From Halothiobacillus sp. (GTDB lineage: Bacteria > Pseudomonadota > Gammaproteobacteria > Halothiobacillales > Halothiobacillaceae): a DNA stretch of 64,000 nucleotides. A program made the translations under genes and the position numbers. The stretch covers positions 1 to 64,000 of the forward strand of contig JAGDVP010000028.1 of NCBI GenBank assembly GCA_023255735.1, given 5' to 3'. Numbering within the stretch: the stretch's first letter is position 1; every line of letters begins with the position of its first letter. The notes below the pieces were generated by a model. It saw nothing but the letters and a program-made list of their open reading frames with translations. It was not told the DNA's origin and did not search any database. This document shows, piece by piece, positions 1 to 64,000 of the stretch.

Positions 1-14
1 CAGATCGACATGCA

Positions 15-39
15 GGCCGGCGCAGACCGGCCTTTTTTT
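15..39 (+). terminator. Rho-independent terminator of an upstream gene
   Basis: A six-base stem GGCCGG/CCGGCC (15-20 with 27-32) with a six-base loop is followed directly by seven T residues (33-39). It ends a plus-strand transcript whose gene lies outside the window, so the aldehyde dehydrogenase gene just downstream needs its own promoter or depends on read-through. Confidence 0.7.
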
Positions 40-54
40 CTCACGGAGATTCGC

Positions 55-1569
55 ATGACTGAAAACTTCAACCGCATCTGGCATCAACACGCCGCAGACC
101 TGATCCAGCGCGGCATCGATGGCCGCATGGTCATCGACGGTCGGCGCTGGAACGCGACAGACGGCAGCCTGTTCGATTGCATTTCTCCGATCGACGGCAA
201 GGTGATCGCCCGCGTGGCGCGTGGCAAGGCGTCCGACATCAACCGCGCGGTCGCCAGCGCCCGCTCCGCGTTTGCAGACCGCCGCTGGGCCGGGCAGCCG
301 CCGGCCGCGCGCAAGAAGGTGATGGTGGCCTTTGCCGAGCAACTGCGCGCCGCGCGCGACGAGCTGGCCCTGCTCGAAACCCTGGACATGGGCAAGCCCA
401 TCAAGAACAGCCTGTCCACCGATGTGCCGGCCGCCGCCCGCTGTCTGCAATGGTTCGGCGAAGCGGTGGACAAGATCTACGACGAAATCGCCCCGACCGC
501 CGACAGCGCGCTGGCGCTGATCACCCGCCAGCCCATCGGCGTGGTCGGCGCCATCGTGCCGTGGAACTACCCGATGCTCATGGCCGCGTGGAAGCTCGGC
601 CCCGCGCTGGCTGCGGGCAACAGCGTGGTGCTCAAGCCCAGCGAAAAGTCGCCGCTGACCGCGCTGCGCCTGGCCGAGCTGGCGCTGGAGGCCGGGCTGC
701 CCGAGGGCGTGTTCAACGTCGTGCCGGGCTATGGACACGAGGCCGGCGAGGCGCTGGCGCTGCACATGGATGTGGACGCGATCGGCTTCACCGGCTCCAC
801 CCGCACCGGGCGGCGCATGCTCGAATACGCCAGCCGCAGCAACTTGAAGCGCGTGTACAACGAGCTGGGCGGCAAGTCGGCCAATATCGTGTTCGCCGAC
901 TTCGACGACCTCGACCGCGCCGCCGCCACCGCCATCGGCAGCATGTTCTACAACCAGGGCGAGAGCTGCAACGCGCCGTCGCGCCTGCTGGTGCAGGACA
1001 GCATCGCCGATGCCTTCGTGGAAAAGCTCGCCGCACTCACGCCGCAGTATCACCCGGCCGATCCGCTCGATGCAGGCACCGTGCTGGGCGCGCTGGTGGA
1101 CGAAACCCAGACGCAGACCGTGCTCGGCTACATCCAGGCCGGGGTGGACGAGGGCGCGCGCTGCGTGACCGGGGGCTGCCGCGCGCTGCAGGAGACCGGC
1201 GGGCAATATGTCGCGCCCACGGTGTTCGATGGCGTGAAAAACAGCATGAAAATCGCGCAGGAAGAAATCTTCGGCCCGGTGCTCGCGGTCATCCGCTTCA
1301 AGACCGAGGCCGAGGCTGTGGCCATTGCCAACGACAGCGCCTATGGCCTGCACGCCGGGGTGTGGTCGCGCAATCTCGACCGTGCGGTGCGCGTGTCGCG
1401 CGCGCTGCAGGCGGGCACGGTGCACGTCAATCAGTACGACGAAGACGACATCACCGTGCCCTTCGGTGGGGTGAAGCAGTCGGGCAACGGCCGCGACAAA
1501 TCGCTACATGCCTTCGACAAATACACCGAACTCAAGACCACCTGGATGCGCATCGACGGCGCGAACTGA
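55..1569 (+). CDS. puuC: Aldehyde dehydrogenase, PuuC-like
   Basis: NAD(P)-dependent aldehyde dehydrogenase of 504 residues, probably oxidising gamma-glutamyl-gamma-aminobutyraldehyde or a similar aminoaldehyde in the cytoplasm during putrescine/GABA breakdown. The catalytic pair is visible: Glu270 in ELGGKS and the nucleophile Cys305 in NQGESCNAPSR. The C-terminal stretch with VPFGGVKQSGNGRDKSLHA is typical of the PuuC group. I chose the ATG at 55 because ACGGAG lies just upstream; the in-frame ATG at 10 falls within the upstream terminator. gabT follows about 100 bases later on the same strand, which supports a shared catabolic role. Codon use is extremely G/C-ending. The family is secure; the exact aldehyde is inferred from similarity and the neighbour. 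Confidence 0.9.
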   Translation: MTENFNRIWHQHAADLIQRGIDGRMVIDGRRWNATDGSLFDCISPIDGKVIARVARGKASDINRAVASARSAFADRRWAGQPPAARKKVMVAFAEQLRAARDELALLETLDMGKPIKNSLSTDVPAAARCLQWFGEAVDKIYDEIAPTADSALALITRQPIGVVGAIVPWNYPMLMAAWKLGPALAAGNSVVLKPSEKSPLTALRLAELALEAGLPEGVFNVVPGYGHEAGEALALHMDVDAIGFTGSTRTGRRMLEYASRSNLKRVYNELGGKSANIVFADFDDLDRAAATAIGSMFYNQGESCNAPSRLLVQDSIADAFVEKLAALTPQYHPADPLDAGTVLGALVDETQTQTVLGYIQAGVDEGARCVTGGCRALQETGGQYVAPTVFDGVKNSMKIAQEEIFGPVLAVIRFKTEAEAVAIANDSAYGLHAGVWSRNLDRAVRVSRALQAGTVHVNQYDEDDITVPFGGVKQSGNGRDKSLHAFDKYTELKTTWMRIDGAN

Positions 1570-1583
1570 ACCCTCCACACCCC

Positions 1584-1640
1584 GGCCCTCCCCACTCTTG
1601 GGGGGAGGCACCAAACACTGCCCCACCGCGTGGGGGAGGC
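1584..1640. repeat. Double hairpin repeat between puuC and gabT
   Basis: Two adjacent GC-rich hairpins fill the intergenic space: CCTCCCC (1587-1593) with GGGGAGG (1602-1608), and CCCCAC (1621-1626) with GTGGGG (1630-1635). No T run follows, so it is not a clean terminator. The sequence resembles the dispersed CCCTCCCC/GGGGAGGG intergenic repeats common in high-GC beta- and gammaproteobacteria. It could stabilise or attenuate the puuC-gabT message. Only one copy is present in this window. Confidence 0.5.
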
Positions 1641-1668
1641 CGGGAGGAGAAACTTTTGGAGCATCACC

Positions 1669-2961
1669 ATGAACCACTCACTCAACGAACAACTCCAGGC
1701 CCGCCGCGCCGCCGCCACCCCGCGGGGCGTGGGCGTGATGGCCAGTTTCTACGCCGATCGCGCCGAGGGCGCCGAACTCTGGGATGTCGAAGGCCAGCGC
1801 TATATCGACTTTGCCGGTGGCATTGCGGTGCTCAACGTCGGCCACCGCCATCCCAAAATCGTCGCCGCGCTGCAGGCGCAATTGCAGCGCTTCACCCACA
1901 CCTGCTATCAGGTCGTGCCGTATGAAAGCTATATCGCGCTCGCCGAAAAGCTCAATGCGCTGACGCCGGGCAGCCATGCCAAGAAAACCGCGCTGTTTTC
2001 CACCGGCGCCGAGGCGGTGGAGAACGCCATCAAGATTGCCCGCGCCTACACCGGGCGTCCGGGGGTGATCGCCTTCGGCGGCGCGTTTCACGGCCGCAGC
2101 CTGTTTGCCGTGTCCCTCACCGGCAAGGTGCAGCCGTACAAGGCGGGGTTCGGCCCCTTCCCGCCCGAGATCTACCACGCCCCGTTCCCCTGTCATTGCG
2201 CCAGCCTCGACGAAACCAGGAAGGCCGTGGACCGGCTGTTCAAGGCCGACATCGAGCCGTCGCGCGTGGCCGCGATCATTTTCGAGCCGATCCAGGGCGA
2301 GGGCGGGTTCAACGTGATTCAGGCCGAGGCGGTGAAGTGGCTGCGCGCACTGTGCGACCAGCATGGCATCGTGCTCATCGCCGACGAGGTGCAGACCGGC
2401 TTTGGCCGCACCGGCAAGCTGTTCGCAATGGAGCATTTCTACGCGCAGACCGGTGTGCTGCCCGATCTGATGACCATCGCCAAGTCGCTGGCCGCGGGCA
2501 TGCCGCTGTCGGCCGTGACTGGCCGCGCCGAGATCATGGACGCGCCCGCGCCCGGCGGGCTGGGCGGCACGTATGCGGGCAACCCGATGGCTGTGGCTGC
2601 GGCGCTTGCCGTGATCGACGTGATGCACGATGAGCAGCTCCCGGCACGCGGCCAGAAGCTGGGCGACGCGCTCAAGGCGCGGCTCACCGCCCTGCGTGCG
2701 CAGGTGCCGCAGATCAGCGATGTGCGCGGCCTGGGCGCGATGGTCGCGGTGCAGTTCAACGACCCGGCCACGGGCCAGCCTGACGCGGCGTTCACCAAGG
2801 CCGTGCAGGCCGAGGCGCTCAAGCGCCATCTCATCCTGCTGACCTGCGGCGTGGACTACAACGTGATCCGCTTTCTGTTCCCGCTGACCATCGCCGATGC
2901 GCTGTTCGCAGAGGGTCTGGACATCTTGGAGGCCGCGCTGCTGCAAGCGGCCGCGGCCTGA
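1669..2961 (+). CDS. gabT: 4-aminobutyrate aminotransferase
   Basis: Class III pyridoxal-phosphate aminotransferase of 430 residues that moves the amino group of GABA (or 5-aminovalerate) to 2-oxoglutarate, giving succinate semialdehyde and glutamate in the cytoplasm. Visible signs are the cofactor-site residues STGAEAVENAIK, the EPIQGEGGF block, DEVQTGFGRTGK, and the Schiff-base lysine Lys272 in TIAKSLAAGMP. The ATG at 1669 was chosen because GGAG lies seven bases upstream; a longer reading would start inside the intergenic hairpins. The preceding gene is a PuuC-like aldehyde dehydrogenase, so the pair can carry putrescine-derived aminoaldehyde to succinate semialdehyde. No gabD is present. 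PuuE is an alternative name for the same activity. Confidence 0.92.
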   Translation: MNHSLNEQLQARRAAATPRGVGVMASFYADRAEGAELWDVEGQRYIDFAGGIAVLNVGHRHPKIVAALQAQLQRFTHTCYQVVPYESYIALAEKLNALTPGSHAKKTALFSTGAEAVENAIKIARAYTGRPGVIAFGGAFHGRSLFAVSLTGKVQPYKAGFGPFPPEIYHAPFPCHCASLDETRKAVDRLFKADIEPSRVAAIIFEPIQGEGGFNVIQAEAVKWLRALCDQHGIVLIADEVQTGFGRTGKLFAMEHFYAQTGVLPDLMTIAKSLAAGMPLSAVTGRAEIMDAPAPGGLGGTYAGNPMAVAAALAVIDVMHDEQLPARGQKLGDALKARLTALRAQVPQISDVRGLGAMVAVQFNDPATGQPDAAFTKAVQAEALKRHLILLTCGVDYNVIRFLFPLTIADALFAEGLDILEAALLQAAAA

Positions 2962-2973
2962 GCGCGGCGTCTT

Positions 2974-3828
2974 TCAGTGAGGCCCGCCGCGACGGATGCG
3001 GTTGCGCCGCGTCATGGGCTTGCACGGCTCGCAATCCTCTTTGCGCGGCTTGCGGCCGTAGCGTCCGGCGTAGCGGTCGAACACGGCGCGCGGCACGATG
3101 TGCAGAAACTTGCTCAGCACCGCCATCTGCCAGGGAATGGTGGCGTAGGCGCGGCCCGAGTCGATCGCACGCAGCGCACGGTCGGCAAACACCGCCGGGG
3201 TGATGAGAAAGGGCATGCGAAAGCGGTTGCCTGCGGTCATCGGGGTCTCGATATAGCCGGGGCTGATGGTGACCACCTTCACGCCGCTGGGACGCAGTTC
3301 CACCCGCAGGCTCTCGAGCGAGCGGATCAGCGCGGCCTTGCTGGCGCAGTAAGCCGCATGACAGGGCAGGCCGCGCACCCCGGCCACGCTGGCAATCCCC
3401 ACCAGCGCGCCGCTGCCGCGCGCGCGCATCGGCGCAATGAACGGGGCCAGGGTGGCCAGCGCAGCCGCCCAGTTGATGTCCATGATGTCGAGGGCCACAT
3501 CGAGGTCGTCGGCCTGCGACAGATCGACGCCGTGGCTGATGCCGGCGTTGGCAATGACCACCTGCGGGCAACCCCATTCACGCAGCAGGGTGTCGGCCTC
3601 GGTGCGCAGGCGATCGGTGTCGCGCACGTCGAGCGCGATCAGCCGCAGCCGGGCGGTGTCGTCCGGTGCCAGGGCGCAGTCGCGTGCGACCTGCTGCAGC
3701 AGCTCGGCGCGGCGGGCGATCAGCACCAGCCGCCAGCCGCGCGCGGCATAGGCCGCAGCCAGCGCAGCGCCAATGCCGCTGGAGGCGCCGGTGATCAGCA
3801 CGATGGGCGCGCTGGCTGTGTCTGTCAT
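2974..3828 (-). CDS. Short-chain dehydrogenase/reductase
   Basis: Classical SDR of 284 residues, a cytoplasmic NAD(P)-dependent oxidoreductase of unknown substrate. The Rossmann motif TGASSGIG starts at residue 13, NAG is at 93-95, and the catalytic set Ser147, Tyr160 and Lys164 (YCASK) is complete. The C-terminus is a basic tail rich in Arg and Lys with two Cys residues (EPCKP). Its ATG overlaps the stop codon of lptC by an ATGA junction, so it is probably translated from the same message as the LPS genes. In most proteobacteria lptA follows lptC at this point; here the SDR stands in that place. A role in lipid or envelope metabolism is a guess from context only. Confidence 0.85.
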   Translation of the reverse strand: MTDTASAPIVLITGASSGIGAALAAAYAARGWRLVLIARRAELLQQVARDCALAPDDTARLRLIALDVRDTDRLRTEADTLLREWGCPQVVIANAGISHGVDLSQADDLDVALDIMDINWAAALATLAPFIAPMRARGSGALVGIASVAGVRGLPCHAAYCASKAALIRSLESLRVELRPSGVKVVTISPGYIETPMTAGNRFRMPFLITPAVFADRALRAIDSGRAYATIPWQMAVLSKFLHIVPRAVFDRYAGRYGRKPRKEDCEPCKPMTRRNRIRRGGPH

Positions 3829-4445
3829 GGCTTGCCTGCGGGTGTGGGGCTGGCGGGAACGATGACCGCTTTCACCCGGCCCTGCAAGGTCGCGGTGCCG
3901 TCAACGCCGTTGAAGTCGAGGCTGTTGCCGGAAAACTGCGTCTGCCCCTGCTGCACCACGGTGGGACGGTTGGACTGCACGATCTGCTGATTGGGGAAGA
4001 TGTTGAGAAAGTCGCTGCGCACGACCACGGGCGGCTGGTTTGCCGTACCGCTGCGCTCCACCACGGCGTTGCCCAGCAGTTGCACATTGCTGCCGTCCTT
4101 GTTGGACAGGCCGCGCAGCGCGGTGGCCGTGGTGACCAGGCCTTGCGGGTTGACCGCGCGCAGCTGGGGCGCGGTGATGTCGAAGGTGTCGGTGGCTGGC
4201 AGATGCACCATCTGCGTGCCGCGCAGCACGGCGCTGAGCTGGCCTTGGGCGTTGTAGGTCGCGGCGGAAAAGTCGCGCAGCAAATAGTCGGGCAACGTGG
4301 ATTGCGCCGGACTGAGCCTGGGGTGCTGCTCGGCCTGCATGACCACCTGCGCCACCCACCAGCTGAATGCGGCGGCGATGGCCAGCAGCAGCACAGGCGT
4401 CCAGGCGCTCAGCCGAAGCCAGAATTGACGCAGATTCAGTCGCAT
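3825..4445 (-). CDS. lptC: LPS export protein LptC
   Basis: Inner-membrane bitopic protein of about 206 residues that links LptB2FG to LptA in the LPS transport bridge. After a short basic N-terminus there is one transmembrane helix (residues about 13-34, ending in a WWVAQ segment), then a periplasmic domain with the repeating beta-strand pattern of the LptC/OstA fold (YLLRDFSAATYNAQGQ, VVVRSDFLNIFPNQQI). I chose the ATG at 4445, which begins MRLNLRQFW; the reading frame is open further upstream but would overlap kdsC and place an Arg-rich stretch before the helix. kdsC ends 13 bases upstream. lptA and lptB are not in the window. Confidence 0.85.
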   Translation of the reverse strand: MRLNLRQFWLRLSAWTPVLLLAIAAAFSWWVAQVVMQAEQHPRLSPAQSTLPDYLLRDFSAATYNAQGQLSAVLRGTQMVHLPATDTFDITAPQLRAVNPQGLVTTATALRGLSNKDGSNVQLLGNAVVERSGTANQPPVVVRSDFLNIFPNQQIVQSNRPTVVQQGQTQFSGNSLDFNGVDGTATLQGRVKAVIVPASPTPAGKP

Positions 4446-4458
4446 GGCCGGGTGCGCC

Positions 4459-5118
4459 TCAGCGGGCGCTGGGTTTGACCGCGCCGGGCTCGGCCAGGGT
4501 GCCACTGACCGGGTTCGACGGCGCCGGGGACGCCGATGCGCCACTCCTGGGCGGGGTATGCGGCTTGCCGTCGAGCGCGTCCTGCAGCAGGGCGGCGTAG
4601 ACGCCGCGCGCGGTCAGCAGCAGATCGCAGACCTCGCGCACCGCGCCCAGGCCGGCGGGGGCGCGGGTGACATGGCGTACCCGGGCGAGGACCTCGGCAT
4701 GGCTGCTCGGCGGCGCGGCGCTGAACGCGGCGCGATGGATCAGCGCCAGATCGGGCCAGTCGTCGCCGATGACGGCCACCTGCGACCAGCGCAGCTGCAG
4801 GCGGTCGAGCAGGGCTTGCGCTGCGGGCAGCTTGGCGCCGCTGCCCAGGATGCTGTGCTGCAGACCCAGCTCGGCGATGCGCGCGCGCAACGCGGGGCTG
4901 TCGCGGCCGGAGACGATGACGGGTTCGACCCCCGCGCTCATCAGCAGCTTCAGGCCGTGGCCGTCGAGGGTGGAAAAACGCTTGAGTTCCTCCCCCTGCG
5001 CGCCGTAGAGCAGGTCACCAGGAGTGAGCACGCCGTCCACGTCGAGCAGCAGCAGGCGCACGTCGAGCGCAGCAAGCACCAGCGCGGGGTCAAAGGCGAG
5101 GCGGGGCGTGGCGTCCAT
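4459..5118 (-). CDS. kdsC: 3-deoxy-D-manno-octulosonate 8-phosphate phosphatase
   Basis: HAD-family phosphatase (219 residues) that removes phosphate from KDO-8-phosphate in the cytoplasm, the third step of KDO synthesis for lipid A core. The nucleophile motif is DVDGVLT with Asp26 and Asp28; then IVSGRDS (motif II), the Lys of GAKLPAAQ, and IGDDWPDL (motif IV). It sits directly between kdsD and lptC, a conserved LPS order. The last 45 or so residues form a Pro/Ser/Ala-rich tail beyond the usual end of the family; this tail is not needed for the fold and its role is unknown. Confidence 0.9.
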   Translation of the reverse strand: MDATPRLAFDPALVLAALDVRLLLLDVDGVLTPGDLLYGAQGEELKRFSTLDGHGLKLLMSAGVEPVIVSGRDSPALRARIAELGLQHSILGSGAKLPAAQALLDRLQLRWSQVAVIGDDWPDLALIHRAAFSAAPPSSHAEVLARVRHVTRAPAGLGAVREVCDLLLTARGVYAALLQDALDGKPHTPPRSGASASPAPSNPVSGTLAEPGAVKPSAR

Positions 5119-5136
5119 GGCGGCAGAGTTCCTGTG

Positions 5137-6135
5137 TCAGATGACCTTGGCGGCAAACAGGTCGTGCGTGTTCAGCGCGCCGACGGGCCTGCCCTGCGGA
5201 TCGACAACCAGCAGTTGATTGATGCGGAATTGCTCCATGAGTTGCACCGCTTCGACCGCCAGCGCATCCGGGCCGATGGTGCGCGGTTGCGGATGCATGG
5301 CCTGCTGCGCCTGCAGGGTGTTGAGGTTGGCGCCCTTTTCGATCAACCGGCGCAGGTCGCCGTCGGTGATGATGCCCTGCAGCACGCTCTGTGCATCGAC
5401 CACCGCAGTCATGCCCAGGCCCTTGCGCGTGATTTCCATCAGCGCCGCGGTGAACGGCGCGTCGCCCGGCACACTGGGCACGGCTTCGCCGCTGCGCATC
5501 ACGTCGCGCACATGGGTGAGCAGCTTGCGCCCCAGGCTGCCGCCGGGATGGGTGCGGGCGAAGTCTTCCGGGCCGAAGCCGCGGGCATCGAGCAGCGCCA
5601 CCGCCAGCGCGTCGCCCAGCGCGAGCTGCGCCGTGGTGCTGGCCGTGGGCGCGAGGTTGAGCGGGCAGGCTTCTTGTTCCACCGCGCAGTCCAGCAGGAT
5701 GTCGGCGTGCCGCGCCAGCGTGGAGTCGGTACGGCCGGTCATGCTGATGAGTGTGGCCCCCAGGCGCTTGACCTGCGGCACGATGCGAGTGAGCTCCTCG
5801 GTCTCGCCAGAGTTGGACAGGGCGAGGAACACATCGTCCTTGGTCACCATGCCGAGGTCGCCGTGGCTGGCCTCGGCGGGATGCACAAAGTACGCCGGGG
5901 TGCCGGTGGAGGCCAGGGTGGCAGCGATCTTGCGCCCGACATGGCCCGATTTGCCCATGCCCGACACCACGACGCGCCCGGTGCTTTGCAGCATGCACTG
6001 CACCGCCTGCGCAAACGCTGCGGCGAGTGGCGGTGCAAGCAATCGCTCGCGCAACGCCAGCAGGGCGCGGGCTTCGATGTCGAGGGTGTCGCGCGCGAGC
6101 TGCGTGGCCCGGTCAGACGAGAATGGAATGTGCAT
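5137..6135 (-). CDS. kdsD: Arabinose-5-phosphate isomerase
   Basis: Cytoplasmic isomerase of 332 residues that converts ribulose 5-phosphate to arabinose 5-phosphate, the first step of KDO synthesis. An N-terminal SIS sugar-isomerase domain (residues about 40-180, with SGMGKSGHVGRKI and ALSNSGETEE) is followed by two CBS domains (about 208-330). The length matches the KdsD family. It begins the kdsD-kdsC-lptC-SDR run on the minus strand, 18 bases upstream of kdsC. The response regulator gene ends 41 bases before it on the same strand, separated by a weak hairpin. Confidence 0.92.
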   Translation of the reverse strand: MHIPFSSDRATQLARDTLDIEARALLALRERLLAPPLAAAFAQAVQCMLQSTGRVVVSGMGKSGHVGRKIAATLASTGTPAYFVHPAEASHGDLGMVTKDDVFLALSNSGETEELTRIVPQVKRLGATLISMTGRTDSTLARHADILLDCAVEQEACPLNLAPTASTTAQLALGDALAVALLDARGFGPEDFARTHPGGSLGRKLLTHVRDVMRSGEAVPSVPGDAPFTAALMEITRKGLGMTAVVDAQSVLQGIITDGDLRRLIEKGANLNTLQAQQAMHPQPRTIGPDALAVEAVQLMEQFRINQLLVVDPQGRPVGALNTHDLFAAKVI

Positions 6136-6146
6136 TGCGGCAGTAT

Positions 6147-6176
6147 AAAAACCGCCGCGGCTGCGCGTGCGCCGCG
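6147..6176 (-). terminator. Possible weak terminator after the response regulator
   Basis: Read on the minus strand, CGCGGC (6176-6171) pairs with GCCGCG (6161-6156) across a nine-base loop, and a run of five T (6151-6147) follows after four GC bases. The distance between stem and T run makes it weak, so read-through into kdsD is likely. Confidence 0.35.
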
Positions 6177-6812
6177 TCAGCGCACGATGCCCTGATGCAT
6201 GGCGTAGCGCACCAGATCGGCGTCGTTGTCGAGGGCGAGTTTGTGCATCAGGCGGGTCTTGTGCGTGCTCACGGTCTTGCAGCTGATGTGCAGTTCTTCC
6301 GCCACCTGATTGACCGACTTGCCCTCCACCAGCCGCATGAACACCTGCATTTCCCGGTCGGAGAGGCGGGCGTGCGGCTCCTCTGCCGCGTCACCCTCGT
6401 TCATGTAATTGGCCAGTTGCTCGGCCACGCCGGGAGTGAGGTAGCGCCCGCCCTGCACCACCTTGTGAATCGCCTCGACCAGCACGTCCGGGCTGCAGCC
6501 CTTGGTGAGATAGCCCGCCGCGCCGCCGCGCAGCGCGCGCAGGGCAAATTGCTGTTCCGGGTGCATGCTCAGAATCAGCACGGGCAATTCTGGATGCACG
6601 AGCTTGATGCGCTTGAGCAGATCGAGGCCGTTGCCTTCGGGCATGGACAGGTCGAGCAGCACCACGTTCCAGACCTGTTCGCGGATGGATTGCATGGCCC
6701 GGGCGATGTCGCCGCACCAGACCGCCTCCATGCCATTGGAGCCGAGAAAACGCGCCAGGCTCTCGCCCAGCAGCGCGTGGTCGTCAATGATGAGCACGCG
6801 CAGATCATCCAT
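6177..6812 (-). CDS. NarL/FixJ-family response regulator
   Basis: Two-component response regulator of 211 residues. The receiver domain (about 1-120) carries the acidic pair Asp10/Asp11 and phosphoacceptor Asp54 in LLDLSMPEG; the C-terminal LuxR-type helix-turn-helix (about 145-211) contains VNQVAEELHISCKTVSTHKTR. I chose the ATG at 6812 (MDDLRVLIIDD); it overlaps the end of the sensor kinase gene by eight bases, so the pair is co-translated. The target genes are not evident. The divergent neighbour past the kinase is the barrel lipoprotein at 8,412. Confidence 0.92.
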   Translation of the reverse strand: MDDLRVLIIDDHALLGESLARFLGSNGMEAVWCGDIARAMQSIREQVWNVVLLDLSMPEGNGLDLLKRIKLVHPELPVLILSMHPEQQFALRALRGGAAGYLTKGCSPDVLVEAIHKVVQGGRYLTPGVAEQLANYMNEGDAAEEPHARLSDREMQVFMRLVEGKSVNQVAEELHISCKTVSTHKTRLMHKLALDNDADLVRYAMHQGIVR

Positions 6813-7956
6813 GCTGCACCGCCTCGGTGATGGGCATGCACACCCGCACCCGTACCCCGCCATGAGGCGACGTGTCGAGCTGGAAGTCGCCGCCAAAGAC
6901 CGCCGCCCGCTCGCGCATGCCGCGCAGCCCCAGGTGGGGGCGGCTGGCAGGCTGCGTCTGCCGGGTGTAACCGATGCCGTCGTCCTCCACCGAAATGCAG
7001 ATCAGCCCTCCCTTGGCATCGACGCAGCGCACCCAGGCTTGGCGCGCGTGGGCATGCCGCACCACATTGGTCAGGCCCTCCTGGGCAATGCGAAACAACT
7101 CGGTCGCAATCAGTTCGCCGACCTCGCCCTGGTAGTTGAGTTCGGTATGGACGCGAATGCCATAGCGCTTGGCGTATTGCTCGGCCATCCAGCGCAGGCC
7201 CGCCTTGAGGCCCAGGTCGAGCACGCTGGGCCGCAACTCGGCAGCCACCCGCCGCCCGGCCTCGGCGGCGGCGTGGATGAGCTTGTCGATATTGGCAAAC
7301 AACTCGGGCGCCTGGCTCGCGCCGAATTGCCTGCGCAGCAAGGCCACATCCATTTGCAGCGCCGTGAGCACCTGCCCCAGATCGTCATGCAGATCACGCG
7401 CCATGCGGGCGCGCTCGGCCTCGCGCACCGATTCGAGGTGAGAGGCGATCTGCCGCAGATCGGTGGACAGGTTGCGCAATTGAGATTCGCGCAGATGCGT
7501 CTGGGTGACATTGAGCATGACACCGGTCGATTCCGTCGTCAGGGCGTCGACCGTGCGGGAGCGCGCGCGCACATTCACCCACTTCAAGCCATGCGGCGTT
7601 TGCAGGCGTCCTTCCCAGTTCCACGACCCCGCCGCAGCACTGGCCTGCAGGCTGGCATGAAACGTTGCGAGGTCCTGCGCATCGATCATGGCAAGGAATC
7701 GTTGCGCCGAGCACAGCAGATCGTCTGCCCGCAGGCCGCAGACCGCCAGGCAACTGGCGCTGGCAAAGTCAAAACGCAGCAGCGTGCCGTCGTGGCGCAC
7801 GCGGAAGACGAAGCCCGGGAGTTGATCGATCAGCTCATGCAGATCGACTGCCGGGTCAGACGCGCACGCGTCCTGCGGGCGAACCAACGGCACGCTAGCG
7901 GAGGTTGCTGCCGCAGCGCAGCGTTCCGGGGGAGCAGCAGACAAGGCAACCTCCAT
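6805..7956 (-). CDS. Soluble PAS-domain sensor histidine kinase
   Basis: Histidine kinase of the NarX/DegS-like HisKA_3 type, 383 residues, partner of the response regulator that overlaps its 3' end. A PAS-like region spans about residues 40-155, followed by the dimerisation helix with phosphoacceptor His190 in ARDLHDDLGQ, and an ATPase domain with FRIAQEGLTNVVRHA, EDDGIGY and GLRGMRERA. There is no transmembrane helix or signal peptide, so it senses an internal signal. The first 35 residues are low-complexity. It is the last gene with the strongly G/C-ending codon use of the left part. Confidence 0.9.
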   Translation of the reverse strand: MEVALSAAPPERCAAAATSASVPLVRPQDACASDPAVDLHELIDQLPGFVFRVRHDGTLLRFDFASASCLAVCGLRADDLLCSAQRFLAMIDAQDLATFHASLQASAAAGSWNWEGRLQTPHGLKWVNVRARSRTVDALTTESTGVMLNVTQTHLRESQLRNLSTDLRQIASHLESVREAERARMARDLHDDLGQVLTALQMDVALLRRQFGASQAPELFANIDKLIHAAAEAGRRVAAELRPSVLDLGLKAGLRWMAEQYAKRYGIRVHTELNYQGEVGELIATELFRIAQEGLTNVVRHAHARQAWVRCVDAKGGLICISVEDDGIGYTRQTQPASRPHLGLRGMRERAAVFGGDFQLDTSPHGGVRVRVCMPITEAVQHG

Positions 7957-8411
7957 GAGCAGGGAAACCCCTTAATGGTCGCATCACAAGAACTGCATGA
8001 CAAAATGACAACAAAATGCGCAATAAAACGCTATTGCCTGTGAGTTCAACACGTTTTTTGTCAACGTGCAAAAGCGGTCAGAAAATTCTGACAGAGAAAC
8101 CAGCAATTTCCGACGCGGCAACTCAGCGGGCGCTGATCGACTTGTTGTCGGGAAGAGTCCACAATTCACCACCTTAAATCGGCATTATTGGCAGCGGCGA
8201 CGGCTGCGACCGGGCTCAATGGATTGGAGCTCTGGTTTCTTGGGCGCGCATTTCCAGACCTTGTCGATCACTTGTAACAAAAAGTCCATTTGTTATCGAT
8301 ATGTTGTGGCGTTTCAGGGCACTTGCCCATGAAATTCGCCGAATTTTGATGGTGTGCTTCAGTGTGAACCAAAAGCGTCCGCTGGTGGAGCGCCCAAATC
8401 AGGGAGTTGTC
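7957..8411. other. Divergent intergenic region with three inverted repeats
   Basis: Gene-free region between the sensor kinase and the barrel lipoprotein, which diverge. It contains three perfect short inverted repeats within 75 bases: GCAATA/TATTGC (8020-8037), CACGTT/AACGTG (8050-8068) and GTCAGAA/TTCTGAC (8077-8092). These may be operators or promoter elements. TTGACA can be read on the minus strand at 8064-8059, but no clear -10 follows. Base composition changes from very GC-rich to mixed across this stretch. I see no gene in it. Confidence 0.5.
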
Positions 8412-9539
8412 ATGAATTCATCCATTCGGAAGGCGACAGCCGCTGCGCTGATGGTTTCGGTCCTTCTTTCGTCATGTGGCGGGGGCGGAACAACGGATGT
8501 CGCTGCGGCCAACACGGCAACTGCGGGCACGGGAACCGCTGCAATCGCCAGCCCGCAGCCCACGATCACTGGCGGTACCGCGCCGAGCAATCCGACTCCG
8601 ACGCCTGTACCGGCTCCGACTCCGACTCCGACATCAAATCCGGGTCTGGCCTACACCACCGCCCACGCGGTGATTCAACAAGCATGGATTACCCAAAACA
8701 GCCTATTTGGCATGCAAGATGTTCTGGCCGATGACCATCCGAGCGCTTGGTGGATCGACACCGCACGCGCGCAGGGCGGCGCAAATGCCAGCGATGTCAG
8801 TCAACAGTCGATTGTTGTTGGCGGGCAGTTCGCCGCCCGATCGAATTGGAACGTGGGCGCGGCCTTTGCCGTCGGGCGCAACCACACTCAGGATGCCGCG
8901 CAACAAGTCAATGGAGGCAACCTAGGCTTATTTGGTTACGGCGCGTACCGGATGGGCTCCTGGCGTTTTGACGCGCAGATTGGTGCTGGCCGACTCACGC
9001 AAGATAGCACCCGCGATCTCAATCCCACTGGGCTGATAGCCAAGGGGAGCACTCAAGGTCGGTATGCCGCAGCCGGCGTCAAACTGCGCTATCACCAGTC
9101 GCTTGGCAACTCGGCTTTTGCCGAGCCCTATGCTACTGCCGCTTATGTGTACACCCACACCAATGCGTTTGCAGAACAAGGTGCCGGGCTGCTGAATCTT
9201 GATTACGCCGCACAGGATATCCATTTGGGACGAATCTCCGCCGGCGTTAAAACCGGGATGAATTTAGACGCTGGCAACGGCCTGCGCATCCAGCCTTGGG
9301 TTAAAGTCGGCGCGGCTGCCTATGTGGGGGATAAAACCAATCAGCAAAACCTGACATTAGGCGTGCTCACGCAACCGATGACCGGCCGGGTAGCGCCGAA
9401 CGCCACGCTGGAAACCGGCGCAGGCATTCAGTTGGTTTCTGCCGATGGTCATTTGAGCAGCAGTCTTTCTTATAGCGGCGCGTTTAGTTCTGAGGGGCAC
9501 CTCAATGGGGTTCACTTAAATTTGCGCTACCAGTGGTAA
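8412..9539 (+). CDS. Autotransporter-type beta-barrel lipoprotein with a minimal passenger
   Basis: Protein of 375 residues. It starts with a signal peptide ending in a lipobox (LLSSC, Cys22) followed by GGGG, then an Ala/Thr-rich stretch and a Pro-Thr repeat linker (about 58-78). The rest (about 85-375) has the alternating strand pattern of an autotransporter barrel domain, with glycine-rich turns and a final aromatic residue (LRYQW). The normal large passenger domain is missing, so the barrel would display only the short linker. RBS AGGGAG lies at 8401-8406. It faces the two-component system across the inverted-repeat region. Function unknown; the barrel call is from pattern only. Confidence 0.75.
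   Translation: MNSSIRKATAAALMVSVLLSSCGGGGTTDVAAANTATAGTGTAAIASPQPTITGGTAPSNPTPTPVPAPTPTPTSNPGLAYTTAHAVIQQAWITQNSLFGMQDVLADDHPSAWWIDTARAQGGANASDVSQQSIVVGGQFAARSNWNVGAAFAVGRNHTQDAAQQVNGGNLGLFGYGAYRMGSWRFDAQIGAGRLTQDSTRDLNPTGLIAKGSTQGRYAAAGVKLRYHQSLGNSAFAEPYATAAYVYTHTNAFAEQGAGLLNLDYAAQDIHLGRISAGVKTGMNLDAGNGLRIQPWVKVGAAAYVGDKTNQQNLTLGVLTQPMTGRVAPNATLETGAGIQLVSADGHLSSSLSYSGAFSSEGHLNGVHLNLRYQW
8592..8633 (+). repeat. Hexanucleotide repeat CCGACN in the linker
   Basis: Imperfect tandem copies of CCGACT (with CCGACG, CCGGCT and CCGACA variants, interrupted by CCTGTA) encode the Pro-Thr linker of the barrel lipoprotein. The unit is six bases, so a change in copy number keeps the frame and alters only linker length. 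Confidence 0.7.
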
Positions 9540-9573
9540 GTTTTTTTGGGGATTACCGCAGGGCGGCAAAGCG

Positions 9574-9792
9574 CTATGGACTTACCTTATGATCAAGCAG
9601 CTTTTTCCGCTCTGAATCGTACTCCGGGTAGGTCATGGATCGCTCAGCTGATCCCGGTTCAGGGATCGGGCGATCATTCGCCGCCTTTGTTTTTAACCCT
9701 TCGTACACGTTGCTGTAATAACGTTCGTTATTCGCACAGCCAGTGAGGAATCCAAGATAACTTAATACAATTAGAATGATTGTTGCACGCAT
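9574..9792 (-). CDS. Small lipoprotein
   Basis: Short protein of 72 residues with a hydrophobic signal and lipobox FLTGC (Cys19), followed by a hydrophilic region ending in a Tyr/Glu/Lys-rich helix (YPEYDSERKKLLDHK). It has an AAGAAGAA stretch as a likely ribosome site just upstream of its ATG. It converges on the barrel lipoprotein. Small lipoproteins with a similar YSNVYEGLK and YxxYxxER pattern are common in gammaproteobacteria, but I cannot name a function. Confidence 0.7.
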   Translation of the reverse strand: MRATIILIVLSYLGFLTGCANNERYYSNVYEGLKTKAANDRPIPEPGSAERSMTYPEYDSERKKLLDHKVSP

Positions 9793-10131
9793 GATGTTCT
9801 TCTTTTCAAGTCAAATGAGTTGGCGCTGCGCTGGTGTTATTGCTCGCTTGGCGGTGATCTATTAATAGATCCGGTCGATAGCATCCAACGGTAACATATT
9901 CTCGTAAATCGCAAAATTATGTTTTTTAGCACGTTACGGCGCGAAAATCGGGTGCTAGCAGCTTGCTCGCCTTAACGCAGTTCTACTACCAAAAAACCAG
10001 ATTTGGCTCTATTTCCGCCGATTTTTCGTTAAATGGAACAACCATTCGCCTCAAAATCGTGAATGCGCGTTCAAACTGGACATTTCTTCGTGACGAATGG
10101 TCAAGTCCGACAGGCTGCCACCGGGGTGATT
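9793..10131. other. Gene-free region with a 16-bp palindrome
   Basis: Stretch between the small lipoprotein start and the end of mntH. It contains the perfect palindrome GATCTATTAATAGATC at 9856-9871, 64 bases upstream of the lipoprotein start and thus a possible operator for it. The rest is AT-rich with no convincing reading frame and no clear terminator for mntH. Confidence 0.5.
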
Positions 10132-11364
10132 TCAGCTCGTAAAGAGTAAATAGCTGTTTAGGCTGACTACCACGGCCACCACCGACCAACCCAACCAATT
10201 GACCCAGGCCGGGTTGACATAGCCGCGCATGAGGCGTTTGTTGCTGGTAAATAGCATGAGGGGCACCAATGCTAAGGCGATGCCAAACGATAAAACGACT
10301 TGGCTGAACACCAAAACTTGGGTCACATTTAAGCCCAAATAAATAATGATGAACGAGGGCGTCATGGTGAGGGCGCGGCGCAATGCAATGGGGATGCGGA
10401 ATTTTACAAAGCCGCTCATAATTTCCTGCCCGGCCAAGGTGCCTACTATGGTTGAGGCTAAACCTGCGATGAGCAAGCTTGCACCAAAAATTTGCGCCGC
10501 TATTTGGCCAAGCAAAGGCGTGAGCGTTTGATAGGCATTTTCAATGCTGCCCGATTCTGCATTCGGGTTGCCGTAAAACACGGCGGCGGCCATGGCGAGC
10601 ATGGATAAATTCACAAAGCCTGCGATGGTCATGGCGAGGGCGACATCCCATTTCATGCTGCGAAACATGGATTTGCGGTGCTGTTTGCCGTATTTGGTTA
10701 ATTCTGCTTTCGTCATGGCCGAGTGCAAGTAGATGACGTGCGGCATCACGGTGGCCCCCAAAATACCGGCAGCTAAAAATACGCTATCGCGGCCATCAAA
10801 CCCGGGAATCAGCACTCCTGTGATAACGGACGCAGGGTGTGGGTGGCTGTAAAATAATTCCACCACATAAATTAAGGCAACCGATAACAGCATGGTGCCA
10901 ATCACGATTTGCAGGCTTTTGACATTGCGATGCTCTAGGCTTAAAACCGCCCAGCTAATGAGGGCGGTTATCATCGCGCCTTGCATTAAGGTGAAGCCAA
11001 ACAAGAGCTTAAAGCCCAATGCAGCGCCAATAAATTCGGCAATATCGGTGGCCATGGCCAATATTTCAGCTTGGATCCAGTAAGGATAAACCGCCCATGC
11101 GGGCAGTTGGTTGCCCAGCATGGAGGCCAATGATTCTCCGGTGGCTAACCCGAGTTTTGCTGAGAGCATTTGAATGAGGGCGGCCATGAGATTCGCCCAC
11201 ACGACAACCCACAAAAGCAGGTAGCCAAAATCTGCCCCGGCTTGAATATTGGTGGCGTAGTTACCGGGATCAATGTAGCCAATGGCGGCGACAAAAGCCG
11301 GCCCCAAAAACAACGCGCGCGCGCGCCGATGGGCGCGGGGGGTGGGTGAAGCTATGGGTTGCAT
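10132..11364 (-). CDS. mntH: Nramp-family divalent metal transporter
   Basis: Proton-coupled Mn(II)/Fe(II) importer of the inner membrane, 410 residues with about 11 helices. The metal-binding motif of helix 1 is DPGN (in IGYIDPGNYATN), and helix 6 carries MPH (in TVMPHVIYLHS), both diagnostic of the family. Residue count matches MntH (about 410). It stands alone, with its own upstream region containing an inverted repeat that may be a metal-regulator operator. Codon use is A/T-tolerant, like everything to its right. Confidence 0.93.
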   Translation of the reverse strand: MQPIASPTPRAHRRARALFLGPAFVAAIGYIDPGNYATNIQAGADFGYLLLWVVVWANLMAALIQMLSAKLGLATGESLASMLGNQLPAWAVYPYWIQAEILAMATDIAEFIGAALGFKLLFGFTLMQGAMITALISWAVLSLEHRNVKSLQIVIGTMLLSVALIYVVELFYSHPHPASVITGVLIPGFDGRDSVFLAAGILGATVMPHVIYLHSAMTKAELTKYGKQHRKSMFRSMKWDVALAMTIAGFVNLSMLAMAAAVFYGNPNAESGSIENAYQTLTPLLGQIAAQIFGASLLIAGLASTIVGTLAGQEIMSGFVKFRIPIALRRALTMTPSFIIIYLGLNVTQVLVFSQVVLSFGIALALVPLMLFTSNKRLMRGYVNPAWVNWLGWSVVAVVVSLNSYLLFTS

Positions 11365-11385
11365 GAATAATCCGTTTTTAGCTTG

Positions 11386-11405
11386 AACTAATTTATAGTT
11401 TAGTT
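11386..11405 (-). promoter_or_regulatory. Inverted repeat upstream of mntH, possible operator
   Basis: AACTAA (11386-11391) and TTAGTT (11400-11405) form a perfect inverted repeat around an AT-rich eight-base centre, 22 bases before the mntH start codon. The position suits a repressor overlapping the promoter. It does not match the Escherichia coli MntR or Fur consensus well, so the regulator is unknown. Confidence 0.35.
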
Positions 11406-11524
11406 AGGGCTAAGTTTTGATGCAAGCCCGATTTCGGCGCTGGCGGCGGGGGCGCGGGCGCGGGGGATTGGGCGTTCGGTTGGTACGCCCCCAAAACGAC
11501 GAGCCGCTTGGGGCGAATAACGAT

Positions 11525-12370
11525 TTAATTAAATGAACGAATATCGATTTGGTTTTTAGCATCAAGCTCAATTAACACGCGCTTGCCCCACGCGGGATGA
11601 TTCGCTAATTGCTCACCATCAAGGTAAATTCCGTTGATGGCGATAATTTCGGGCTCAAATGATTCGCAAAAAATGCGGGCTTGAATGAGGCCATTCACGC
11701 CGGCCGCAGCGGTGCCTTTGAGCGCGCCATGCACATAAATCGAGCCATCGGCGACTACGCGGGCGCCGGTGCTCACCATGCTGATAATGATGAGATCCGC
11801 TTGTTTGGCATAAAATTCAGCACCCGAACGCACGGGGTGGCGAATGACGAGCGGGGGGTGCAGATCATGCGCGGATAGTTTTGGCTCTTTGGGTGCGGGT
11901 GCCGCCTTAACTTCGGGGTTGGCCGCTGGGGCCGGCGCAATCGGTTCGGGCGGTGCGGGTGGGGTTGGCAGAGGGGTGGGTTGCGCCTCTTGGCTGCGAG
12001 TAGAATTGAGCGAACCGACGGGCAATCTTGGTTCAATTTGTGGCAAGCGGGCGAGCTTGGCTTGTTCCCGCTGTTTGGGATTGCCCCCCATTACGGCGAT
12101 GGGGTCAAGTTTGTAATTGCGCAGCAAGCTCAAAAGCGCGGGAAAATCGACCCATTTGCCGCTATTTTCGATGCCGGAGAGGTCAATCAAAATGGGTTCG
12201 GGTTCTGCAAAAACCCCCTGCCCGCCGAAGGTGTCTTTGAACGCACGGGTTAATTTCAAAAGGTGGGTTTCGCGTAAAACCAATCGGGATACGGGGGTTG
12301 GCACATGCTGCAGGCTAAAAGCCTCGTGCTCAATCGCGGGGAAGTTGGCCGAAACGGGGGCGTTGCTCAT
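11525..12370 (-). CDS. minC: Septum site-determining protein MinC
   Basis: Inhibitor of FtsZ ring assembly, 281 residues, recruited to the membrane by MinD. The N-terminal FtsZ-interacting domain (about 15-120) is followed by an unusually long Pro/Ala/Glu linker (about 128-165) and the C-terminal right-handed beta-helix domain (about 170-281) with VRSGAEFYA, GARVVADGSIYVHGAL and ARIFCESFEPEIIAINGIY. zapD lies 48 bases upstream in the same direction, so they may be co-transcribed. minD and minE, which normally follow minC, are not here: the next gene downstream is mntH. Confidence 0.92.
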   Translation of the reverse strand: MSNAPVSANFPAIEHEAFSLQHVPTPVSRLVLRETHLLKLTRAFKDTFGGQGVFAEPEPILIDLSGIENSGKWVDFPALLSLLRNYKLDPIAVMGGNPKQREQAKLARLPQIEPRLPVGSLNSTRSQEAQPTPLPTPPAPPEPIAPAPAANPEVKAAPAPKEPKLSAHDLHPPLVIRHPVRSGAEFYAKQADLIIISMVSTGARVVADGSIYVHGALKGTAAAGVNGLIQARIFCESFEPEIIAINGIYLDGEQLANHPAWGKRVLIELDAKNQIDIRSFN

Positions 12371-12418
12371 AGATTTTTCATAAATTTTAAGAAAGGGTAC
12401 GGATAGGCCGAGGGCTCG

Positions 12419-13192
12419 CTACAACTGGCACAGCGCCATTTGAAAGGTGACATCGTGATTGACTTGATACGGGTGGCCGGTTTCCCGATCTAGCCGCATA
12501 AACCGAATGGTTACCCGGTGTTTGCTGGCGCTCACTTCTGGGTACACATTGGCTTGCGCCGGCAATGATACACGGGTCAGTTGATAGGGCAGGCCCGATT
12601 CTAAATTGAGCTGAAAAAATCCTTCTTCCGCGCAAAACTCAGCCTCGGCCACGCTCGTGCGGATGAGGCTGAGTACCAAATCATTGGCGGTGCGAATCAG
12701 GCCGAGCGGGGCAATCCAAGCGGCCATATCCGCTTGGCGCTCGCTGGGCGGCAGGCTGAGCCAATAATGCAGGGCGGCCAGATCAAACGCACACAGCGCG
12801 CCCGGGATGGAGGCGCGTTGGCGCACGGCGTTAATCAGTTCGTGGTTTTTAAGGTGCGCGCCCGGTGTGCCGGGGTAGCGGTGCAGCTCATCTAATAGGT
12901 GGGCTTGTTGATCGAGCAGTTGATGGAGCTTGTCGGCATTGATTTTAGGGGTGTTGGCAACGTGCAAGAGCTTGGCTTGTTGGCGTTCTAGCTCTTTGAT
13001 GAGTTCGCGTTTGACATCAATTCGCCCAAGCACATCGGTCGCTTCAATTAAAATTAAAATAGCGCAGAGGGTGGATTCGGCCGATTCATCATTCAGGTGA
13101 TAATCCATGCGGCTAAAGAGGTATTCCAGCCGCAAACAGGCGCGAATACGCTCGTTTAAAGGCTGTTCAAAAATATGGAATGACGGGGGCAT
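12419..13192 (-). CDS. zapD: Cell division protein ZapD
   Basis: Cytoplasmic FtsZ-bundling protein of 257 residues that stabilises the Z ring. Recognised by the N-terminal FEQPLNERIRACLRLEYLF and the C-terminal half with IAPLGLIRTANDLVLSLIRTS, then the strand-rich end. Length agrees with the family (about 250). Its usual neighbours coaE and yacG are absent; here it pairs with minC, which brings an FtsZ activator and an FtsZ inhibitor together. Confidence 0.9.
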   Translation of the reverse strand: MPPSFHIFEQPLNERIRACLRLEYLFSRMDYHLNDESAESTLCAILILIEATDVLGRIDVKRELIKELERQQAKLLHVANTPKINADKLHQLLDQQAHLLDELHRYPGTPGAHLKNHELINAVRQRASIPGALCAFDLAALHYWLSLPPSERQADMAAWIAPLGLIRTANDLVLSLIRTSVAEAEFCAEEGFFQLNLESGLPYQLTRVSLPAQANVYPEVSASKHRVTIRFMRLDRETGHPYQVNHDVTFQMALCQL

Positions 13193-13262
13193 TTTTTTGT
13201 AAATTACCTTTTAAATCAATAAAATGATTTGTGTTAAAGGGCGGTGTGGTGATTTATTTGCT

Positions 13263-13370
13263 TTATCCATTTATCTGCCGCTTATTCTGTTTTGAGGCTA
13301 AATCTTGTAAAACCCAGGCGGCGGTAGTTCGGCCAACCCCGCGCCCTTGGGATGAGGCATGATAGGTCAT
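13263..13370 (-). CDS. Possible small ORF coupled to metH
   Basis: A 35-residue frame whose ATG overlaps the metH stop codon in an ATGA junction. The peptide has a middle segment, [15 protein letters not shown], that could form two helices. No homologue comes to mind. It may be a chance frame; the translational coupling is the only positive sign. Confidence 0.25.
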
Positions 13371-16300
13371 TCCGGCTCGTAGCCCAAAACCGGCGCCAGC
13401 CAGCGTTCGGCTTCTTTTAAGGGCCAGCCTTTGCGCTCGGCGTAATCGTGCACTTGATCGCGGCCAATTTTGCCGGTGCCAAAATAGCGCGCCTGCGGAT
13501 GCGCGAAATACCAGCCCGAAACCGCCGCCCCAGGGAACATGGCATAACTTTCGGTGAGCGCAATACCCGCGTGGGAATCGGGTTCCAGTAACGACCACAG
13601 CGTGCCTTTTTCGGTGTGATCGGGGCAGGCCGGATAGCCCGGCGCGGGGCGAATGCCTTGGTAGCGCTCGGCAATTAAATCGGCATTGCTGCTTGCTTCA
13701 TCGGGCGCATAGCCCCAAAACTCGGTGCGTACCCGCTGATGTAAGCGCTCAGCAAAGGCCTCGGCCAAGCGATCGGCCAGGGCTTTTAACAAAATGGCGT
13801 GGTAGTCATCCAGCGCTTGCTCGAAGCGGGCAATGTGCGGTTCGATGCCATGGCCGGTGGTGACGGCAAAACCGCCAATCCAATCTTTGATTTTGGCACC
13901 GGTTGGGGCGATAAAATCGGATAAGCATTGATTGGGCTTACCGCCGCTGCGCGGCATTTGCTGGCGAATATTGTGCAGGGTGGTATGCACGGCTTGGCGC
14001 TTTTCATCCGCGAAAATGCGGATGTCGTCATCGATGCTGGCGGCGGGCCAAAAACCAATGACGCCACTGGCTTTCACCCATTTTTCTTCGATGATGGTTT
14101 TAAGCATTTTTTGCGCATCATCGAAGAGCCTTTGCGCTTCACTGCCCACCACTTTATCGGTCAAAATATCGGGATATTTGCCAAAAAGCTGCCAGCTTTG
14201 AAAGAAGGGGGTCCAGTCGATGAAGGCTATGAGGTCATCGAGCGGATAGTCTTCAAACACGGTAATGCCCGGCGTTTTTGGGGCGGTGGGCGTGTAGTCG
14301 GTAAAATCCATGATTTGTTTATTGGCGCGGGCTTCAGCCAATGAAACGCGTTTGTCTTCGGCTTGATTGGCTTTGCGGCGGGCGACCAGCGCCGCGTATT
14401 CCTCATTAATTTGGGCGGCAAAGCTCGCCTTGTTGGTACCGAGTAAGTTGGCCGCGACGCCCACCGCGCGCGAGGCATCCAGCACATGCACGACGGGTTG
14501 CTGGTACACGGGGGCGATTTTGAGCGCGGTGTGCAGCTTTGAGGTGGTGGCGCCGCCAATCATTAAGGGAATGGTGAAGCCCTGGCGTTGCATTTCACTG
14601 GCGACGGTGACCATTTCATCGAGCGACGGGGTAATTAGGCCCGATAAGCCGATGAGGTCGCATTGTTCGGCGATGGCGGTATCGAGGATTTTTTGCGTGG
14701 GCACCATCACGCCCAAATCGACAATCTCGAACCCATTGCATTGCAGCACCACACCGACGATATTTTTGCCGATGTCGTGCACATCGCCTTTCACTGTGGC
14801 CATTAAAATCCGCCCGGCCGATTGCGCGGCGCAGCCGCCGGCGGCGGCTTCGGCTTCCATAAACGGCATGAGGTGGGCAACGGCTTTTTTCATGACGCGG
14901 GCAGATTTAACCACTTGCGGCAGAAACATTTTGCCGGCACCAAATAAATCACCGACAACATTCATGCCGTCCATCAAGGGGCCTTCGATAACATGCAGCG
15001 GGCGGGCAGCGGCAAGGCGCGCTTCTTCGGTATCTTCAATCACAAATTGATCGATGCCTTTCACCAGCGAGTGCGCTAGGCGTTCGTTCACGGGTAATTC
15101 ACGCCAGCTCATATCCAGCGTTGTTTTGGCATCTCCTGTGCCGGTGCCGCGATATTTTTCGGCAATCTCCAGCATGCGGTCGGTGGCATCTATGCGGCGA
15201 TTTAAGACTATATCTTCCACCGCTTCGCGCAGCTCGGCGGGAATGTCATCAATCAGCACGAGTTGCCCCGCGTTGACAATGCCCATATCCATGCCGGCGG
15301 CGACGGTGTGGTTTAAAAAGACGCTGTGGATGGCCTCGCGCACCGGCTCATTACCGCGAAACGAGAACGATACGTTAGAAACACCGCCAGAAATGAGCGC
15401 ATGGGGCAGGTTTTGCTTGATCCAGCGTGTGCCTTCGATGAACTCCACCGCGTAGTTGTTGTGCTCTTCAATGCCGGTGGCAATCGCGAAAATATTCGGG
15501 TCGAAGATGATGTCTTCGGCCGGAAAGCCCACCTCTTGCGTGAGCAGTTTGTATGCGCGGGTACAAATCTCGATGCGCCGAGCCACGGTATCGGCTTGGC
15601 CTTGTTCATCGAACGCCATCACAACCGCCGCCGCGCCATAACGGCGCACCAAGCGGGCGTGCTCAAGGAAAATTTCCTCGCCTTCTTTCATGGAAATGGA
15701 GTTGACGATGGACTTGCCCTGCACCCACTGCAAGCCTTTTTCAATGACGTGGAATTTTGAGCTATCGATCATGATCGGCACGCGCGAAATGTCGGGCTCG
15801 GCCGCAATCAGCTTGATAAACCGCTCCATGGCGGCCTCGCCGTCAATGAGGCCTTCATCCATGTTGATGTCGATGACTTGCGCGCCGGCTTCTACCTGCT
15901 GGCGGGCGACATCCAAGGCGGCGGTGTAATCACCTTCTTTAATGAGGCGGCGAAAACGCGCGGAACCGGTCACATTGGTGCGCTCGCCCACATTCACAAA
16001 TAAGGATTCGGCGGTGATGTTAAAGGGCTCCAAGCCCGATAAGCGGCACGCCGGCGCAGGCTTGGGTAGCACGCGTGGCGGGAAGGGGGCCACCTGTTTG
16101 GCCATGAAAGCGATGTGCTCTGGCGTGGTGCCGCAGCAACCGCCCACGATATTGATTATGCCGGCGGCAGCCCATTCGCCGATTTGCTGCGCCATCGGGT
16201 CGGCTTCCAGATCATATTCGCCGAGCTCATTGGGCAGCCCCGCGTTCGGGTGCACGGAAACCGGAAATTCACTCACCCTTGAGAGTTCGGCCACATATTG

Positions 16301-17083
16301 GCGCAGCAAATCAGGGCCGAGCGCACAATTTAGGCCAATCGATAAGGGCTTGGCGTGGCGCAGGCTGTTGTAAAACGCTTCTGTGGTTTGGCCTGAGAGC
16401 GTGCGCCCCGAGGCATCGGTAATGGTACCGGAAATCATGACCGGCCAGCGTATCCCGCGCGATTCGAACAGTTCTTCGAGCGCGAACACGGCGGCTTTGG
16501 CGTTTAGGGTGTCGAAAATGGTTTCGATCATCAGAATATGCGCGCCGCCTTCGATTAAGCCCTCCGCCGATTCGCGGTAGGCGATCACGAGCTCCTCGAA
16601 GGTGACATTGCGAAAGCCCGGGTCGTTGACATCCGGCGAAATCGAGCCCGTGCGGCTGGTAGGGCCAATCACACCGGCCACAAAGCGCGGTTTATCGGGA
16701 GTTTCAAGCGTTTTGGCATCGGTGCAGGCGCGGGCGAGTTTCGCGGCGGCCACGTTAATTTCCCGCGCGAATTCTTGCATTTCGTAGTCAGCCATCGAAA
16801 TGCGGGTGGCGTTAAAGGTGTTGGTTTCGATGATATCCGCGCCCGCATCCAAATAGCCTTTATGGATGCCTTCGATGATGCTGGGATTGGTTAAAACCAA
16901 AAGATCATTATTGCCTTTAAGGTCAATCGGCCAATCTTTGAAGCGCTCGCCGCGATAATCGGCCTCTTTCAGTTTGTGCTTTTGAATCATGGTGCCCATC
17001 GCGCCATCGAGCATTAAAATGCGCGTGTGCATCAGGTCGCGAAGGGGGGTGAAAATGGGGTGTTCGGTGGGTTTTTTATACAT
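13367..17083 (-). CDS. metH: Cobalamin-dependent methionine synthase
   Basis: Large cytoplasmic enzyme (1238 residues) that moves a methyl group from 5-methyltetrahydrofolate through cobalamin to homocysteine. All four modules are visible: homocysteine-binding domain (about 1-330) with zinc ligands Cys253, Cys316 and Cys317 (GGCCGTT); pterin-binding domain (about 360-630); cobalamin-binding domain (about 660-900) with His769 in DVHDIGKN and the base-stacking GLSGLITPS block; and the reactivation domain (about 930-1238) with [12 protein letters not shown] for S-adenosylmethionine. Length is normal. Only 42 bases separate it from the DUF2062 gene upstream, so there is no room for a cobalamin riboswitch directly before it. 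Confidence 0.97.
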
Positions 17084-17125
17084 AGATAGGGCGTGAGGGC
17101 GGTGATAGATTAAAAATTTTGGCAG

Positions 17126-17665
17126 CTATTTGAGGTTTTTATCGAGAGCCGCTCGCCGATTTGATTGTTTGCGTCGTTTGTGCAAAATCACATTGAGCCG
17201 CCACAACAGCCGAATTGTGACAAAACTCACCACCGCGCTTAGGGTGGATATGGAAAGCAACCCTAGGAGCATTGGCAGCCAAAGGGTGTTAATTTGCGTT
17301 ATCACCCATTCAAACGAAATGCCTGCTTGCGGCAAGGCCAGCGTGCATCCGGTCAGCCAAGAGCCAATCATGTACGCTGTCCAGAAAATCGGCACCATCG
17401 TGAGCGGGTTCGATAACAGCGCCATTGCGACCGCTAAAGCCACATTCACGCGAAAAAGTACCGCCATAATGGCGGCTAAAACCATTTGCAACGGAATGGG
17501 CAAAAAAGCTACGAATAAACCCAATGCCACACCGCCTGAAACCGAACGGCGATTGAAATGCCACAAATTTGGGTGAGATAACCACTTGGCGAAAGGCTGC
17601 ATAAAGGCGGGGGCGAGCACCGTTTCTTTGCTCGGCGCCCATCTCTTGAAGAATTTGCGTGGCAT
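17126..17665 (-). CDS. DUF2062 inner-membrane protein
   Basis: Membrane protein of 179 residues with a conserved entry segment (SVSGGVALGLFVAFLPIPLQM) and about four helices, then a basic C-terminus. This is the DUF2062 family, whose function is not established. I chose the ATG at 17665 (MPRKFFKRW), giving the usual length; a longer frame to 17746 would run up against the end of emrB. It may be co-transcribed with metH, but nothing else links them. Confidence 0.8.
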   Translation of the reverse strand: MPRKFFKRWAPSKETVLAPAFMQPFAKWLSHPNLWHFNRRSVSGGVALGLFVAFLPIPLQMVLAAIMAVLFRVNVALAVAMALLSNPLTMVPIFWTAYMIGSWLTGCTLALPQAGISFEWVITQINTLWLPMLLGLLSISTLSAVVSFVTIRLLWRLNVILHKRRKQSNRRAALDKNLK

Positions 17666-17745
17666 GAGGTTCTCGGAAGCGGTTACGAAAATGTTGTACT
17701 GAGTATAACCAAATTGCGCGTTGTCGTCTGAGGCGGCCGCGCGCA

Positions 17746-19302
17746 TTAATCCACAGCGGGCGGTATTGCTGATTTTTGCGCCGTCAATTTTTTAGGTTTT
17801 AGCGCAAATACAATCGGCAGCATCACAATAAAACTGAATAAAATCAAAACAAAAGCATCGTGGTAAGACAACATGTTGGCTTGCGATGCGAGCGTGCTGG
17901 CCAAAATGGCGGCGCCTTGGGGCGTATCGGGCGTTAAGTGCAAGGGGGCTAAATATTGCCATGCGAGCAGATTATCTAAGCTTATGCCACCGCCCAACTG
18001 ATTCCACGCGATTTGAGCGTGGCGGCTCACTAGGGTTGCCACAATCGAGATGCCGATTGATGAGCCCACCGTGCGAATCAAGCTGTATAAACCGGCTGCT
18101 TCAGCGGCATACAGGGGCGATAGCGTTGAAAATGCCACCGTGGAGAGCGGCACAAAAATCATGCCGATGCCCGCACCTTGAAACAATAAAGGCCACACAA
18201 TTTGCCAAGTGTTTACGTCAAGATTGTACTGAGTCATGCCCCAGCTGCCGATAATGCTCAAGCCAATCCCGCTGAGAATAATCAGCCGAATATCAACGAA
18301 ATTAATAATTCGCCCCACAATAATCATCGCGATCATGCTGGCAATGCCCCGAGGTGCCAGCGCCATGCCGGTGGTGAGCACCGGATACCCCATTTCCTGC
18401 TCCAGCATTAAGGGCTGAACAAAAATTGCCCCGAACATCCCCAGCCCCATCAGCAGCATCACGCCATTGGCCAAGGTGAAATTTCGATCGCGGAAAATGG
18501 CCAATGAAAACACCGGCTGGCGATTGGGCACAAAACTGAGCCAAATAAAAAACAAAAACGCCGCAACCGCAATAATACAAGCGCTCACAATGGCGGTGGA
18601 GCTAAACCAATCATCTTGGTTGCCGCGATCGAGCACAAATTGCAGGCCGCCAATGGCGAGTCCCAATAAGGTAAACCCCACCCAATCCATTCGCCGCTCT
18701 GCTTTGCGCGGCATTTTGGGGGCGAAGCGGCTAATCACCGCGAGCGCAAACAAGCCCACTGGCAAATTAATGTAAAACGTCCAGCGCCAGTTAATGGTTT
18801 CGGTAATCCAGCCACCGATGGTGGGGCCTAAAATGGGGCCAACCATCACCCCAATGCCCCAGATGGCCATCGCTTTGCCGCGCTGATCCGGCGGGAAAAC
18901 CTGCACCATAATCGCTTGCGAGAGCGGCACCAGCGCCGCGCCTGCCAAGCCCTGCAACAACCGAAACACAATAATTTGCGGCAAGCTTGCCGATAAACCG
19001 CACAGGGCGGACGCCACCACAAACAAGCCGACACTGAGCATTAAATATTCGCGCTGGCCAATTTTATCGGTGAAGTAGCCGGTGAGCGGCATGATAATGG
19101 CCGATGCCACAAGGTAGCTTGTTAAAACCCAAGAGATTTGATCGGGCGATGCGCCTAAATCACCTGCCATATAGGGCAGGGCAACCGAGGCAATCGTGGT
19201 GTCTAATACCTGCATCACCGTAGCTGCCATCACCGCCACCGTAATCATCACCCGTTCAAAGGCGGTGAGTTTGCTGGCATCAAAAAATGGCCGGGCTGAC
19301 AT
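17746..19302 (-). CDS. emrB: DHA2-family multidrug efflux permease EmrB
   Basis: Inner-membrane drug/proton antiporter of 518 residues with 14 predicted helices. Family motifs are present: LDTTIASVALPYMAGDL in helix 1, the loop motif GYFTDKIGQREYLM, and GPILGPTIGGWITE in helix 5. It works with the adaptor EmrA, whose gene is five bases upstream, and an outer-membrane channel (TolC type) that is not encoded here. The marR gene heads the same minus-strand operon. Confidence 0.93.
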   Translation of the reverse strand: MSARPFFDASKLTAFERVMITVAVMAATVMQVLDTTIASVALPYMAGDLGASPDQISWVLTSYLVASAIIMPLTGYFTDKIGQREYLMLSVGLFVVASALCGLSASLPQIIVFRLLQGLAGAALVPLSQAIMVQVFPPDQRGKAMAIWGIGVMVGPILGPTIGGWITETINWRWTFYINLPVGLFALAVISRFAPKMPRKAERRMDWVGFTLLGLAIGGLQFVLDRGNQDDWFSSTAIVSACIIAVAAFLFFIWLSFVPNRQPVFSLAIFRDRNFTLANGVMLLMGLGMFGAIFVQPLMLEQEMGYPVLTTGMALAPRGIASMIAMIIVGRIINFVDIRLIILSGIGLSIIGSWGMTQYNLDVNTWQIVWPLLFQGAGIGMIFVPLSTVAFSTLSPLYAAEAAGLYSLIRTVGSSIGISIVATLVSRHAQIAWNQLGGGISLDNLLAWQYLAPLHLTPDTPQGAAILASTLASQANMLSYHDAFVLILFSFIVMLPIVFALKPKKLTAQKSAIPPAVD

Positions 19303-19307
19303 GGCGC

Positions 19308-20549
19308 TTAACTGTTTTTGGCGGGTGGCGCGTTATGGGGTGCGCCACCATCCTCATCCAACAAACCGGCCAAGCCAATAACGCCCAATACCGATTGCCA
19401 GAAACTCTTGGGGTGCGGGGTGAGCAGAATCCGCGTAGTGGCGCTTGTGCCAATGGGCAATAATTTGTCTGTATCCGTATCGTCTAGCGTAATTCGAACC
19501 GGCACGCGCTGAGTCACCTTAACCCAGTTGCCCGTCGCGTTTTGAGGCGGCAATAACGAGAACGCGGTGCCCGCACCGGCCGCAATTGAGGTGACTTTCC
19601 CTTTAAATACCTGCTTGCCGTAAACATCAGAGTCAATTTCTGCCGATGCGCCCAATTTGACTTGGGCGAGCTCAGTTTCTTTGAAATTCGCATCGACCCA
19701 GAGTTGCTGTGTGGCCACCATCGAAAAGAGCGGTTGGTTGGCGTTAACCGGTTGCCCAGGCTCAATGGTGTAGTTGGCTAATCGCCCTGTCATGGGCGCT
19801 AAAATGGTGGTTTTACTTAAATTATATTGCGCGCCGGCAAGCAGTGCCTCTGCCGATTTAATGCGATCATTTTGATTGCCCACCGCACCGGCTTGGGCTT
19901 GGGCTTGGGTGAGTGCCGCACGCGCTTGGTTCACGGCGGCATCGGCCACCGCAACGGCTGATTTGGCATTCGATAAATCTTGCGCGGAAACAAACTGCTT
20001 ATTGTTGATATTGACTAGACGTCGCAATTGCTCGGCCGCTAATTGCGCTTGGGCTATCCGTTGTTGCAAACCGGCCTCTGCGGTTTGGATGGCCGCCATA
20101 GCCGAATCTTGCTCGCGCACTGCCGCACTTAAAGCGGCCTTCGCCGTATCCACGGCAACCTGATAGGGCGTTGGGTCAAGTTTAAACAGCACATCCCCTC
20201 GCCTAACTTCTTGATTATTTTGCCAAGGCACCGATTGGATTTGCCCAGATACTTCAGCGCCGATTTGCACTTGATGTGCGTTAACGAATGAATCATCGGT
20301 GGCCAGATATTGGTCAGAATAATGCAAATAGCCCAAACCCAGCCACACACCCAGCAGCAAAATAATTAACAGAATAATCAACCGAATGCGCGAAGCATTC
20401 GTTTTTTTAGTGAGGGATGGGGCGGACGGATTGGGCGGAGAATTAGGCGCGGATGGCGTGGTCTCAATGCCTTGCGGGGCGGACTTGACGTTGCCCCCGG
20501 TGGAATCATCAAGCGATTTAGATGTTGGCTCCTTGGTTGCTTGACTCAT
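19308..20549 (-). CDS. emrA: EmrA-family membrane fusion protein
   Basis: Periplasmic adaptor of 413 residues linking EmrB to an outer-membrane channel. The N-terminal 55 residues are a low-complexity Pro/Ser/Thr cytoplasmic tail, then one transmembrane helix (about 56-78), the biotinyl-lipoyl-like domain (from VQIGAEVSGQI), a long coiled-coil hairpin rich in Ala and Gln (about 140-240), and a beta-barrel domain. Its start lies inside the end of marR (32-base overlap), suggesting coupled translation. Confidence 0.92.
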   Translation of the reverse strand: MSQATKEPTSKSLDDSTGGNVKSAPQGIETTPSAPNSPPNPSAPSLTKKTNASRIRLIILLIILLLGVWLGLGYLHYSDQYLATDDSFVNAHQVQIGAEVSGQIQSVPWQNNQEVRRGDVLFKLDPTPYQVAVDTAKAALSAAVREQDSAMAAIQTAEAGLQQRIAQAQLAAEQLRRLVNINNKQFVSAQDLSNAKSAVAVADAAVNQARAALTQAQAQAGAVGNQNDRIKSAEALLAGAQYNLSKTTILAPMTGRLANYTIEPGQPVNANQPLFSMVATQQLWVDANFKETELAQVKLGASAEIDSDVYGKQVFKGKVTSIAAGAGTAFSLLPPQNATGNWVKVTQRVPVRITLDDTDTDKLLPIGTSATTRILLTPHPKSFWQSVLGVIGLAGLLDEDGGAPHNAPPAKNS

Positions 20550-21009
20550 GACACATCTGCTCCAGATTGTTTTTTGTTTTCGCTAATAAGCGGATAAATT
20601 CTTCGCGCTCGTCGCTACTCAGCACCGCCAAGATAGCGTGCCGAACCATGCCGAGTTTTAAATCGGCTTCGCGAATTTGCTTGGCGGCTGATTCAATTAA
20701 CCAAATCGTTTTCGCGCGGCGATCATTTGGTGCGACCCGACGCTCAATCCAACCCAATCGCTCCAAGCTATCGAGCAGCTTCACGAGAGTTGGTCCCTCA
20801 ATGCCAAGCTCGCTCGCCAGTTCTTTTTGCGTTTTGCCTTGGCCTTCATCGCGCAATACCCGGATGACCGACCACGCTGAAGCGGTTATGTCATATTCCG
20901 CCAGTACAACGTTCAGCTGTGCCCGCCACATTCGGTTTGTATCAAAAAACAAACGAGCCGCCTGTTCATCGGTTACGGTTGAAGGTTCTGTGTACATAAT
21001 AGTAGCCAC
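20518..21009 (-). CDS. MarR-family transcriptional repressor
   Basis: Winged-helix regulator of 163 residues. The recognition region reads KTQKELASELGIEGPTLVKLL and the wing is ERRVAPNDRRAK, both typical of MarR/EmrR/SlyA proteins. It is the first gene of the marR-emrA-emrB operon, and a 9/10 inverted repeat directly upstream of its start fits autorepression. Ligands are probably hydrophobic or phenolic compounds exported by the pump, by family analogy. An in-frame ATG at 20997 is a possible alternative start. Confidence 0.92.
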   Translation of the reverse strand: MATIMYTEPSTVTDEQAARLFFDTNRMWRAQLNVVLAEYDITASAWSVIRVLRDEGQGKTQKELASELGIEGPTLVKLLDSLERLGWIERRVAPNDRRAKTIWLIESAAKQIREADLKLGMVRHAILAVLSSDEREEFIRLLAKTKNNLEQMCHESSNQGANI

Positions 21010-21010
21010 C

Positions 21011-21035
21011 TAATTATTTTTCCATAAAATTATTA
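21011..21035 (-). promoter_or_regulatory. Inverted repeat, likely MarR operator
   Basis: TAATTATTTT (21011-21020) and AAAATTATTA (21026-21035) are inverted copies matching at nine of ten positions, separated by five bases. The repeat begins two bases from the marR start codon. AT-rich palindromes of this size directly upstream are the usual autoregulatory sites of MarR proteins. Confidence 0.65.
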
Positions 21036-23871
<2,836 letters not shown>

Positions 23872-23950
23872 ACTATGGGGCTCAATGATTGGCTTATCGC
23901 TTAGGCGTGTCGTCGTGTCGTCATACCCGTGCGCCATACTGAATTTTTAA

Positions 23951-25252
<1,302 letters not shown>

Positions 25253-25286
25253 GCACGGATCAAGGCGCTAACATGGAGCGTTTTCG

Positions 25287-25676
25287 TTGATTCGCGGCGT
25301 CGCTTTGGTGCTGGCCTTGTTGCTGGCGGGGTTGCAGTGGCGGCTTTGGTATAGTGATTCATCCCTGCCGGAAGTGTGGCATAAGCAAACACGCTTAGCT
25401 GAGCTTGTTGCCGCACAAGAATCCTTAACTGAGCGTAATCGCAGGCTGTATGCTGAAGTTGATGACCTTAAAACCGGCCTAGGCGCTGTTGAGGCGCGGG
25501 CGCGGTTAGATTTGGGTTTAATCGGGCCCAATGAAACATTTTATCAAGTCATCGAAGACAACCCAGCCCAGCCTATTACCCCCGTTCCGCTTGCCTCCAG
25601 CGTACCTCAGTCTGCCGCCGATGCGGATAGCGCCGATGCCCCCGCTGATGTTGCGCCCAATCCAAGTAAGCCGTAA
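25287..25676 (+). CDS. ftsB: Cell division protein FtsB (TTG start)
   Basis: Bitopic divisome protein of 129 residues that forms a complex with FtsL and FtsQ. One short transmembrane helix (about 3-20, ending LQWRLWY) is followed by a periplasmic coiled coil (about 30-65) with the conserved ending ARLDLGLIGPNETFYQVIE. The last 40 residues are a Pro/Ala/Ser tail longer than usual. No ATG fits the N-terminus: the start is TTG, with GGAG eight bases upstream. Position directly after eno supports the call. Confidence 0.92.
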   Translation: MIRGVALVLALLLAGLQWRLWYSDSSLPEVWHKQTRLAELVAAQESLTERNRRLYAEVDDLKTGLGAVEARARLDLGLIGPNETFYQVIEDNPAQPITPVPLASSVPQSAADADSADAPADVAPNPSKP

Positions 25677-25754
25677 TGAATGCTGCCAAAGTGTCTGTAT
25701 TATTGAGGACTTTCTTGTTGGCGCTGCCTGCTAAAAAAACAACAAGCTCGATGC

Positions 25755-26510
25755 ATGCGGGTGTTTTGCATGCTTAAAGTATCGCCTTGGTGGCTGATTA
25801 TCCCTGCGGCGGGTTTCGGTACGCGCATGGGCGTAGCTCGCCCCAAACAATATTTAGCCTTAGATTCGCGCAGCGTGCTTGAAGTGACTTTATCGCGATT
25901 TATTGGTTTGCCCGGTTTGCAAGGCGCGGTGATCGCCCTAGCGCCCGATGATGCGTTAGCGCCGAGCTTGCTCGCTCATTTTAAGGATTTTCCTGTGCAC
26001 TTTACGGTGGGTGGCGCAACCCGTTCGGCCAGTGTGCGTGCCTTGCTGCATTATGTGCAGCAGCAAGGCGTGGATGAACGCACCCAAGTTTTGGTGCACG
26101 ATGCGGCGCGACCTTGTGTGCGCCGGGCTGATATTGAAGCGCTGCTCACCTGTGCTTTTGCGGTAGAGGCGGGCGCTTTGCTCGCAACCCCCGTGCGCGA
26201 TACGTTAAAGCAGGGCGATGCTAATCACACCGTGCAGGCGACCGTCCCGCGTGCGGGAGTGTACCACGCGCTTACGCCTCAAGCCTTTGCCTGTGGCCTT
26301 TTGATTCAAGCGCTGGATTTTGCCGAACAGGCGGGGTGCGCGATAACCGATGATGCGTCCGCCGTTGAGCTTATTGGCAAGGCACCTCACCTCGTGGTGG
26401 GTCATGCCGATAATATAAAAATCACCCACCCCGATGATTTACCGCTCGCGCGCTTAATTTTGCAGGCGCAGGGGCAGTGGCGCCCCGGGCTTGCACCGCT
26501 TGAGGGTTAA
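25755..26510 (+). CDS. ispD: 2-C-methyl-D-erythritol 4-phosphate cytidylyltransferase
   Basis: MEP-pathway enzyme of 251 residues that joins CTP and methylerythritol 4-phosphate. The nucleotide-binding motif is [18 protein letters not shown], followed by VHDAARPCV and the late DDASAVE and [10 protein letters not shown] blocks. The N-terminal five residues are uncertain because a second in-frame ATG lies at 25770. ispF follows at once, as in most gammaproteobacteria. Confidence 0.95.
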
Positions 26511-26529
26511 CTTTTTGGATATTTTAAAG

Positions 26530-27057
26530 ATGAATGACCCAAACCCCGCCACCGCTTCTTTGCTTGATGTTCCGTGGCGCATTGGTCATGGGTTTGATGT
26601 GCATGCGTTTATGCCCGGCGATCATCTCGTGCTAGGCGGTATTCAAATCCCCTTTGAATGGGCATTTAAGGCGCATTCCGATGGTGACGTATTAATTCAT
26701 GCCTTATGCGATGCCTTGTTGGGCGCGGCGGCTTTAGGCGATATTGGGCAACATTTTCCTGATACTGATCCTAGCTTTTGCGGCATTGATAGCTGCTTGC
26801 TTTTGGCCGAGGTATTGCAATTGATCGGCGCGCAGCAGTGGCTCATCGGCAATGTGGATATCACCATCATCGCGCAGGCGCCGCGCATGGCAAGCCATAT
26901 TCCCGCGATGCGCGCGCGCTTAAGCACCGTGCTTAAAATTTGCCCCACCCAAATCAACATCAAAGCGACGACGACCGAAAAGCTCGGGTTTACCGGCCGG
27001 GGTGAGGGCATCGCCGTCGAGGCAGTCGCGCTGATTACGCGCCCTGCCATGCGTTAA
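26530..27057 (+). CDS. ispF: 2-C-methyl-D-erythritol 2,4-cyclodiphosphate synthase
   Basis: Fifth enzyme of the MEP isoprenoid pathway, 175 residues, a zinc-dependent trimer. Metal ligands sit in GHGFDVHAF (Asp, His) and [18 protein letters not shown] (His); the other signatures are [11 protein letters not shown] and [17 protein letters not shown] chose the ATG at 26530; the frame is open upstream only through the end of ispD. The N-terminal extension before the core is about 18 residues, slightly longer than usual. Confidence 0.96.
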
Positions 27058-27099
27058 CCTCCTTTGCCTTTGTCTGAACTCAATCGCCCGAATCGCCCC

Positions 27100-28275
27100 A
27101 TGCAATGCGCTTATTTTGATGCCGGCGTTTGCCGCTCTTGCGTTTGGCTGCCGGTACCTTATGCCGCGCAGCTGGCACAAAAGGCGCAGAGCGCCGCTGC
27201 GCAATTAGCCGCCTTCACTGCGCTTGCGTGGCGGCCGCCCGTACCCAGCGCCGAGCACGGGTTTCGTAATAAAGCCAAAATGGTGGTGTCGGGTACATCG
27301 CAGGCGCCCAAGCTGGGTATTTGGGATGCGCGGGGCTTCGGGGTGGATTTAACCGAATGCCGCTTGTATCCAGAAGCACTTCTTGCGGCATTTGAGCCGA
27401 TCAAACGCCTGATTACGCGGTTAGCGCTTTCGCCTTATGATATCGCCGCACAACGGGGCGAGTTGAAGTATGTGCTGATTACCCATTCGCACACAGATAA
27501 CTGCTTAATGGTGCGATTGGTATTGCGCTCAACCGCCAAGGTGGCCGCTATAAAAGCTGATTGGCCTAATTTTTTGGACGATTTACCCACCCTTGCGGTG
27601 CTGTCGGTCAATATTCAGCCCGTGCATCAGGCCATTTTGGAAGGGGAGGAGGAGCTCATTTTAAGCCCACGCCCAACCTTGACGATGGTTTTAAATGGCT
27701 TGCCTTTTTATCTTCGCCCGAAAAGCTTTTTTCAAACCAACACCGAGGTGGCCGCCCGCCTGTATGCCACTGCCCGCGATTGGGTGGCTGAGCTTGCACC
27801 GAAGGATTTGTGGGATTTGTTTTGCGGGGTGGGTGGTTTTGCGCTGCATTGCGCGCCCCATGTATCGGGCGAGGTGACGGGGATTGAGGTGAGTATTGAG
27901 GCGATTGCCAGCGCCCAGCAATCGGCCGCAGAATTGGGTTTAACCCAAGTGCAGTTTCGTGCGCTCGCCTCCGATGATTTTGTGGCCACGGCGGCAAAAT
28001 TGCCTGCTTTGGTGGTGGTAAATCCACCGCGTCGAGGCTTAGGGGGAGATCTTTGTGCCTTTCTTAATCACGCGGCGACCCATCAAATCGGCTCTTCACC
28101 TGGCGCTTTGCAAAGCCCGTTGCAATGGGTGATTTATTCAAGCTGTAACCCCGAATCGCTCGCGCGTGATTTAGCTGCGCTCCCAAGATTTACACCCATT
28201 CGCGCCCAATTGTTTGATTTATTTCCGCATACGGCGCACAGCGAAGTGTTGGTTTTGCTCGAACGTAGGCCATAA
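27100..28275 (+). CDS. rlmC: 23S rRNA (uracil747-C5)-methyltransferase
   Basis: SAM-dependent RNA methyltransferase of 391 residues that makes m5U747 in 23S rRNA. The start MQCAYFDAGVCRSCVW matches the RlmC subfamily and supplies cysteines of the iron-sulfur cluster; the catalytic end shows VVNPPRRGLG and the nucleophile Cys in SSCNPESLARDL. SAM-binding is at DLFCGVGGFALH. The ATG at 27100 aligns with known RlmC starts; an upstream TTG at 27064 is in frame. RlmD and TrmA are related but lack this N-terminus. Confidence 0.92.
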   Translation: MQCAYFDAGVCRSCVWLPVPYAAQLAQKAQSAAAQLAAFTALAWRPPVPSAEHGFRNKAKMVVSGTSQAPKLGIWDARGFGVDLTECRLYPEALLAAFEPIKRLITRLALSPYDIAAQRGELKYVLITHSHTDNCLMVRLVLRSTAKVAAIKADWPNFLDDLPTLAVLSVNIQPVHQAILEGEEELILSPRPTLTMVLNGLPFYLRPKSFFQTNTEVAARLYATARDWVAELAPKDLWDLFCGVGGFALHCAPHVSGEVTGIEVSIEAIASAQQSAAELGLTQVQFRALASDDFVATAAKLPALVVVNPPRRGLGGDLCAFLNHAATHQIGSSPGALQSPLQWVIYSSCNPESLARDLAALPRFTPIRAQLFDLFPHTAHSEVLVLLERRP

Positions 28276-28291
28276 ATTGCTTTGCGGGGGC

Positions 28292-28708
28292 TTATTGGCT
28301 GCCATTGCCGAATAATGCCGGTTTTTTGGGCGGATGAATGCCATAAGGCAAATTGGGTTGCAGGGTTTCAATTAAGCCACTCTCCATGGCTTGAGTTTGC
28401 ATGAGGGCAAGGCCGGGGTCGGTATTCGTGTTTTTATTCAAAATAAGCAGGTACCACGCGTTGCCGATCGGCTGGATAGATTGCACGGATTGAGTTTGAA
28501 ACGCCCGATAAAGCTGGGCGAGCGTATCGGCGGTGTCGGGCAGATTGGGCTTGAGTTTGAACAGGTATTCACCCGGCAGAGCCGTGGGATTTTGTGTCAT
28601 CGCATGGGGCTTCGCGGGTGGAGGTTCAGAGATCGGTGTTAAACCGGCACTTTGACAACCGGTCAGCATCAAGGGCGCGAGCAGCGCGGTGATAAAAGGT
28701 ATTTTCAT
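28292..28708 (-). CDS. Lipoprotein resembling a subtilase propeptide
   Basis: Protein of 138 residues with a lipobox (LMLTGC, Cys18). After a Pro-rich linker, residues about 45-130 follow the pattern of the propeptide of the protease encoded just upstream: PGEYLFKL, then PIGNAWYLLIL, then ETLQPNLPYGI, against GQVLIRY, AIGHTGYQLVEL and AVQPNYIYHA in the protease. Its ATG overlaps the protease stop codon (ATGA). I infer a membrane-anchored inhibitor or folding helper for that protease. The similarity was seen by eye only. Confidence 0.65.
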   Translation of the reverse strand: MKIPFITALLAPLMLTGCQSAGLTPISEPPPAKPHAMTQNPTALPGEYLFKLKPNLPDTADTLAQLYRAFQTQSVQSIQPIGNAWYLLILNKNTNTDPGLALMQTQAMESGLIETLQPNLPYGIHPPKKPALFGNGSQ

Positions 28709-30912
28709 ACGCCAAGCCCTGTTTTGCGTTGGGTGCCCAGCCCGCGATACAGTGCAAAAATTAAGCCGAACAACAGCAAAAACCCAAGGTTCATGCTGCC
28801 CCCTCCGCCTGATGTCGGGGTTGTGACTTGGAAGCTTTGCGTCGCTTGTTGGCCATAAGTATCGCTGACGGTGAGATTAACGCTCGAAGTGCCGCCAGCC
28901 GTGGCCAATAATTGCAGGGTGCAGTTACCCGCAGCGGTGCAGGTGGTTTGGCCGGTAATACCGGTGTTGGGCAGCACGGCGGTATTGCTGCTGGTGGCGT
29001 TAAGGCTTAATGCATCAAGGCCGCTGATCGTTACGCTCACCGGTTGGCTGACGCCTACGGTTAAGTTTATGTTCGCAATGGGTGCGATACTTAAATTAAT
29101 TTTCGCCAACGCATTAATCGCGCTAACCACCTTGCCCGATGTGGTTTTGCCGGTAAGCGAAGGGGCGGGTGTGCCACTGGTTTCAATGGCCTGAATAATT
29201 TGATCCGGCGTGGCGGTGGGTTTAGATGCCATGAGCAGCGCGGCAATGCTCGACACGATCGGGGTGGCCATTGATGTGCCATCCAAAACCCCCATCGCCG
29301 TTGTATTTTGAGCAACCGTATCCAAGGTGAGGAGGGCTATTAAAGGCCCAATATCATTGCCACTGGCATCGGTGCGCAATTCGAACCCGATAGTGCAAGC
29401 TGCCGCCGCGCATTGATCCACAGGCAACGAATTGGCGGGCGGGGTTAATGAGCCGGTGACTTTATCGAGGAGTGTGCCGCCGTTAAATGGGTTCTGGTTT
29501 CCTGTGATGACGGCGGTGCTTAAATAATCACCCGAGCTGACTTTACCTTGGCGATAAAAGTTTAAGGCCACATGCTGAACATCGGCGCTGAAGCTGAAGG
29601 GTGCCCATATCTGATCCACCGTGTTATTGGCATACACATTGGTGCCGCCATAGGGGACGGGGTCCACCAAAATGGGTACGCCAGTGGTTGTTGAGCCATA
29701 GCCCCAACCTGAGCCGGCGTGAAAACTTCCCGTCCAGTTTTTAAAGTCCGTGGTTTGGCTGGCGCCCGCCACGGTGCTTAGGATATTGGTGCCCGGCGCG
29801 CCGACATCGACACTGGTTGCGCCATAATTTGAGAAGCTGGCTAATTGAAAGGCTTGATCCACGGCTGCCACGCAAATGAGGTTGCTTTGCGTGAAATTGC
29901 ACGGATAAGTCGGGGTTTGATCGTTATCCACGCTTTCGTTGCCAGCCGCCACCACAACGATCACCCCTTTGCTTTGCGCGTTGGTGATGGCATCGGAAAA
30001 GGCGGGGTCGAGTGTGCCGCCACCCAAACTTAAATTAATCACCTTGGCCCCATGATCGACCGCAAAGTTAATGCCTTGCGTGACGGTTGCGGTGGTGCCA
30101 CCCGTCGAGCTCAGTGAGCGAATCGCCATGATGCTCGCTTTTTGGCACACCCCGGAGCCTTCAATGCCATTGTTGGCCTGAGCGCCAATAATGCCCGCGA
30201 CATGCGTGCCGTGGTGCTCATCCCCCGTGTTGGGGTAGGGGTTGTTGTCGTTATCGATAAAATCGTAGCCATGATAGGGGTAGGCGCTGCCGCCATTCCA
30301 CATGCTTGCGGCGAGATCTTGCTGGGTGTAGTTAATGCCTTCATCTACCACTGCCACGGTGACCGATGAACAATCGGATTGATGCTTCCAAGCCGCTTCA
30401 ATGCCAATATCATCGCCCGCAATGCCGGGATTATTGGTGGCGTAATCGGCATTGCTGATGGTTTGGCCGCTGTTTTTCAGCCCCCATTGTTGGCCGATTT
30501 GCGGATCGTTGGGAAGCGCCATGGCGTGGTAAATGTAGTTGGGTTGCACCGCGGCAACCCCGGGCAGGGCGCGCAATTGCGCCATGGCTGAATCGAGCGA
30601 ATCAAAGCCGGGTTTGAGTTCAACTAACTGATAGCCAGTGTGGCCAATTGCCGTGACGCGAGTGACCATAGCAGCCATGGCGGGTTGAGCGCTTTGTGCG
30701 GAAAGATCGGTGTTGTAACGAATCAGTACCTGCCCCTGAACTACTTGTGGGGCGGTTTGGGCTGCGCCCATTTGGCTTACCGCCGCGGCTGGCGTCAGCT
30801 TAATCGCATCGGTGTTGAGGGTCAGGCTTGTGGCCGCGCCAAGGAGGGGGTAGCCCGCAGTGGCGATAACCAAGGCGATGAGGGTGCGTTTTTGTGTGGT
30901 GCGTTGCATCAT
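28705..30912 (-). CDS. S8 subtilisin-like protease with GlyGly-CTERM tail
   Basis: Secreted serine protease of 735 residues. Order: signal peptide (about 1-28), propeptide (about 55-130), catalytic domain with Asp190 (VAVVDEG), His234 (HHGTHVAG), oxyanion Asn325 (AAGN) and Ser547 (GTSMATP). About 160 residues are inserted between GAPGTNILS and the serine, with a jelly-roll-like pattern. A bacterial Ig-like region (about 600-695) precedes the C-terminal SGGGG (701-705), a hydrophobic helix and a basic end. That tail is a GlyGly-CTERM signal, known to be cut by rhombosortase after type II secretion. No rhombosortase gene is in the window. The downstream lipoprotein is translationally coupled. 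Confidence 0.92.
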   Translation of the reverse strand: MMQRTTQKRTLIALVIATAGYPLLGAATSLTLNTDAIKLTPAAAVSQMGAAQTAPQVVQGQVLIRYNTDLSAQSAQPAMAAMVTRVTAIGHTGYQLVELKPGFDSLDSAMAQLRALPGVAAVQPNYIYHAMALPNDPQIGQQWGLKNSGQTISNADYATNNPGIAGDDIGIEAAWKHQSDCSSVTVAVVDEGINYTQQDLAASMWNGGSAYPYHGYDFIDNDNNPYPNTGDEHHGTHVAGIIGAQANNGIEGSGVCQKASIMAIRSLSSTGGTTATVTQGINFAVDHGAKVINLSLGGGTLDPAFSDAITNAQSKGVIVVVAAGNESVDNDQTPTYPCNFTQSNLICVAAVDQAFQLASFSNYGATSVDVGAPGTNILSTVAGASQTTDFKNWTGSFHAGSGWGYGSTTTGVPILVDPVPYGGTNVYANNTVDQIWAPFSFSADVQHVALNFYRQGKVSSGDYLSTAVITGNQNPFNGGTLLDKVTGSLTPPANSLPVDQCAAAACTIGFELRTDASGNDIGPLIALLTLDTVAQNTTAMGVLDGTSMATPIVSSIAALLMASKPTATPDQIIQAIETSGTPAPSLTGKTTSGKVVSAINALAKINLSIAPIANINLTVGVSQPVSVTISGLDALSLNATSSNTAVLPNTGITGQTTCTAAGNCTLQLLATAGGTSSVNLTVSDTYGQQATQSFQVTTPTSGGGGSMNLGFLLLFGLIFALYRGLGTQRKTGLGV

Positions 30913-31035
30913 GGTTTGGCAATTCCATTTGGCTGGTTTTAATTATCGCGCACAAATTAGCATAAGTTTGTGACTTTGAAATGTGACAGGCCGCGTTAAG
31001 CGCTTAAAGCTAGTGTTTTGGGCACCGTGGCGGGG

Positions 31036-31917
31036 TTATATCGCTTGCTTGGGCACCAAATGGTGTTTTAAAAAGCCGGCTAATTCATCCATGTGCTGGC
31101 CTATTTCATCGCTGGCATCATGCTCGCCGGGTAGGATTCTTAAAATAACCTCGTGATGCGGGCGGCGTTCATAAAGGGCTTTTGCATCGTCGGGCGGTAC
31201 GGTGGTGTCCTCGCTGCCGTGCATAAGCAAGATGGGGCAGCGGATGCTTTGGATGCTGTTGACGGGCGCAATGGCATCAAAGCGGTAGCCAATCACCCAC
31301 TGCACATAGGTGAGCACATACCAGCCGAGCGGAAAAAACGGCAGGCCTTTTTCTGCCAGCCAGCGGCGCATCATGCCATCGGGGTGGGCAAACGCGGCGA
31401 GGCTCACCACGGCAGAAATATCCGCTCGGCGCGAGGCGGCAAGCAAGGTGGCGGCCGCGCCGACGGAATGCCCGATGAGCGCGGTGCGCTTAATGCTTAA
31501 GTCGGGTTGGGTTTTAAGCCAAGCGAGGGCTGCGTCAATATCTTCAGCAAAGCGGGGCATCGATGAGAAGTTATCGCTATCGCTGCTGCCGTGATTGCGG
31601 GCATCAAACAGCAGCACGCTAAAACCCGCCGCCTGCAGTGGGCGCGCCAAGGGCAGCATGAGTTCTCGATTTGCACCCCAGCCGTGGGTGATGACGACAA
31701 GGCCTTGGTTGGGCTGGCCGGGGAGCAACCAGCCATCCAGCATTCGATGGCGTTGGGTGGGTATGCGGATGGCCTGGCCAGATAACCCATGCTCGGCGAG
31801 GGTGTAAAGAATGGGTTCACGCGGGGCAGTCAAGCTTCGGCGCAATCGGCGGTTGAGTAACAGCAACAGCAAGATGAGGGTGGCGCTACCGATGAGTGCA
31901 GAGATTAAAAATATCAT
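31036..31917 (-). CDS. Membrane-anchored alpha/beta hydrolase
   Basis: Hydrolase of 293 residues with an N-terminal transmembrane helix (about 2-22) and a basic segment after it. The alpha/beta-hydrolase core shows THGWGANRE (oxyanion region), nucleophile Ser151 in GHSVG, acid Asp in HGSEDTTVP and His in GEHDAS. Substrate unknown; peptidase and esterase relatives share this shape. It begins nine bases after envZ ends, so it is the third gene of the ompR-envZ operon. Confidence 0.85.
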   Translation of the reverse strand: MIFLISALIGSATLILLLLLLNRRLRRSLTAPREPILYTLAEHGLSGQAIRIPTQRHRMLDGWLLPGQPNQGLVVITHGWGANRELMLPLARPLQAAGFSVLLFDARNHGSSDSDNFSSMPRFAEDIDAALAWLKTQPDLSIKRTALIGHSVGAAATLLAASRRADISAVVSLAAFAHPDGMMRRWLAEKGLPFFPLGWYVLTYVQWVIGYRFDAIAPVNSIQSIRCPILLMHGSEDTTVPPDDAKALYERRPHHEVILRILPGEHDASDEIGQHMDELAGFLKHHLVPKQAI

Positions 31918-31926
31918 TGCAAGGGA

Positions 31927-33459
31927 TTAACTCGTGGGTTCGGGCATGGTTTTAGGTAGGCTGATTTGCACCCGTGTGCCGCCGCCCTCACGCGGTAAAA
32001 TCAGGATATCGCCGCCCATGCCGCGTACGATGGCTCGGGCAATCGCCAGCCCTAAACCACTGCCGCCGGTATGTCGCGCGCGGGAGGATTCCAAGCGAAC
32101 ATAGGGCTCAAAAACCCGCTCTCGATCGGCTTCGCTAATGCCAGAGCCTCGATCTTCAATCGATAGCGTGAGGTGATCCCGCGATTCATTAAAATATAAA
32201 TCAATTTGGCCATTACCGTAGCGACGCGCGTTTTCGAGAATATTTTGCAGGGCGCGTTGCAGGGCTTGTGGGCGGGTTTTGATGGGCTGATAGGCCTCGC
32301 CGTGGCGCGTGATATGGGCGCCGAGCAGTTCCATGTCTTCACAGAGAATATCCAGCAAGGCGTTGAGATCAAAGGCCACAATCGGCTCAGAGGGCGTGCC
32401 CGCCCGCAAAAAAGCCAGCGTATGGCCGATCATGTCATCCATCTCGGTTAAATCCGCTTCAATTTTTTGCTTCAGCGCATCGTCGGGTAAATGGGCGATG
32501 CGCAGGCGCAGGCGCGTGATGGGCAGACGCAAATCGTGCGAAACCCCCGCCAGTGCTTGGCCACGGGCTTCTATCATGCGTTTAATATCGTTTTGCATTT
32601 GGTTAAACGCGCGCGCTGCTCGGGCAACTTCACGCGGACCGTGTTCATCAAGCGGAGCTTGGTCGAGATGTTTGGGCAGCTGGGCGGCCGCCATGGCTAG
32701 GGCATCCAGCGGGCGGGTGAGTCGCCGCACCACAAAGCCGATGCCCACAATCACTAAAACGCCGAGTAACAAAAGCCAGCCCATCGTTCTAAACGGCCAG
32801 CGAATGGGCGGGGGCAGGGCATGGCGCAGGGTAAGCACACTGCCATCATCCAGCCGCGCTTGAATGAGTAAAAACCGCTCTTCGTGCGGCGGGGGCAATG
32901 GCTTGATTTGCCAAGGATGCGTGCGTGCCCAAAGCGGGGTGGGCAGTTCTAATTGTTCGCTGGCTAAGGTATCAAGCTCGAACGGGCGCCTAGGGTAATC
33001 TTCCCATTGCACGGCGAAGACTTGCAGGGGAATCGGGGTGAGCAGGGCTTTGCGTAGCCGCGCGGCGAATAGTTCACTGGCTTGGTTGATGCGATCAGTT
33101 TGGGGGTGCTTTTGGGGCTCTCGCCAGGCTTGCCGAGCCAGAAGCCGGGTGGGTGGGGCACTGAGCCAGCGTGCCAGTTGGCGCCGCTCTGCGGGGGTGG
33201 CTTCATTTTGAATCTGGATAATTTGGGCAATGCGTTGCACCGCATAATCGCCTAATAAGCGCTCGCCCAAGCGGGCACGATCGGTGAGCAGCAGGCTTAA
33301 ACTTAGCGTAAAGGCCGCCACAATCCCTAAAATCAAGGCCAGTAAAATTTGGCCAAATAAGCTTTTAGGTAGAATATTGAGCGAGCTTCGTGCCGCCGGC
33401 TTGCGTATCGGATGAAAGCGGCGGGAGGGGGACGATTCGCTTAAAGGGGCGGTAGGCAA
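31927..33459 (-). CDS. EnvZ-like sensor histidine kinase
   Basis: Transmembrane sensor kinase of 510 residues. Two helices (about 33-58 and 224-245) enclose a periplasmic domain of about 165 residues, followed by a HAMP segment (RRLTRPLDALAMAA), the dimerisation helix with His308 in AGVSHDLRLPITRLR, and the ATPase domain with NILENARRYG, DRGSGIS and GGSGLGLAI. The H box and domain order match the EnvZ/OmpB type. It starts 17 bases after the response-regulator gene. The sensory domain is long and divergent, so osmolarity sensing should not be assumed. Confidence 0.88.
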   Translation of the reverse strand: MPTAPLSESSPSRRFHPIRKPAARSSLNILPKSLFGQILLALILGIVAAFTLSLSLLLTDRARLGERLLGDYAVQRIAQIIQIQNEATPAERRQLARWLSAPPTRLLARQAWREPQKHPQTDRINQASELFAARLRKALLTPIPLQVFAVQWEDYPRRPFELDTLASEQLELPTPLWARTHPWQIKPLPPPHEERFLLIQARLDDGSVLTLRHALPPPIRWPFRTMGWLLLLGVLVIVGIGFVVRRLTRPLDALAMAAAQLPKHLDQAPLDEHGPREVARAARAFNQMQNDIKRMIEARGQALAGVSHDLRLPITRLRLRIAHLPDDALKQKIEADLTEMDDMIGHTLAFLRAGTPSEPIVAFDLNALLDILCEDMELLGAHITRHGEAYQPIKTRPQALQRALQNILENARRYGNGQIDLYFNESRDHLTLSIEDRGSGISEADRERVFEPYVRLESSRARHTGGSGLGLAIARAIVRGMGGDILILPREGGGTRVQISLPKTMPEPTS

Positions 33460-33476
33460 TCTTTTATCCTTGGCGA

Positions 33477-34205
33477 CTATTTTGGGCGACCGGGCAGCGC
33501 CGGAGCCGCGCCCAATTGATTGGTAATCAGCATGTAGCCTTCATTGCGAATGGTTTTAATCAGGGTAGGCTCGCGGGCATCATCCCCCAAACGGCGGCGC
33601 AGGCGGCTCATCATCACATCAATGGTGCGATCTAGTGGATCCGCATCGCGTCCGGCTAGGGCATCCATCAGCTGATCCCGTGATAGCACATGGTTTGGGT
33701 GTTCTGCCAAGGCTTTGAGCAAACGAAACTCACCGGTGGAAAGCGGGGTGACCACCTGATCGGCGCCCACAAGATGCCGTGCGGCTAAATCGAGTATCCA
33801 GCCGCCGAAGTGCAAATTGCGCACCGTGCTACCTTGCCCCTGCTGTTCGGCACGGCGAAAAATACTGCGAATGCGCGCCAGCAATTCGCGGGGATGAAAG
33901 GGCTTGGGCAGATAATCATCAGCGCCCATTTCCAAACCAATAATTCGATCCATCTCATCGCCCCTTGCCGTGAGCATTAAGATGGGCGTGCTCATTCGAG
34001 CGCGCACGTTGCGGCACAGTGTTAAGCCATCATCGCCGGGCAGCATCACATCTAGAATGATAAGGTCAATCTGCGTATCGGCGAGTCGAGCCCATAAATC
34101 GCCGCCTTCAGCCGCCTCAATCACAAGATAACCTTGCTCACTTAAATAGGTGTGCAACAGGGCGCGTAAATCAGGATCATCATCGACAACCAATAAGGTT
34201 TTCAT
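33477..34205 (-). CDS. ompR: OmpR-family response regulator
   Basis: DNA-binding regulator of 242 residues. The receiver has Asp8-10 and phosphoacceptor Asp52 (LDVMLPGDDG); the winged helix (about 135-230) contains LSTGEFRLLKALAEHPNHVLSR in two parts, RTIDVMMSRLRRRLGDD and the final IRNEGYML. I chose the ATG at 34205 (MKTLLVVDDD). It is paired with the downstream EnvZ-like kinase. Divergent from it is a Spy-like gene, and a spaced direct repeat lies between, which fits control of that gene by this regulator. Confidence 0.9.
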   Translation of the reverse strand: MKTLLVVDDDPDLRALLHTYLSEQGYLVIEAAEGGDLWARLADTQIDLIILDVMLPGDDGLTLCRNVRARMSTPILMLTARGDEMDRIIGLEMGADDYLPKPFHPRELLARIRSIFRRAEQQGQGSTVRNLHFGGWILDLAARHLVGADQVVTPLSTGEFRLLKALAEHPNHVLSRDQLMDALAGRDADPLDRTIDVMMSRLRRRLGDDAREPTLIKTIRNEGYMLITNQLGAAPALPGRPK

Positions 34206-34302
34206 GCGGGTCTCACTTTGCTCAATCAATTACCCCCATCTTAGCCGAGTGGCGGCTGGGCACTGAAACTTAACTTCGGTAAATAACAAAATACCCACAC
34301 GC

Positions 34303-34341
34303 GGTTTACATAATGCAGGCAAATTGCAATGCTGGGTTTAC
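34303..34341 (+). promoter_or_regulatory. Direct repeat GGTTTAC, candidate regulator site
   Basis: GGTTTAC occurs at 34303-34309 and again at 34335-34341, 32 bases apart (three helical turns), in the divergent region between ompR and the Spy-like gene. OmpR-family proteins bind spaced direct repeats, so this is a plausible binding region, but no consensus for this regulator is known. Confidence 0.35.
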
Positions 34342-34402
34342 GATCGATTGTTTCAATAGCCAACCTACTGAGATGTTTCTTGTTTTTATTGAGAGGTTTC
34401 GC

Positions 34403-34978
34403 ATGAACAATCACCCATCGTCGAATGTGTTGTCGAAAATTGCCGATCGGCCGCAAATGCACCGCGTCACTCTAATTGCCATGGGCGTGATCGCCTTATT
34501 TGCTGTGGGCATGAATATCAGCCGAGCAGACACCCCCATCGCACCGCCCGGCGTGACAGTGCAACCCAGCAATCCCCCTGGCATGCAGCACCGCATGAAC
34601 CCCGAGAGAATGGCCAAAATGCGCGAACGCCGCAAGGCACATATGACGCAAGAACTGGATACGATGTCTAATCGTCTGCAAATTACGGCCAGTGAACAGC
34701 CCATATGGGATCAATACAAAGCGGCGCGAATGGGGCTGCTGCCCGATGAGATGCCCGGCATGAAGCCTTCCATGAACGCGGCGGACATGGCGCAAATGCG
34801 GGCTGAACGCGCCAGCGAAATGGCAAAAAAATTGGGTGTATTGAGCACTGCGACAACGCAATTGCGTGCCGCACTGGCACCCAATCAGCAGCAAGTACTG
34901 GATGAAATGGCACACACTTGGCGTGGAAAAATGCAGCATCATCGGCCGGGTGAAGAGCGCTTATCTCACCATTCGTGA
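34403..34978 (+). CDS. Spy/CpxP-like periplasmic protein
   Basis: Periplasmic protein of 191 residues with an N-terminal hydrophobic export segment (about 21-38). The rest is highly charged, Met-rich and helical, with an LTxxQ-type segment (LQITASEQPIWDQY, about 92-105) as in Spy and CpxP, and a His-rich end. Such proteins act as stress chaperones or metal-stress sensors in the periplasm. GAGAGG upstream sets the ATG at 34403. It is divergent from the ompR-envZ pair and ended by a strong terminator. Confidence 0.8.
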   Translation: MNNHPSSNVLSKIADRPQMHRVTLIAMGVIALFAVGMNISRADTPIAPPGVTVQPSNPPGMQHRMNPERMAKMRERRKAHMTQELDTMSNRLQITASEQPIWDQYKAARMGLLPDEMPGMKPSMNAADMAQMRAERASEMAKKLGVLSTATTQLRAALAPNQQQVLDEMAHTWRGKMQHHRPGEERLSHHS

Positions 34979-35013
34979 TGCGCTGATGCCTTAATCTTAA
35001 GTTCTTTGAACCA

Positions 35014-35039
35014 AACCCGCCCTCAGTGGCGGGTTTTTT
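35014..35039 (+). terminator. Rho-independent terminator of the Spy-like gene
   Basis: ACCCGCC (35015-35021) pairs perfectly with GGCGGGT (35028-35034) around a six-base loop, followed by a T run to 35039. Confidence 0.9.
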
Positions 35040-35061
35040 ATTCCAATATTTTTGTGGCCGC

Positions 35062-35098
35062 TTGACAATTTAAAACTAAAATATCTAATATTTTAGTT
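35062..35098 (+). promoter_or_regulatory. arsR promoter with overlapping 25-bp palindrome
   Basis: A consensus -35 TTGACA (35062-35067) and a -10 TAATAT (35086-35091) are 18 bases apart. A perfect palindrome with 11-base arms, AACTAAAATAT and ATATTTTAGTT, and a three-base centre covers 35074-35098, including the -10 and ending at the base before the arsR ATG. This should be the ArsR operator. The predicted transcription start falls within a few bases of the ATG, so the message may be leaderless. Confidence 0.8.
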
Positions 35099-35434
35099 AT
35101 GAAAACGGAATACCTAAATCAAATCCCCGATAGCTGGGCTGAGACTGCCGAAATTTTTACCGCCTTAGGCGATAGCCATCGGCAACGGATTTTGTTGCTG
35201 TTCGAACCGAATGAACAACTCACTATTTCGCAAATCGTGGCGGTATTTCCGCTGTCACGCACCGCGATGACCCACCACTTGAATGTTTTGCGCGATGCAA
35301 AATTACTCACGAGTGAAAAAATCGGCAAAGAAGTTTTCCTCAAAGTGAATACCGAGTTACTGCTGCACACGTTCTCGTTGCTGGGCGGTTTTGTGCAAAA
35401 CTTACACAGTCAAGAAAGGAATCAAGATGAATAA
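35099..35434 (+). CDS. ArsR-family transcriptional regulator
   Basis: Winged-helix repressor of 111 residues. The helix-turn-helix reads ISQIVAVFPLSRTAMTHHLNVL, and the N-terminal ALGDSHRQRILLLF is the usual ArsR entry. There is no Cys residue at all, so the classical metal-thiolate sensing sites are absent; the ligand is unknown. It has a near-consensus promoter buried in a 25-bp palindrome, which points to tight autorepression. Its last eight bases overlap the start of the aas remnant, placing it at the head of an arsR-aas-lplT unit concerned with lysophospholipid recycling. Confidence 0.9.
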   Translation: MKTEYLNQIPDSWAETAEIFTALGDSHRQRILLLFEPNEQLTISQIVAVFPLSRTAMTHHLNVLRDAKLLTSEKIGKEVFLKVNTELLLHTFSLLGGFVQNLHSQERNQDE

Positions 35435-36369
35435 AACGTTGCAAACACTCATTCGGAGCTTGCTCCGACTTATTTTACGCCCCCTGTTTCGGATTGAGGT
35501 GCGGGGTGCGGCGCCAACACACCGGGGTGATGCAAAACTGCTGGTTTCGGTGGGGGCTTAAATTAGTGGATACCGTGGCGGTTGATCCGCTGCGGCCAAT
35601 CGGCATGAAAACCGTGCTTAAAGCGTTAAAGTCGGGCCGACCGGTGGTGATTTTTCCCGAAGGCCGTATTAGCAATACCGGCGGGCTTATGAAGGTGTAT
35701 GACGGGTCGGCCATGCTGGCCACTTTGAGCGGGGCGGAACTTATTCCCGTGCGTCTTGATGGCTTAAAACGCAGTTATTTCAGTCGGATGTCGTCCGAGC
35801 AGCCGAAATCATGGCTACCCAAAGTAACCCTCACCCTTTTGCCCGCCACCCGGATTGATTCATTTAAGACCCCGAGGGTAAGCCCAAAGGCGTGGTGTGG
35901 TCGCATCGCGCGCTTATGGCCAACGTGGCGCAAGTTCAATCCGTGTTTGATTTAACACCCACCGATAACCTGCTGAATGGATTGCCTATTTTTCATGCTT
36001 TTGGTTTAACGGGTGGGCTGCTCTTACCCTTGCTAACCGGGGCGCGGGTGTTTTTGCACGTATCGCCGCTGCAGTACAAACTGGTGCCAGAAATTGCCTA
36101 TGATCGCAATTGCACCCTGCTATTTGGCACCAGCACCTTTTTAGCCAACTATGGCAAATTTGCCCATCCTTATGATTTTCACCAATTGCGCTATGTCATC
36201 GCTGGGGCCGAAAAACTCAATCCGGCCGTTCAAACTTTGTGGTTTAACAAATTTGGTTTACGCATTTTGGAAGGTTATGGTGTCACTGAAACCGCGTCTG
36301 CTTCTGAAAGTCGCCAACATCGCCCTGCTGGGCTCGGGCAAAATTGATTACCAAACCTTAAAACTATAG
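35427..36369 (+). pseudogene. aas: Collapsed aas (acyltransferase/acyl-ACP synthetase) pseudogene
   Basis: Remnant of the bifunctional 2-acylglycerophosphoethanolamine acyltransferase/acyl-ACP synthetase, normally about 700 residues but here about 940 bases. Four pieces remain in order: the N-terminal start (35427-35560); the acyltransferase part with RPVVIFPEGRISNTGGLMK (to about 35872); part of the adenylating domain from [17 protein letters not shown] through [14 protein letters not shown] (about 35874-36295); and the last residues [16 protein letters not shown] (to 36369). Between them, three stretches are missing, including the HX4D acyltransferase motif, and the frame changes. The intact start and end and the intact lplT next to it suggest recent decay by internal deletions. 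Confidence 0.88.
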
Positions 36370-36383
36370 GCGCAGGAGGCCGT

Positions 36384-37601
36384 ATGAATCCCATCGCTGA
36401 CTCGGGCGACAATCGTCTTGTTTCCATGGGCATGCTTGCCTTGTTGGCCGCCCAATTTTTATCGGCAATGGCGGATAACCTGCTCTTTGTGGCCGCAATT
36501 GCCTTACTTAAAGGAGCGAGCGGTGGTGATGCATTACTGCCGGTGCTGCAAGTGGTTTTTGTTATCGCGTTCATCGTATTGGCGCCCTTTGTCGGGCCGT
36601 TTGCCGATGGGTTCTCCAAAGGGCGGGTGATGTTTTATGCCAATTTCATCAAATTAGCCGGTGCGAGTTTCATTCTATTCGGCGGCAATCCCCTGTTAGG
36701 CTACGCCGTTGCAGGCATCGGTGCGGCCATTTATTCGCCCGCAAAATACGGCATACTTACTCAATTAGTGCCTCCAGCTCAATTGGTTAAAGCCAATGGT
36801 TTGCTTGAAGCTTCCACCATTGTTGCCATCTTGCTGGGCGTATTAGGCGGCGGGTATTTGGCTGATCAATCCCTTTCCCTCGCTACCGGTGTGGCTGCAG
36901 GCTTGTACGTATTGGCTGCGGCGGCCAATTTGGCCATTCCCCGCTTGCCGAGCATTCAGCCCTTAACGGGCAACGATTTGCGCCACATGCCGCGTATTTT
37001 TGGGCATAACTTAAGCCTTTTGTGGCAAAACACCGATGCGCGGTTTTCAATTTTAGGAACCAGTATTTTTTGGGGTATGGGCTCAACCCTGCGATTGCTC
37101 ATGTTTGCTTGGGTACCGGTCGCACTCGGTTTGCTCGATAATCAAGCCCCCGCCAATTTAATGGGTGTTGTATCCATCGGCATTATTGTGGGCGCGGCCT
37201 TTGCGGCCTTCACAGTGAAGCTTGAGCGCGTTAACACGGCCTTGTGGGGTGGCTTGGCATTAGGGCCGCTCGTGTTAATGCTCGCTCCATTGCATCACCT
37301 TGAGCCAGCTGCCGCCGTGTTATTTGGTGTGGGGGTGGCCGGCGGGTTTTTTGTTGTGCCATTAAATGCCTTATTGCAAGAGCGCGGCACCGAAACAATT
37401 GGCGCAGGGCGCACGCTGGCGGTGCAAAATTTATTTGAAAATACCGCCATGTTGCTCATGGCTGGCATCTATTTGGGTCTAACCGCCTTGGGGTTTTCTG
37501 CCATTACCGTGGCCTACGGCTTTGGTATTTTGGTGCTGATTGCCCTGCTGGTCATTGGGGCAAATCGCCTGCGGGCGCAGCTCATCACCCCAGCGGATTA
37601 A
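36384..37601 (+). CDS. lplT: Lysophospholipid transporter LplT
   Basis: Major-facilitator inner-membrane protein of 405 residues that flips lysophosphatidylethanolamine and lysophosphatidylglycerol inward for reacylation by Aas. About 12 helices; the entry segment LAAQFLSAMADNLLFVAAIALLK and the GFSKGRVMFYANFIK loop match LplT. A ribosome site (CAGGAGG) lies before the ATG. Its partner enzyme aas, directly upstream, is a pseudogene, so imported lysolipid would need another acyltransferase. The 3' end overlaps the convergent maf gene by 17 bases. Confidence 0.92.
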   Translation: MNPIADSGDNRLVSMGMLALLAAQFLSAMADNLLFVAAIALLKGASGGDALLPVLQVVFVIAFIVLAPFVGPFADGFSKGRVMFYANFIKLAGASFILFGGNPLLGYAVAGIGAAIYSPAKYGILTQLVPPAQLVKANGLLEASTIVAILLGVLGGGYLADQSLSLATGVAAGLYVLAAAANLAIPRLPSIQPLTGNDLRHMPRIFGHNLSLLWQNTDARFSILGTSIFWGMGSTLRLLMFAWVPVALGLLDNQAPANLMGVVSIGIIVGAAFAAFTVKLERVNTALWGGLALGPLVLMLAPLHHLEPAAAVLFGVGVAGGFFVVPLNALLQERGTETIGAGRTLAVQNLFENTAMLLMAGIYLGLTALGFSAITVAYGFGILVLIALLVIGANRLRAQLITPAD

Positions 37602-38178
37602 TACCCGCGCCGCGCAGCAGGCGGGCGGTCGCAATTAACGGCAGGCCCATAATGGCCGTGGGGTCGCACGAGTGCATCGATTCGAGCAGCGTAATGCCAA
37701 GCCCCTCCGATTTCATGCTGCCGGCGCAATCAAAAGGGCGTTCTTGCGCGATATAGTGGGTAATTTCCGTGTCGCTTACGTCGCGCATTTGCGCCGTTAC
37801 CGTCTCAAAACTGGTTTGAACATGGCCGTGGGCATCCATAACCGCCACGGCGACATGAAATAAGATGGTTTGCCCCGACAGCATGCGCAGCTGCGCGAAG
37901 GCTTGTTCAGCTGAATGCGGCTTGCCTAAAATGTGGCTGCCACAGGCAACTAATTGATCGGAACCAATCACCACCGCCTGCGGATGCCGCGCCGCAACGG
38001 TGCGGGTTTTTTGCTGCGCCAACCGCAAACAAGCTGCTTGCGCATTTTCGCCTGCCTGCACCTGCTCATCAATCTCGGGTTTATCGATTTGATACGGTAC
38101 ATTAAGCCGATCCAGCAAGGCGCGTCGGGTAATTGACGAGGAGGCGAGAATCAAAGTTGGGGGTTTTTGCATAATCAT
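37585..38178 (-). CDS. yceF: Maf-family nucleotide pyrophosphatase, YceF type
   Basis: House-cleaning nucleotide pyrophosphatase of 197 residues. The Maf motif LASSSITRRALLDRLNVPY at the N-terminus and IGSDQLVACG in the middle are diagnostic; SDQ rather than a Phe-rich motif and the location next to yceD-rpmF point to YceF, which hydrolyses m7GTP. I chose the ATG at 38178 (MIMQKPP), with 38172 also possible. It is divergent from yceD, the conserved arrangement. Confidence 0.9.
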   Translation of the reverse strand: MIMQKPPTLILASSSITRRALLDRLNVPYQIDKPEIDEQVQAGENAQAACLRLAQQKTRTVAARHPQAVVIGSDQLVACGSHILGKPHSAEQAFAQLRMLSGQTILFHVAVAVMDAHGHVQTSFETVTAQMRDVSDTEITHYIAQERPFDCAGSMKSEGLGITLLESMHSCDPTAIMGLPLIATARLLRGAGINPLG

Positions 38179-38284
38179 TTTGCGTGCCGAGCAATAAATC
38201 GCTAATATTATACGATTCTGGTCTGGCATTTGGATTTGTTCTTGCCGCACTGCAATTTTAAGCGTTCGAGAAGGGCTTAGTTCA

Positions 38285-38950
38285 TTGGGTAAAAGTGCAA
38301 ACAATGCGGATTCTGTGCTCAAGGCGGGCGTGCCTGCCACTGAGCCGGCGGAAGTGCTGGTGCAATCAGCGGCGAGCTTGCCTAATTTGTTTGTACGCGC
38401 CTCGTGCGATAGCGAGCGTGTGTTTCGTGGGGCTGTGCGCCTAGGGGATTTGCCTCGATTGGTGCAATGGGTGCCCATGGATGAACCCGATACACTGCTC
38501 GCGTTTTCGTTGCGATTCTTTAGAGATTCGGGGCGGGATTTATTGGCGGAGATTTCAGTGCAAACAACCGTGCAAATGGATTGTGCGCGCTGCTTGAAGC
38601 CTATGAGCTTGCCTTTGGTGAGCTCGTCGGTATTGCATTTTGTTTATAATGATGAGCAGGCGCAGCATGTCATTGAAGCGCGTGAGCCCGTTTTAATCGA
38701 TGCAGAAGGCCGCATTGGCATTGCCGAATTACTGGAAGAAGAAGTCTTAATGGCGTTGCCGCCGGTTGCTATGCATGAGCATCAGTGCCGTCCGGCATGG
38801 CAGGAGACGGCGTCCAAAGAAGCGTTGCCCATTGCATCGGCTGAGCTTAGGCCAAATCCCTTTGCGGCTTTGGCCAAGCAGTGGCAAAAGCCTTTGTTAA
38901 CCGCGCAGGATGAGGCGGTAAGAGAATCGAAACAAGTAGACGATGAGTAA
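38285..38950 (+). CDS. yceD: YceD/DUF177 protein
   Basis: Protein of up to 221 residues in the DUF177 family, linked to 23S rRNA or large-subunit assembly because it nearly always precedes rpmF. The core has MDCARCLKP (paired cysteines), then an acidic region IGIAELLEEEVLMALPPV and the conserved late motif RPNPFAALAKQW. No ATG fits the N-terminus; TTG at 38285 with an AGAAGGG stretch upstream is my choice, so the first 30 or so residues are uncertain. Confidence 0.88.
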   Translation: MGKSANNADSVLKAGVPATEPAEVLVQSAASLPNLFVRASCDSERVFRGAVRLGDLPRLVQWVPMDEPDTLLAFSLRFFRDSGRDLLAEISVQTTVQMDCARCLKPMSLPLVSSSVLHFVYNDEQAQHVIEAREPVLIDAEGRIGIAELLEEEVLMALPPVAMHEHQCRPAWQETASKEALPIASAELRPNPFAALAKQWQKPLLTAQDEAVRESKQVDDE

Positions 38951-38994
38951 AATTTCTCGCAATCCTTTGAACTTGGGGTTGCGTGTTTGGTTTG

Positions 38995-39024
38995 GCGCCT
39001 TGTGTTAAACAGGGCGCAATTTTT
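38995..39024 (+). terminator. Attenuator-like hairpin between yceD and rpmF
   Basis: GCGCCTTGT (38995-39003) pairs with ACAGGGCGC (39009-39017) with one G-U pair and a five-base loop; AA then five T follow (39020-39024). It could partly stop transcription before rpmF and so set the ratio of L32 to YceD. Confidence 0.5.
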
Positions 39025-39042
39025 AAGTTAGGAGTTTAAAAA

Positions 39043-39231
39043 ATGGCTGTTCAGCAAAACAAAAAAAGTCGCGCCCGTCGTGATACCCGTCGCGCCCATG
39101 ATGCGTTGACAAAACCCACTTTATCTATTGATGCCACCAGTGGTGAAACCCATCGCCGTCATCAAGTAACAGCCGATGGCTTTTATCGCGGTCGCCGTGT
39201 TATTGCTGAAAAAGCCACTACCGAAGCTTAA
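39043..39231 (+). CDS. rpmF: 50S ribosomal protein L32
   Basis: Ribosomal protein of 62 residues beginning [20 protein letters not shown], the standard proteobacterial L32 start, and ending with GFYRGRRVI. It lacks the four zinc-binding cysteines found in some L32 forms, as is usual here. A ribosome site TTAGGAG precedes it. The yceD-rpmF-plsX-fabH order is conserved. Confidence 0.97.
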
Positions 39232-39266
39232 TTAACCGAAACTCGGTGATGGCGCAGGACAAAACT

Positions 39267-39297
39267 AACCTTGCGTGCCTAAGTGCGCAGGGTTTTT
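39267..39297 (+). terminator. Rho-independent terminator after rpmF
   Basis: AACCTTGCG (39267-39275) pairs with CGCAGGGTT (39286-39294) with one G-U pair around a ten-base loop, running straight into five T. It separates rpmF from plsX, which then needs its own promoter or read-through. Confidence 0.75.
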
Positions 39298-39396
39298 GTT
39301 TTGGCTGACTATTTAACCTGAGATGTTCGGCAAACGCTGGCCGTTTTGGGTTTATTTCCCACAAAATAAAAGCATTTGATGAGGCTCAGCTTGTCC

Positions 39397-40419
39397 ATGA
39401 AGGCACAAATTGCGATCGATATGATGGGCGGAGATCATGGCCTGCCTGTTACTCTGGCCGCCGCCGCGCGTTTTATCAGCGAGCGGCCGCATGTGACGGT
39501 GTTATTGGTGGGCGATGAGGCGCTACTTCGGGCGCAATTGCCCGCGTATCACCTGGTAGAAGGTGATCGCGTGGTGATTGTGCATGCCCCTGAAATTGTG
39601 GCGATGGGGGAATCCCCGGCCGTTGCACTGCGCACCAAGAAGAAATCATCGATGCGCGTGGCGATTGATTGTGTACGCGATGGCTCGGCACAAGCGGCGG
39701 TGAGCGCGGGTAATACGGGTGCGCTCATGGCCACGGCCAAGTTCGTGTTAAAAATGTTGCCCGGCATCGAGCGCCCGGCCATTTGTACGGCCTTGCCCAA
39801 CCGCAAAGGCCACACCCATGTGCTGGATTTGGGCGCGAATGTGGAATGTAATGCCGAGCATTTATTTCAGTTCGCCGTAATGGGCTCGGTTTTGGTTGAG
39901 GCGTATGACGATAATCCCTCGCCGCGGGTTGGCCTACTTAACGTGGGTGCCGAGGCGATTAAGGGCAACGACACGGTTAAAGCCGCTGCCGCTTTATTAG
40001 CCGACGGCCCCATTAATTACATTGGCTTTGTTGAAGGCGATGATATCTACAAGGGCGATCTGGATGTGGTGGTTTGCGATGGTTTTGTCGGCAATGTGGC
40101 GCTTAAAACCAGTGAAGGTTTGGCCAAAATGATTACCCAGTTTCTACGCGAGGAATTTGGCCGCAATTTATGGTCAAAACTGGCTGCCGTAATTGCTCTG
40201 CCGGTGTTGAATCGTTTGAAAAAGCGGCTTGATCCGGGCCGGTACAATGGCGCAAGTTTTTTGGGCTTGCAGGGCATTGTGATTAAAAGCCATGGCGGTG
40301 CCGATGTGGCGGCGTTTACCAGCGCGCTGAATGTGGCTTTGCGTGAAATTGAAAAAGATGTCCCTCGGCGCATTGATTTGCGTTTGGGGCAATTATTAAA
40401 TGAGAAGGAATTAGTATGA
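39397..40419 (+). CDS. plsX: Phosphate acyltransferase PlsX
   Basis: Makes acyl-phosphate from acyl-ACP for phospholipid synthesis; a peripheral membrane enzyme of about 340 residues. Signs: [15 protein letters not shown] at the N-terminus, [51 protein letters not shown] in parts, and [14 protein letters not shown] near the end. An ATG at 39379 is also in frame; I preferred 39397, which has GAGG 12 bases upstream. The stop overlaps the fabH ATG. Confidence 0.95.
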
Positions 40420-41393
40420 TTCATTCACGCATTACCGGCACGGGCAGTTATTTGCCGGAGCGAATCTTGACCAATCAGGAATTGGAGCAAATGGTTGAAA
40501 CCTCCGATCTGTGGATTCGCGAGCGAACCGGCATTGAGCGGCGCCATATTGCCGCCAAAGATGAGCTCACCTCGGATTTAGCTGAACCGGCCGCCCGACG
40601 TGCGCTAGCCGCTGCGGGTAAAACACCTCGGGATGTGGATTTGCTGATTGTAGCGACAACCACCCCGGATCGAATATTTCCTTCAACTGCGTGTTTATTG
40701 CAGCAAAAGCTCGGGATTCATGGATCGCCGGCTTTTGATATTCAAGCGGTGTGCACTGGGTTTGTCTATGCCTTGAGTGTGGCCGATAAGTTCATTCAAA
40801 CCGGCGCGGCCAAGTGCGCGCTGGTGATTGGCGCTGAAACTTTATCGCGGATTGTCAATTGGAATGACCGAGGAACCTGTGTGCTGTTTGCCGATGGCGC
40901 CGGTGCCGTGGTTTTGGAGGCCAGCGATACCCCAGGGATTATCAGCACCCACATTCATGCCGATGGTGCTTATGAGTCGCTTCTTACCACGGTAAAGCCC
41001 AGTGCAGACAACGATTTAAACCCTGCGCATTTGGCTGATGGCACGGCTTTTATCGAAATGAAGGGCAATGAAGTGTTCAAAATTGCGGTGAATACGCTCG
41101 GCCGAATCGTGGATGAAACCTTGGATGCAGCGGGCTTAACGGCTGCCGATATCGACTGGTTAGTGCCCCATCAAGCCAATATCCGCATTATTCAAGCCAC
41201 GGCGCGCAAATTAGATTTACCCATGGAGCGGGTGGTGGTAACGGTGAACACACAGGGCAACACTTCGGCGGCTTCGGTGCCGCTGGCACTGGATACGGCC
41301 GTGCGCGATGGCCGTATCCAGCGGGGTGACACGATTTTACTGGAAGCGTTTGGTGGGGGCTTTACTTGGGGTTCTGCGCTGATTCGTTATTAA
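40416..41393 (+). CDS. fabH: Beta-ketoacyl-ACP synthase III
   Basis: Initiates fatty-acid synthesis by condensing acetyl-CoA with malonyl-ACP; 325 residues. The catalytic triad is Cys113 (QAVCTGF), His252 (PHQANIR) and Asn282 (QGNTSAAS), all intact. Its start overlaps plsX by four bases. In most gammaproteobacteria fabD, fabG, acpP and fabF follow; here the next gene encodes a CYTH protein, so the fatty-acid cluster is split after fabH. Confidence 0.96.
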
Positions 41394-41477
41394 CACGCTA
41401 AACAACTTCATGCGGCCGCATGTGGGTATTCTTGTGTTGGCATTGTTTTTGGTCTGTTCCAGAGTGCGAGGCGTTTT

Positions 41478-41960
41478 ATGGCACGAGAAATAGAGCGTAA
41501 GTTTCTGTTAAATAATGAACGCTGGCGATCAGCGGTGTCGTCAACCCAGCATCTGGCTCAAGGATATTTAACCACCTTAAGCGCGGGCGCGCGGGCCTCT
41601 GTTCGGGTGCGAATCGCGGCGGATTGCGCCTATCTCAATATTAAAAGCATGACGCTTGGCATGGCGCGCGATGAGTTTGAATACCCGATTCCCCTAGCGG
41701 ATGCCGCCCATATGTTGGCGCAATTGTGCTCAGGTGGCGTCATTGAAAAATATCGTCATCATGTGCATTTTGGTGGCTTGTTATGGGAAATTGACGAGTT
41801 TTTAGGCGCAAATGCCGGTTTAATTGTGGCTGAAGTCGAGCTCGAATCCGAGTCGCAAGAGCTGCTGCTGCCTGAGTGGGTAGGGTCTGAGGTGACCGCT
41901 GATCGGCGCTATTACAACGTATCGCTGGTTGCGAACCCTTACCAAAATTGGCATAAATAA
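41478..41960 (+). CDS. CYTH-domain protein
   Basis: Protein of 160 residues beginning with the CYTH signature EIERKFLL, followed by the charged strands of a tunnel fold (SVRVRIAADCAYLNIKS, DEFEYPIP, IEKYRHHV, WEIDEFLG, AEVELESE). The family contains triphosphate-handling enzymes, including inorganic triphosphatase, and a class called TTM. Length matches the single-domain bacterial form. The substrate is inferred from family only. Confidence 0.9.
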   Translation: MAREIERKFLLNNERWRSAVSSTQHLAQGYLTTLSAGARASVRVRIAADCAYLNIKSMTLGMARDEFEYPIPLADAAHMLAQLCSGGVIEKYRHHVHFGGLLWEIDEFLGANAGLIVAEVELESESQELLLPEWVGSEVTADRRYYNVSLVANPYQNWHK

Positions 41961-42012
41961 TGATTATATTCAATGCGTTAACGGCAGGATGCCCCAACTT
42001 GGGAGCAGGTTG

Positions 42013-42651
42013 ATGATTCGGGTGATGATTGTCGATGACCACACCATGGTGCGCAAAGCGCTGGCGCATCTCATAGGCAGCGTGCCGGAAATTGGCGTCA
42101 CTGCGGAGGCCGATAGCGGTGAAACGGCGCTGGCATTGCTTAAAACGCAAACGGTCGATGTGATTTTATGTGATATTCATATGCCAGGCATGGGTGGGCT
42201 TGAGGCCATTCGGCGTATTCAGGCGCGCTATCCGCACATTGGTTTAATTGCGGTCACCGCTGAGGCGGATGCGGCTTTGGCGCGTTCCGTTTTAGAGGCG
42301 GGCGTACATGGTTATGTCACCAAAGATGCGCCGCCTCAAGAGCTCATTACCGCCATTGAAAACGCGCAACATAAAATTCGTTTTATTTCATCGCGGATTG
42401 CGCAAGAAATTGCACTGCAATCCATGCGCAAAACCGCCGACCCCTTCGATAGTCTGTCCGGCCGTGAGCAGCAGGTGCTCATGATGATTCTGGAAGGCAA
42501 AAGTAATCAATTTATCTCCGATGTGCTCTGCGTTAGCCCTAAAACTGTGAGCACCTACAAGGTTCGCCTGCAGGAAAAACTGGGCGTGAATAACGATATT
42601 GAGTTATTGCGTTTGGCAGTAAAGTCTGGGCGGGTTGTTTTAAGCGAATGA
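42013..42651 (+). CDS. uvrY: UvrY/GacA response regulator
   Basis: NarL-type response regulator of 212 residues, the cytoplasmic partner of BarA/GacS that activates CsrB- or Rsm-type small RNAs in relatives. The receiver has Asp8/Asp9 and phosphoacceptor Asp54 (LCDIHMPGMGG); the helix-turn-helix is SNQFISDVLCVSPKTVSTYKVRL, nearly standard for UvrY. RBS GGGAGCAGG precedes the ATG at 42013. Its stop overlaps uvrC by an ATGA junction, the conserved uvrY-uvrC pair. No barA is in the window. Confidence 0.93.
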   Translation: MIRVMIVDDHTMVRKALAHLIGSVPEIGVTAEADSGETALALLKTQTVDVILCDIHMPGMGGLEAIRRIQARYPHIGLIAVTAEADAALARSVLEAGVHGYVTKDAPPQELITAIENAQHKIRFISSRIAQEIALQSMRKTADPFDSLSGREQQVLMMILEGKSNQFISDVLCVSPKTVSTYKVRLQEKLGVNNDIELLRLAVKSGRVVLSE

Positions 42652-44549
42652 CCGAATCGCCTGCGCTGCCTGAATTTTTTGCACCGCAAGCCGCCAGTAG
42701 TGCGTCATTTGATGCGGCCGTATTCCTCAAATCGGTGAGTGAACGCCCGGGGGTGTACCGGATGTTTGATGCCACCGATAGTGTGATTTACGTCGGCAAA
42801 GCCCGCAATCTCAAAGCGCGGTTGTCGAGCTATTTTCGCGGCCAGCAATCCCTTAAAACTCAAGCATTAGTGCGGCATATCGCAAAGATTGAAACCACGG
42901 TCACGCAAACCGAATCTGAAGCGCTCTTGTTGGAATTTAATCTCATTAAAGCGCACCGCCCGCGCTACAACATTTTGCTGCGGGATGATAAAAGTTATCC
43001 GTGGATTTACGTGGCTACCGATCAGGCGTATCCGCGTATTGCATACCATCGGGGGACACGCAAACGCGCGGGGCGCTACTTTGGCCCGTATAGCGCGCCT
43101 AGTGCGGTGCGCGAAACGCTTATTTTGCTCGAAAAAGTATTCAAGGTTCGCCAGTGCGAAGACAGTTTTTTTCGCAACCGCAGCCGGCCCTGTTTGCAAT
43201 ACCAAATAGGTCGCTGCAAGGCGCCGTGCGTGGGGTATGTGTCGCAGGCTGAATATGGCCAAGATGTTGCTGATACGATGGCTTTTTTAAGTGGCCGCAG
43301 CCAAAGTTTAATCGAACAACTGGTCGCGCGGATGGAGCACGCGGCCGAACAGCTGGATTTTGAACAAGCGGCGCTCTTGCGCGATCAAATTAGCCAACTG
43401 CGCGCGATTAGCCAGCAGCAATCAATTACCGGCGTGCGCGGTGATGCTGATGTAATTGCCGCAGTGCGGGTGATGAATCTCGATGGGGTGGCGGTATCAA
43501 CCATTCGAGATGGTCGGCATTTAGGTACCCGCTCCTACTTCCCCCAAGTGCCGGCAACCACTGAAACCGCTGAGATTATGAGCGCCTTTTTAGGGCAATA
43601 TTATGCCGAGCGCGAGGCGCCGCCACAGATTTTTTGCTCTGAATTACCGCAAGAAGCGGAGTTTTTAGCCGATGCCCTATCAAATAGCGCCGGTCGCCGG
43701 GTGGTGCTCACGCAGCCCAAACGCGGTAAGGCGCGGGAATGGTTAGATCAAACCCAAAGCAATGCCTTGCAAGCCGCGCAAGAACGCTTGGCCAGCCGCG
43801 TGGGTTTAGATGCCCGCTTTGCCGCCTTGCGCGAGTTGACCGGCTTGTCGGCAATTAATCGCATTGAGTGCTTTGATATTTCGCATACCCAGGGCGAATT
43901 TACCGTGGCTTCGTGCGTGGTTTTTGGGCTGGATGGCGCGCAAAAAGATCAATATCGGCGTTACTCGATTGAAGGGATTACACCCGGCGATGATTATGCG
44001 GCCATGCACCAAGCGTTGCTGCGACGTTTTGGCCGAGCCCAGCGCGAAGGTGGCATTTTGCCGGATGTGTTATTAATTGATGGCGGTGCGGGGCAAGTGG
44101 CCCAGGCCCAAGCGGTGCTCGATGAGCTCGGTATTGCCACCCAAGGCGCGTGCAGTGTGTATCTCTTGGGCGTGGCCAAGGGCGTGGCGCGCAAAGCGGG
44201 TGAGGAGCGGTTAATTCGCCCAAAAAATGCCGATGGCAGCGGGGGGGCGGAGCACAAGCTCGGCCCGCATGATCCGGCGCTGCACCTGATTGCGCAAGTG
44301 CGTGACGAAGCGCACCGTTTTGCGATTACCGGTCACAGGGCGCGGCGACAAAAAGCCCAGACACAGTCGGATCTTGAAAAAATTCCCGGTGTCGGCGCTA
44401 AGCGCAGGCAAGCGTTGCTCAAGCAATTTGGGGGGTTGCGCGGCTTGCGCGCCGCGAGCGTGGCGGAATTATCCAAAGTATCGGGTATCTCGCACGCGTT
44501 GGCGGTTGAAATTCACGCTTGGCTCCACGAAGGCGTTGCTGCCACTTAA
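42648..44549 (+). CDS. uvrC: Excinuclease ABC subunit C
   Basis: Endonuclease of nucleotide-excision repair, 633 residues, making both incisions around a lesion after UvrA/UvrB loading. In order: GIY-YIG nuclease (RPGVYRMFDATD, VIYVGKARNLKARL), a Cys-rich segment with CKAPCVGY, the UVR motif that binds UvrB (EQLDFEQAALLRDQI), the RNase H-like nuclease (CFDISHTQGEFTVAS), and two helix-hairpin-helix units at the end (IPGVGAKRRQALLKQFG, KVSGISHALAVEI). Full length. Confidence 0.97.
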   Translation: MTESPALPEFFAPQAASSASFDAAVFLKSVSERPGVYRMFDATDSVIYVGKARNLKARLSSYFRGQQSLKTQALVRHIAKIETTVTQTESEALLLEFNLIKAHRPRYNILLRDDKSYPWIYVATDQAYPRIAYHRGTRKRAGRYFGPYSAPSAVRETLILLEKVFKVRQCEDSFFRNRSRPCLQYQIGRCKAPCVGYVSQAEYGQDVADTMAFLSGRSQSLIEQLVARMEHAAEQLDFEQAALLRDQISQLRAISQQQSITGVRGDADVIAAVRVMNLDGVAVSTIRDGRHLGTRSYFPQVPATTETAEIMSAFLGQYYAEREAPPQIFCSELPQEAEFLADALSNSAGRRVVLTQPKRGKAREWLDQTQSNALQAAQERLASRVGLDARFAALRELTGLSAINRIECFDISHTQGEFTVASCVVFGLDGAQKDQYRRYSIEGITPGDDYAAMHQALLRRFGRAQREGGILPDVLLIDGGAGQVAQAQAVLDELGIATQGACSVYLLGVAKGVARKAGEERLIRPKNADGSGGAEHKLGPHDPALHLIAQVRDEAHRFAITGHRARRQKAQTQSDLEKIPGVGAKRRQALLKQFGGLRGLRAASVAELSKVSGISHALAVEIHAWLHEGVAAT

Positions 44550-44645
44550 AATGTCTTACGAAAAAGTGGCTTTGGCTTTCTCAATATTATTTATAAATCA
44601 ATAGGTTGTTTTGCATTGTTGCGATATTTTATCAAAAATAAGTTA

Positions 44646-46910
44646 ATGCCTTTGCGGGGAATTCTGTACGGCCTATTGCTCGCAATCGGACTGGTTTGGG
44701 GTGTGGCATTGCCGGCATTTGCGGCGACATCGCTTGTGCCGGCCGAGCCAAAAGCACCTGCGGCGCCGGTGCTAACCGCTAATGATTACGCCACCATCAC
44801 CAAAATGCTTGAAAATCCAGAGGCGCGGGCCGCGTTAATTGATCAACTCAATGCGCTCGCAAAGCAAGCCGCTGAAGCCCGCGGGGGCGGGGCTCTGCCC
44901 GCGTCTTCAGAGCCGCCAACGATCGCGGATCGCTTAGCATTTGATACCTCCGGCTCATTTAAATGGTTGGTGCAAACCGTATCGGATACCAGCCGCCGCA
45001 TGAACCATCTATTGCATGCTCCGTGGTTTGTATTTAAGCCAGAGCAATTTTGGCAAGGCACCTGGCGCCTGGCGGTGCTAGTTTTTCTCGTGTATGCGCT
45101 CTTGTTTGGCGCGATCCGGCTCTTGCGGCCTATCTCATCGAAAATGGCTGATTGGTCTGAAGGCGCCTCAAAACGGCAGCATTTAATCCGCGCTTTGGTG
45201 GCGCTGGCAGCCTTAAGCGTGCTGGGTTTTGGTATTTTGGCGCTCATCTACATGCTGGGTAACGCCGTCTCGGTCGGGCTTGCCGAGAATAATTCTTATG
45301 GGTTGTGGCAACAATCCATGTTTTTAAATGCTTTTTTTGTGTTGGAATCGGCGCGATTGCTGTTGCGGATGCTTTTATCGCCTTCTTATTCTTGCCTGCG
45401 ACTCTTTGCGATGAGCGCCCCGATTGCCCGCTTTTGGGTCAATCGAATCACCGTGCTGTTGATCGGTTTAGGCTACGGATTAATGTTCGCCGTGCCGGTC
45501 ACGCGCCAAATCATGGGGAATGAGGTGGCGCAGTTGCTGATTTGGTGCTTGGCGGTATTTGGGTTGATTCTGAGCTTGAGTTCTATCGTGCAGCAAAGAA
45601 AAGCTATCCGAGCGGCATTGCTGCGCGGGGCTGATCGGCAAAGCTCGGGCTTGTTGAGTTGGTTACTGGTGTTTGTGGCGCATTCTTGGCACATCATGGC
45701 GATGGGCTACATTGCCATGGTGTTTTTGGTGGGGCTAACACGCCCCAAAGATGCGTTGCCGTTTATTGCTCAAGCAAGTGGCTACACCATTTTAGCCATT
45801 GCGGGCGGCTTGTTGCTCTCTGCTATTTTGACGCAAATGCTGGGCGGCGAGGTGCGCTTAAAAGAACATCATCGCCGCCGCGTGCCCATGTTAGAGCAGC
45901 GGTTAAATACCTATTTACCTTGGTTTTTACGCTTTATTCGGTTGTTAATTTTAACGACGAGTGTCGGGATCATTCTATTCGTGTGGCGAATTGCCGATCT
46001 GTTCAAATGGCTGGGGTCTAAAACGGGGCAAGGGTTTTTAACAACGGCGATTGATATTTTATTTTTGATTGTGTCGGCGGTTTTGCTCTGGTTATTTGTG
46101 GCCAGTTTAATTGAGGCCAAACTCAATGCGGAGCGTGATCACATGCCCTCGGCGCGGGTGCAAACGCTGTTATCGTTGTTTCGAAATGCCGTCGCCATTG
46201 CCTTGGTGACGATTACCGCCATGATGATTCTCTCGGAATTAGGCGTGAATATCGGTCCGCTGTTGGCCGGTGCTGGTGTATTGGGCTTAGCCGTTGGCTT
46301 TGGCGCACAAAAGCTTGTGCAGGATGTGATTACCGGGGTGTTTATTCAGCTTGAAAACGCCATTAACAAAGGGGATGTGGTGAGCGTGGGCGGCATTACC
46401 GGCACGGCAGAAAATTTATCAATTCGCTCGGTGGGGATTCGGGATAACTCGGGCACCTACCATATCGTACCGTTTTCCGCGGTCACGGTGGTATCCAATT
46501 ACATGCGCGGCTTTGCTTTTCATAAAGCGGAATATGGCATCAGTTATAGCGACAATATTGACGAGGCCATTGTGCAGCTTCGAGCCGCCTTCGATGAACT
46601 GATGCAAGATCCCGATATTAAAGACAAAATTTTGGAGCCGATTCAAGTGCCCGGTGTGACTGAATTGGGCGCAAGTTCTGTGAATATTCGGGTGATGATT
46701 AAAACCACGCCGGGCGACCAATGGGCGGTGGGTCGCGCCTATAACCGATTGGTTAAAATTTATTTTGATAAAGCAGGGATTGAAATTCCGTTCCCGCAAA
46801 GCACCGTGCACTTTGCCGTTGGTGAGCAGCCTAACCCACTCTTGGATGCTAAAAAATCAGCCTCGGCGCCCAGTTCCTCGCCCCCGCCGGATGAGGTGCG
46901 CGGCAAGTAA
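44646..46910 (+). CDS. YbiO-like mechanosensitive ion channel
   Basis: Large MscS-superfamily channel of about 754 residues in the inner membrane, opening on hypo-osmotic stress. A signal peptide (cleavage near ALPAFA) leads to a periplasmic region, then about ten helices; the pore-lining MscS domain has GAGVLGLAVGFGAQKLVQDVITG in two parts and the beta domain follows (DVVSVGGITGTAENLSIRS). Architecture and length resemble Escherichia coli YbiO. I chose the ATG at 44646; a TTG at 44616 is in frame. Its last 54 bases overlap a convergent gene. Confidence 0.9.
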   Translation: MPLRGILYGLLLAIGLVWGVALPAFAATSLVPAEPKAPAAPVLTANDYATITKMLENPEARAALIDQLNALAKQAAEARGGGALPASSEPPTIADRLAFDTSGSFKWLVQTVSDTSRRMNHLLHAPWFVFKPEQFWQGTWRLAVLVFLVYALLFGAIRLLRPISSKMADWSEGASKRQHLIRALVALAALSVLGFGILALIYMLGNAVSVGLAENNSYGLWQQSMFLNAFFVLESARLLLRMLLSPSYSCLRLFAMSAPIARFWVNRITVLLIGLGYGLMFAVPVTRQIMGNEVAQLLIWCLAVFGLILSLSSIVQQRKAIRAALLRGADRQSSGLLSWLLVFVAHSWHIMAMGYIAMVFLVGLTRPKDALPFIAQASGYTILAIAGGLLLSAILTQMLGGEVRLKEHHRRRVPMLEQRLNTYLPWFLRFIRLLILTTSVGIILFVWRIADLFKWLGSKTGQGFLTTAIDILFLIVSAVLLWLFVASLIEAKLNAERDHMPSARVQTLLSLFRNAVAIALVTITAMMILSELGVNIGPLLAGAGVLGLAVGFGAQKLVQDVITGVFIQLENAINKGDVVSVGGITGTAENLSIRSVGIRDNSGTYHIVPFSAVTVVSNYMRGFAFHKAEYGISYSDNIDEAIVQLRAAFDELMQDPDIKDKILEPIQVPGVTELGASSVNIRVMIKTTPGDQWAVGRAYNRLVKIYFDKAGIEIPFPQSTVHFAVGEQPNPLLDAKKSASAPSSSPPPDEVRGK

Positions 46911-47315
46911 CGCAGGAAGCAATAAGCCTGCCACCGTGTGGCTGGTGGCAATCCAAGGCAAGCTTGGCTCAAAACTCACATACAAAAGCAGCGGCGCTGT
47001 GAGTAGTAATAGGGTAATAAGCAACAGCATCCCGCCGCCTGAGATGCGCCGTTCTTGCCGCAGCCAGCCCGCGCGGGCATGCACCAGCCACACCGCGCCC
47101 ACCCAAACCAACAGCAGCAAGCCGCCGAGAACATGGGCGGCGGTTATCAAGGTGCGTGTTATGCCCGAAGGCGTCCATGGCAAGTCGATCTCCCACTGAA
47201 AGGTCAGCATCAGCGGCACCAGTGCCAACCCCGTTGTCAAGGCGATAAGCAACAGACCCACTAAAGCCGGTGCAAACCAGCCGGGGTAGCCTTGCTGTTT
47301 GAATTTAGCCAGCAT
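46857..47315 (-). CDS. Small four-helix membrane protein, candidate diheme cytochrome b
   Basis: Membrane protein of 152 residues with four predicted helices. Histidines come in pairs: one early and one late in helix 2 (AAHVLGG, LVHARAG) and the same in helix 4 (ATSHTVAG, LAAHLIRR), about 14-18 residues apart. That is the arrangement of diheme cytochrome b or b561-like proteins; heme binding is inferred. Its ATG overlaps the end of apbE by 11 bases, so it is the last gene of the flavin-transfer operon and is well placed to pass electrons across the membrane to the FMN-binding protein. Confidence 0.72.
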   Translation of the reverse strand: MLAKFKQQGYPGWFAPALVGLLLIALTTGLALVPLMLTFQWEIDLPWTPSGITRTLITAAHVLGGLLLLVWVGAVWLVHARAGWLRQERRISGGGMLLLITLLLLTAPLLLYVSFEPSLPWIATSHTVAGLLLPALLAAHLIRRGRGTGRRG

Positions 47316-48162
47316 GCTGGCCGCCTCGTGCGTGATGCGCGTGCGATGCTGGCGGAGCAAAAGCCGGGCAGGTGCCAAGCAATATCCCGCCCAATTTTTG
47401 CACCCAAGCGGCCGCCTCTTCGTGTGCCGATGCGCCCGCCACCTTGGTTAAGGCATCGGCGCGCCACGCATTCGGTGCGATCACGGTCCAGTGCCCATGG
47501 GTAAGCGGGTTTTGCTGCGCGATCAATTGGGCGGGGAATCGTTCGGGGTCGAGCCCCGCTGCTGAGGTCGCGCAAGCGCCATTTTGTATGCTACCCAAGA
47601 GTTCGCCGCCAAGCTCTTTAGCCAATTGAATCGGTTGCGGTTGACCAAAACAGCGCCAATCGCCACCGGCATTCACTACCGCTTGGGTGATGCCCATTTG
47701 GCGCAACCTTGCGATGGCACGATCAACGGCAAAGCCCTTAGCGATGCCGTCTAAGGTAATCAGCACCGCGCGCCGCCGCCGCACCCGGCAACCTAAGAGC
47801 TCAAGGTCATCCGCCGAGCCGATTGAAATAAAATCCACCCCATGATCGGGTAATTTTCCAGAAGCAACTAAAGCGCCGCCAACCGTCGGATTAAAGCGAT
47901 GGTCACTTGCAAGGGTAATTTTTTTGGCCAAATGCAATACCCGCGCAGTCCAAGGGTGCACGGTTGTGGGCGCGCGCGCGCGATTTAAGCGTGATAACTC
48001 GCTATCGACCGCATGAAAACTCATCAAGGATTCAACTTGCGCGATATCCCGATAGGCGGCCGCAATCGCCCGCTCAATCTGTGCCTGTGGCTGATCTGCC
48101 CCTGCCGTAATCTCAACAAAAGTCCCCAAGGCAGGGCGTAACCTTTTGATGTGCTGCGTCAT
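47305..48162 (-). CDS. apbE: FAD:protein FMN transferase ApbE
   Basis: Enzyme of 285 residues that attaches FMN from FAD covalently to Thr or Ser in target proteins. Signs: ALGTFVEITA at the start, MSFHAVDSELSRLNR, the FNPTVGGAL segment, LDGIAKGFAVDRA and VNAGGDWRCFG, then ALTKVA. The family is usually a periplasmic lipoprotein, but this one begins without a signal peptide or lipobox (MTQHIKRLRPALGT). It starts in an ATGA overlap with the FMN-binding protein gene, which is its likely substrate. Confidence 0.92.
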   Translation of the reverse strand: MTQHIKRLRPALGTFVEITAGADQPQAQIERAIAAAYRDIAQVESLMSFHAVDSELSRLNRARAPTTVHPWTARVLHLAKKITLASDHRFNPTVGGALVASGKLPDHGVDFISIGSADDLELLGCRVRRRRAVLITLDGIAKGFAVDRAIARLRQMGITQAVVNAGGDWRCFGQPQPIQLAKELGGELLGSIQNGACATSAAGLDPERFPAQLIAQQNPLTHGHWTVIAPNAWRADALTKVAGASAHEEAAAWVQKLGGILLGTCPAFAPPASHAHHARGGQHAG

Positions 48163-48716
48163 TTATTGGCTGCGGGTGATGCGAGCGCCACTTGCTGCAA
48201 GGCCAGCAATCGTTTAACGCCATTGGTAATGTTGCGGCAAGATAGACTCGCGCCACTGATATTTTGAATATCCTTGCCCAAGGCGAGCTGGCTTTGCAGG
48301 GTTTTGCCTAAAAACTGGCCGCGCCACGTGGCCTCGCGCACTTGGTCGCCATAGGTTTCCAAATATTCCATAATCTCAATGCCCAATACATGGCCATCCG
48401 GCGAGAGTGCAGCGGCGTAACGAATAAACTCGTGCTTGCCGATGACCCGATCTTCAATGTACCAGCCGACAAATTCGCCATTTTTCTCAACCCGCCACAC
48501 AGGCTGCTCCTCCCAGCGTTGCTTTACTTGGGCAAGTTCTTGAATTTTTTCGCGCGCATCGGCGCTTAAAGTGACCTTCGCATCAATAAACGCGGTCGCG
48601 GAGGGGTACAAAGCCCGCTGCGCGCTGGCGGTATCGAAATATTCGCTCGCCTGTGCCATCGGCATCACCCAAGGAATGACCACCGGCGCCAGCAAAATAA
48701 AAGGGGTATAACGCAT
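48159..48716 (-). CDS. Periplasmic FMN-binding domain protein
   Basis: Exported protein of 185 residues: signal peptide (cleavage near MAQAS), then an FMN-binding domain with VWRVEKNGEFVGWYI and a C-terminal flavinylation motif SGASLS (154-159). In this family the final Ser or Thr of SGAxxS/T receives FMN by phosphoester bond from ApbE, so Ser159 is the predicted site. apbE overlaps it directly downstream. It resembles the electron-carrier domains of NqrC/RnfG but stands alone. Confidence 0.88.
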   Translation of the reverse strand: MRYTPFILLAPVVIPWVMPMAQASEYFDTASAQRALYPSATAFIDAKVTLSADAREKIQELAQVKQRWEEQPVWRVEKNGEFVGWYIEDRVIGKHEFIRYAAALSPDGHVLGIEIMEYLETYGDQVREATWRGQFLGKTLQSQLALGKDIQNISGASLSCRNITNGVKRLLALQQVALASPAANK

Positions 48717-48725
48717 GATTTTGCC

Positions 48726-49646
48726 TCAAAAGTTGTAGCCGACTTTTAAACGAACCTCATTGCGTTCGTGATCGGCCAAATGCAAATCGGTGCGGTTATT
48801 AAAGCCCACTTGCTCGCTGGAACCCGCCCATTGTTTTGCCCATGTGAGCGTAAACCACCAATTCTTCGCGCCGTAATGAATGCTCGGGCCGGCAAAAAAA
48901 TCCCAGTGATCAAATTCCCAGCCGCCACTACCTGGCTCGTCCGGGTTTGCCGCCGCATTTAGCACCTCCATATCAACCCAACCTTCCGCACCAATCGACC
49001 AATTCGGCGCAAATCGATACGAAACCCCAGAGCGCAACCGAGGGGCAATTGCGCTCTCTGTTGCACCACTGGCATTGTCTTTGGCCGTTTCGGCCTCAAG
49101 TTCAAGGTTGGTTAGCCATTGCAACTGGCCATCCATAAATGGTTTTTGCAAAATGAGCTTGGTTTCAAGCTCCCAGCCCCGAATGCCTGCACCGGTAATA
49201 CCATCAACCGTGTCGTAGGTCAGCTCGCCATATAAAGCCACGCCTAAATCGTCTTTATAAGGCGAGAGCAGCATTTTTTTCATTTCAACTGAAAAGCCGC
49301 TGAGTTTGGTTTGCTTCAATGCCCCTTCAATTTCACCCGGAACCGGGCTGCCGCTGTAATTGTGCGAATAGCCATTCAGATAAAACGAGGCCGATAAATC
49401 GTTGGTCAGACCGCGCTCGTATTCCAGCCGGAAGTAATCCGCCTTGTAGCTGCCTTGCCGCTTGCCCAAATGTAAGGTATTCCATAAATACAGCTCATTG
49501 CCGCCTTGGGGCGTGGTTTCGGCGCCCACGGTGTAGCCAAGCAAATTTTCATCGGCTTTTGCCGGCGTAATCATCAAAGGTGCGAAAGCACCAATAAACC
49601 CCATCGAGGTAGCCAAAAAAACAGATGCGCGCGAAAAACCCTTCAT
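48726..49646 (-). CDS. Outer-membrane beta-barrel protein of the flavin operon
   Basis: Protein of 306 residues: signal peptide (cleavage near TPAKA), then alternating amphipathic strands rich in Tyr and Trp (YFRLEYERGLT, SASFYLNGYSHNYSG, RLRSGVSYRFAPNWSIGAEG), ending in Phe (LKVGYNF), the usual outer-membrane insertion signal. No plug domain or TonB box is visible. It is the first gene of a four-gene operon with the FMN-binding protein, apbE and a membrane cytochrome-like protein, under a probable Fur box. The role is unknown; a porin or sensor of iron compounds is a guess. Confidence 0.82.
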   Translation of the reverse strand: MKGFSRASVFLATSMGFIGAFAPLMITPAKADENLLGYTVGAETTPQGGNELYLWNTLHLGKRQGSYKADYFRLEYERGLTNDLSASFYLNGYSHNYSGSPVPGEIEGALKQTKLSGFSVEMKKMLLSPYKDDLGVALYGELTYDTVDGITGAGIRGWELETKLILQKPFMDGQLQWLTNLELEAETAKDNASGATESAIAPRLRSGVSYRFAPNWSIGAEGWVDMEVLNAAANPDEPGSGGWEFDHWDFFAGPSIHYGAKNWWFTLTWAKQWAGSSEQVGFNNRTDLHLADHERNEVRLKVGYNF

Positions 49647-49675
49647 AGATAACCTCTGAGTTAATTAACACCAAC

Positions 49676-49694
49676 GAGAACCATTCGCATTATC
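49676..49694 (-). promoter_or_regulatory. Fur box
   Basis: Read on the minus strand this is GATAATGCGAATGGTTCTC, which matches the 19-base Fur consensus GATAATGATAATCATTATC at 14 positions. It lies 30 bases before the start codon of the outer-membrane gene, in the promoter zone, so iron-repressed expression of the four-gene operon is expected. Confidence 0.75.
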
Positions 49695-49965
49695 GATATA
49701 AATTGTTCTATGTCAACACCAGGGGGAAATGAAAAATGCGCGCAGGGAGGGGCGCAACGTAAGCAAATCAATACCCAAAGGGAGTTCGAAAAGAGGCATT
49801 CTGCACATGGTTTATAAACATAAACCATTGAATTTGAATAATTAAATGAATTAAACTGCGCGCGGCATACCCAAGGCTTCGCGTTAATTGACGCCTAACC
49901 CAACTCGGGTGCACTATGACGTCAATGACGCAAAGAGCGGGTGTAAGCAAGAGCCGCTGCTTTCA
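49695..49965. other. Intergenic region with a 9-bp inverted repeat
   Basis: Region between the flavin operon and pstS. It contains ATGGTTTAT and ATAAACCAT (49807-49815 and 49820-49828), a perfect inverted repeat with a four-base loop, and the octamer TGACGTCA at 49917-49924. I see no gene; these may be regulatory sites of the divergent operons. Confidence 0.45.
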
Positions 49966-50005
49966 ATGTCATAAAAACTTCATATTTTTGTCATGAAGTG
50001 TCATT
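49966..50005 (+). promoter_or_regulatory. Tandem Pho boxes upstream of pstS
   Basis: Four copies of the PhoB half-site core lie in a row: TGTCAT at 49967, CTTCAT at 49978, TGTCAT at 49989 and TGTCAT at 49999, spaced 11, 11 and 10 bases. This matches the 7-plus-4-base phasing of Pho boxes. A -10-like GACAAT follows at 50016. PhoB-dependent induction under phosphate starvation is expected. Confidence 0.85.
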
Positions 50006-50087
50006 TTTGCATTGCGACAATTCAGATCAAGCTGTGTTGAGTCGCAGCTCAGGGTTTCCCGCTCAAACTGTTTAGGAGATGTTGTCG

Positions 50088-51125
50088 ATGAAATTGAATA
50101 AGAAATTGATCGCAAGCGCGATTATTGCAGCTGCTGCTGCGTTCTCTGTTTCCGCTCAAGCTGAAGGCGTGAATAAAATTACCGGTGCCGGTTCAACTTT
50201 CGCCTACCCAATTATCTCTAAGTGGGCAACCGCCTATAACAAAGAGAAAGGCGTGGAAGTAAACTACCAATCCGTTGGCTCAGGCGCGGGCGTTAAGCAA
50301 GTAATTGCTAAAACAGTAAATTTTGGTGCCTCTGATGCGCCCATGTCGGTTGAAGACCTTGAAAAAAATGGCTTAACTCAGTGGCCATTAATTATGGGTG
50401 GCATCGTAGCCGTCGCCAACTTGCCCGACACCAAAGGTGGCGATTTGACCATTGATGGCACCGTGTTGGCTGATATCATGATGGGTAAAATCACCAAGTG
50501 GAACGATGCCGCGCTTGAAAAACTGAACCCAGGCAAAAAATTGCCCGACATGGATATCACTGTTGTGCATCGCTCAGATGCCTCAGGCACCACCGCGATT
50601 TTCACCAATTACTTATCAAAAGTTAGCCCAGAGTGGAAAGAAAAAGTCGGTGAAGGCACCACAGTTAACTGGTTGTCCAAAGGCAATTTGGGCGGCAAAG
50701 GTAACGAAGGCGTCGCCTCTTACACTGATCGCATCAAAGGTTCAATTGGTTATGTTGAATACGCGTACGCCTTGCAAAACAAAATGCCCTATATGGACAT
50801 GATTAATAGTGCTGGCAAGCGCGTTGCCCCCACCATGGAAACATTTGGCGCTGCGGCATCACACGCTGATTGGAAAGGCACCCCGGGTTTCCGCGTTGTT
50901 TTGACTAATCAGCCTGGCGACACCAGCTGGCCAATTACGGGTTCAACTTTTGCGATTGTCCACACCAATCCAGAGAAACCTGCTGATGTTAAAGCGGTGT
51001 TAGATTTCTTCAAATGGACCATGGCGAACGGCCAAGCGGCTGCCGAAGAACTGCATTACATCCCAATCCCAGCTGACGTTGCTAAAATGATTGAAGCCTC
51101 TTGGGCGGAAAAAATTAAACTGTAA
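50088..51125 (+). CDS. pstS: Phosphate ABC transporter, substrate-binding protein
   Basis: Periplasmic phosphate receptor of 345 residues. A signal peptide (KLNKKLIASAIIAAAAA, cleaved near AQA) is followed by the PstS phosphate-binding loops: GAGSTFAYP, GSGAGVKQ, GASDAPMS and RSDASGTT. I chose the ATG at 50088, with AGGAG nine bases upstream; an ATG at 50079 is too close to that site. First gene of pstSCAB, under tandem Pho boxes, with a stable hairpin after it. Confidence 0.97.
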   Translation: MKLNKKLIASAIIAAAAAFSVSAQAEGVNKITGAGSTFAYPIISKWATAYNKEKGVEVNYQSVGSGAGVKQVIAKTVNFGASDAPMSVEDLEKNGLTQWPLIMGGIVAVANLPDTKGGDLTIDGTVLADIMMGKITKWNDAALEKLNPGKKLPDMDITVVHRSDASGTTAIFTNYLSKVSPEWKEKVGEGTTVNWLSKGNLGGKGNEGVASYTDRIKGSIGYVEYAYALQNKMPYMDMINSAGKRVAPTMETFGAAASHADWKGTPGFRVVLTNQPGDTSWPITGSTFAIVHTNPEKPADVKAVLDFFKWTMANGQAAAEELHYIPIPADVAKMIEASWAEKIKL

Positions 51126-51146
51126 CATTTGCTCCAAGCAAGTATT

Positions 51147-51181
51147 AGTGAGCGGCCAAATGCTTCAATTGGCCGCTTACT
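51147..51181 (+). other. Hairpin between pstS and pstC
   Basis: AGTGAGCGGCCAA (51147-51159) pairs with TTGGCCGCTTACT (51169-51181) with a single G-U pair and a nine-base loop. No T run follows. It is likely a message-stabilising or partial-stop structure that makes pstS more abundant than the rest of the operon. Confidence 0.65.
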
Positions 51182-51272
51182 CATGTCACAATAGTGGCTT
51201 AAATTTATAGTTAATTATTTAAGTAAATCGACAATAAATCTAAGCAACTGATTTTTTGAAAGGCAATAAGTC

Positions 51273-52253
51273 ATGACGACACTCGAAAGCACCCACGCTA
51301 AAGTTGTGAAAAAAACAAAAAATTCAGGCGTGCTGGGTGACAGAATTTTCAAAGGTACGGCATTCTTCTTTGCTGCGATGGTTCTTGTCGTTCTTTTCGG
51401 CATCATGCTCCTTCTGCTCAAAGAGGCTTGGCCAACATTTGCGCATTTTGGTTTTGGTTTTTTTTACCATTCCGAATGGGATGTGGTGAACAATAAATTT
51501 GGCGCTTTGGTACCTATTGTTGGTACTTTAGTGACTTCCCTTATTGCAATAATTATCGGTGTGCCGGTTAGCTTTGGTATCGCCATATTTATTACCTTAA
51601 TGGCGCCTACTTGGATGAAACGCCCTGTTGGGATTGCCATTGAGCTTCTTGCGGCTGTGCCCTCGATTATTTACGGCATGTGGGGCTTATTTTATTTTGC
51701 CCCTTGGTTCGCGAATTCAATTCAACCTATGATGACCAGCACATTAGGCAATGCACCGATCATTGGACAATTCTTTCAAGGCCCACCCATCGGAGTCAGT
51801 ATTTTTACGGCTGGCATCGTGCTGGCTATTATGATTATTCCCTTTATCGCCTCCGTCATGCGCGATATGTTCGAAGTGGTACCCACCGCACTGAAAGAGT
51901 CCGCTTACGCAATGGGTTCAACAACGTGGGAAGTGGTTTGGAAGGTGATTCTGCCGTACACCAAGGCCGGTGTCATTGGTGGCATCATGCTGGGGTTGGG
52001 GCGTGCGTTGGGTGAAACCATGGCGGTTGCGTTTGTAGTGGGTAATTCTCTTGAGCTTAATACGGGGCTTTTTTATCCAGGTGCAACCATCGCCTCGATC
52101 ATGGCAAACGAGTTTAATGAAGCAAGTGGTTTGCACATGTCATCGTTAATTGCTTTGGCTCTGATCTTATTTATTATTACGTTCCTTGTTTTATCAATTG
52201 CAAAATGGTTCCTCTTGCGTCTTGAAAAAGCCCAAGAAGGTTCTAAAACTTAA
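51273..52253 (+). CDS. pstC: Phosphate ABC transporter, permease PstC
   Basis: Inner-membrane permease of 326 residues with about six helices after a cytoplasmic N-terminus. The ABC permease loop (EAA motif) reads ALKESAYAMGSTTWEVVWKV, followed by GGIMLGLGRALGETMAV. Works as a heterodimer with PstA, 15 bases downstream. Confidence 0.96.
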   Translation: MTTLESTHAKVVKKTKNSGVLGDRIFKGTAFFFAAMVLVVLFGIMLLLLKEAWPTFAHFGFGFFYHSEWDVVNNKFGALVPIVGTLVTSLIAIIIGVPVSFGIAIFITLMAPTWMKRPVGIAIELLAAVPSIIYGMWGLFYFAPWFANSIQPMMTSTLGNAPIIGQFFQGPPIGVSIFTAGIVLAIMIIPFIASVMRDMFEVVPTALKESAYAMGSTTWEVVWKVILPYTKAGVIGGIMLGLGRALGETMAVAFVVGNSLELNTGLFYPGATIASIMANEFNEASGLHMSSLIALALILFIITFLVLSIAKWFLLRLEKAQEGSKT

Positions 52254-52267
52254 ACTGAAGTATCGTT

Positions 52268-53107
52268 ATGTCAAAATATCAAATTAGAAAATTGGTTAAT
52301 TATTTTAATCTAATTGCCTCGTTGCTCGTGACGGCGCTTGGGTTATTTATGCTCGCGTGGATCCTTTCAGTTTTATTTAGCAAAGGATTTCAATACATCA
52401 ACTGGTCTGTATTTACCCAAATGACGCCACCACCCGGCTCAAATGGTGGTTTGCTAAATGCCATATTTGGTACGCTCGTTATTACTTTTTTTGCAGTTTT
52501 AATCGGAACGCCGATTGGCATTATGGCAGGAACCTATTTATCTGAGTTCGGAGGTAATAGCCGATTCTCATCGACGGTTCGGTTTATTAATGATGTATTG
52601 CTATCCGCCCCTTCAATTGTTGTGGGGGTATTCGTGTATACCTTAATTGTAAAGCCTCAAGGGCATTTTTCTGGCTGGGCCGGTGCAATCGCGTTTGCTA
52701 TTCTTGTTATTCCCGTTGTCGTACGAACCACGGAAGATATGTTGAAATTGGTACCGGTTCAATTAAGAGAAGCCGCCGCCGCATTGGGCGCACCCCGTTA
52801 CACAGTTACTTTAACTATTGTGTACAAAGCTGCACTCAGTGGCATGATTACCGGCGTATTACTTGCAACGGCTCGAATTATGGGTGAAACCGCTCCATTA
52901 TTGTTCACTGCATTAAATAATCAATTTTGGTCTAGCAATATGAATCAGCCGATGGCGAATATGCCAGTTGTGATTTACCAGTATGCACTGAGCCCCTATG
53001 ATGATTGGCAAAATTTAGCTTGGGCGGCGGCACTGCTAATTACTTTGAGTGTGTTGATTATGAACATTATGGCTCGCTATACGCTTAAGGGAAGCAGCTC
53101 GCGCTAA
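52268..53107 (+). CDS. pstA: Phosphate ABC transporter, permease PstA
   Basis: Second permease subunit, 279 residues, with six helices. Signs: [16 protein letters not shown], the EAA loop [16 protein letters not shown], and [17 protein letters not shown]. Separated from pstC by 14 bases and from pstB by 38 bases. Confidence 0.96.
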
Positions 53108-53145
53108 TATTTTCCGAAACTAAACTTGTAACGAAGAGAACACCG

Positions 53146-54036
53146 ATGACAACAGCAAGCACAATGACTGAAGAAACCCAACCCAACAGCCGAGCTGTTG
53201 GTCTTAAAATGTCGGGCGCGCTCAAGGAGTCGGGCGAGCGGGCGGCGCTTTTGGAGAAAATTGATTCAGTTCGTCAAATCGAAAAAGCAAAGTTAAAGAT
53301 TAATGATCTGTCATTTTATTATGGCAAATTTAAGGCGTTGCACAACGTAACCATGCAAATTCCTGATAAGCAAGTTACCGCTTTTATTGGTCCTTCAGGT
53401 TGCGGAAAATCGACATTGCTGCGTATTTTTAATCGGATGTATGATTTATATCCGGGTCAAACCACCAGCGGCGATATTATGCTGGATGACCAAAATATTC
53501 TAGGGAACAATGTGGATGTAAATTTGTTGCGTGCCAAGGTGGGTATGGTTTTTCAAAAACCGACACCCTTCCCCATGTCGATTTACGATAACGTAGCGTT
53601 CGGTATTCGGTTATATGAAAGCTTGTCGAAAGCCGATCTAGATGAGCGGGTTGAGTGGGCGCTTCAACGAGCTGCACTTTGGGGTGAAGTGAAAGATAAA
53701 CTCAATCAGTCGGGCGCTGCCTTGTCTGGTGGTCAGCAGCAACGGCTTTGCATCGCACGGGGTATTGCGGTTAAGCCTGAGGTTTTATTACTTGATGAGC
53801 CAACCTCGGCTCTGGATCCTATCTCAACAACGAAAGTTGAAGAATTGGTGCATGAGTTAAAGTCAGACTTCACCATTGCGATTGTGACGCATAACATGCA
53901 GCAAGCGGCACGGGTTTCTGATTTTACTGCGTTTATGTATTTAGGGAAATTGGTCGAATATGATCAAACCGATGTCATTTTTACTAACCCGGGCCGCAAA
54001 GAAACCGAAGATTATATTACTGGGCGCTTCGGTTAA
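53146..54036 (+). CDS. pstB: Phosphate ABC transporter, ATP-binding protein
   Basis: ATPase of 296 residues that drives the Pst importer. Walker [10 protein letters not shown] (82-90), signature LSGGQQQ (193-199) and Walker [13 protein letters not shown] (from 213) are intact. The first 45 residues are an extra hydrophilic extension before the ATPase core. It ends the operon; phoU and phoBR, often next, are absent. A strong terminator follows. Confidence 0.97.
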
Positions 54037-54078
54037 ACTTTAAAGAATAAATTCCCAAATATCTGTTTGATGTAATTC

Positions 54079-54105
54079 CAGTCAGCTTAACGCTGACTGT
54101 TTTTA
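54079..54105 (+). terminator. Rho-independent terminator of pstSCAB
   Basis: CAGTCAGC (54079-54086) and GCTGACTG (54092-54099) form a perfect eight-base stem with a five-base loop, followed by five T. Confidence 0.92.
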
Positions 54106-54991
54106 TTTCATATATGCGTAATTTGAGTTTTGTTTTGCAGTACGCGATCAGATTGCGCCCCTTACCGTATAGCCATCTTTAAGCTGCGACAAACGAAGAA
54201 CTTAATATTCTTTGATCGAATTATTTAAGGATCATAACCACAATTGCCTGCTATGAGATGGGTTATTAACGGCGGCCAAAATACCGAAAAGCCATAAGCC
54301 ATCCCAATGCACAAATGAGTCGCCAGTGCAGCGGGCGGAACGAGCCAGCGGTTGAATTTTGACCTGGCTACGATACGCTCTTTGCTTAATAATCCCGCCA
54401 CAATGCATCCTCAATTTACTGATTTAATGGTTTGGGCTTTTTAATAACACCCTGCGGGCGCCCTTGGCGGAATAATTTTATCAGGAAGGTTTGAATTGAT
54501 AACCACTTCAATTCAAACCGCTCAGTTCTTTTGCTTTTAACTTGATCGTCAATGCAAATATTTTGGCTTTCTAGCAGAGTGAACTGCACGATTTATCCGG
54601 CTCAAAATAAAACTAAGCGGGCTTAAATTCCCCCCCAGCAAAGCATGCATTGTACGCGCGATCATGTGAAAAATTATTCGCAGAATAAACGATTGGCTCC
54701 AAGCCGGCGCAAGTGTCCTTGGAGTAAATCGGCCTGAAATTTATACATAGGTTTGCTCGTAGCGCACAGGATTCGGGCTTTGCGGCACTTCGGGTGCTTC
54801 AAGGATAATAATCTTGTCGATTGTTTTATGCGGTTGCGCTATGCAACGCACCCCTGAATTGGTTTTTTTGGGATGCTTGCTTGTTGTTGTGAATTTTTAG
54901 CTGATTTAAGGCAACGTAACAAGATACCGGATTGAATTTTTCACCGGCACGAATAAAAACCCCCACAAGGTGAGGGCGATGGAATTTAAAT
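54106..54991. other. Long gene-free region with inverted repeats
   Basis: Nearly 900 bases without a convincing protein gene, unusual in this compact window. It contains a perfect 11-base inverted repeat GGTTTGAATTG/CAATTCAAACC (54488-54498 with 54509-54519), and smaller hairpins CTCCAAG/CTTGGAG (about 54699-54724) and a TTCG tetraloop near 54785. It ends in a strong terminator facing right. A small RNA on the plus strand is possible; I found no clear promoter for it. A decayed gene is the other option. Confidence 0.45.
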
Positions 54992-55025
54992 AACCGAAGC
55001 GTTAAGGAAAACGCTTCGGTTTTTT
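54992..55025 (+). terminator. Bidirectional terminator next to actP
   Basis: A perfect 12-base stem, AACCGAAGCGTT (54992-55003) with AACGCTTCGGTT (55010-55021) and loop AAGGAA, is followed on the plus strand by a T run to 55025. On the minus strand, the direction of actP, the tail TTATTT is weaker. It ends actP, but its better tail faces a region with no annotated plus-strand gene. Confidence 0.85.
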
Positions 55026-55030
55026 AGGGC

Positions 55031-56692
55031 TTAGTGCTTAGCTGCACCCTCGGCACCAATGCCGGTTTCTGAGCGTACATATTGTGCGTGGAAACGCGCC
55101 CGTTCTTCAGCGGCGCGCGGACTCTTATCGGTAATCGAAAAGAACCAAGCCAGCAAGAATGCAACCGGCATAGAAAAAATTGCCGGGTCTTTGTACGGTA
55201 CGATGGCGGTGGTGAAGTGGAACACATCAACCCACACGGTTTTAGACAACACAACCAAGGTAATGGCTGTGATTAAGCCGCCTAAACCGCCGGCAACTGC
55301 ACCGCGCGTGGTGAGATTTTTCCAGTAAATCGCAAGGAACAGAACCGGGAAGTTCGCTGAAGCGGCGACCGCAAAAGCCAAACCCACCATAAAGGCAATG
55401 TTTTGATTCTCAAAAGCAATGCCTAAGATAATCGCTAAAATGCCAAGAGCCAAGGTGGCGTAGCGTGAGGCGCGCATTTCGGTTTTCTCATCAACCCTGC
55501 CATGACGGAATGCGCTGGCATATAAATCATGCGATACCGCAGAAGCCCCGGCTAAGGTTAAGCCTGAAACCACGGCGAGAATGGTGGCAAATGCCACCGC
55601 CGAGATAAAGCCTAAAAACATGTTACCGCCAATGGCTTGTGAGAGATGAATCGCCGCCATGTTGTTGCCACCAATGAGCTTGTTCGCCGCATCGAGGTAG
55701 GCGGGGTTGGTGGACACCATGATGATGGCGCCAAAGCCAATGATGAAAGTCAGCACATAAAAATAGCCGATAAAGCCGGTGGCAACAAATACCGAGCGGC
55801 GGGCTTCTTTGGCATTGGTGACGGTGAAAAAACGCATCAAGATATGCGGCAAACCCGCGACACCAAACATGAGCGCCAAGCCTAATGAAATGGCCGAAAT
55901 CGGGTCATGAATCAAGCTGCCCGGCGCCATAATGGCTTCGTGTTTGGGGCTAATTTCAATCGCCTTGGTGAACATGGCGTTAAAATCAAAACCAAAGCTA
56001 TACATAACTGCCAATGCCATAAAAGTGGCGCCCGAAAGCAGCAAGATGGCCTTGATGATTTGCACCCAGGTGGTGGCGAGCATGCCGCCGAAGGTGACAT
56101 AAATAATCATCAATACGCCCACGATGACCACGGCATAGCTGTACGGCAGGCCAAACAAAACTTCAATGAGCTTACCCGCGCCCACCATTTGGGCGATGAG
56201 GTACATCAATACCACAACGAGGGATGACACCGCCGCCACCGTGCGGATGGGAATTTGTGCCAAGCGATACGAGGCCACATCGGCAAAGGTATATTTGCCG
56301 AGGTTGCGCAATTTTTCAGCGAGTAAAAACAGCATAATGGGCCAGCCGACCAAAAATCCGATGGAGTAAATCAAGCCATCGAACCCATTGCCATACACCA
56401 GCCCCGCAATACCGAGGAACGAGGCCGCCGACATGTAATCGCCCGCCAGTGCCAAGCCATTTTGAAAGCCGGTGATGTTGCCGCCTGCGGCATAAAAATC
56501 TTTCGTCGTGCGCGTGCGTTGCGCGGCCCAGTAGGTGATAAAAAGCGTGAGCGCGACAAACGCGATAAACATGGTGACGGCGGGGAGGTTGATTGATTTA
56601 GGTGCTGCATCGGCCGCAAAAGCGCCGGCTGAAAAAAACAGCCCGGTGACGAGGGCGGCAAGCCCCGCTAGGATGAGTAAGGGGTTGTTCAT
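55031..56692 (-). CDS. actP: Cation/acetate symporter ActP
   Basis: Sodium/solute symporter-family permease of 553 residues for acetate and related small acids, with an N-terminal signal-like helix and about 13 further helices. The segment [34 protein letters not shown] is the ActP entry region (in parts) and the later [16 protein letters not shown] is the family signature. The DUF485 partner gene overlaps its start by four bases. No acs gene is nearby. Confidence 0.93.
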
Positions 56693-56997
56693 AGCGCCGA
56701 TTCCTTGATTTTGTCGGTCAGTTCATCAAATTGCGTATTGGCTTTATGCACATAAAGCCCGGTTAAGATGAAGGCGAAGAGCAAAAGCAGAAAACCAAGC
56801 AAAATGCCCCAAGAGATGGGCGAGCCGGCAGTAATTTTAATCGCCAGCACGGACGGGAAATAGGCGATGGCAAGAATGAAAGCGAAATAAACAACGATCA
56901 TCACGGCGGCCATCATCCAGCCGTAGCCGGTTCTTCTTCGAACAAGTTCTTTAAAATCGGGATTGTTGGCAATCCGCTCTGCGAAATCTGATTTCAT
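56689..56997 (-). CDS. yjcH: DUF485 membrane protein, YjcH-like
   Basis: Small inner-membrane protein of 102 residues with two helices (about 28-50 and 58-82). The N-terminal [22 protein letters not shown] is the DUF485 signature. It is almost always found directly before actP, and here the stop codon overlaps the actP start. Its function is unknown; a helper of ActP is likely. Confidence 0.92.
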
Positions 56998-57276
56998 GGG
57001 GCTCCCCCTGCTTTATTTTTATCAAGGCCGCGCGATTATACCGATTAATGTTTGTGACAAAACCATGGCAAGATGTGCTTATTTCATAAAATGCAGTATT
57101 TTTAGCAATTAAATGCCGGTATGGCCGCTAATAAAGAGCTCATACAGCGTTAAGTCAATTTCAACCACAATTAAAATGGTGATATGTAACGCCACACCCC
57201 AACAGTTGAAAGATTCGCTGATTTGATACTCTAGCGGCGAGAGGAATGATCCGATTTTAAATTTTAAGGGGTGTTT

Positions 57277-57648
57277 ATGTCAGATTTGAATGATCCACGG
57301 GTATTTTTTGCCGCTGAACGGACGCTAATGGCATGGAATCGCACGGGGCTGACCTTGATGGCTTTCGGTTTTGTGATTGAGCGGTTTGATTTATTTGTGA
57401 ATATGTTGGCTAAATTGCCAACCTCGGCGCTGGATCGCGGCTTTTCGTTTTGGATTGGTTTGGCGTTTATTGTGTTGGGCGCCGTGTCATCGGCTATGGC
57501 CGTTGTGCAATATCGCACGGCACTTAAAACCCTGCGCCCGATTGAAATCCCGGCAGGGTATTGGGTGCAGATGGGGGCGATTAATAATGGGTTGGTCGCT
57601 TTGCTGGGCTTGGCTTTAACCGTGTATTTATTTCATAGCCATTCGTGA
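57277..57648 (+). CDS. DUF202 membrane protein
   Basis: Protein of 123 residues with three helices. The N-terminal segment DPRVFFAAERTLMAWNRTGLTLMAFGFVIERF is the DUF202 (YidH-type) signature. An AAGGGG ribosome site five bases before the ATG at 57277 decides the start. Function not established. Confidence 0.88.
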   Translation: MSDLNDPRVFFAAERTLMAWNRTGLTLMAFGFVIERFDLFVNMLAKLPTSALDRGFSFWIGLAFIVLGAVSSAMAVVQYRTALKTLRPIEIPAGYWVQMGAINNGLVALLGLALTVYLFHSHS

Positions 57649-57662
57649 TGCGCCCTTTATCC

Positions 57663-57687
57663 CCCACTTGGCTTTACAGCAAGTGGG
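57663..57687. other. Hairpin between convergent genes
   Basis: CCCACTTG (57663-57670) pairs with CAAGTGGG (57680-57687) in the short space between the DUF202 gene and the EipA-like gene, which converge. There is no T run, so stopping would depend on Rho or on the hairpin alone. Confidence 0.5.
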
Positions 57688-57706
57688 TGGCGCTACCAGT
57701 TTGTGC

Positions 57707-58345
57707 TTAGAAGGGCAGGTAGGATTGATCGCGGGTAAATTGCATGTACCCCACCGAGGCGCCTAAGCGTAAACCCACCCCGACATGAATGGGAGCCACC
57801 ACAATATCTTGTGAGCGCAGGTAGTTCATGCCCAAGCCGCCCACAAAAAACAAGGAGCCATTCACACCGGCAAAACGCTGGAAGATTAAATCGGTGCTGG
57901 GCAAGTTGTAGACAAGAATAAATACTTTGCCGGCATCGGCGCCAAAATCCCAACCAACCGATGGGCCTTGCCAGTACACGGTAGTGCGCTGGCCTGATTT
58001 GGTGACGAGCTCACCCTTACCATAACGCACACCGAGCACAATCGCGCCGCCGGCTTCTTCCCCTTTGATATAAGCGTTGGGTCGACCTTGATCGGCAAAG
58101 GCTTTATCGATGAGTTTGGCAATGTTTTCGGCTGAGCCACCGAGAAAATTAACCGCTTCGTTCGTGGTTTCAAACTCATTGTAGGTGTCGGCGCTTGATG
58201 CGGCCGTGTTTTTAACCGGTGCCGGATTACTTGCTGCCGGTGGGTTATTGGCGCAGCCAGTAAAACTCATTGCGAGCAGCGCGAGCGCGCCGCCTGTGAG
58301 GAGACGTTTTAACGCGGGTATCGGTAGGGTTGTGCGGTGCATCAT
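57707..58345 (-). CDS. EipA/DUF1134-like lipoprotein
   Basis: Protein of 212 residues with a lipobox (MSFTGC, Cys31), a low-complexity Ala/Pro/Ser linker, and a DUF1134 domain showing GRPNAYIKGEEAGGAIVLGVRYGKGEL in parts, then VGWDFGADAGKVF and GVGLRLGASVGYMQF. In Brucella the relative EipA supports envelope integrity. The presence here as an outer-membrane-type lipoprotein is unusual, as the better-known members are alphaproteobacterial. It is the last gene of a minus-strand run. Confidence 0.82.
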   Translation of the reverse strand: MMHRTTLPIPALKRLLTGGALALLAMSFTGCANNPPAASNPAPVKNTAASSADTYNEFETTNEAVNFLGGSAENIAKLIDKAFADQGRPNAYIKGEEAGGAIVLGVRYGKGELVTKSGQRTTVYWQGPSVGWDFGADAGKVFILVYNLPSTDLIFQRFAGVNGSLFFVGGLGMNYLRSQDIVVAPIHVGVGLRLGASVGYMQFTRDQSYLPF

Positions 58346-58410
58346 AAATCCTCGTTATTTAAATCGGTTGGCAGGAGCTTATCGGGTTTGGTTCTTAAAG
58401 CAAACGTGCG

Positions 58411-59883
58411 TCAGCGTTTAAGACTGCCGAGTAGCGAGCGAATCAGTTGCCGGCCAAGCTGGCTGCCAATGGCGCGGGCGGCGCTGCCGACAAAGGCTTC
58501 AATGGGGGTTTGGCGCGTGCGGGTGGGCGCGTGGCCTTGGTTTTGACTCGGGCTTTGGCCGATTGCCGGTGGCGTTGTGGCGTTAATTTGTTGCGCTTGG
58601 TCTGCCCGATTTTTAAGCTGTTCATAGGCCGATTCTCGATCGACCAAGGTATCGAACCGACCGCGATAACGCGAGCGCTGCATGATGGCGGCACGCTCTT
58701 CATCGGTAACAGGCCCTATTCGGCTCATCGGCGGGCGCAGAAGTACTTGCTCAACCGGGGTGGGCATGCCTTTGGCATCCAAGCAGGAAACTAGAGCTTC
58801 ACCCACGCCTAAGGTTGTGATGACGGTTTCAACATCGACGGTGGCATTGCTGCGAAACGTTTGCGCGGCGGCGCGCACGGCCTTTTGATCGCGCGGGGTA
58901 AAGGCGCGCAGGGCGTGTTGCACGCGGTTACCGAGCTGGCCGAGTACGGTTTCGGGTAAATCGAGTGGGTTTTGCGTCACAAAATAAACCCCCACGCCTT
59001 TGGAGCGAACGAGGCGCACCACTTGTTCGATTTTGTCGAGCAGCGGTTTGGGGGCATCATCGAATAACAGGTGCGCTTCATCGAAAAACAGCACAAATTT
59101 GGGCACATCGACATCGCCTACTTCGGGCATTTTTTCAAAGAGTTCAGATAGTAACCACAGCAGCAGTGCGGCATAGACTTTGGGGCCTTCGCGATAGAGC
59201 TTATCGGCGGCAAGTACGTGAATTATGCCGGCGCCACTATCGGATTGAATCAACAGGTCATCAAGAGTGATGGCCGGTTCGCCAAAGAGCGCGGCCGCAC
59301 CCTCGCGCTTAAACGCAGTAACCGATCGCATGATGGCGCCTAAAGTGGGCGCTGAAATGCGGCCATAATCGGCCTGGTAGGTATCGCCGGCTTCATCGAG
59401 ATGGTGCAGCAGCGCTTCAAAATCTTTGAAATCCAAGAGCAGCAGGCCTTGGTCATCGGCAATTTGAAAGGCGATGTTAAGCACATCTTCTTGCAAGTCA
59501 TTAAGGCCGAGCAAACGCGCTAATACGACAGGGCCAAGCTCACTTAGGGTGAGGCGCAGGGGGTGCCCTTTCTCGCCGTAGACATCCCAAAAGATCACGG
59601 GATTAGGCGAGAAGGGAATGGGCTCAAGCCCCATTTTTATAGCCCGTTCACTCACTTTAGGGTGGGGTTTGCCCGCGAGCGCAATGCCGGATAAATCCCC
59701 TTTAATATCAGCGACAAAAACCGGTGTGCCAAGGCGTGAAAATTGTTCTGCCAATACTTGCAGGGTGACAGTTTTGCCGGTTCCCGTGGCGCCGGCAATT
59801 AATCCGTGGCGGTTAATCATCCGGTTTTGAATAAAAACTGGCTGGGTGCCAGCACCCAGCAAAAGGGTAGACGATTCACTCAT
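58411..59883 (-). CDS. HerA-like ATPase, YjgR/DUF853 family
   Basis: Cytoplasmic P-loop ATPase of 490 residues. Walker A is GATGTGKT (31-38) and Walker B is VLFFDEAHLLF (about 265-275); RVQHALRAFTPRDQKAVRAAA is a family segment. The C-terminal 80 residues are a Gln/Thr/Pro-rich tail ending in a basic helix (LGRQLIRSLLGSLKR). The family is related to HerA/FtsK helicases but its role is unknown. Confidence 0.9.
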   Translation of the reverse strand: MSESSTLLLGAGTQPVFIQNRMINRHGLIAGATGTGKTVTLQVLAEQFSRLGTPVFVADIKGDLSGIALAGKPHPKVSERAIKMGLEPIPFSPNPVIFWDVYGEKGHPLRLTLSELGPVVLARLLGLNDLQEDVLNIAFQIADDQGLLLLDFKDFEALLHHLDEAGDTYQADYGRISAPTLGAIMRSVTAFKREGAAALFGEPAITLDDLLIQSDSGAGIIHVLAADKLYREGPKVYAALLLWLLSELFEKMPEVGDVDVPKFVLFFDEAHLLFDDAPKPLLDKIEQVVRLVRSKGVGVYFVTQNPLDLPETVLGQLGNRVQHALRAFTPRDQKAVRAAAQTFRSNATVDVETVITTLGVGEALVSCLDAKGMPTPVEQVLLRPPMSRIGPVTDEERAAIMQRSRYRGRFDTLVDRESAYEQLKNRADQAQQINATTPPAIGQSPSQNQGHAPTRTRQTPIEAFVGSAARAIGSQLGRQLIRSLLGSLKR

Positions 59884-59895
59884 GGGGTTAATCCT

Positions 59896-60078
59896 TTATC
59901 CCTTAGGGCCTAGCAATGCCCATAAAATTAATCCGGCGATTGGTAAAAACAAAATAAGTAAGACCCACAGGGTTTTAACACCAGCCCCCGCGTTGCTTTG
60001 AATGACGCGGATGATGGCCCATATATCGAGCGCTAAAATTATAAATCCAAACAAACCACTGACTTGCATAGACATCAT
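59896..60078 (-). CDS. PLDc_N-domain membrane peptide
   Basis: Peptide of 60 residues with two helices joined by a short loop (SNAGAGVKTLW) and ending in WALLGPKG, the pattern of the PLDc_N (phospholipase D N-terminal) family that occurs alone in many bacteria. The ATG at 60078 has AAGG about ten bases upstream. It lies 12 bases before the HerA-like gene on the same strand. Confidence 0.8.
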   Translation of the reverse strand: MMSMQVSGLFGFIILALDIWAIIRVIQSNAGAGVKTLWVLLILFLPIAGLILWALLGPKG

Positions 60079-60148
60079 ACGATTTACCTTGGGTGGGTTG
60101 GTTTTTTCAAAAATAGCGTTTGGCCGCGGTTGAATATACCAGAATGTG

Positions 60149-60919
60149 CTAGATGCGGTCGGGTTGCAGGCGAATGATCTGGCCGTGACAGGTTTCATCG
60201 AGCAGCAGCTCATGTAAGGCGGGCAGCAGGTCATCGGCGGTTGCGCGCTCGGCCTTGGCCTCGCCGGGGAAGCGGTATTGTCTCAGGCCGCTGTGGGTGG
60301 GGCCAGGATCAAGGCCGTTGATTCGCACGGCGGTGGTTTCACAAGCCCATTGTTCGATCATCCGTGCCAGCGCGGCATGCGCCAAGGTGTAGGCGTTGCC
60401 GAAGGCAGGGGTGCCTCGGTCGGTAAAAAATAAAATTTGGGGCTTGCGGGTGCGGGGCTCGGGCTGCGTCGGCTCTGCAGCGGGTTCGAGCAGGAGCCAT
60501 AAGCTGCGTGTTAAGGCAAAGGGGACTGTGAGATTTAGATGCAGGCTGGTTTGGAATTCCAGCAAATCGCTGTGCGCCAGTGGGCGTAGCTGCCCCCCTT
60601 GACCCATGGCATGGATGAGAATGTCGATGCGCCCGACGGCGCTTGCGATGGCGTGGGTTAGGGTTTGATAGTCTTCAATGGCGGCACCTGAAAAATCAAC
60701 CGTTTGAATCAGTGGCGCGCGGTGGCGGTCGGCATCACTGAGCTCTTGGGTCAGCGCGTCGGCTAAGTGATTTAAGCGATCACTTTTTCGGCCAAATAAA
60801 ATGAGCTGGGCTCCCTGTCGCTGTAAATCAAAAGCCACGGCTTGGCCAATGCTGCCGGTGGCGCCATTAATGACAATCGTTTGGTCGGCGAATAACAGGG
60901 CGGGTCGGGGTGTATTCAT
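60149..60919 (-). CDS. Degenerate SDR, YciK-like
   Basis: SDR-fold protein of 256 residues related to YciK by its overall layout (start, Rossmann segment, ending NGLDPGPTHSGLRQYRFPGE). The cofactor motif is altered (NGATGSIG, 18-25), and the catalytic YxxxK reads Y177-T-L-A-H181, so the lysine is replaced by histidine; the usual catalytic serine position reads FFTDRG. It may no longer be a dehydrogenase. I chose the ATG at 60919, which aligns with YciK; a start at 60964 that overlaps the next gene by ATGA is also possible. Confidence 0.75.
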   Translation of the reverse strand: MNTPRPALLFADQTIVINGATGSIGQAVAFDLQRQGAQLILFGRKSDRLNHLADALTQELSDADRHRAPLIQTVDFSGAAIEDYQTLTHAIASAVGRIDILIHAMGQGGQLRPLAHSDLLEFQTSLHLNLTVPFALTRSLWLLLEPAAEPTQPEPRTRKPQILFFTDRGTPAFGNAYTLAHAALARMIEQWACETTAVRINGLDPGPTHSGLRQYRFPGEAKAERATADDLLPALHELLLDETCHGQIIRLQPDRI

Positions 60920-60960
60920 GGGTACATTTTGCCGTAAGAGTTTAATAGATGCGATACCGC

Positions 60961-61842
60961 TCATGAGCGTGTGGCCGCAATGGGGCGTTTAGCTGCCCAC
61001 CAAGCGGTGATTAATTCGGCAATGGGCGCAGGCTCGGGGCGCTGGCTTAGCACTTCAACCTTATGGCGTTGCAGTAGGCGAATGCGGGCACGATCGAGCG
61101 CGATGAGTGCGCGAAAAAATTTCGGTGGATAACGAGTTTGCTTGCGCAGCGCGGTGACGGTTTTTTCATAATCCTGGCTTAGATCGGCCAATTCTTGTTG
61201 CAACAGGGGGGCGAATAGTTGGGCGGCGTTGGGGCGGTGCAGATCGGCTTCACTGAGTTGATGTTCGGCCATGCGCTCGGCTGGTAGGTAGATAAAGCCG
61301 TGTGCGCGATCTCGGCCAAGAAACTGCAAGCAATGAAGCCGATATTGCAGGGCGCCCAAAGTGCGCAAGGGCGGCTCCAACGCCGAATCCACAGACAGAA
61401 GCGCACAATACAAAGCAAATTGCGCCCCGCCGCGCGCCGCCAGATAAGCGGATAAATCAGCTTTGGTTTCAAAGCCTTGGTAATCGAGTTCGAGCAGGGC
61501 GCTGCCAAGGCGTGCCTCGATATGGGGTGCGAATTTTTGTAAGGCCTGAGCATCCACCGAGGAAAGGAGGGCGGCCAGAATAGGATGCGCCGCGGTGTTT
61601 TGCGCGAAGGCTTCCTGCAGTGCGCCACGCCACCAATCGAGCTTGGCGCGCGCTACGTGCGGCTCGCTGATGGTGTGGGTAATATCATCCAACGTCACAT
61701 CCAGCGCCTTTAAGGCGGTAATGGCGTGTAAATGCGGTTCAGCTAGTGTGAGGCAAGCATAGCGAAAACCACTGCCGATTGGGCGTGCCAACCGTGCGCA
61801 TTCGGCGTGATTTTGAGCGTGTTCCAGCGTTTCTTTATTCAT
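60961..61842 (-). CDS. Squalene/phytoene synthase family protein
   Basis: All-helical isoprenoid-synthase-fold protein of 293 residues. The aligned regions are LDDITHTISEPHVARAKLDWWRGAL in parts (first metal-binding zone) and FLGRDRAHGFIYLPAERM (second zone, usually DxxxGxxYLP). The first aspartate-rich motif has only a DD pair, and no carotenoid or hopanoid genes are near, so it may be of the NDUFAF6-like class, which is not catalytic. Start either 61842 or 61851. The downstream SDR-like gene may be coupled through an ATGA overlap. Confidence 0.78.
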   Translation of the reverse strand: MNKETLEHAQNHAECARLARPIGSGFRYACLTLAEPHLHAITALKALDVTLDDITHTISEPHVARAKLDWWRGALQEAFAQNTAAHPILAALLSSVDAQALQKFAPHIEARLGSALLELDYQGFETKADLSAYLAARGGAQFALYCALLSVDSALEPPLRTLGALQYRLHCLQFLGRDRAHGFIYLPAERMAEHQLSEADLHRPNAAQLFAPLLQQELADLSQDYEKTVTALRKQTRYPPKFFRALIALDRARIRLLQRHKVEVLSQRPEPAPIAELITAWWAAKRPIAATRS

Positions 61843-62007
61843 GGCTACCATGATAGCAATGCCGATTCCCAAACGGGGGCAAGATGTGGGAATTGGCGTA
61901 CATGGCACACCGATGCTCAAGTATTGTGTTTACATGACGATAAATAAGCGTGAATACTTATTTTCTGTCCTTGGTTCTTGAAACCCCCATCTTTTGATTG
62001 AGACGAC

Positions 62008-63192
62008 ATGCTAAAAAAACCCAGTATTTTGCGACGATTGAAGTGGTCATTCATCATTATGGGGTTTGGCATGGGGGCGGTGTTCCCTGTGTTTGCGAGT
62101 TTTTTTGTGCAGTTTCGCGCAGGGATGCTGGGTTGGTTTGTGCTGGGCTGCGTGGCCGCAGGCATTACGGTTGGCTTTGTAAATTATTGGCTAGCGCATT
62201 GGGTGATGTTGCGCCAGCTCGCTAAAATGGCGCACCTGGCGGTGGCAGTTCGGCAAGGGGATTTAACCCGAAAATCCGAGGTACAAAGCGCCGATGCGGT
62301 GGGCGCTATTGCCGACAGCTTCAACGGCATGATCGATACGCTCCATAGCCAAATTGGGGATATTAATCAGGGAAGCGACTCAATGCAGGCGGCAGCGGCT
62401 TCCTTAGATGAGCGAATTGGTATGGTCATAAGTGAGCAGAATCGCGTGCAGATTCAACGCGATCGCGTCCTTTCCGCGGTGGATCATCTCTCTTTAAGCG
62501 GGGCGGCGCTTACCTATGCCCTGAGGCATGTGGGCGTGCAGGCGCGCGCCATGCAAACACGCTCAGAGCAGAGCCAAGAACAAATTAGCTGCAGTATGCA
62601 TTCGATTCATTCGGCCGTGGCTCGGGTGGATGAGGCGATGGCACGCATTCGCGCCCTCGTCGCGGCGAAGGATGAAATTGCAATTATGACGCAGATGATT
62701 AGCTCGGTGGCCGATCAAACTAATTTACTGGCGCTGAATGCCGCAATTGAGGCCGCGCGCGCCGGGGAGCATGGTCGGGGGTTTGCCGTGGTGGCCGAAG
62801 AGGTGCGTGCCTTGGCTTTGCGCAGCCGGAATGCAACCGTGCAAATTGCCGCCGTGATGGAGCGTTTAACGCGCGAGGTAGGTGTGGCCGATCACACCAT
62901 GAGTGAGGTGGTGGATGACGCCCAGCAAGCTCAAGCGCTAATGACCGACGCGCAAACCGATTTAGCCGAGGTTTTGATGGCCATTGGGGATTCGGTTGCC
63001 GCCACTACTCATGTCGAAAGCAATAGTGCGGCGCATCAACAAACCATCCTGCAGCTGCACGCGGATTTAAATGCGCTCATCGCGGTTATTAATGCCAATG
63101 CCGAACACATGCTGGCGGCTCAAGCGGCTGTCGTCTCGGTGCAGCAGGGCTCGCAGGCTTTGCAATCGATGGTGCGCGGCTTCAAAATTTAG
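62008..63192 (+). CDS. Methyl-accepting chemotaxis protein without a sensor domain
   Basis: Chemoreceptor of 394 residues. Two closely spaced helices (about 13-36 and 42-66) leave almost no periplasmic loop, then a HAMP region (about 62-120), a coiled-coil segment, and a signalling tip with [23 protein letters not shown] (ending at 259) and [10 protein letters not shown]. The cytoplasmic part is shorter than in most receptors. It likely reads membrane or internal state. No che genes are nearby. Confidence 0.88.
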
Positions 63193-63303
63193 CGCGTTTG
63201 AAATGTTCTGTTTGGGGGCACGCAAAGTGACGTTAAGCTTAGTGTAATGCGGCGCGTTGTTGCGTCTATAATGGCTTGCCTTGCAACTGTTTTCAGGTTT
63301 TTT

Positions 63304-63807
63304 ATGGCTGATGCACCCGAATCACTTCCTTCAACCCAGCCGGATCACGATCGGCTGATTGCCATGCGCCAAAATTTACGCGCCTTAATTTTGGCGACGA
63401 TAGATGAAGATGGTTTCCCCAATCTAAGCACCTTACCCTTTGTGTGGCGAGATGATGCTTTTTGGGTATTAATGAGCGATCTAGCGCCCCATACGCGCCA
63501 AGTTAAACAAAATCCAACCGTTGAGCTGATGTTGCTGGAAGATGAAGGGCAAACGTCCAATATCTACAACCGTGCCCGGGTTACTTGGCGTGCCGACGTA
63601 TCTCGTATTGAACGGAGTGATCATCGAAGCCATGATCTATTCGATGCCTTGCGTGCGCGGCATGGCAAAATTTTAGATGTATTGGTGCAATTGCCGGATT
63701 TTCACTTGCATCGAATTGCGCCCGGCGCCGGGCGATTGGTTAATGGCTTTGGCCGTGCTTTTAAAATTGATGGCTTTGAGTTGGTCGCGCATTTGCGGGG
63801 CGCTTAA
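63304..63807 (+). CDS. HugZ/HutZ-like pyridoxamine-oxidase-fold protein
   Basis: Split-barrel protein of 167 residues. The N-terminal half (LRALILATIDEDGFPNLSTLPFVW) is the pyridoxamine 5'-phosphate oxidase-like fold, and the C-terminal HRIAPGAGRLVNGFGRAFKI is the HugZ/HutZ signature. Members of this group bind heme and help release iron, or act as flavin oxidoreductases. ATG at 63304; upstream frames are longer but less likely. A promoter region for it is not clear. Confidence 0.82.
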   Translation: MADAPESLPSTQPDHDRLIAMRQNLRALILATIDEDGFPNLSTLPFVWRDDAFWVLMSDLAPHTRQVKQNPTVELMLLEDEGQTSNIYNRARVTWRADVSRIERSDHRSHDLFDALRARHGKILDVLVQLPDFHLHRIAPGAGRLVNGFGRAFKIDGFELVAHLRGA

Positions 63808-63835
63808 ATTTAAAAATAAGCATTTATTACGGGGC

Positions 63836-64000
63836 TTACTTTAATTGAAGCACCCATTCAAGAGCAATTTTACTGCCAAAATAAGCCAATACTAACGTGG
63901 CATATCCGGTGAGCGTCCAATACACCGCAGTTTTACCCCGCCACCCCGCCACATGCCGGCCGAGCAGCAGCCCGGCAAAAATAAACCAGCCAATCACCGA
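63836..64000 (-). CDS. ypjD: YpjD/CcsA-type cytochrome c assembly protein, C-terminal end
   Basis: The last 54 codons of a minus-strand gene that enters from the right edge. The peptide has a helix (VIGWFIFAGLLLG), the motif RHVAGWRGKTAVYW, and a final helix LVLAYFGSKIALEW, which match the end of the CcmC/CcsA-like inner-membrane protein YpjD. It converges on the HugZ-like gene. Only the C-terminus is visible. Confidence 0.75.
   Translation of the reverse strand, partial: SVIGWFIFAGLLLGRHVAGWRGKTAVYWTLTGYATLVLAYFGSKIALEWVLQLK

Follow-up and report, generated by a model that had tools for sequence, protein, structure and literature searches.

Does the sharp change of composition near 8 kb of this contig mark DNA transferred between genera, or two genomes joined in assembly? 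A sequence-only reading had offered both explanations; our analysis demonstrates two sources and favours the second. The window covers bases 1 to 64,000 of contig C4, which is 230,762 bases long and belongs to a genome of 2.06 Mb in 29 contigs with 93.5% completeness and a listed contamination of 0.22%. Given the 29 contigs and the completeness, we take the genome to be a MAG. Coordinates of the features discussed are collected in Table 1.

Table 1. Features of the window around the change of origin, with the basis of each assignment
Feature	Position	Strand	Basis or remark
Thiomonas-derived block, foreign to remaining contig	1..8591		Collinear DNA match and tetranucleotide profile
Aldehyde dehydrogenase (PuuC-like)	10..1569	+	Pfam Aldedh 6e-170; best NCBIfam PRK09847.1, under its curated cut-off
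gabT, 4-aminobutyrate--2-oxoglutarate transaminase	1669..2961	+	TIGR00700.1, 622.8 bits (cut-off 506.65)
SDR family oxidoreductase	2974..3828	-	NF005437, 342.2 bits (cut-off 266)
lptC	3825..4544	-	TIGR04409.1, 135.7 bits (cut-off 38)
kdsC	4459..5118	-	TIGR01670.1, 132.1 bits (cut-off 106.95)
kdsD (Thiomonas-type copy)	5137..6135	-	TIGR00393.1, 357.7 bits (cut-off 203.7)
LuxR-type response regulator	6177..6812	-	Pfam Response_reg and GerE
PAS sensor histidine kinase	6805..7956	-	Pfam HisKA_3, HATPase_c
Intergenic stretch of Thiomonas origin, apparent composition change	7957..8411		455 bases, G+C 0.492; aligns to L026 and L030
Fusion ORF, 375 aa	8412..9539	+	Thiomonas lipoprotein N-terminus, Thr-Pro linker, native-genus autotransporter beta-domain
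Junction, (CCGACT)n linker common to both parents	8591..8632	+	Shared identical bases
Native C-terminal autotransporter part, passenger missing	8643..9539	+	Pfam Autotransporter 4.5e-31
Native genes: transporter (mntH-like), two ORFs, metH (names by hand)	10132..17083	-	Same-genus match

Composition along the window

The eight 1-kb tiles of window positions 1-8000 have G+C of 0.648-0.709; the mean over the 55 tiles of positions 9001-64000 is 0.525 and the maximum 0.592. For GC3, the eight left genes give 0.79-0.89, and the 19 genes sampled on the right give 0.41-0.66. As a control, we took 478 full 1-kb tiles in 40 stretches elsewhere in this genome, leaving out contig C24, which is masked throughout; their G+C peaks at 0.632, short of even the lowest left tile. 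Measured by tetranucleotide distance, positions 1-8600 lie far from the native genome (0.488) and close to Thiomonas (0.114), and six pieces from the right side the other way round (0.104-0.189 to the native genome, 0.44-0.60 to Thiomonas). Tiles, GC3, control and tetranucleotides together confirm the step in composition and codon use reported near 8 kb. The step is real and not due to chance.

Origin of the left block

Positions 1-8,591 align collinearly and without a break, at 86-89% DNA identity, to one Thiomonas-type MAG contig (JAJXTO010000006; G057:C9:96514-104952, hereafter L026). The same gene order lies on one contig in another such genome (G060); elsewhere in Thiomonas it is split over contigs or the genes stand wider apart. 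The closest long DNA pieces have 89-90% identity, and none of the genomes compared matches the block at 95% or above. As long pieces reach no more than 89-90%, the genomes compared do not include the exact donor population.

The product of the left kdsD has 91-96% amino acid identity to five copies from the clade of Thiomonas bhubaneswarensis and T. intermedia, L026 included, versus 56-58% to the product of the genome's own kdsD (C4:146,598-147,551). The sequence-only reading had proposed placing genes of both sides in trees; this was done for kdsD as the sole gene, with 33 proteins, and the two copies are placed differently. The left copy falls in a set supported at 100/99 together with five of the seven rows labelled Thiomonas in the tree, and the native copy groups with its own genus. 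Three of the five Thiomonas rows were named by their place in the tree; G057, G060 and G061 were named also by the genus listing around T. bhubaneswarensis. On these sequence comparisons, we assign the left block to a Thiomonas chromosome.

The block was not found in the nine same-genus genomes, where the best long match has 72% DNA identity; a related aldehyde dehydrogenase-gabT pair (70-72% identity) is present in four of them. The second copies of kdsD-kdsC-lptC, which were to be looked for elsewhere in the genome, do exist: intact native kdsD, kdsC and lptC lie at C4:144-148 kb, so the recipient did already own the LPS genes of the left block, as had been supposed.

Place of the junction

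The step had been put near 7,960. That holds for composition, which changes at 7,957 because the histidine kinase gene, and with it the coding region, ends there. It does not hold for the origin, which changes some 630-670 bases further right, between 8,591 and 8,632. A junction at 7,957 is ruled out, as Thiomonas-type sequence carries on through the intergenic stretch and 60 codons into the following gene. In Thiomonas too, the 450 bases upstream of the corresponding gene have G+C of 0.489 (L026) and 0.502 (L030).

The first 60 codons of the ORF at 8412-9539 are those of a Thiomonas lipoprotein gene, with similarity extending to about 8,591. In Thiomonas this gene has a Thr-Pro or similar linker followed by a long C-terminal domain, and at two loci (L030 and L236) it continues beyond the linker into its own C-terminus. 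(The L236 copy, from genome G071, contains a short masked stretch, which was left unchanged.) Here the reading frame passes instead through NPTPTPVPAPTPTPTSNPG into an autotransporter beta-domain. The L236 linker shares 23 identical bases with window positions 8610-8632; the linkers of two native-genus autotransporter genes share 20, at 8614-8633 (L143, genome G002) and 8613-8632 (L144, genome G009). The 23- and 20-base words coincide in place, the parents being known here through the DNA of relatives. Two origins, the site where one gives way to the other and the presence of the repeat in the gene families of both parents are thereby on record as observed.

The shared word recurs once more in the genome, on contig C11, where it lies in the (CCGACT)n linker of a native lipoprotein gene (G000:C11:5900-7384, L013); the lipoprotein gene of Thiomonas that meets the junction has such a linker too. 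Across 1.3-1.4 kb, this native gene has 74-77% DNA identity to five copies from Thiomonas, which may reflect a genuine exchange between these lineages at an older date.

The autotransporter parent

The beta-domain has 47% amino acid identity over 300 aa to the C-terminus of autotransporters of 1709 aa (G009) and 1760 aa (G002), in which it follows directly on a TP linker, behind a passenger of about 1,400 aa. These two homologues, the composition and the native neighbours argue that the beta-domain gene is native; it was found in only two of the nine same-genus genomes, and not in the nearest ones. The Thr-Pro linkers of the two autotransporters of about 1,700 residues (L143:5261-10543 and L144:9474-14603) differ in length between the two genomes, one being of about 10 residues and the other of more than 60.

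The whole ORF could not be attributed to Thiomonas: no match beyond 8,633 was found in the 13 genomes of that genus searched, and positions 8641-64000 match none of nine Thiomonas loci. Nor was the native passenger found in this genome's assembly. Another contig end was considered as its place and rejected, the only matches (E 0.004 and 0.18) being to the Thr-Pro part of the query.

Genes to the right of the junction

The genes at 10,132-17,083 encode products with 94%, 81%, 95% and 93% amino acid identity to those of one same-genus stretch (G005/L146), and by sequence comparison the right side belongs to the genome's own genus. Scans of the window for tRNA genes and Rfam families found nothing.

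A dispersed element of about 165 bases lies at 9955-10118. Copies with 87-89% identity occur in four further places of the genome (G000:C29:298378, C10:102573, C4:112252 and C8:60529), and copies with 80-86% in one same-genus genome (G007). Several copies end in CTAGCAGCC...GGCTGCTAG, in the manner of a miniature inverted-repeat transposable element; the ends of the window copy are worn. Within 35494-36347, two ORFs (35494-35955 and 35892-36347) overlap and, judged by the starts of their translations, look like fragments, in two different frames, of a single acyltransferase / acyl-CoA synthetase gene, possibly owing to a frameshift or a sequencing error.

Join by the assembler or in the cell

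With a probability of roughly 0.93, the contig is a metagenome-assembly chimera, in which a low-complexity k-mer common to both led from a Thiomonas piece into the binned genome. The sample would have contained a Thiomonas population that supplied bases 1 to about 8,600, the remainder being that of the binned genome; the assembler would have crossed from the Thiomonas lipoprotein gene to the genome's autotransporter gene via the (CCGACT)n Thr-Pro linker, along some 20 or more identical bases. That the assembler and not the cell made the join, and that one sample supplied both parents, we infer.

This reading is favoured by the single junction at a short repeat, the position of the block at the contig end, the lack of a continuation and the retention of the native LPS genes. 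The block opens at base 1 of the contig. We looked for its continuation in 54 contig-end stretches (from the 28 contigs besides C4 and from C4's own far end); none was found in the 53 readable ones (one is masked), whose highest 1-kb G+C is 0.632. Three features of a chimeric contig are present: an abrupt change of lineage, a junction at a word common to both parents and a differing continuation in intact relatives. A telling point is that L026, an independent contig, also breaks in the linker of the same lipoprotein gene, at a (CCCGCA)n run.

Passages of PMC7299287 describe how de Bruijn graphs connect distant sequences through k-mers they have in common, and how contigs from metagenomes can be chimeric. 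One join within a low-complexity word present in both parents is the product to be expected when such an assembler takes a wrong edge (PMC7299287). The present contig resembles those short-read cases in that two genomes are joined at a shared short repeat; it differs from them, as far as those passages go, in having distant genera as parents and, as the joining word, a coding Thr-Pro linker with only 20-23 identical bases in relatives. It is also akin to contig chimerism of the GUNC type, as outlined in parts of PMC8201837, in that lineage shifts along one contig; unlike that type as outlined there, the foreign part is short (8.6 of 231 kb), in a genome listed at 0.22% contamination. Against an assembly join we count the statement, in the same parts of PMC8201837, that misassemblies are rarer than mis-binning. 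The lack of a genome matching the block at 95% or above, and the presence of the beta-domain gene in only two of nine same-genus genomes, also weigh on that side.

Also counted against it is the in-frame fusion, as would be seen in a real gene, and this speaks for a recent transfer, in which 8.6 kb or more of a Thiomonas chromosome would have entered this genome by recombination at the (CCGACT)n repeat, with loss of the autotransporter passenger. The point is answered by the shared linker codons: both parents encode Pro-Thr with the same codons, so that a join within the repeat preserves the frame. Gene families common to both genera, such as the lipoprotein gene on C11, perhaps tell of earlier passage between the lineages. 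We nevertheless consider such a transfer improbable. The LPS housekeeping genes brought in would be redundant. There is a single junction, the other end of the block being the contig end, and none of the 53 readable stretches shows a second one. The block is missing from the nine same-genus genomes. Nor were the marks of a genomic island (a mobility gene, a tRNA target or flanking repeats) seen: the scan of the window gave no tRNA gene, none of the block's genes is an integrase or transposase, and the outer flank lies beyond the contig. Slightly less credible still is the fuller scenario of in-cell recombination between unrelated genera at a Thr-Pro repeat of 20-odd bases, bringing in a second kdsD-kdsC-lptC set and creating a lipoprotein-anchored autotransporter barrel.

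A native high-G+C segment with local composition bias, for which no supporting point was found, is refuted by the tile survey (0 of 478 comparable tiles) and by the place of the left kdsD in the Thiomonas clade of the tree, and native copies of the same genes stand elsewhere in the genome; we give it practically no weight.

Consequences for annotation

What was found is most likely an artefact and no real feature. Unless reads show otherwise, the genes at 10-7,956 and the fusion ORF should be dropped from the genome's gene list; the fusion ORF does not merit annotation as a natural gene. The second kdsD-kdsC-lptC, gabT, the aldehyde dehydrogenase, the two-component pair and the fusion ORF should not serve as evidence for transfer from Thiomonas. 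The false gene stays open and looks natural because codons and reading frame agree between the two linkers; it is a worked case of how coding Thr-Pro repeats common to different genera can yield natural-looking, in-frame chimeric genes.

Follow-up and report, generated by a model that had tools for sequence, protein, structure and literature searches.

A subtilase gene overlapping the gene of a prodomain-like predicted lipoprotein, a candidate inhibitor, in Halothiobacillus and other Gammaproteobacteria

Prodomains of S8 proteases act as intramolecular chaperones and, until they are degraded during maturation, as inhibitors built into the protease. A free propeptide can inhibit its cognate subtilase in the nanomolar range, with a C-terminal tail that binds in a product-like manner, and the C-terminal tail also influences the potency of the known stand-alone inhibitors (PMC10580911). 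Stand-alone inhibitors of the I9 type have been described in fungi, plants, and protists and include Plasmodium SUB1-ProM, Toxoplasma MIC5, Pleurotus POIA1, the yeast proteinase B inhibitor, and Arabidopsis SPI-1 (PMC6993865). In our literature search, which covered few subscription journals, no bacterial stand-alone I9 inhibitor was found, and none that was lipid anchored and operon coupled. Here, we describe a bacterial subtilase gene that is coupled to the gene of a small, prodomain-like predicted lipoprotein.

The window, a stretch of 64,000 nucleotides, comes from a 2.06-Mb draft genome of Halothiobacillus sp. that is 93.5% complete. The two genes and their features are listed in Table 1. 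The original prediction placed the start of the lipoprotein gene over the stop codon of the protease gene, and the sequence bears this out: the protease ends with GTA-TGA, and the lipoprotein starts with ATG-AAA. Directly upstream of the protease and on the same strand (31036-34229 of the window, minus), genes for a response regulator, a histidine kinase, and an alpha/beta hydrolase were found, which may be regulators or members of the protease locus; the kinase and hydrolase genes are also present in another locus (L035).

Table 1. Features of the protease-lipoprotein locus, in window positions
Feature	Position	Strand	Basis
S8 subtilase gene, 735 aa	28705-30912	minus	Peptidase_S8 E 1.2e-46; triad Asp190, His234, Ser547
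Protease prodomain, ~aa 58-131, predicted cleavage after Met131	30520-30741	minus	Pfam Fervidolysin_NPro-like E 3.5e-7; tail comparison; 3vv3 mature start
GlyGly-CTERM-like sorting signal of the protease, aa 701-735	28708-28812	minus	TIGR03501 14.0 bits, cut-off 15.5
Stop/start overlap ATGA, 4 nt, protease to lipoprotein	28705-28708	minus	sequence
Prodomain-like predicted lipoprotein gene, 138 aa	28292-28708	minus	open frame; conserved in relatives
Lipobox LTGC, aa 15-18; predicted lipidated Cys18, then Gln	28655-28666	minus	sequence; Cys invariant in family
Prodomain-like domain, aa 45-125, predicted strand-helix-strand-strand-helix-strand	28334-28576	minus	profile-profile match, HMM tests, AlphaFold core
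Pro126-Pro127, directly after the residue matching the prodomain P1	28328-28333	minus	tail comparison

The protease starts with an N-terminal signal and a prodomain, followed by the Peptidase_S8 domain, a weak Ig-like region, and a hydrophobic, basic C-terminus rich in glycine. The lipoprotein begins with a signal that carries a lipobox and a Cys, the latter invariant across the family alignment (A4, below), and is probably anchored by lipid; the lipoboxes of the G147 and G181 orthologues are less canonical, and the Pfam model LPAM_1 gave 13.9 bits on the window lipoprotein, below its cut-off of 20. None of the lipoproteins compared has Asp directly after the Cys, which under the E. coli sorting rule points to the outer membrane. 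No Pfam or NCBIfam domain scored above cut-off on the lipoprotein, and its family is without a model among those searched in these collections. Pfam Inhibitor_I9 (PF05922) gave no match over cut-off in the genome or for the lipoprotein; the protease's own prodomain likewise fails this model, indicating that the miss reflects a limit of the model and does not count against the fold. A second Pfam model, Fervidolysin_NPro-like (PF22148), matched the protease with 30.9 bits (cut-off 21) and did not match the lipoprotein.

The lipoprotein had been proposed to repeat the pattern of the protease's propeptide. All three motifs are present in both proteins (GEYL, IGNAWYLL, and QPNLPY in the lipoprotein; GQVL, IGHTGYQL, and QPNYIY in the protease), but the middle one reads IG-xxx-Y-x-L, with three residues and not two between Gly and Tyr. 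When all six frames of the window were scanned, this three-motif pattern was found in the lipoprotein and the protease only, and it occurred in 0 of 200 residue shuffles. Pairwise comparison missed the relation (BLASTP of lipoprotein versus protease, E 0.12, wrong register), and a profile of the Halothiobacillus orthologues (A1) gave a weak, shifted alignment to the prodomain that was insufficient. Searched against 369 gammaproteobacterial genomes, the A1 profile found distant small lipoproteins in other families, which were added to give alignment A4; with these additions, the relation to the prodomain became significant. The hhalign comparison of the A4 lipoproteins with the protease prodomains gave a probability of 96.7% and an E value of 3.9e-10 over 75 collinear columns, and the profile-profile score of 58.2 compared with 19.6 for the best of 200 column shuffles and 7.9 for the reversed profile. 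In the window's genome, the A4 profile had two matches at E ≤ 0.01, the lipoprotein (2.6e-48) and the protease prodomain (4.1e-5). The cleanest test was an HMM built from the non-Halothiobacillus lipoproteins only, which found the same two in the six frames of the window (2.7e-12 and 1e-7); its prodomain match stops at the predicted P1 of the protease, residue 131. In the reverse search, the prodomain profile matched the lipoproteins of G211 (1.5e-6) and G061 (5e-5). Against solved structures, the profiles had no significant match; with the broader profile, three of the six best-ranked entries were proteases, represented by chains of prodomain length, at nonsignificant E values of 0.4-1.7. Homology of lipoprotein residues 45-125 to the S8 prodomain is well supported by the profile-profile and HMM comparisons, and the propeptide likeness claimed originally holds.

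AlphaFold2, run with the window lipoprotein and one orthologue as input, predicted a core at residues 46-118 with a pLDDT of mostly 75-81 and the strand and helix order given in Table 1, which is the arrangement of S8 prodomains (PMC6993865). Foldseek and VIA-align searches of the PDB returned general ferredoxin-like folds only, with no prodomain among the matches listed. Since S8 prodomains, which have two helices packed against an antiparallel sheet of four strands, fall in the broad ferredoxin-like fold (SCOP d.58), this result agrees with a prodomain but does not discriminate. The predicted fold is thus compatible with an S8 prodomain at moderate confidence and, as the original prediction would have it, not unlike a propeptide. 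A two-sequence prediction of the full-length protease (pLDDT 31) was set aside.

When 14 lipoprotein domains and 12 prodomains were placed in one tree, the two sets were split with support of 99/99; the rows are short (76 columns), and relations within the lipoprotein clade are unsure. This separation indicates that the lipoproteins are an old family of single origin, separate from the propeptides, and did not arise again and again by duplication of the neighboring prodomain. The idea of a membrane-anchored copy of the propeptide therefore stands in that the lipoprotein is a prodomain homologue, but it is not a recent copy. Recent duplication of the propeptide of its own protease was rejected on the basis of the 99/99 split.

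The co-occurrence of the two genes was surveyed, and the pair was found in related and in distant genomes. Among the nine comparison genomes of the same genus (G001-G009), both genes are adjacent in six, both are absent from two (G004 and G006), and in one (G008) the contig stops within the protease gene. Outside the genus, the lipoprotein gene lies beside an S8 gene in G266, G211, G335, G071, G147, G181, and G061, which represent six further gammaproteobacterial families. Consequently, 14 of the 15 lipoproteins found (7 from Halothiobacillus and 7 from the six other families) have an S8 neighbor. Of the pairs in which the protease comes first, 11 of 12 show the 4-nt start/stop overlap, with GTG as the start in G211; the exception is G061, where the lipoprotein starts ~9 nt downstream of the protease stop. 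Both G061 genes are in one frame, with one TAG stop and these ~9 nt between them (L095 ~2190-2203). The order is reversed, with the lipoprotein upstream of the protease, in G181 (L096 3244-3699) and G147 (L099 5923-6363). In G071 (L100 5754-7605), the protease gene is broken into two frames, through either a frameshift or an assembly error, and the lipoprotein gene is intact. The single orphan (G736, L094 6216-6674) has apparent heme-synthesis genes as neighbors, and its genome has no S8 gene other than a distant one elsewhere. A search of plasmids revealed no relative.

Viewed from the protease side, the subfamily, defined by matches that run through a long insertion (approximately residues 389-500) ahead of the catalytic Ser block, was present in 11 of the 369 genomes of the class, 8 with the lipoprotein and 3, all of one family (f2), without it. 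None of the remaining S8 matches, most of which stop before the insertion, was near any lipoprotein match. Immediately upstream of each of the three f2 proteases lies a gene for another small predicted lipoprotein (L138 3637-4047, L139 3-413, and L140 5065-5502), with an Fn3-like domain (E 6e-4, below cut-off), and this protein could be an alternative protease partner.

These distributions bear on whether the two proteins work together. The lipoprotein might have an unrelated function, its prodomain resemblance reflecting fold and ancestry only and its adjacency operon inheritance; ferredoxin-like folds have many roles, and one copy is an orphan. We regard this as very improbable, given that the other 14 copies adjoin an S8 gene in seven families and in both gene orders, and that two Halothiobacillus genomes lack both genes together. 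Furthermore, the QPNxxY strand and the tail, which contact the protease in S8 prodomains, are among the best-kept parts of the lipoprotein.

The C-terminal tails were compared with respect to the cleavage site. The last prodomain strand of the protease aligns without gaps to that of subtilisin BPN' (EEDHVAHAY), and this alignment sets the protease P1 at Met131 (QPNYIYHAM / ALPNDP); the mature form of Deseasin MCP-01 in its solved structure (3vv3) starts at about the same place. Three lipoproteins from three lineages terminate exactly at the P1 equivalent (QPNNIYRKN, QPSYAYRPQ, and QPNYIYRSK), and those of Halothiobacillus, G266, and G147 carry Pro-Pro directly after it. The G061 tail has Pro at the second position after the P1 equivalent only, and the tails of G181 and G736 are exceptions to both arrangements. 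A product-like end, or Pro at P1', may make the tail hard to cleave. Co-variation between lipoprotein tails and cognate propeptides (p 0.04; 0.09 and 0.14 with one of two related lineages omitted) was too weak and was dropped as support for cognate matching.

Together, these features favor, with some confidence, the reading of the lipoprotein as an S8-type prodomain on a lipid-anchored chain of its own, which would inhibit its cognate protease in trans within the envelope. The sequence analysis itself establishes the homology, the linkage, the overlap, the single origin, and the tail geometry; inhibition, lipid anchoring, outer-membrane location, and export route are predictions. The two proteins would be co-expressed through the stop/start overlap, and the folded domain of the lipoprotein would dock onto the mature protease, with its last strand and tail (QPNLPYGIH) placed in the active-site cleft like a cleaved propeptide. 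With the chain ending at P1, or Pro-Pro following it, the tail would be cut poorly and the lipoprotein would persist. The periplasm and outer membrane could thereby be shielded from protease molecules that mature ahead of export or in its course, and activity at the surface might be tuned by the lipoprotein.

With regard to export, the genome encodes a rhombosortase (TIGR03902, 141 bits, cut-off 84) and the type II secretion system (T2SS) protein GspD (573 bits, cut-off 351). The C-terminal GlyGly-CTERM-like signal of the window protease scores just under the cut-off, and the orthologue in G009 exceeds it (17.2 and 17.4 bits) and is the only GlyGly-CTERM match among those listed for that genome; one GlyGly-CTERM protein has been reported in Halothiobacillus neapolitanus c2 (PMC3237569). 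The best GlyGly-CTERM match of the window's own genome (G000:C7:33223-33288, minus; 21 bits, over cut-off) falls within a different open frame of 87 aa. VesB of Vibrio is processed by rhombosortase and then reaches the surface through the T2SS (PMC6219818). By analogy, the protease is probably exported by type II secretion and anchored at the surface through GlyGly-CTERM and rhombosortase.

Such a route would also suit a membrane-tethered steric foldase or export chaperone, in which the lipoprotein assists periplasmic folding and hands the protease over to type II secretion, as the lipase foldases Lif/LipB do, or CpaB for CpaA. S8 prodomains are intramolecular chaperones, and GspD and rhombosortase are both encoded; the protease, however, has a complete prodomain of its own, which would normally supply folding, and tails that end at P1 or are blocked by Pro-Pro suit a partner that stays in the active site better than one that catalyzes folding. 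The hallmark of T2SS chaperones is a membrane-anchored partner encoded in the adjacent gene (PMC4713064), and the lipoprotein gene does adjoin that of a putative T2SS substrate, but the N-terminal transmembrane segment of the known chaperones is replaced here by a lipobox signal. A foldase thus appears rather unlikely.

The C-termini of the proteases are relevant to another reading, that the lipoprotein is a docking or stabilizing subunit, a permanent membrane partner of the mature protease and not primarily an inhibitor, as PrcB is for Treponema PrtP. Dentilisin offers a precedent for a lipoprotein partner in a subtilase operon (PMC8167434), and the partnered proteases of G266, G211, and G335 lack a GlyGly-CTERM-type C-terminus, so that the lipoprotein could supply their anchor. 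A second anchor would be redundant in Halothiobacillus, G181, and G147, whose proteases have their own C-terminal sorting-like signal, and a prodomain fold with a P1-like tail would occupy the active site; we therefore consider this subunit role improbable. Much of the evidence for the inhibitor reading is common to the foldase and docking readings. The G266, G211, and G335 proteases (L097, L101, and L098) end right after residues resembling the start of an Fn3 domain, e.g., PPTGVTATV, which gives the impression that a C-terminal domain was lost or became separate.

Returning to the inhibitor reading, several observations count against it. The protease already carries its own prodomain, one lipoprotein is an orphan (G736), and the three f2 proteases are without this partner. 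The tails of G181 and G736, and in part that of G061, depart from the rule; cognate tail matching is weak; and the protease's GlyGly-CTERM score is below cut-off, with no such C-terminus in G266, G211, and G335. A wider proposal is offered tentatively: in a system widespread among Gammaproteobacteria, overlapping genes would encode a subtilase together with a mimic of its prodomain product that is tethered to the outer membrane and resists cutting. Held by its tether, the mimic would inhibit the protease only in the envelope of its own cell, and the protease would become fully active only on leaving it, as in a spatial switch. To our knowledge, such a switch by a tethered prodomain mimic is undescribed for bacterial subtilases. 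If true, it would help to explain how self-digestion is avoided in Gram-negative bacteria whose subtilases mature within the envelope, and it would provide a simple two-protein system in which to ask whether location alone switches a protease on.

Among the described systems, the dentilisin complex PrtP-PrcB-PrcA of Treponema resembles this locus in combining a subtilase with lipoprotein partners in one operon at the outer membrane (PMC8167434). Unlike PrtP, the protease scores below the NCBIfam dentilisin cut-off (NF033595, 67.4 of 300 bits), and PrcB is a 23-kDa protein with homologues reported only in oral treponemes. The metzincin and TIMP-like lipoprotein pair of Listeria (PMC8235301) likewise joins a secreted protease to a lipoprotein shaped like its inhibitor, but there the protease is a metalloprotease, the fold is that of TIMP, the origin is a phage, and the lipoprotein is cleaved by the protease. 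The T2SS membrane chaperones Lif/LipB and CpaB (PMC4713064) share an adjacent gene, an N-terminal membrane anchor, and a cognate exported enzyme, whereas their domains are unrelated and their anchor is a transmembrane helix instead of a lipobox. With the fervidolysin-type S8 prodomain (PF22148), the lipoprotein shares a homologous domain, the same strand and helix order, and the same QPNxxY end; it differs in lying on a separate, putatively membrane-anchored chain that is not cut from a precursor, in forming its own clade, and in having no Pfam match. The stand-alone I9-type inhibitors are also prodomain-like proteins from their own genes, SUB1-ProM is encoded beside its target as well, and the importance of their C-terminal tail for inhibition is a further likeness. 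These inhibitors are eukaryotic and have no lipid anchor, in contrast to the bacterial predicted lipoprotein described here, with its stop/start overlap and its putative inhibition. Stand-alone prodomain-like inhibitors are thus already known, and, although a literature search is no proof of absence, what appears to be new is a bacterial, lipid-anchored, operon-coupled version.
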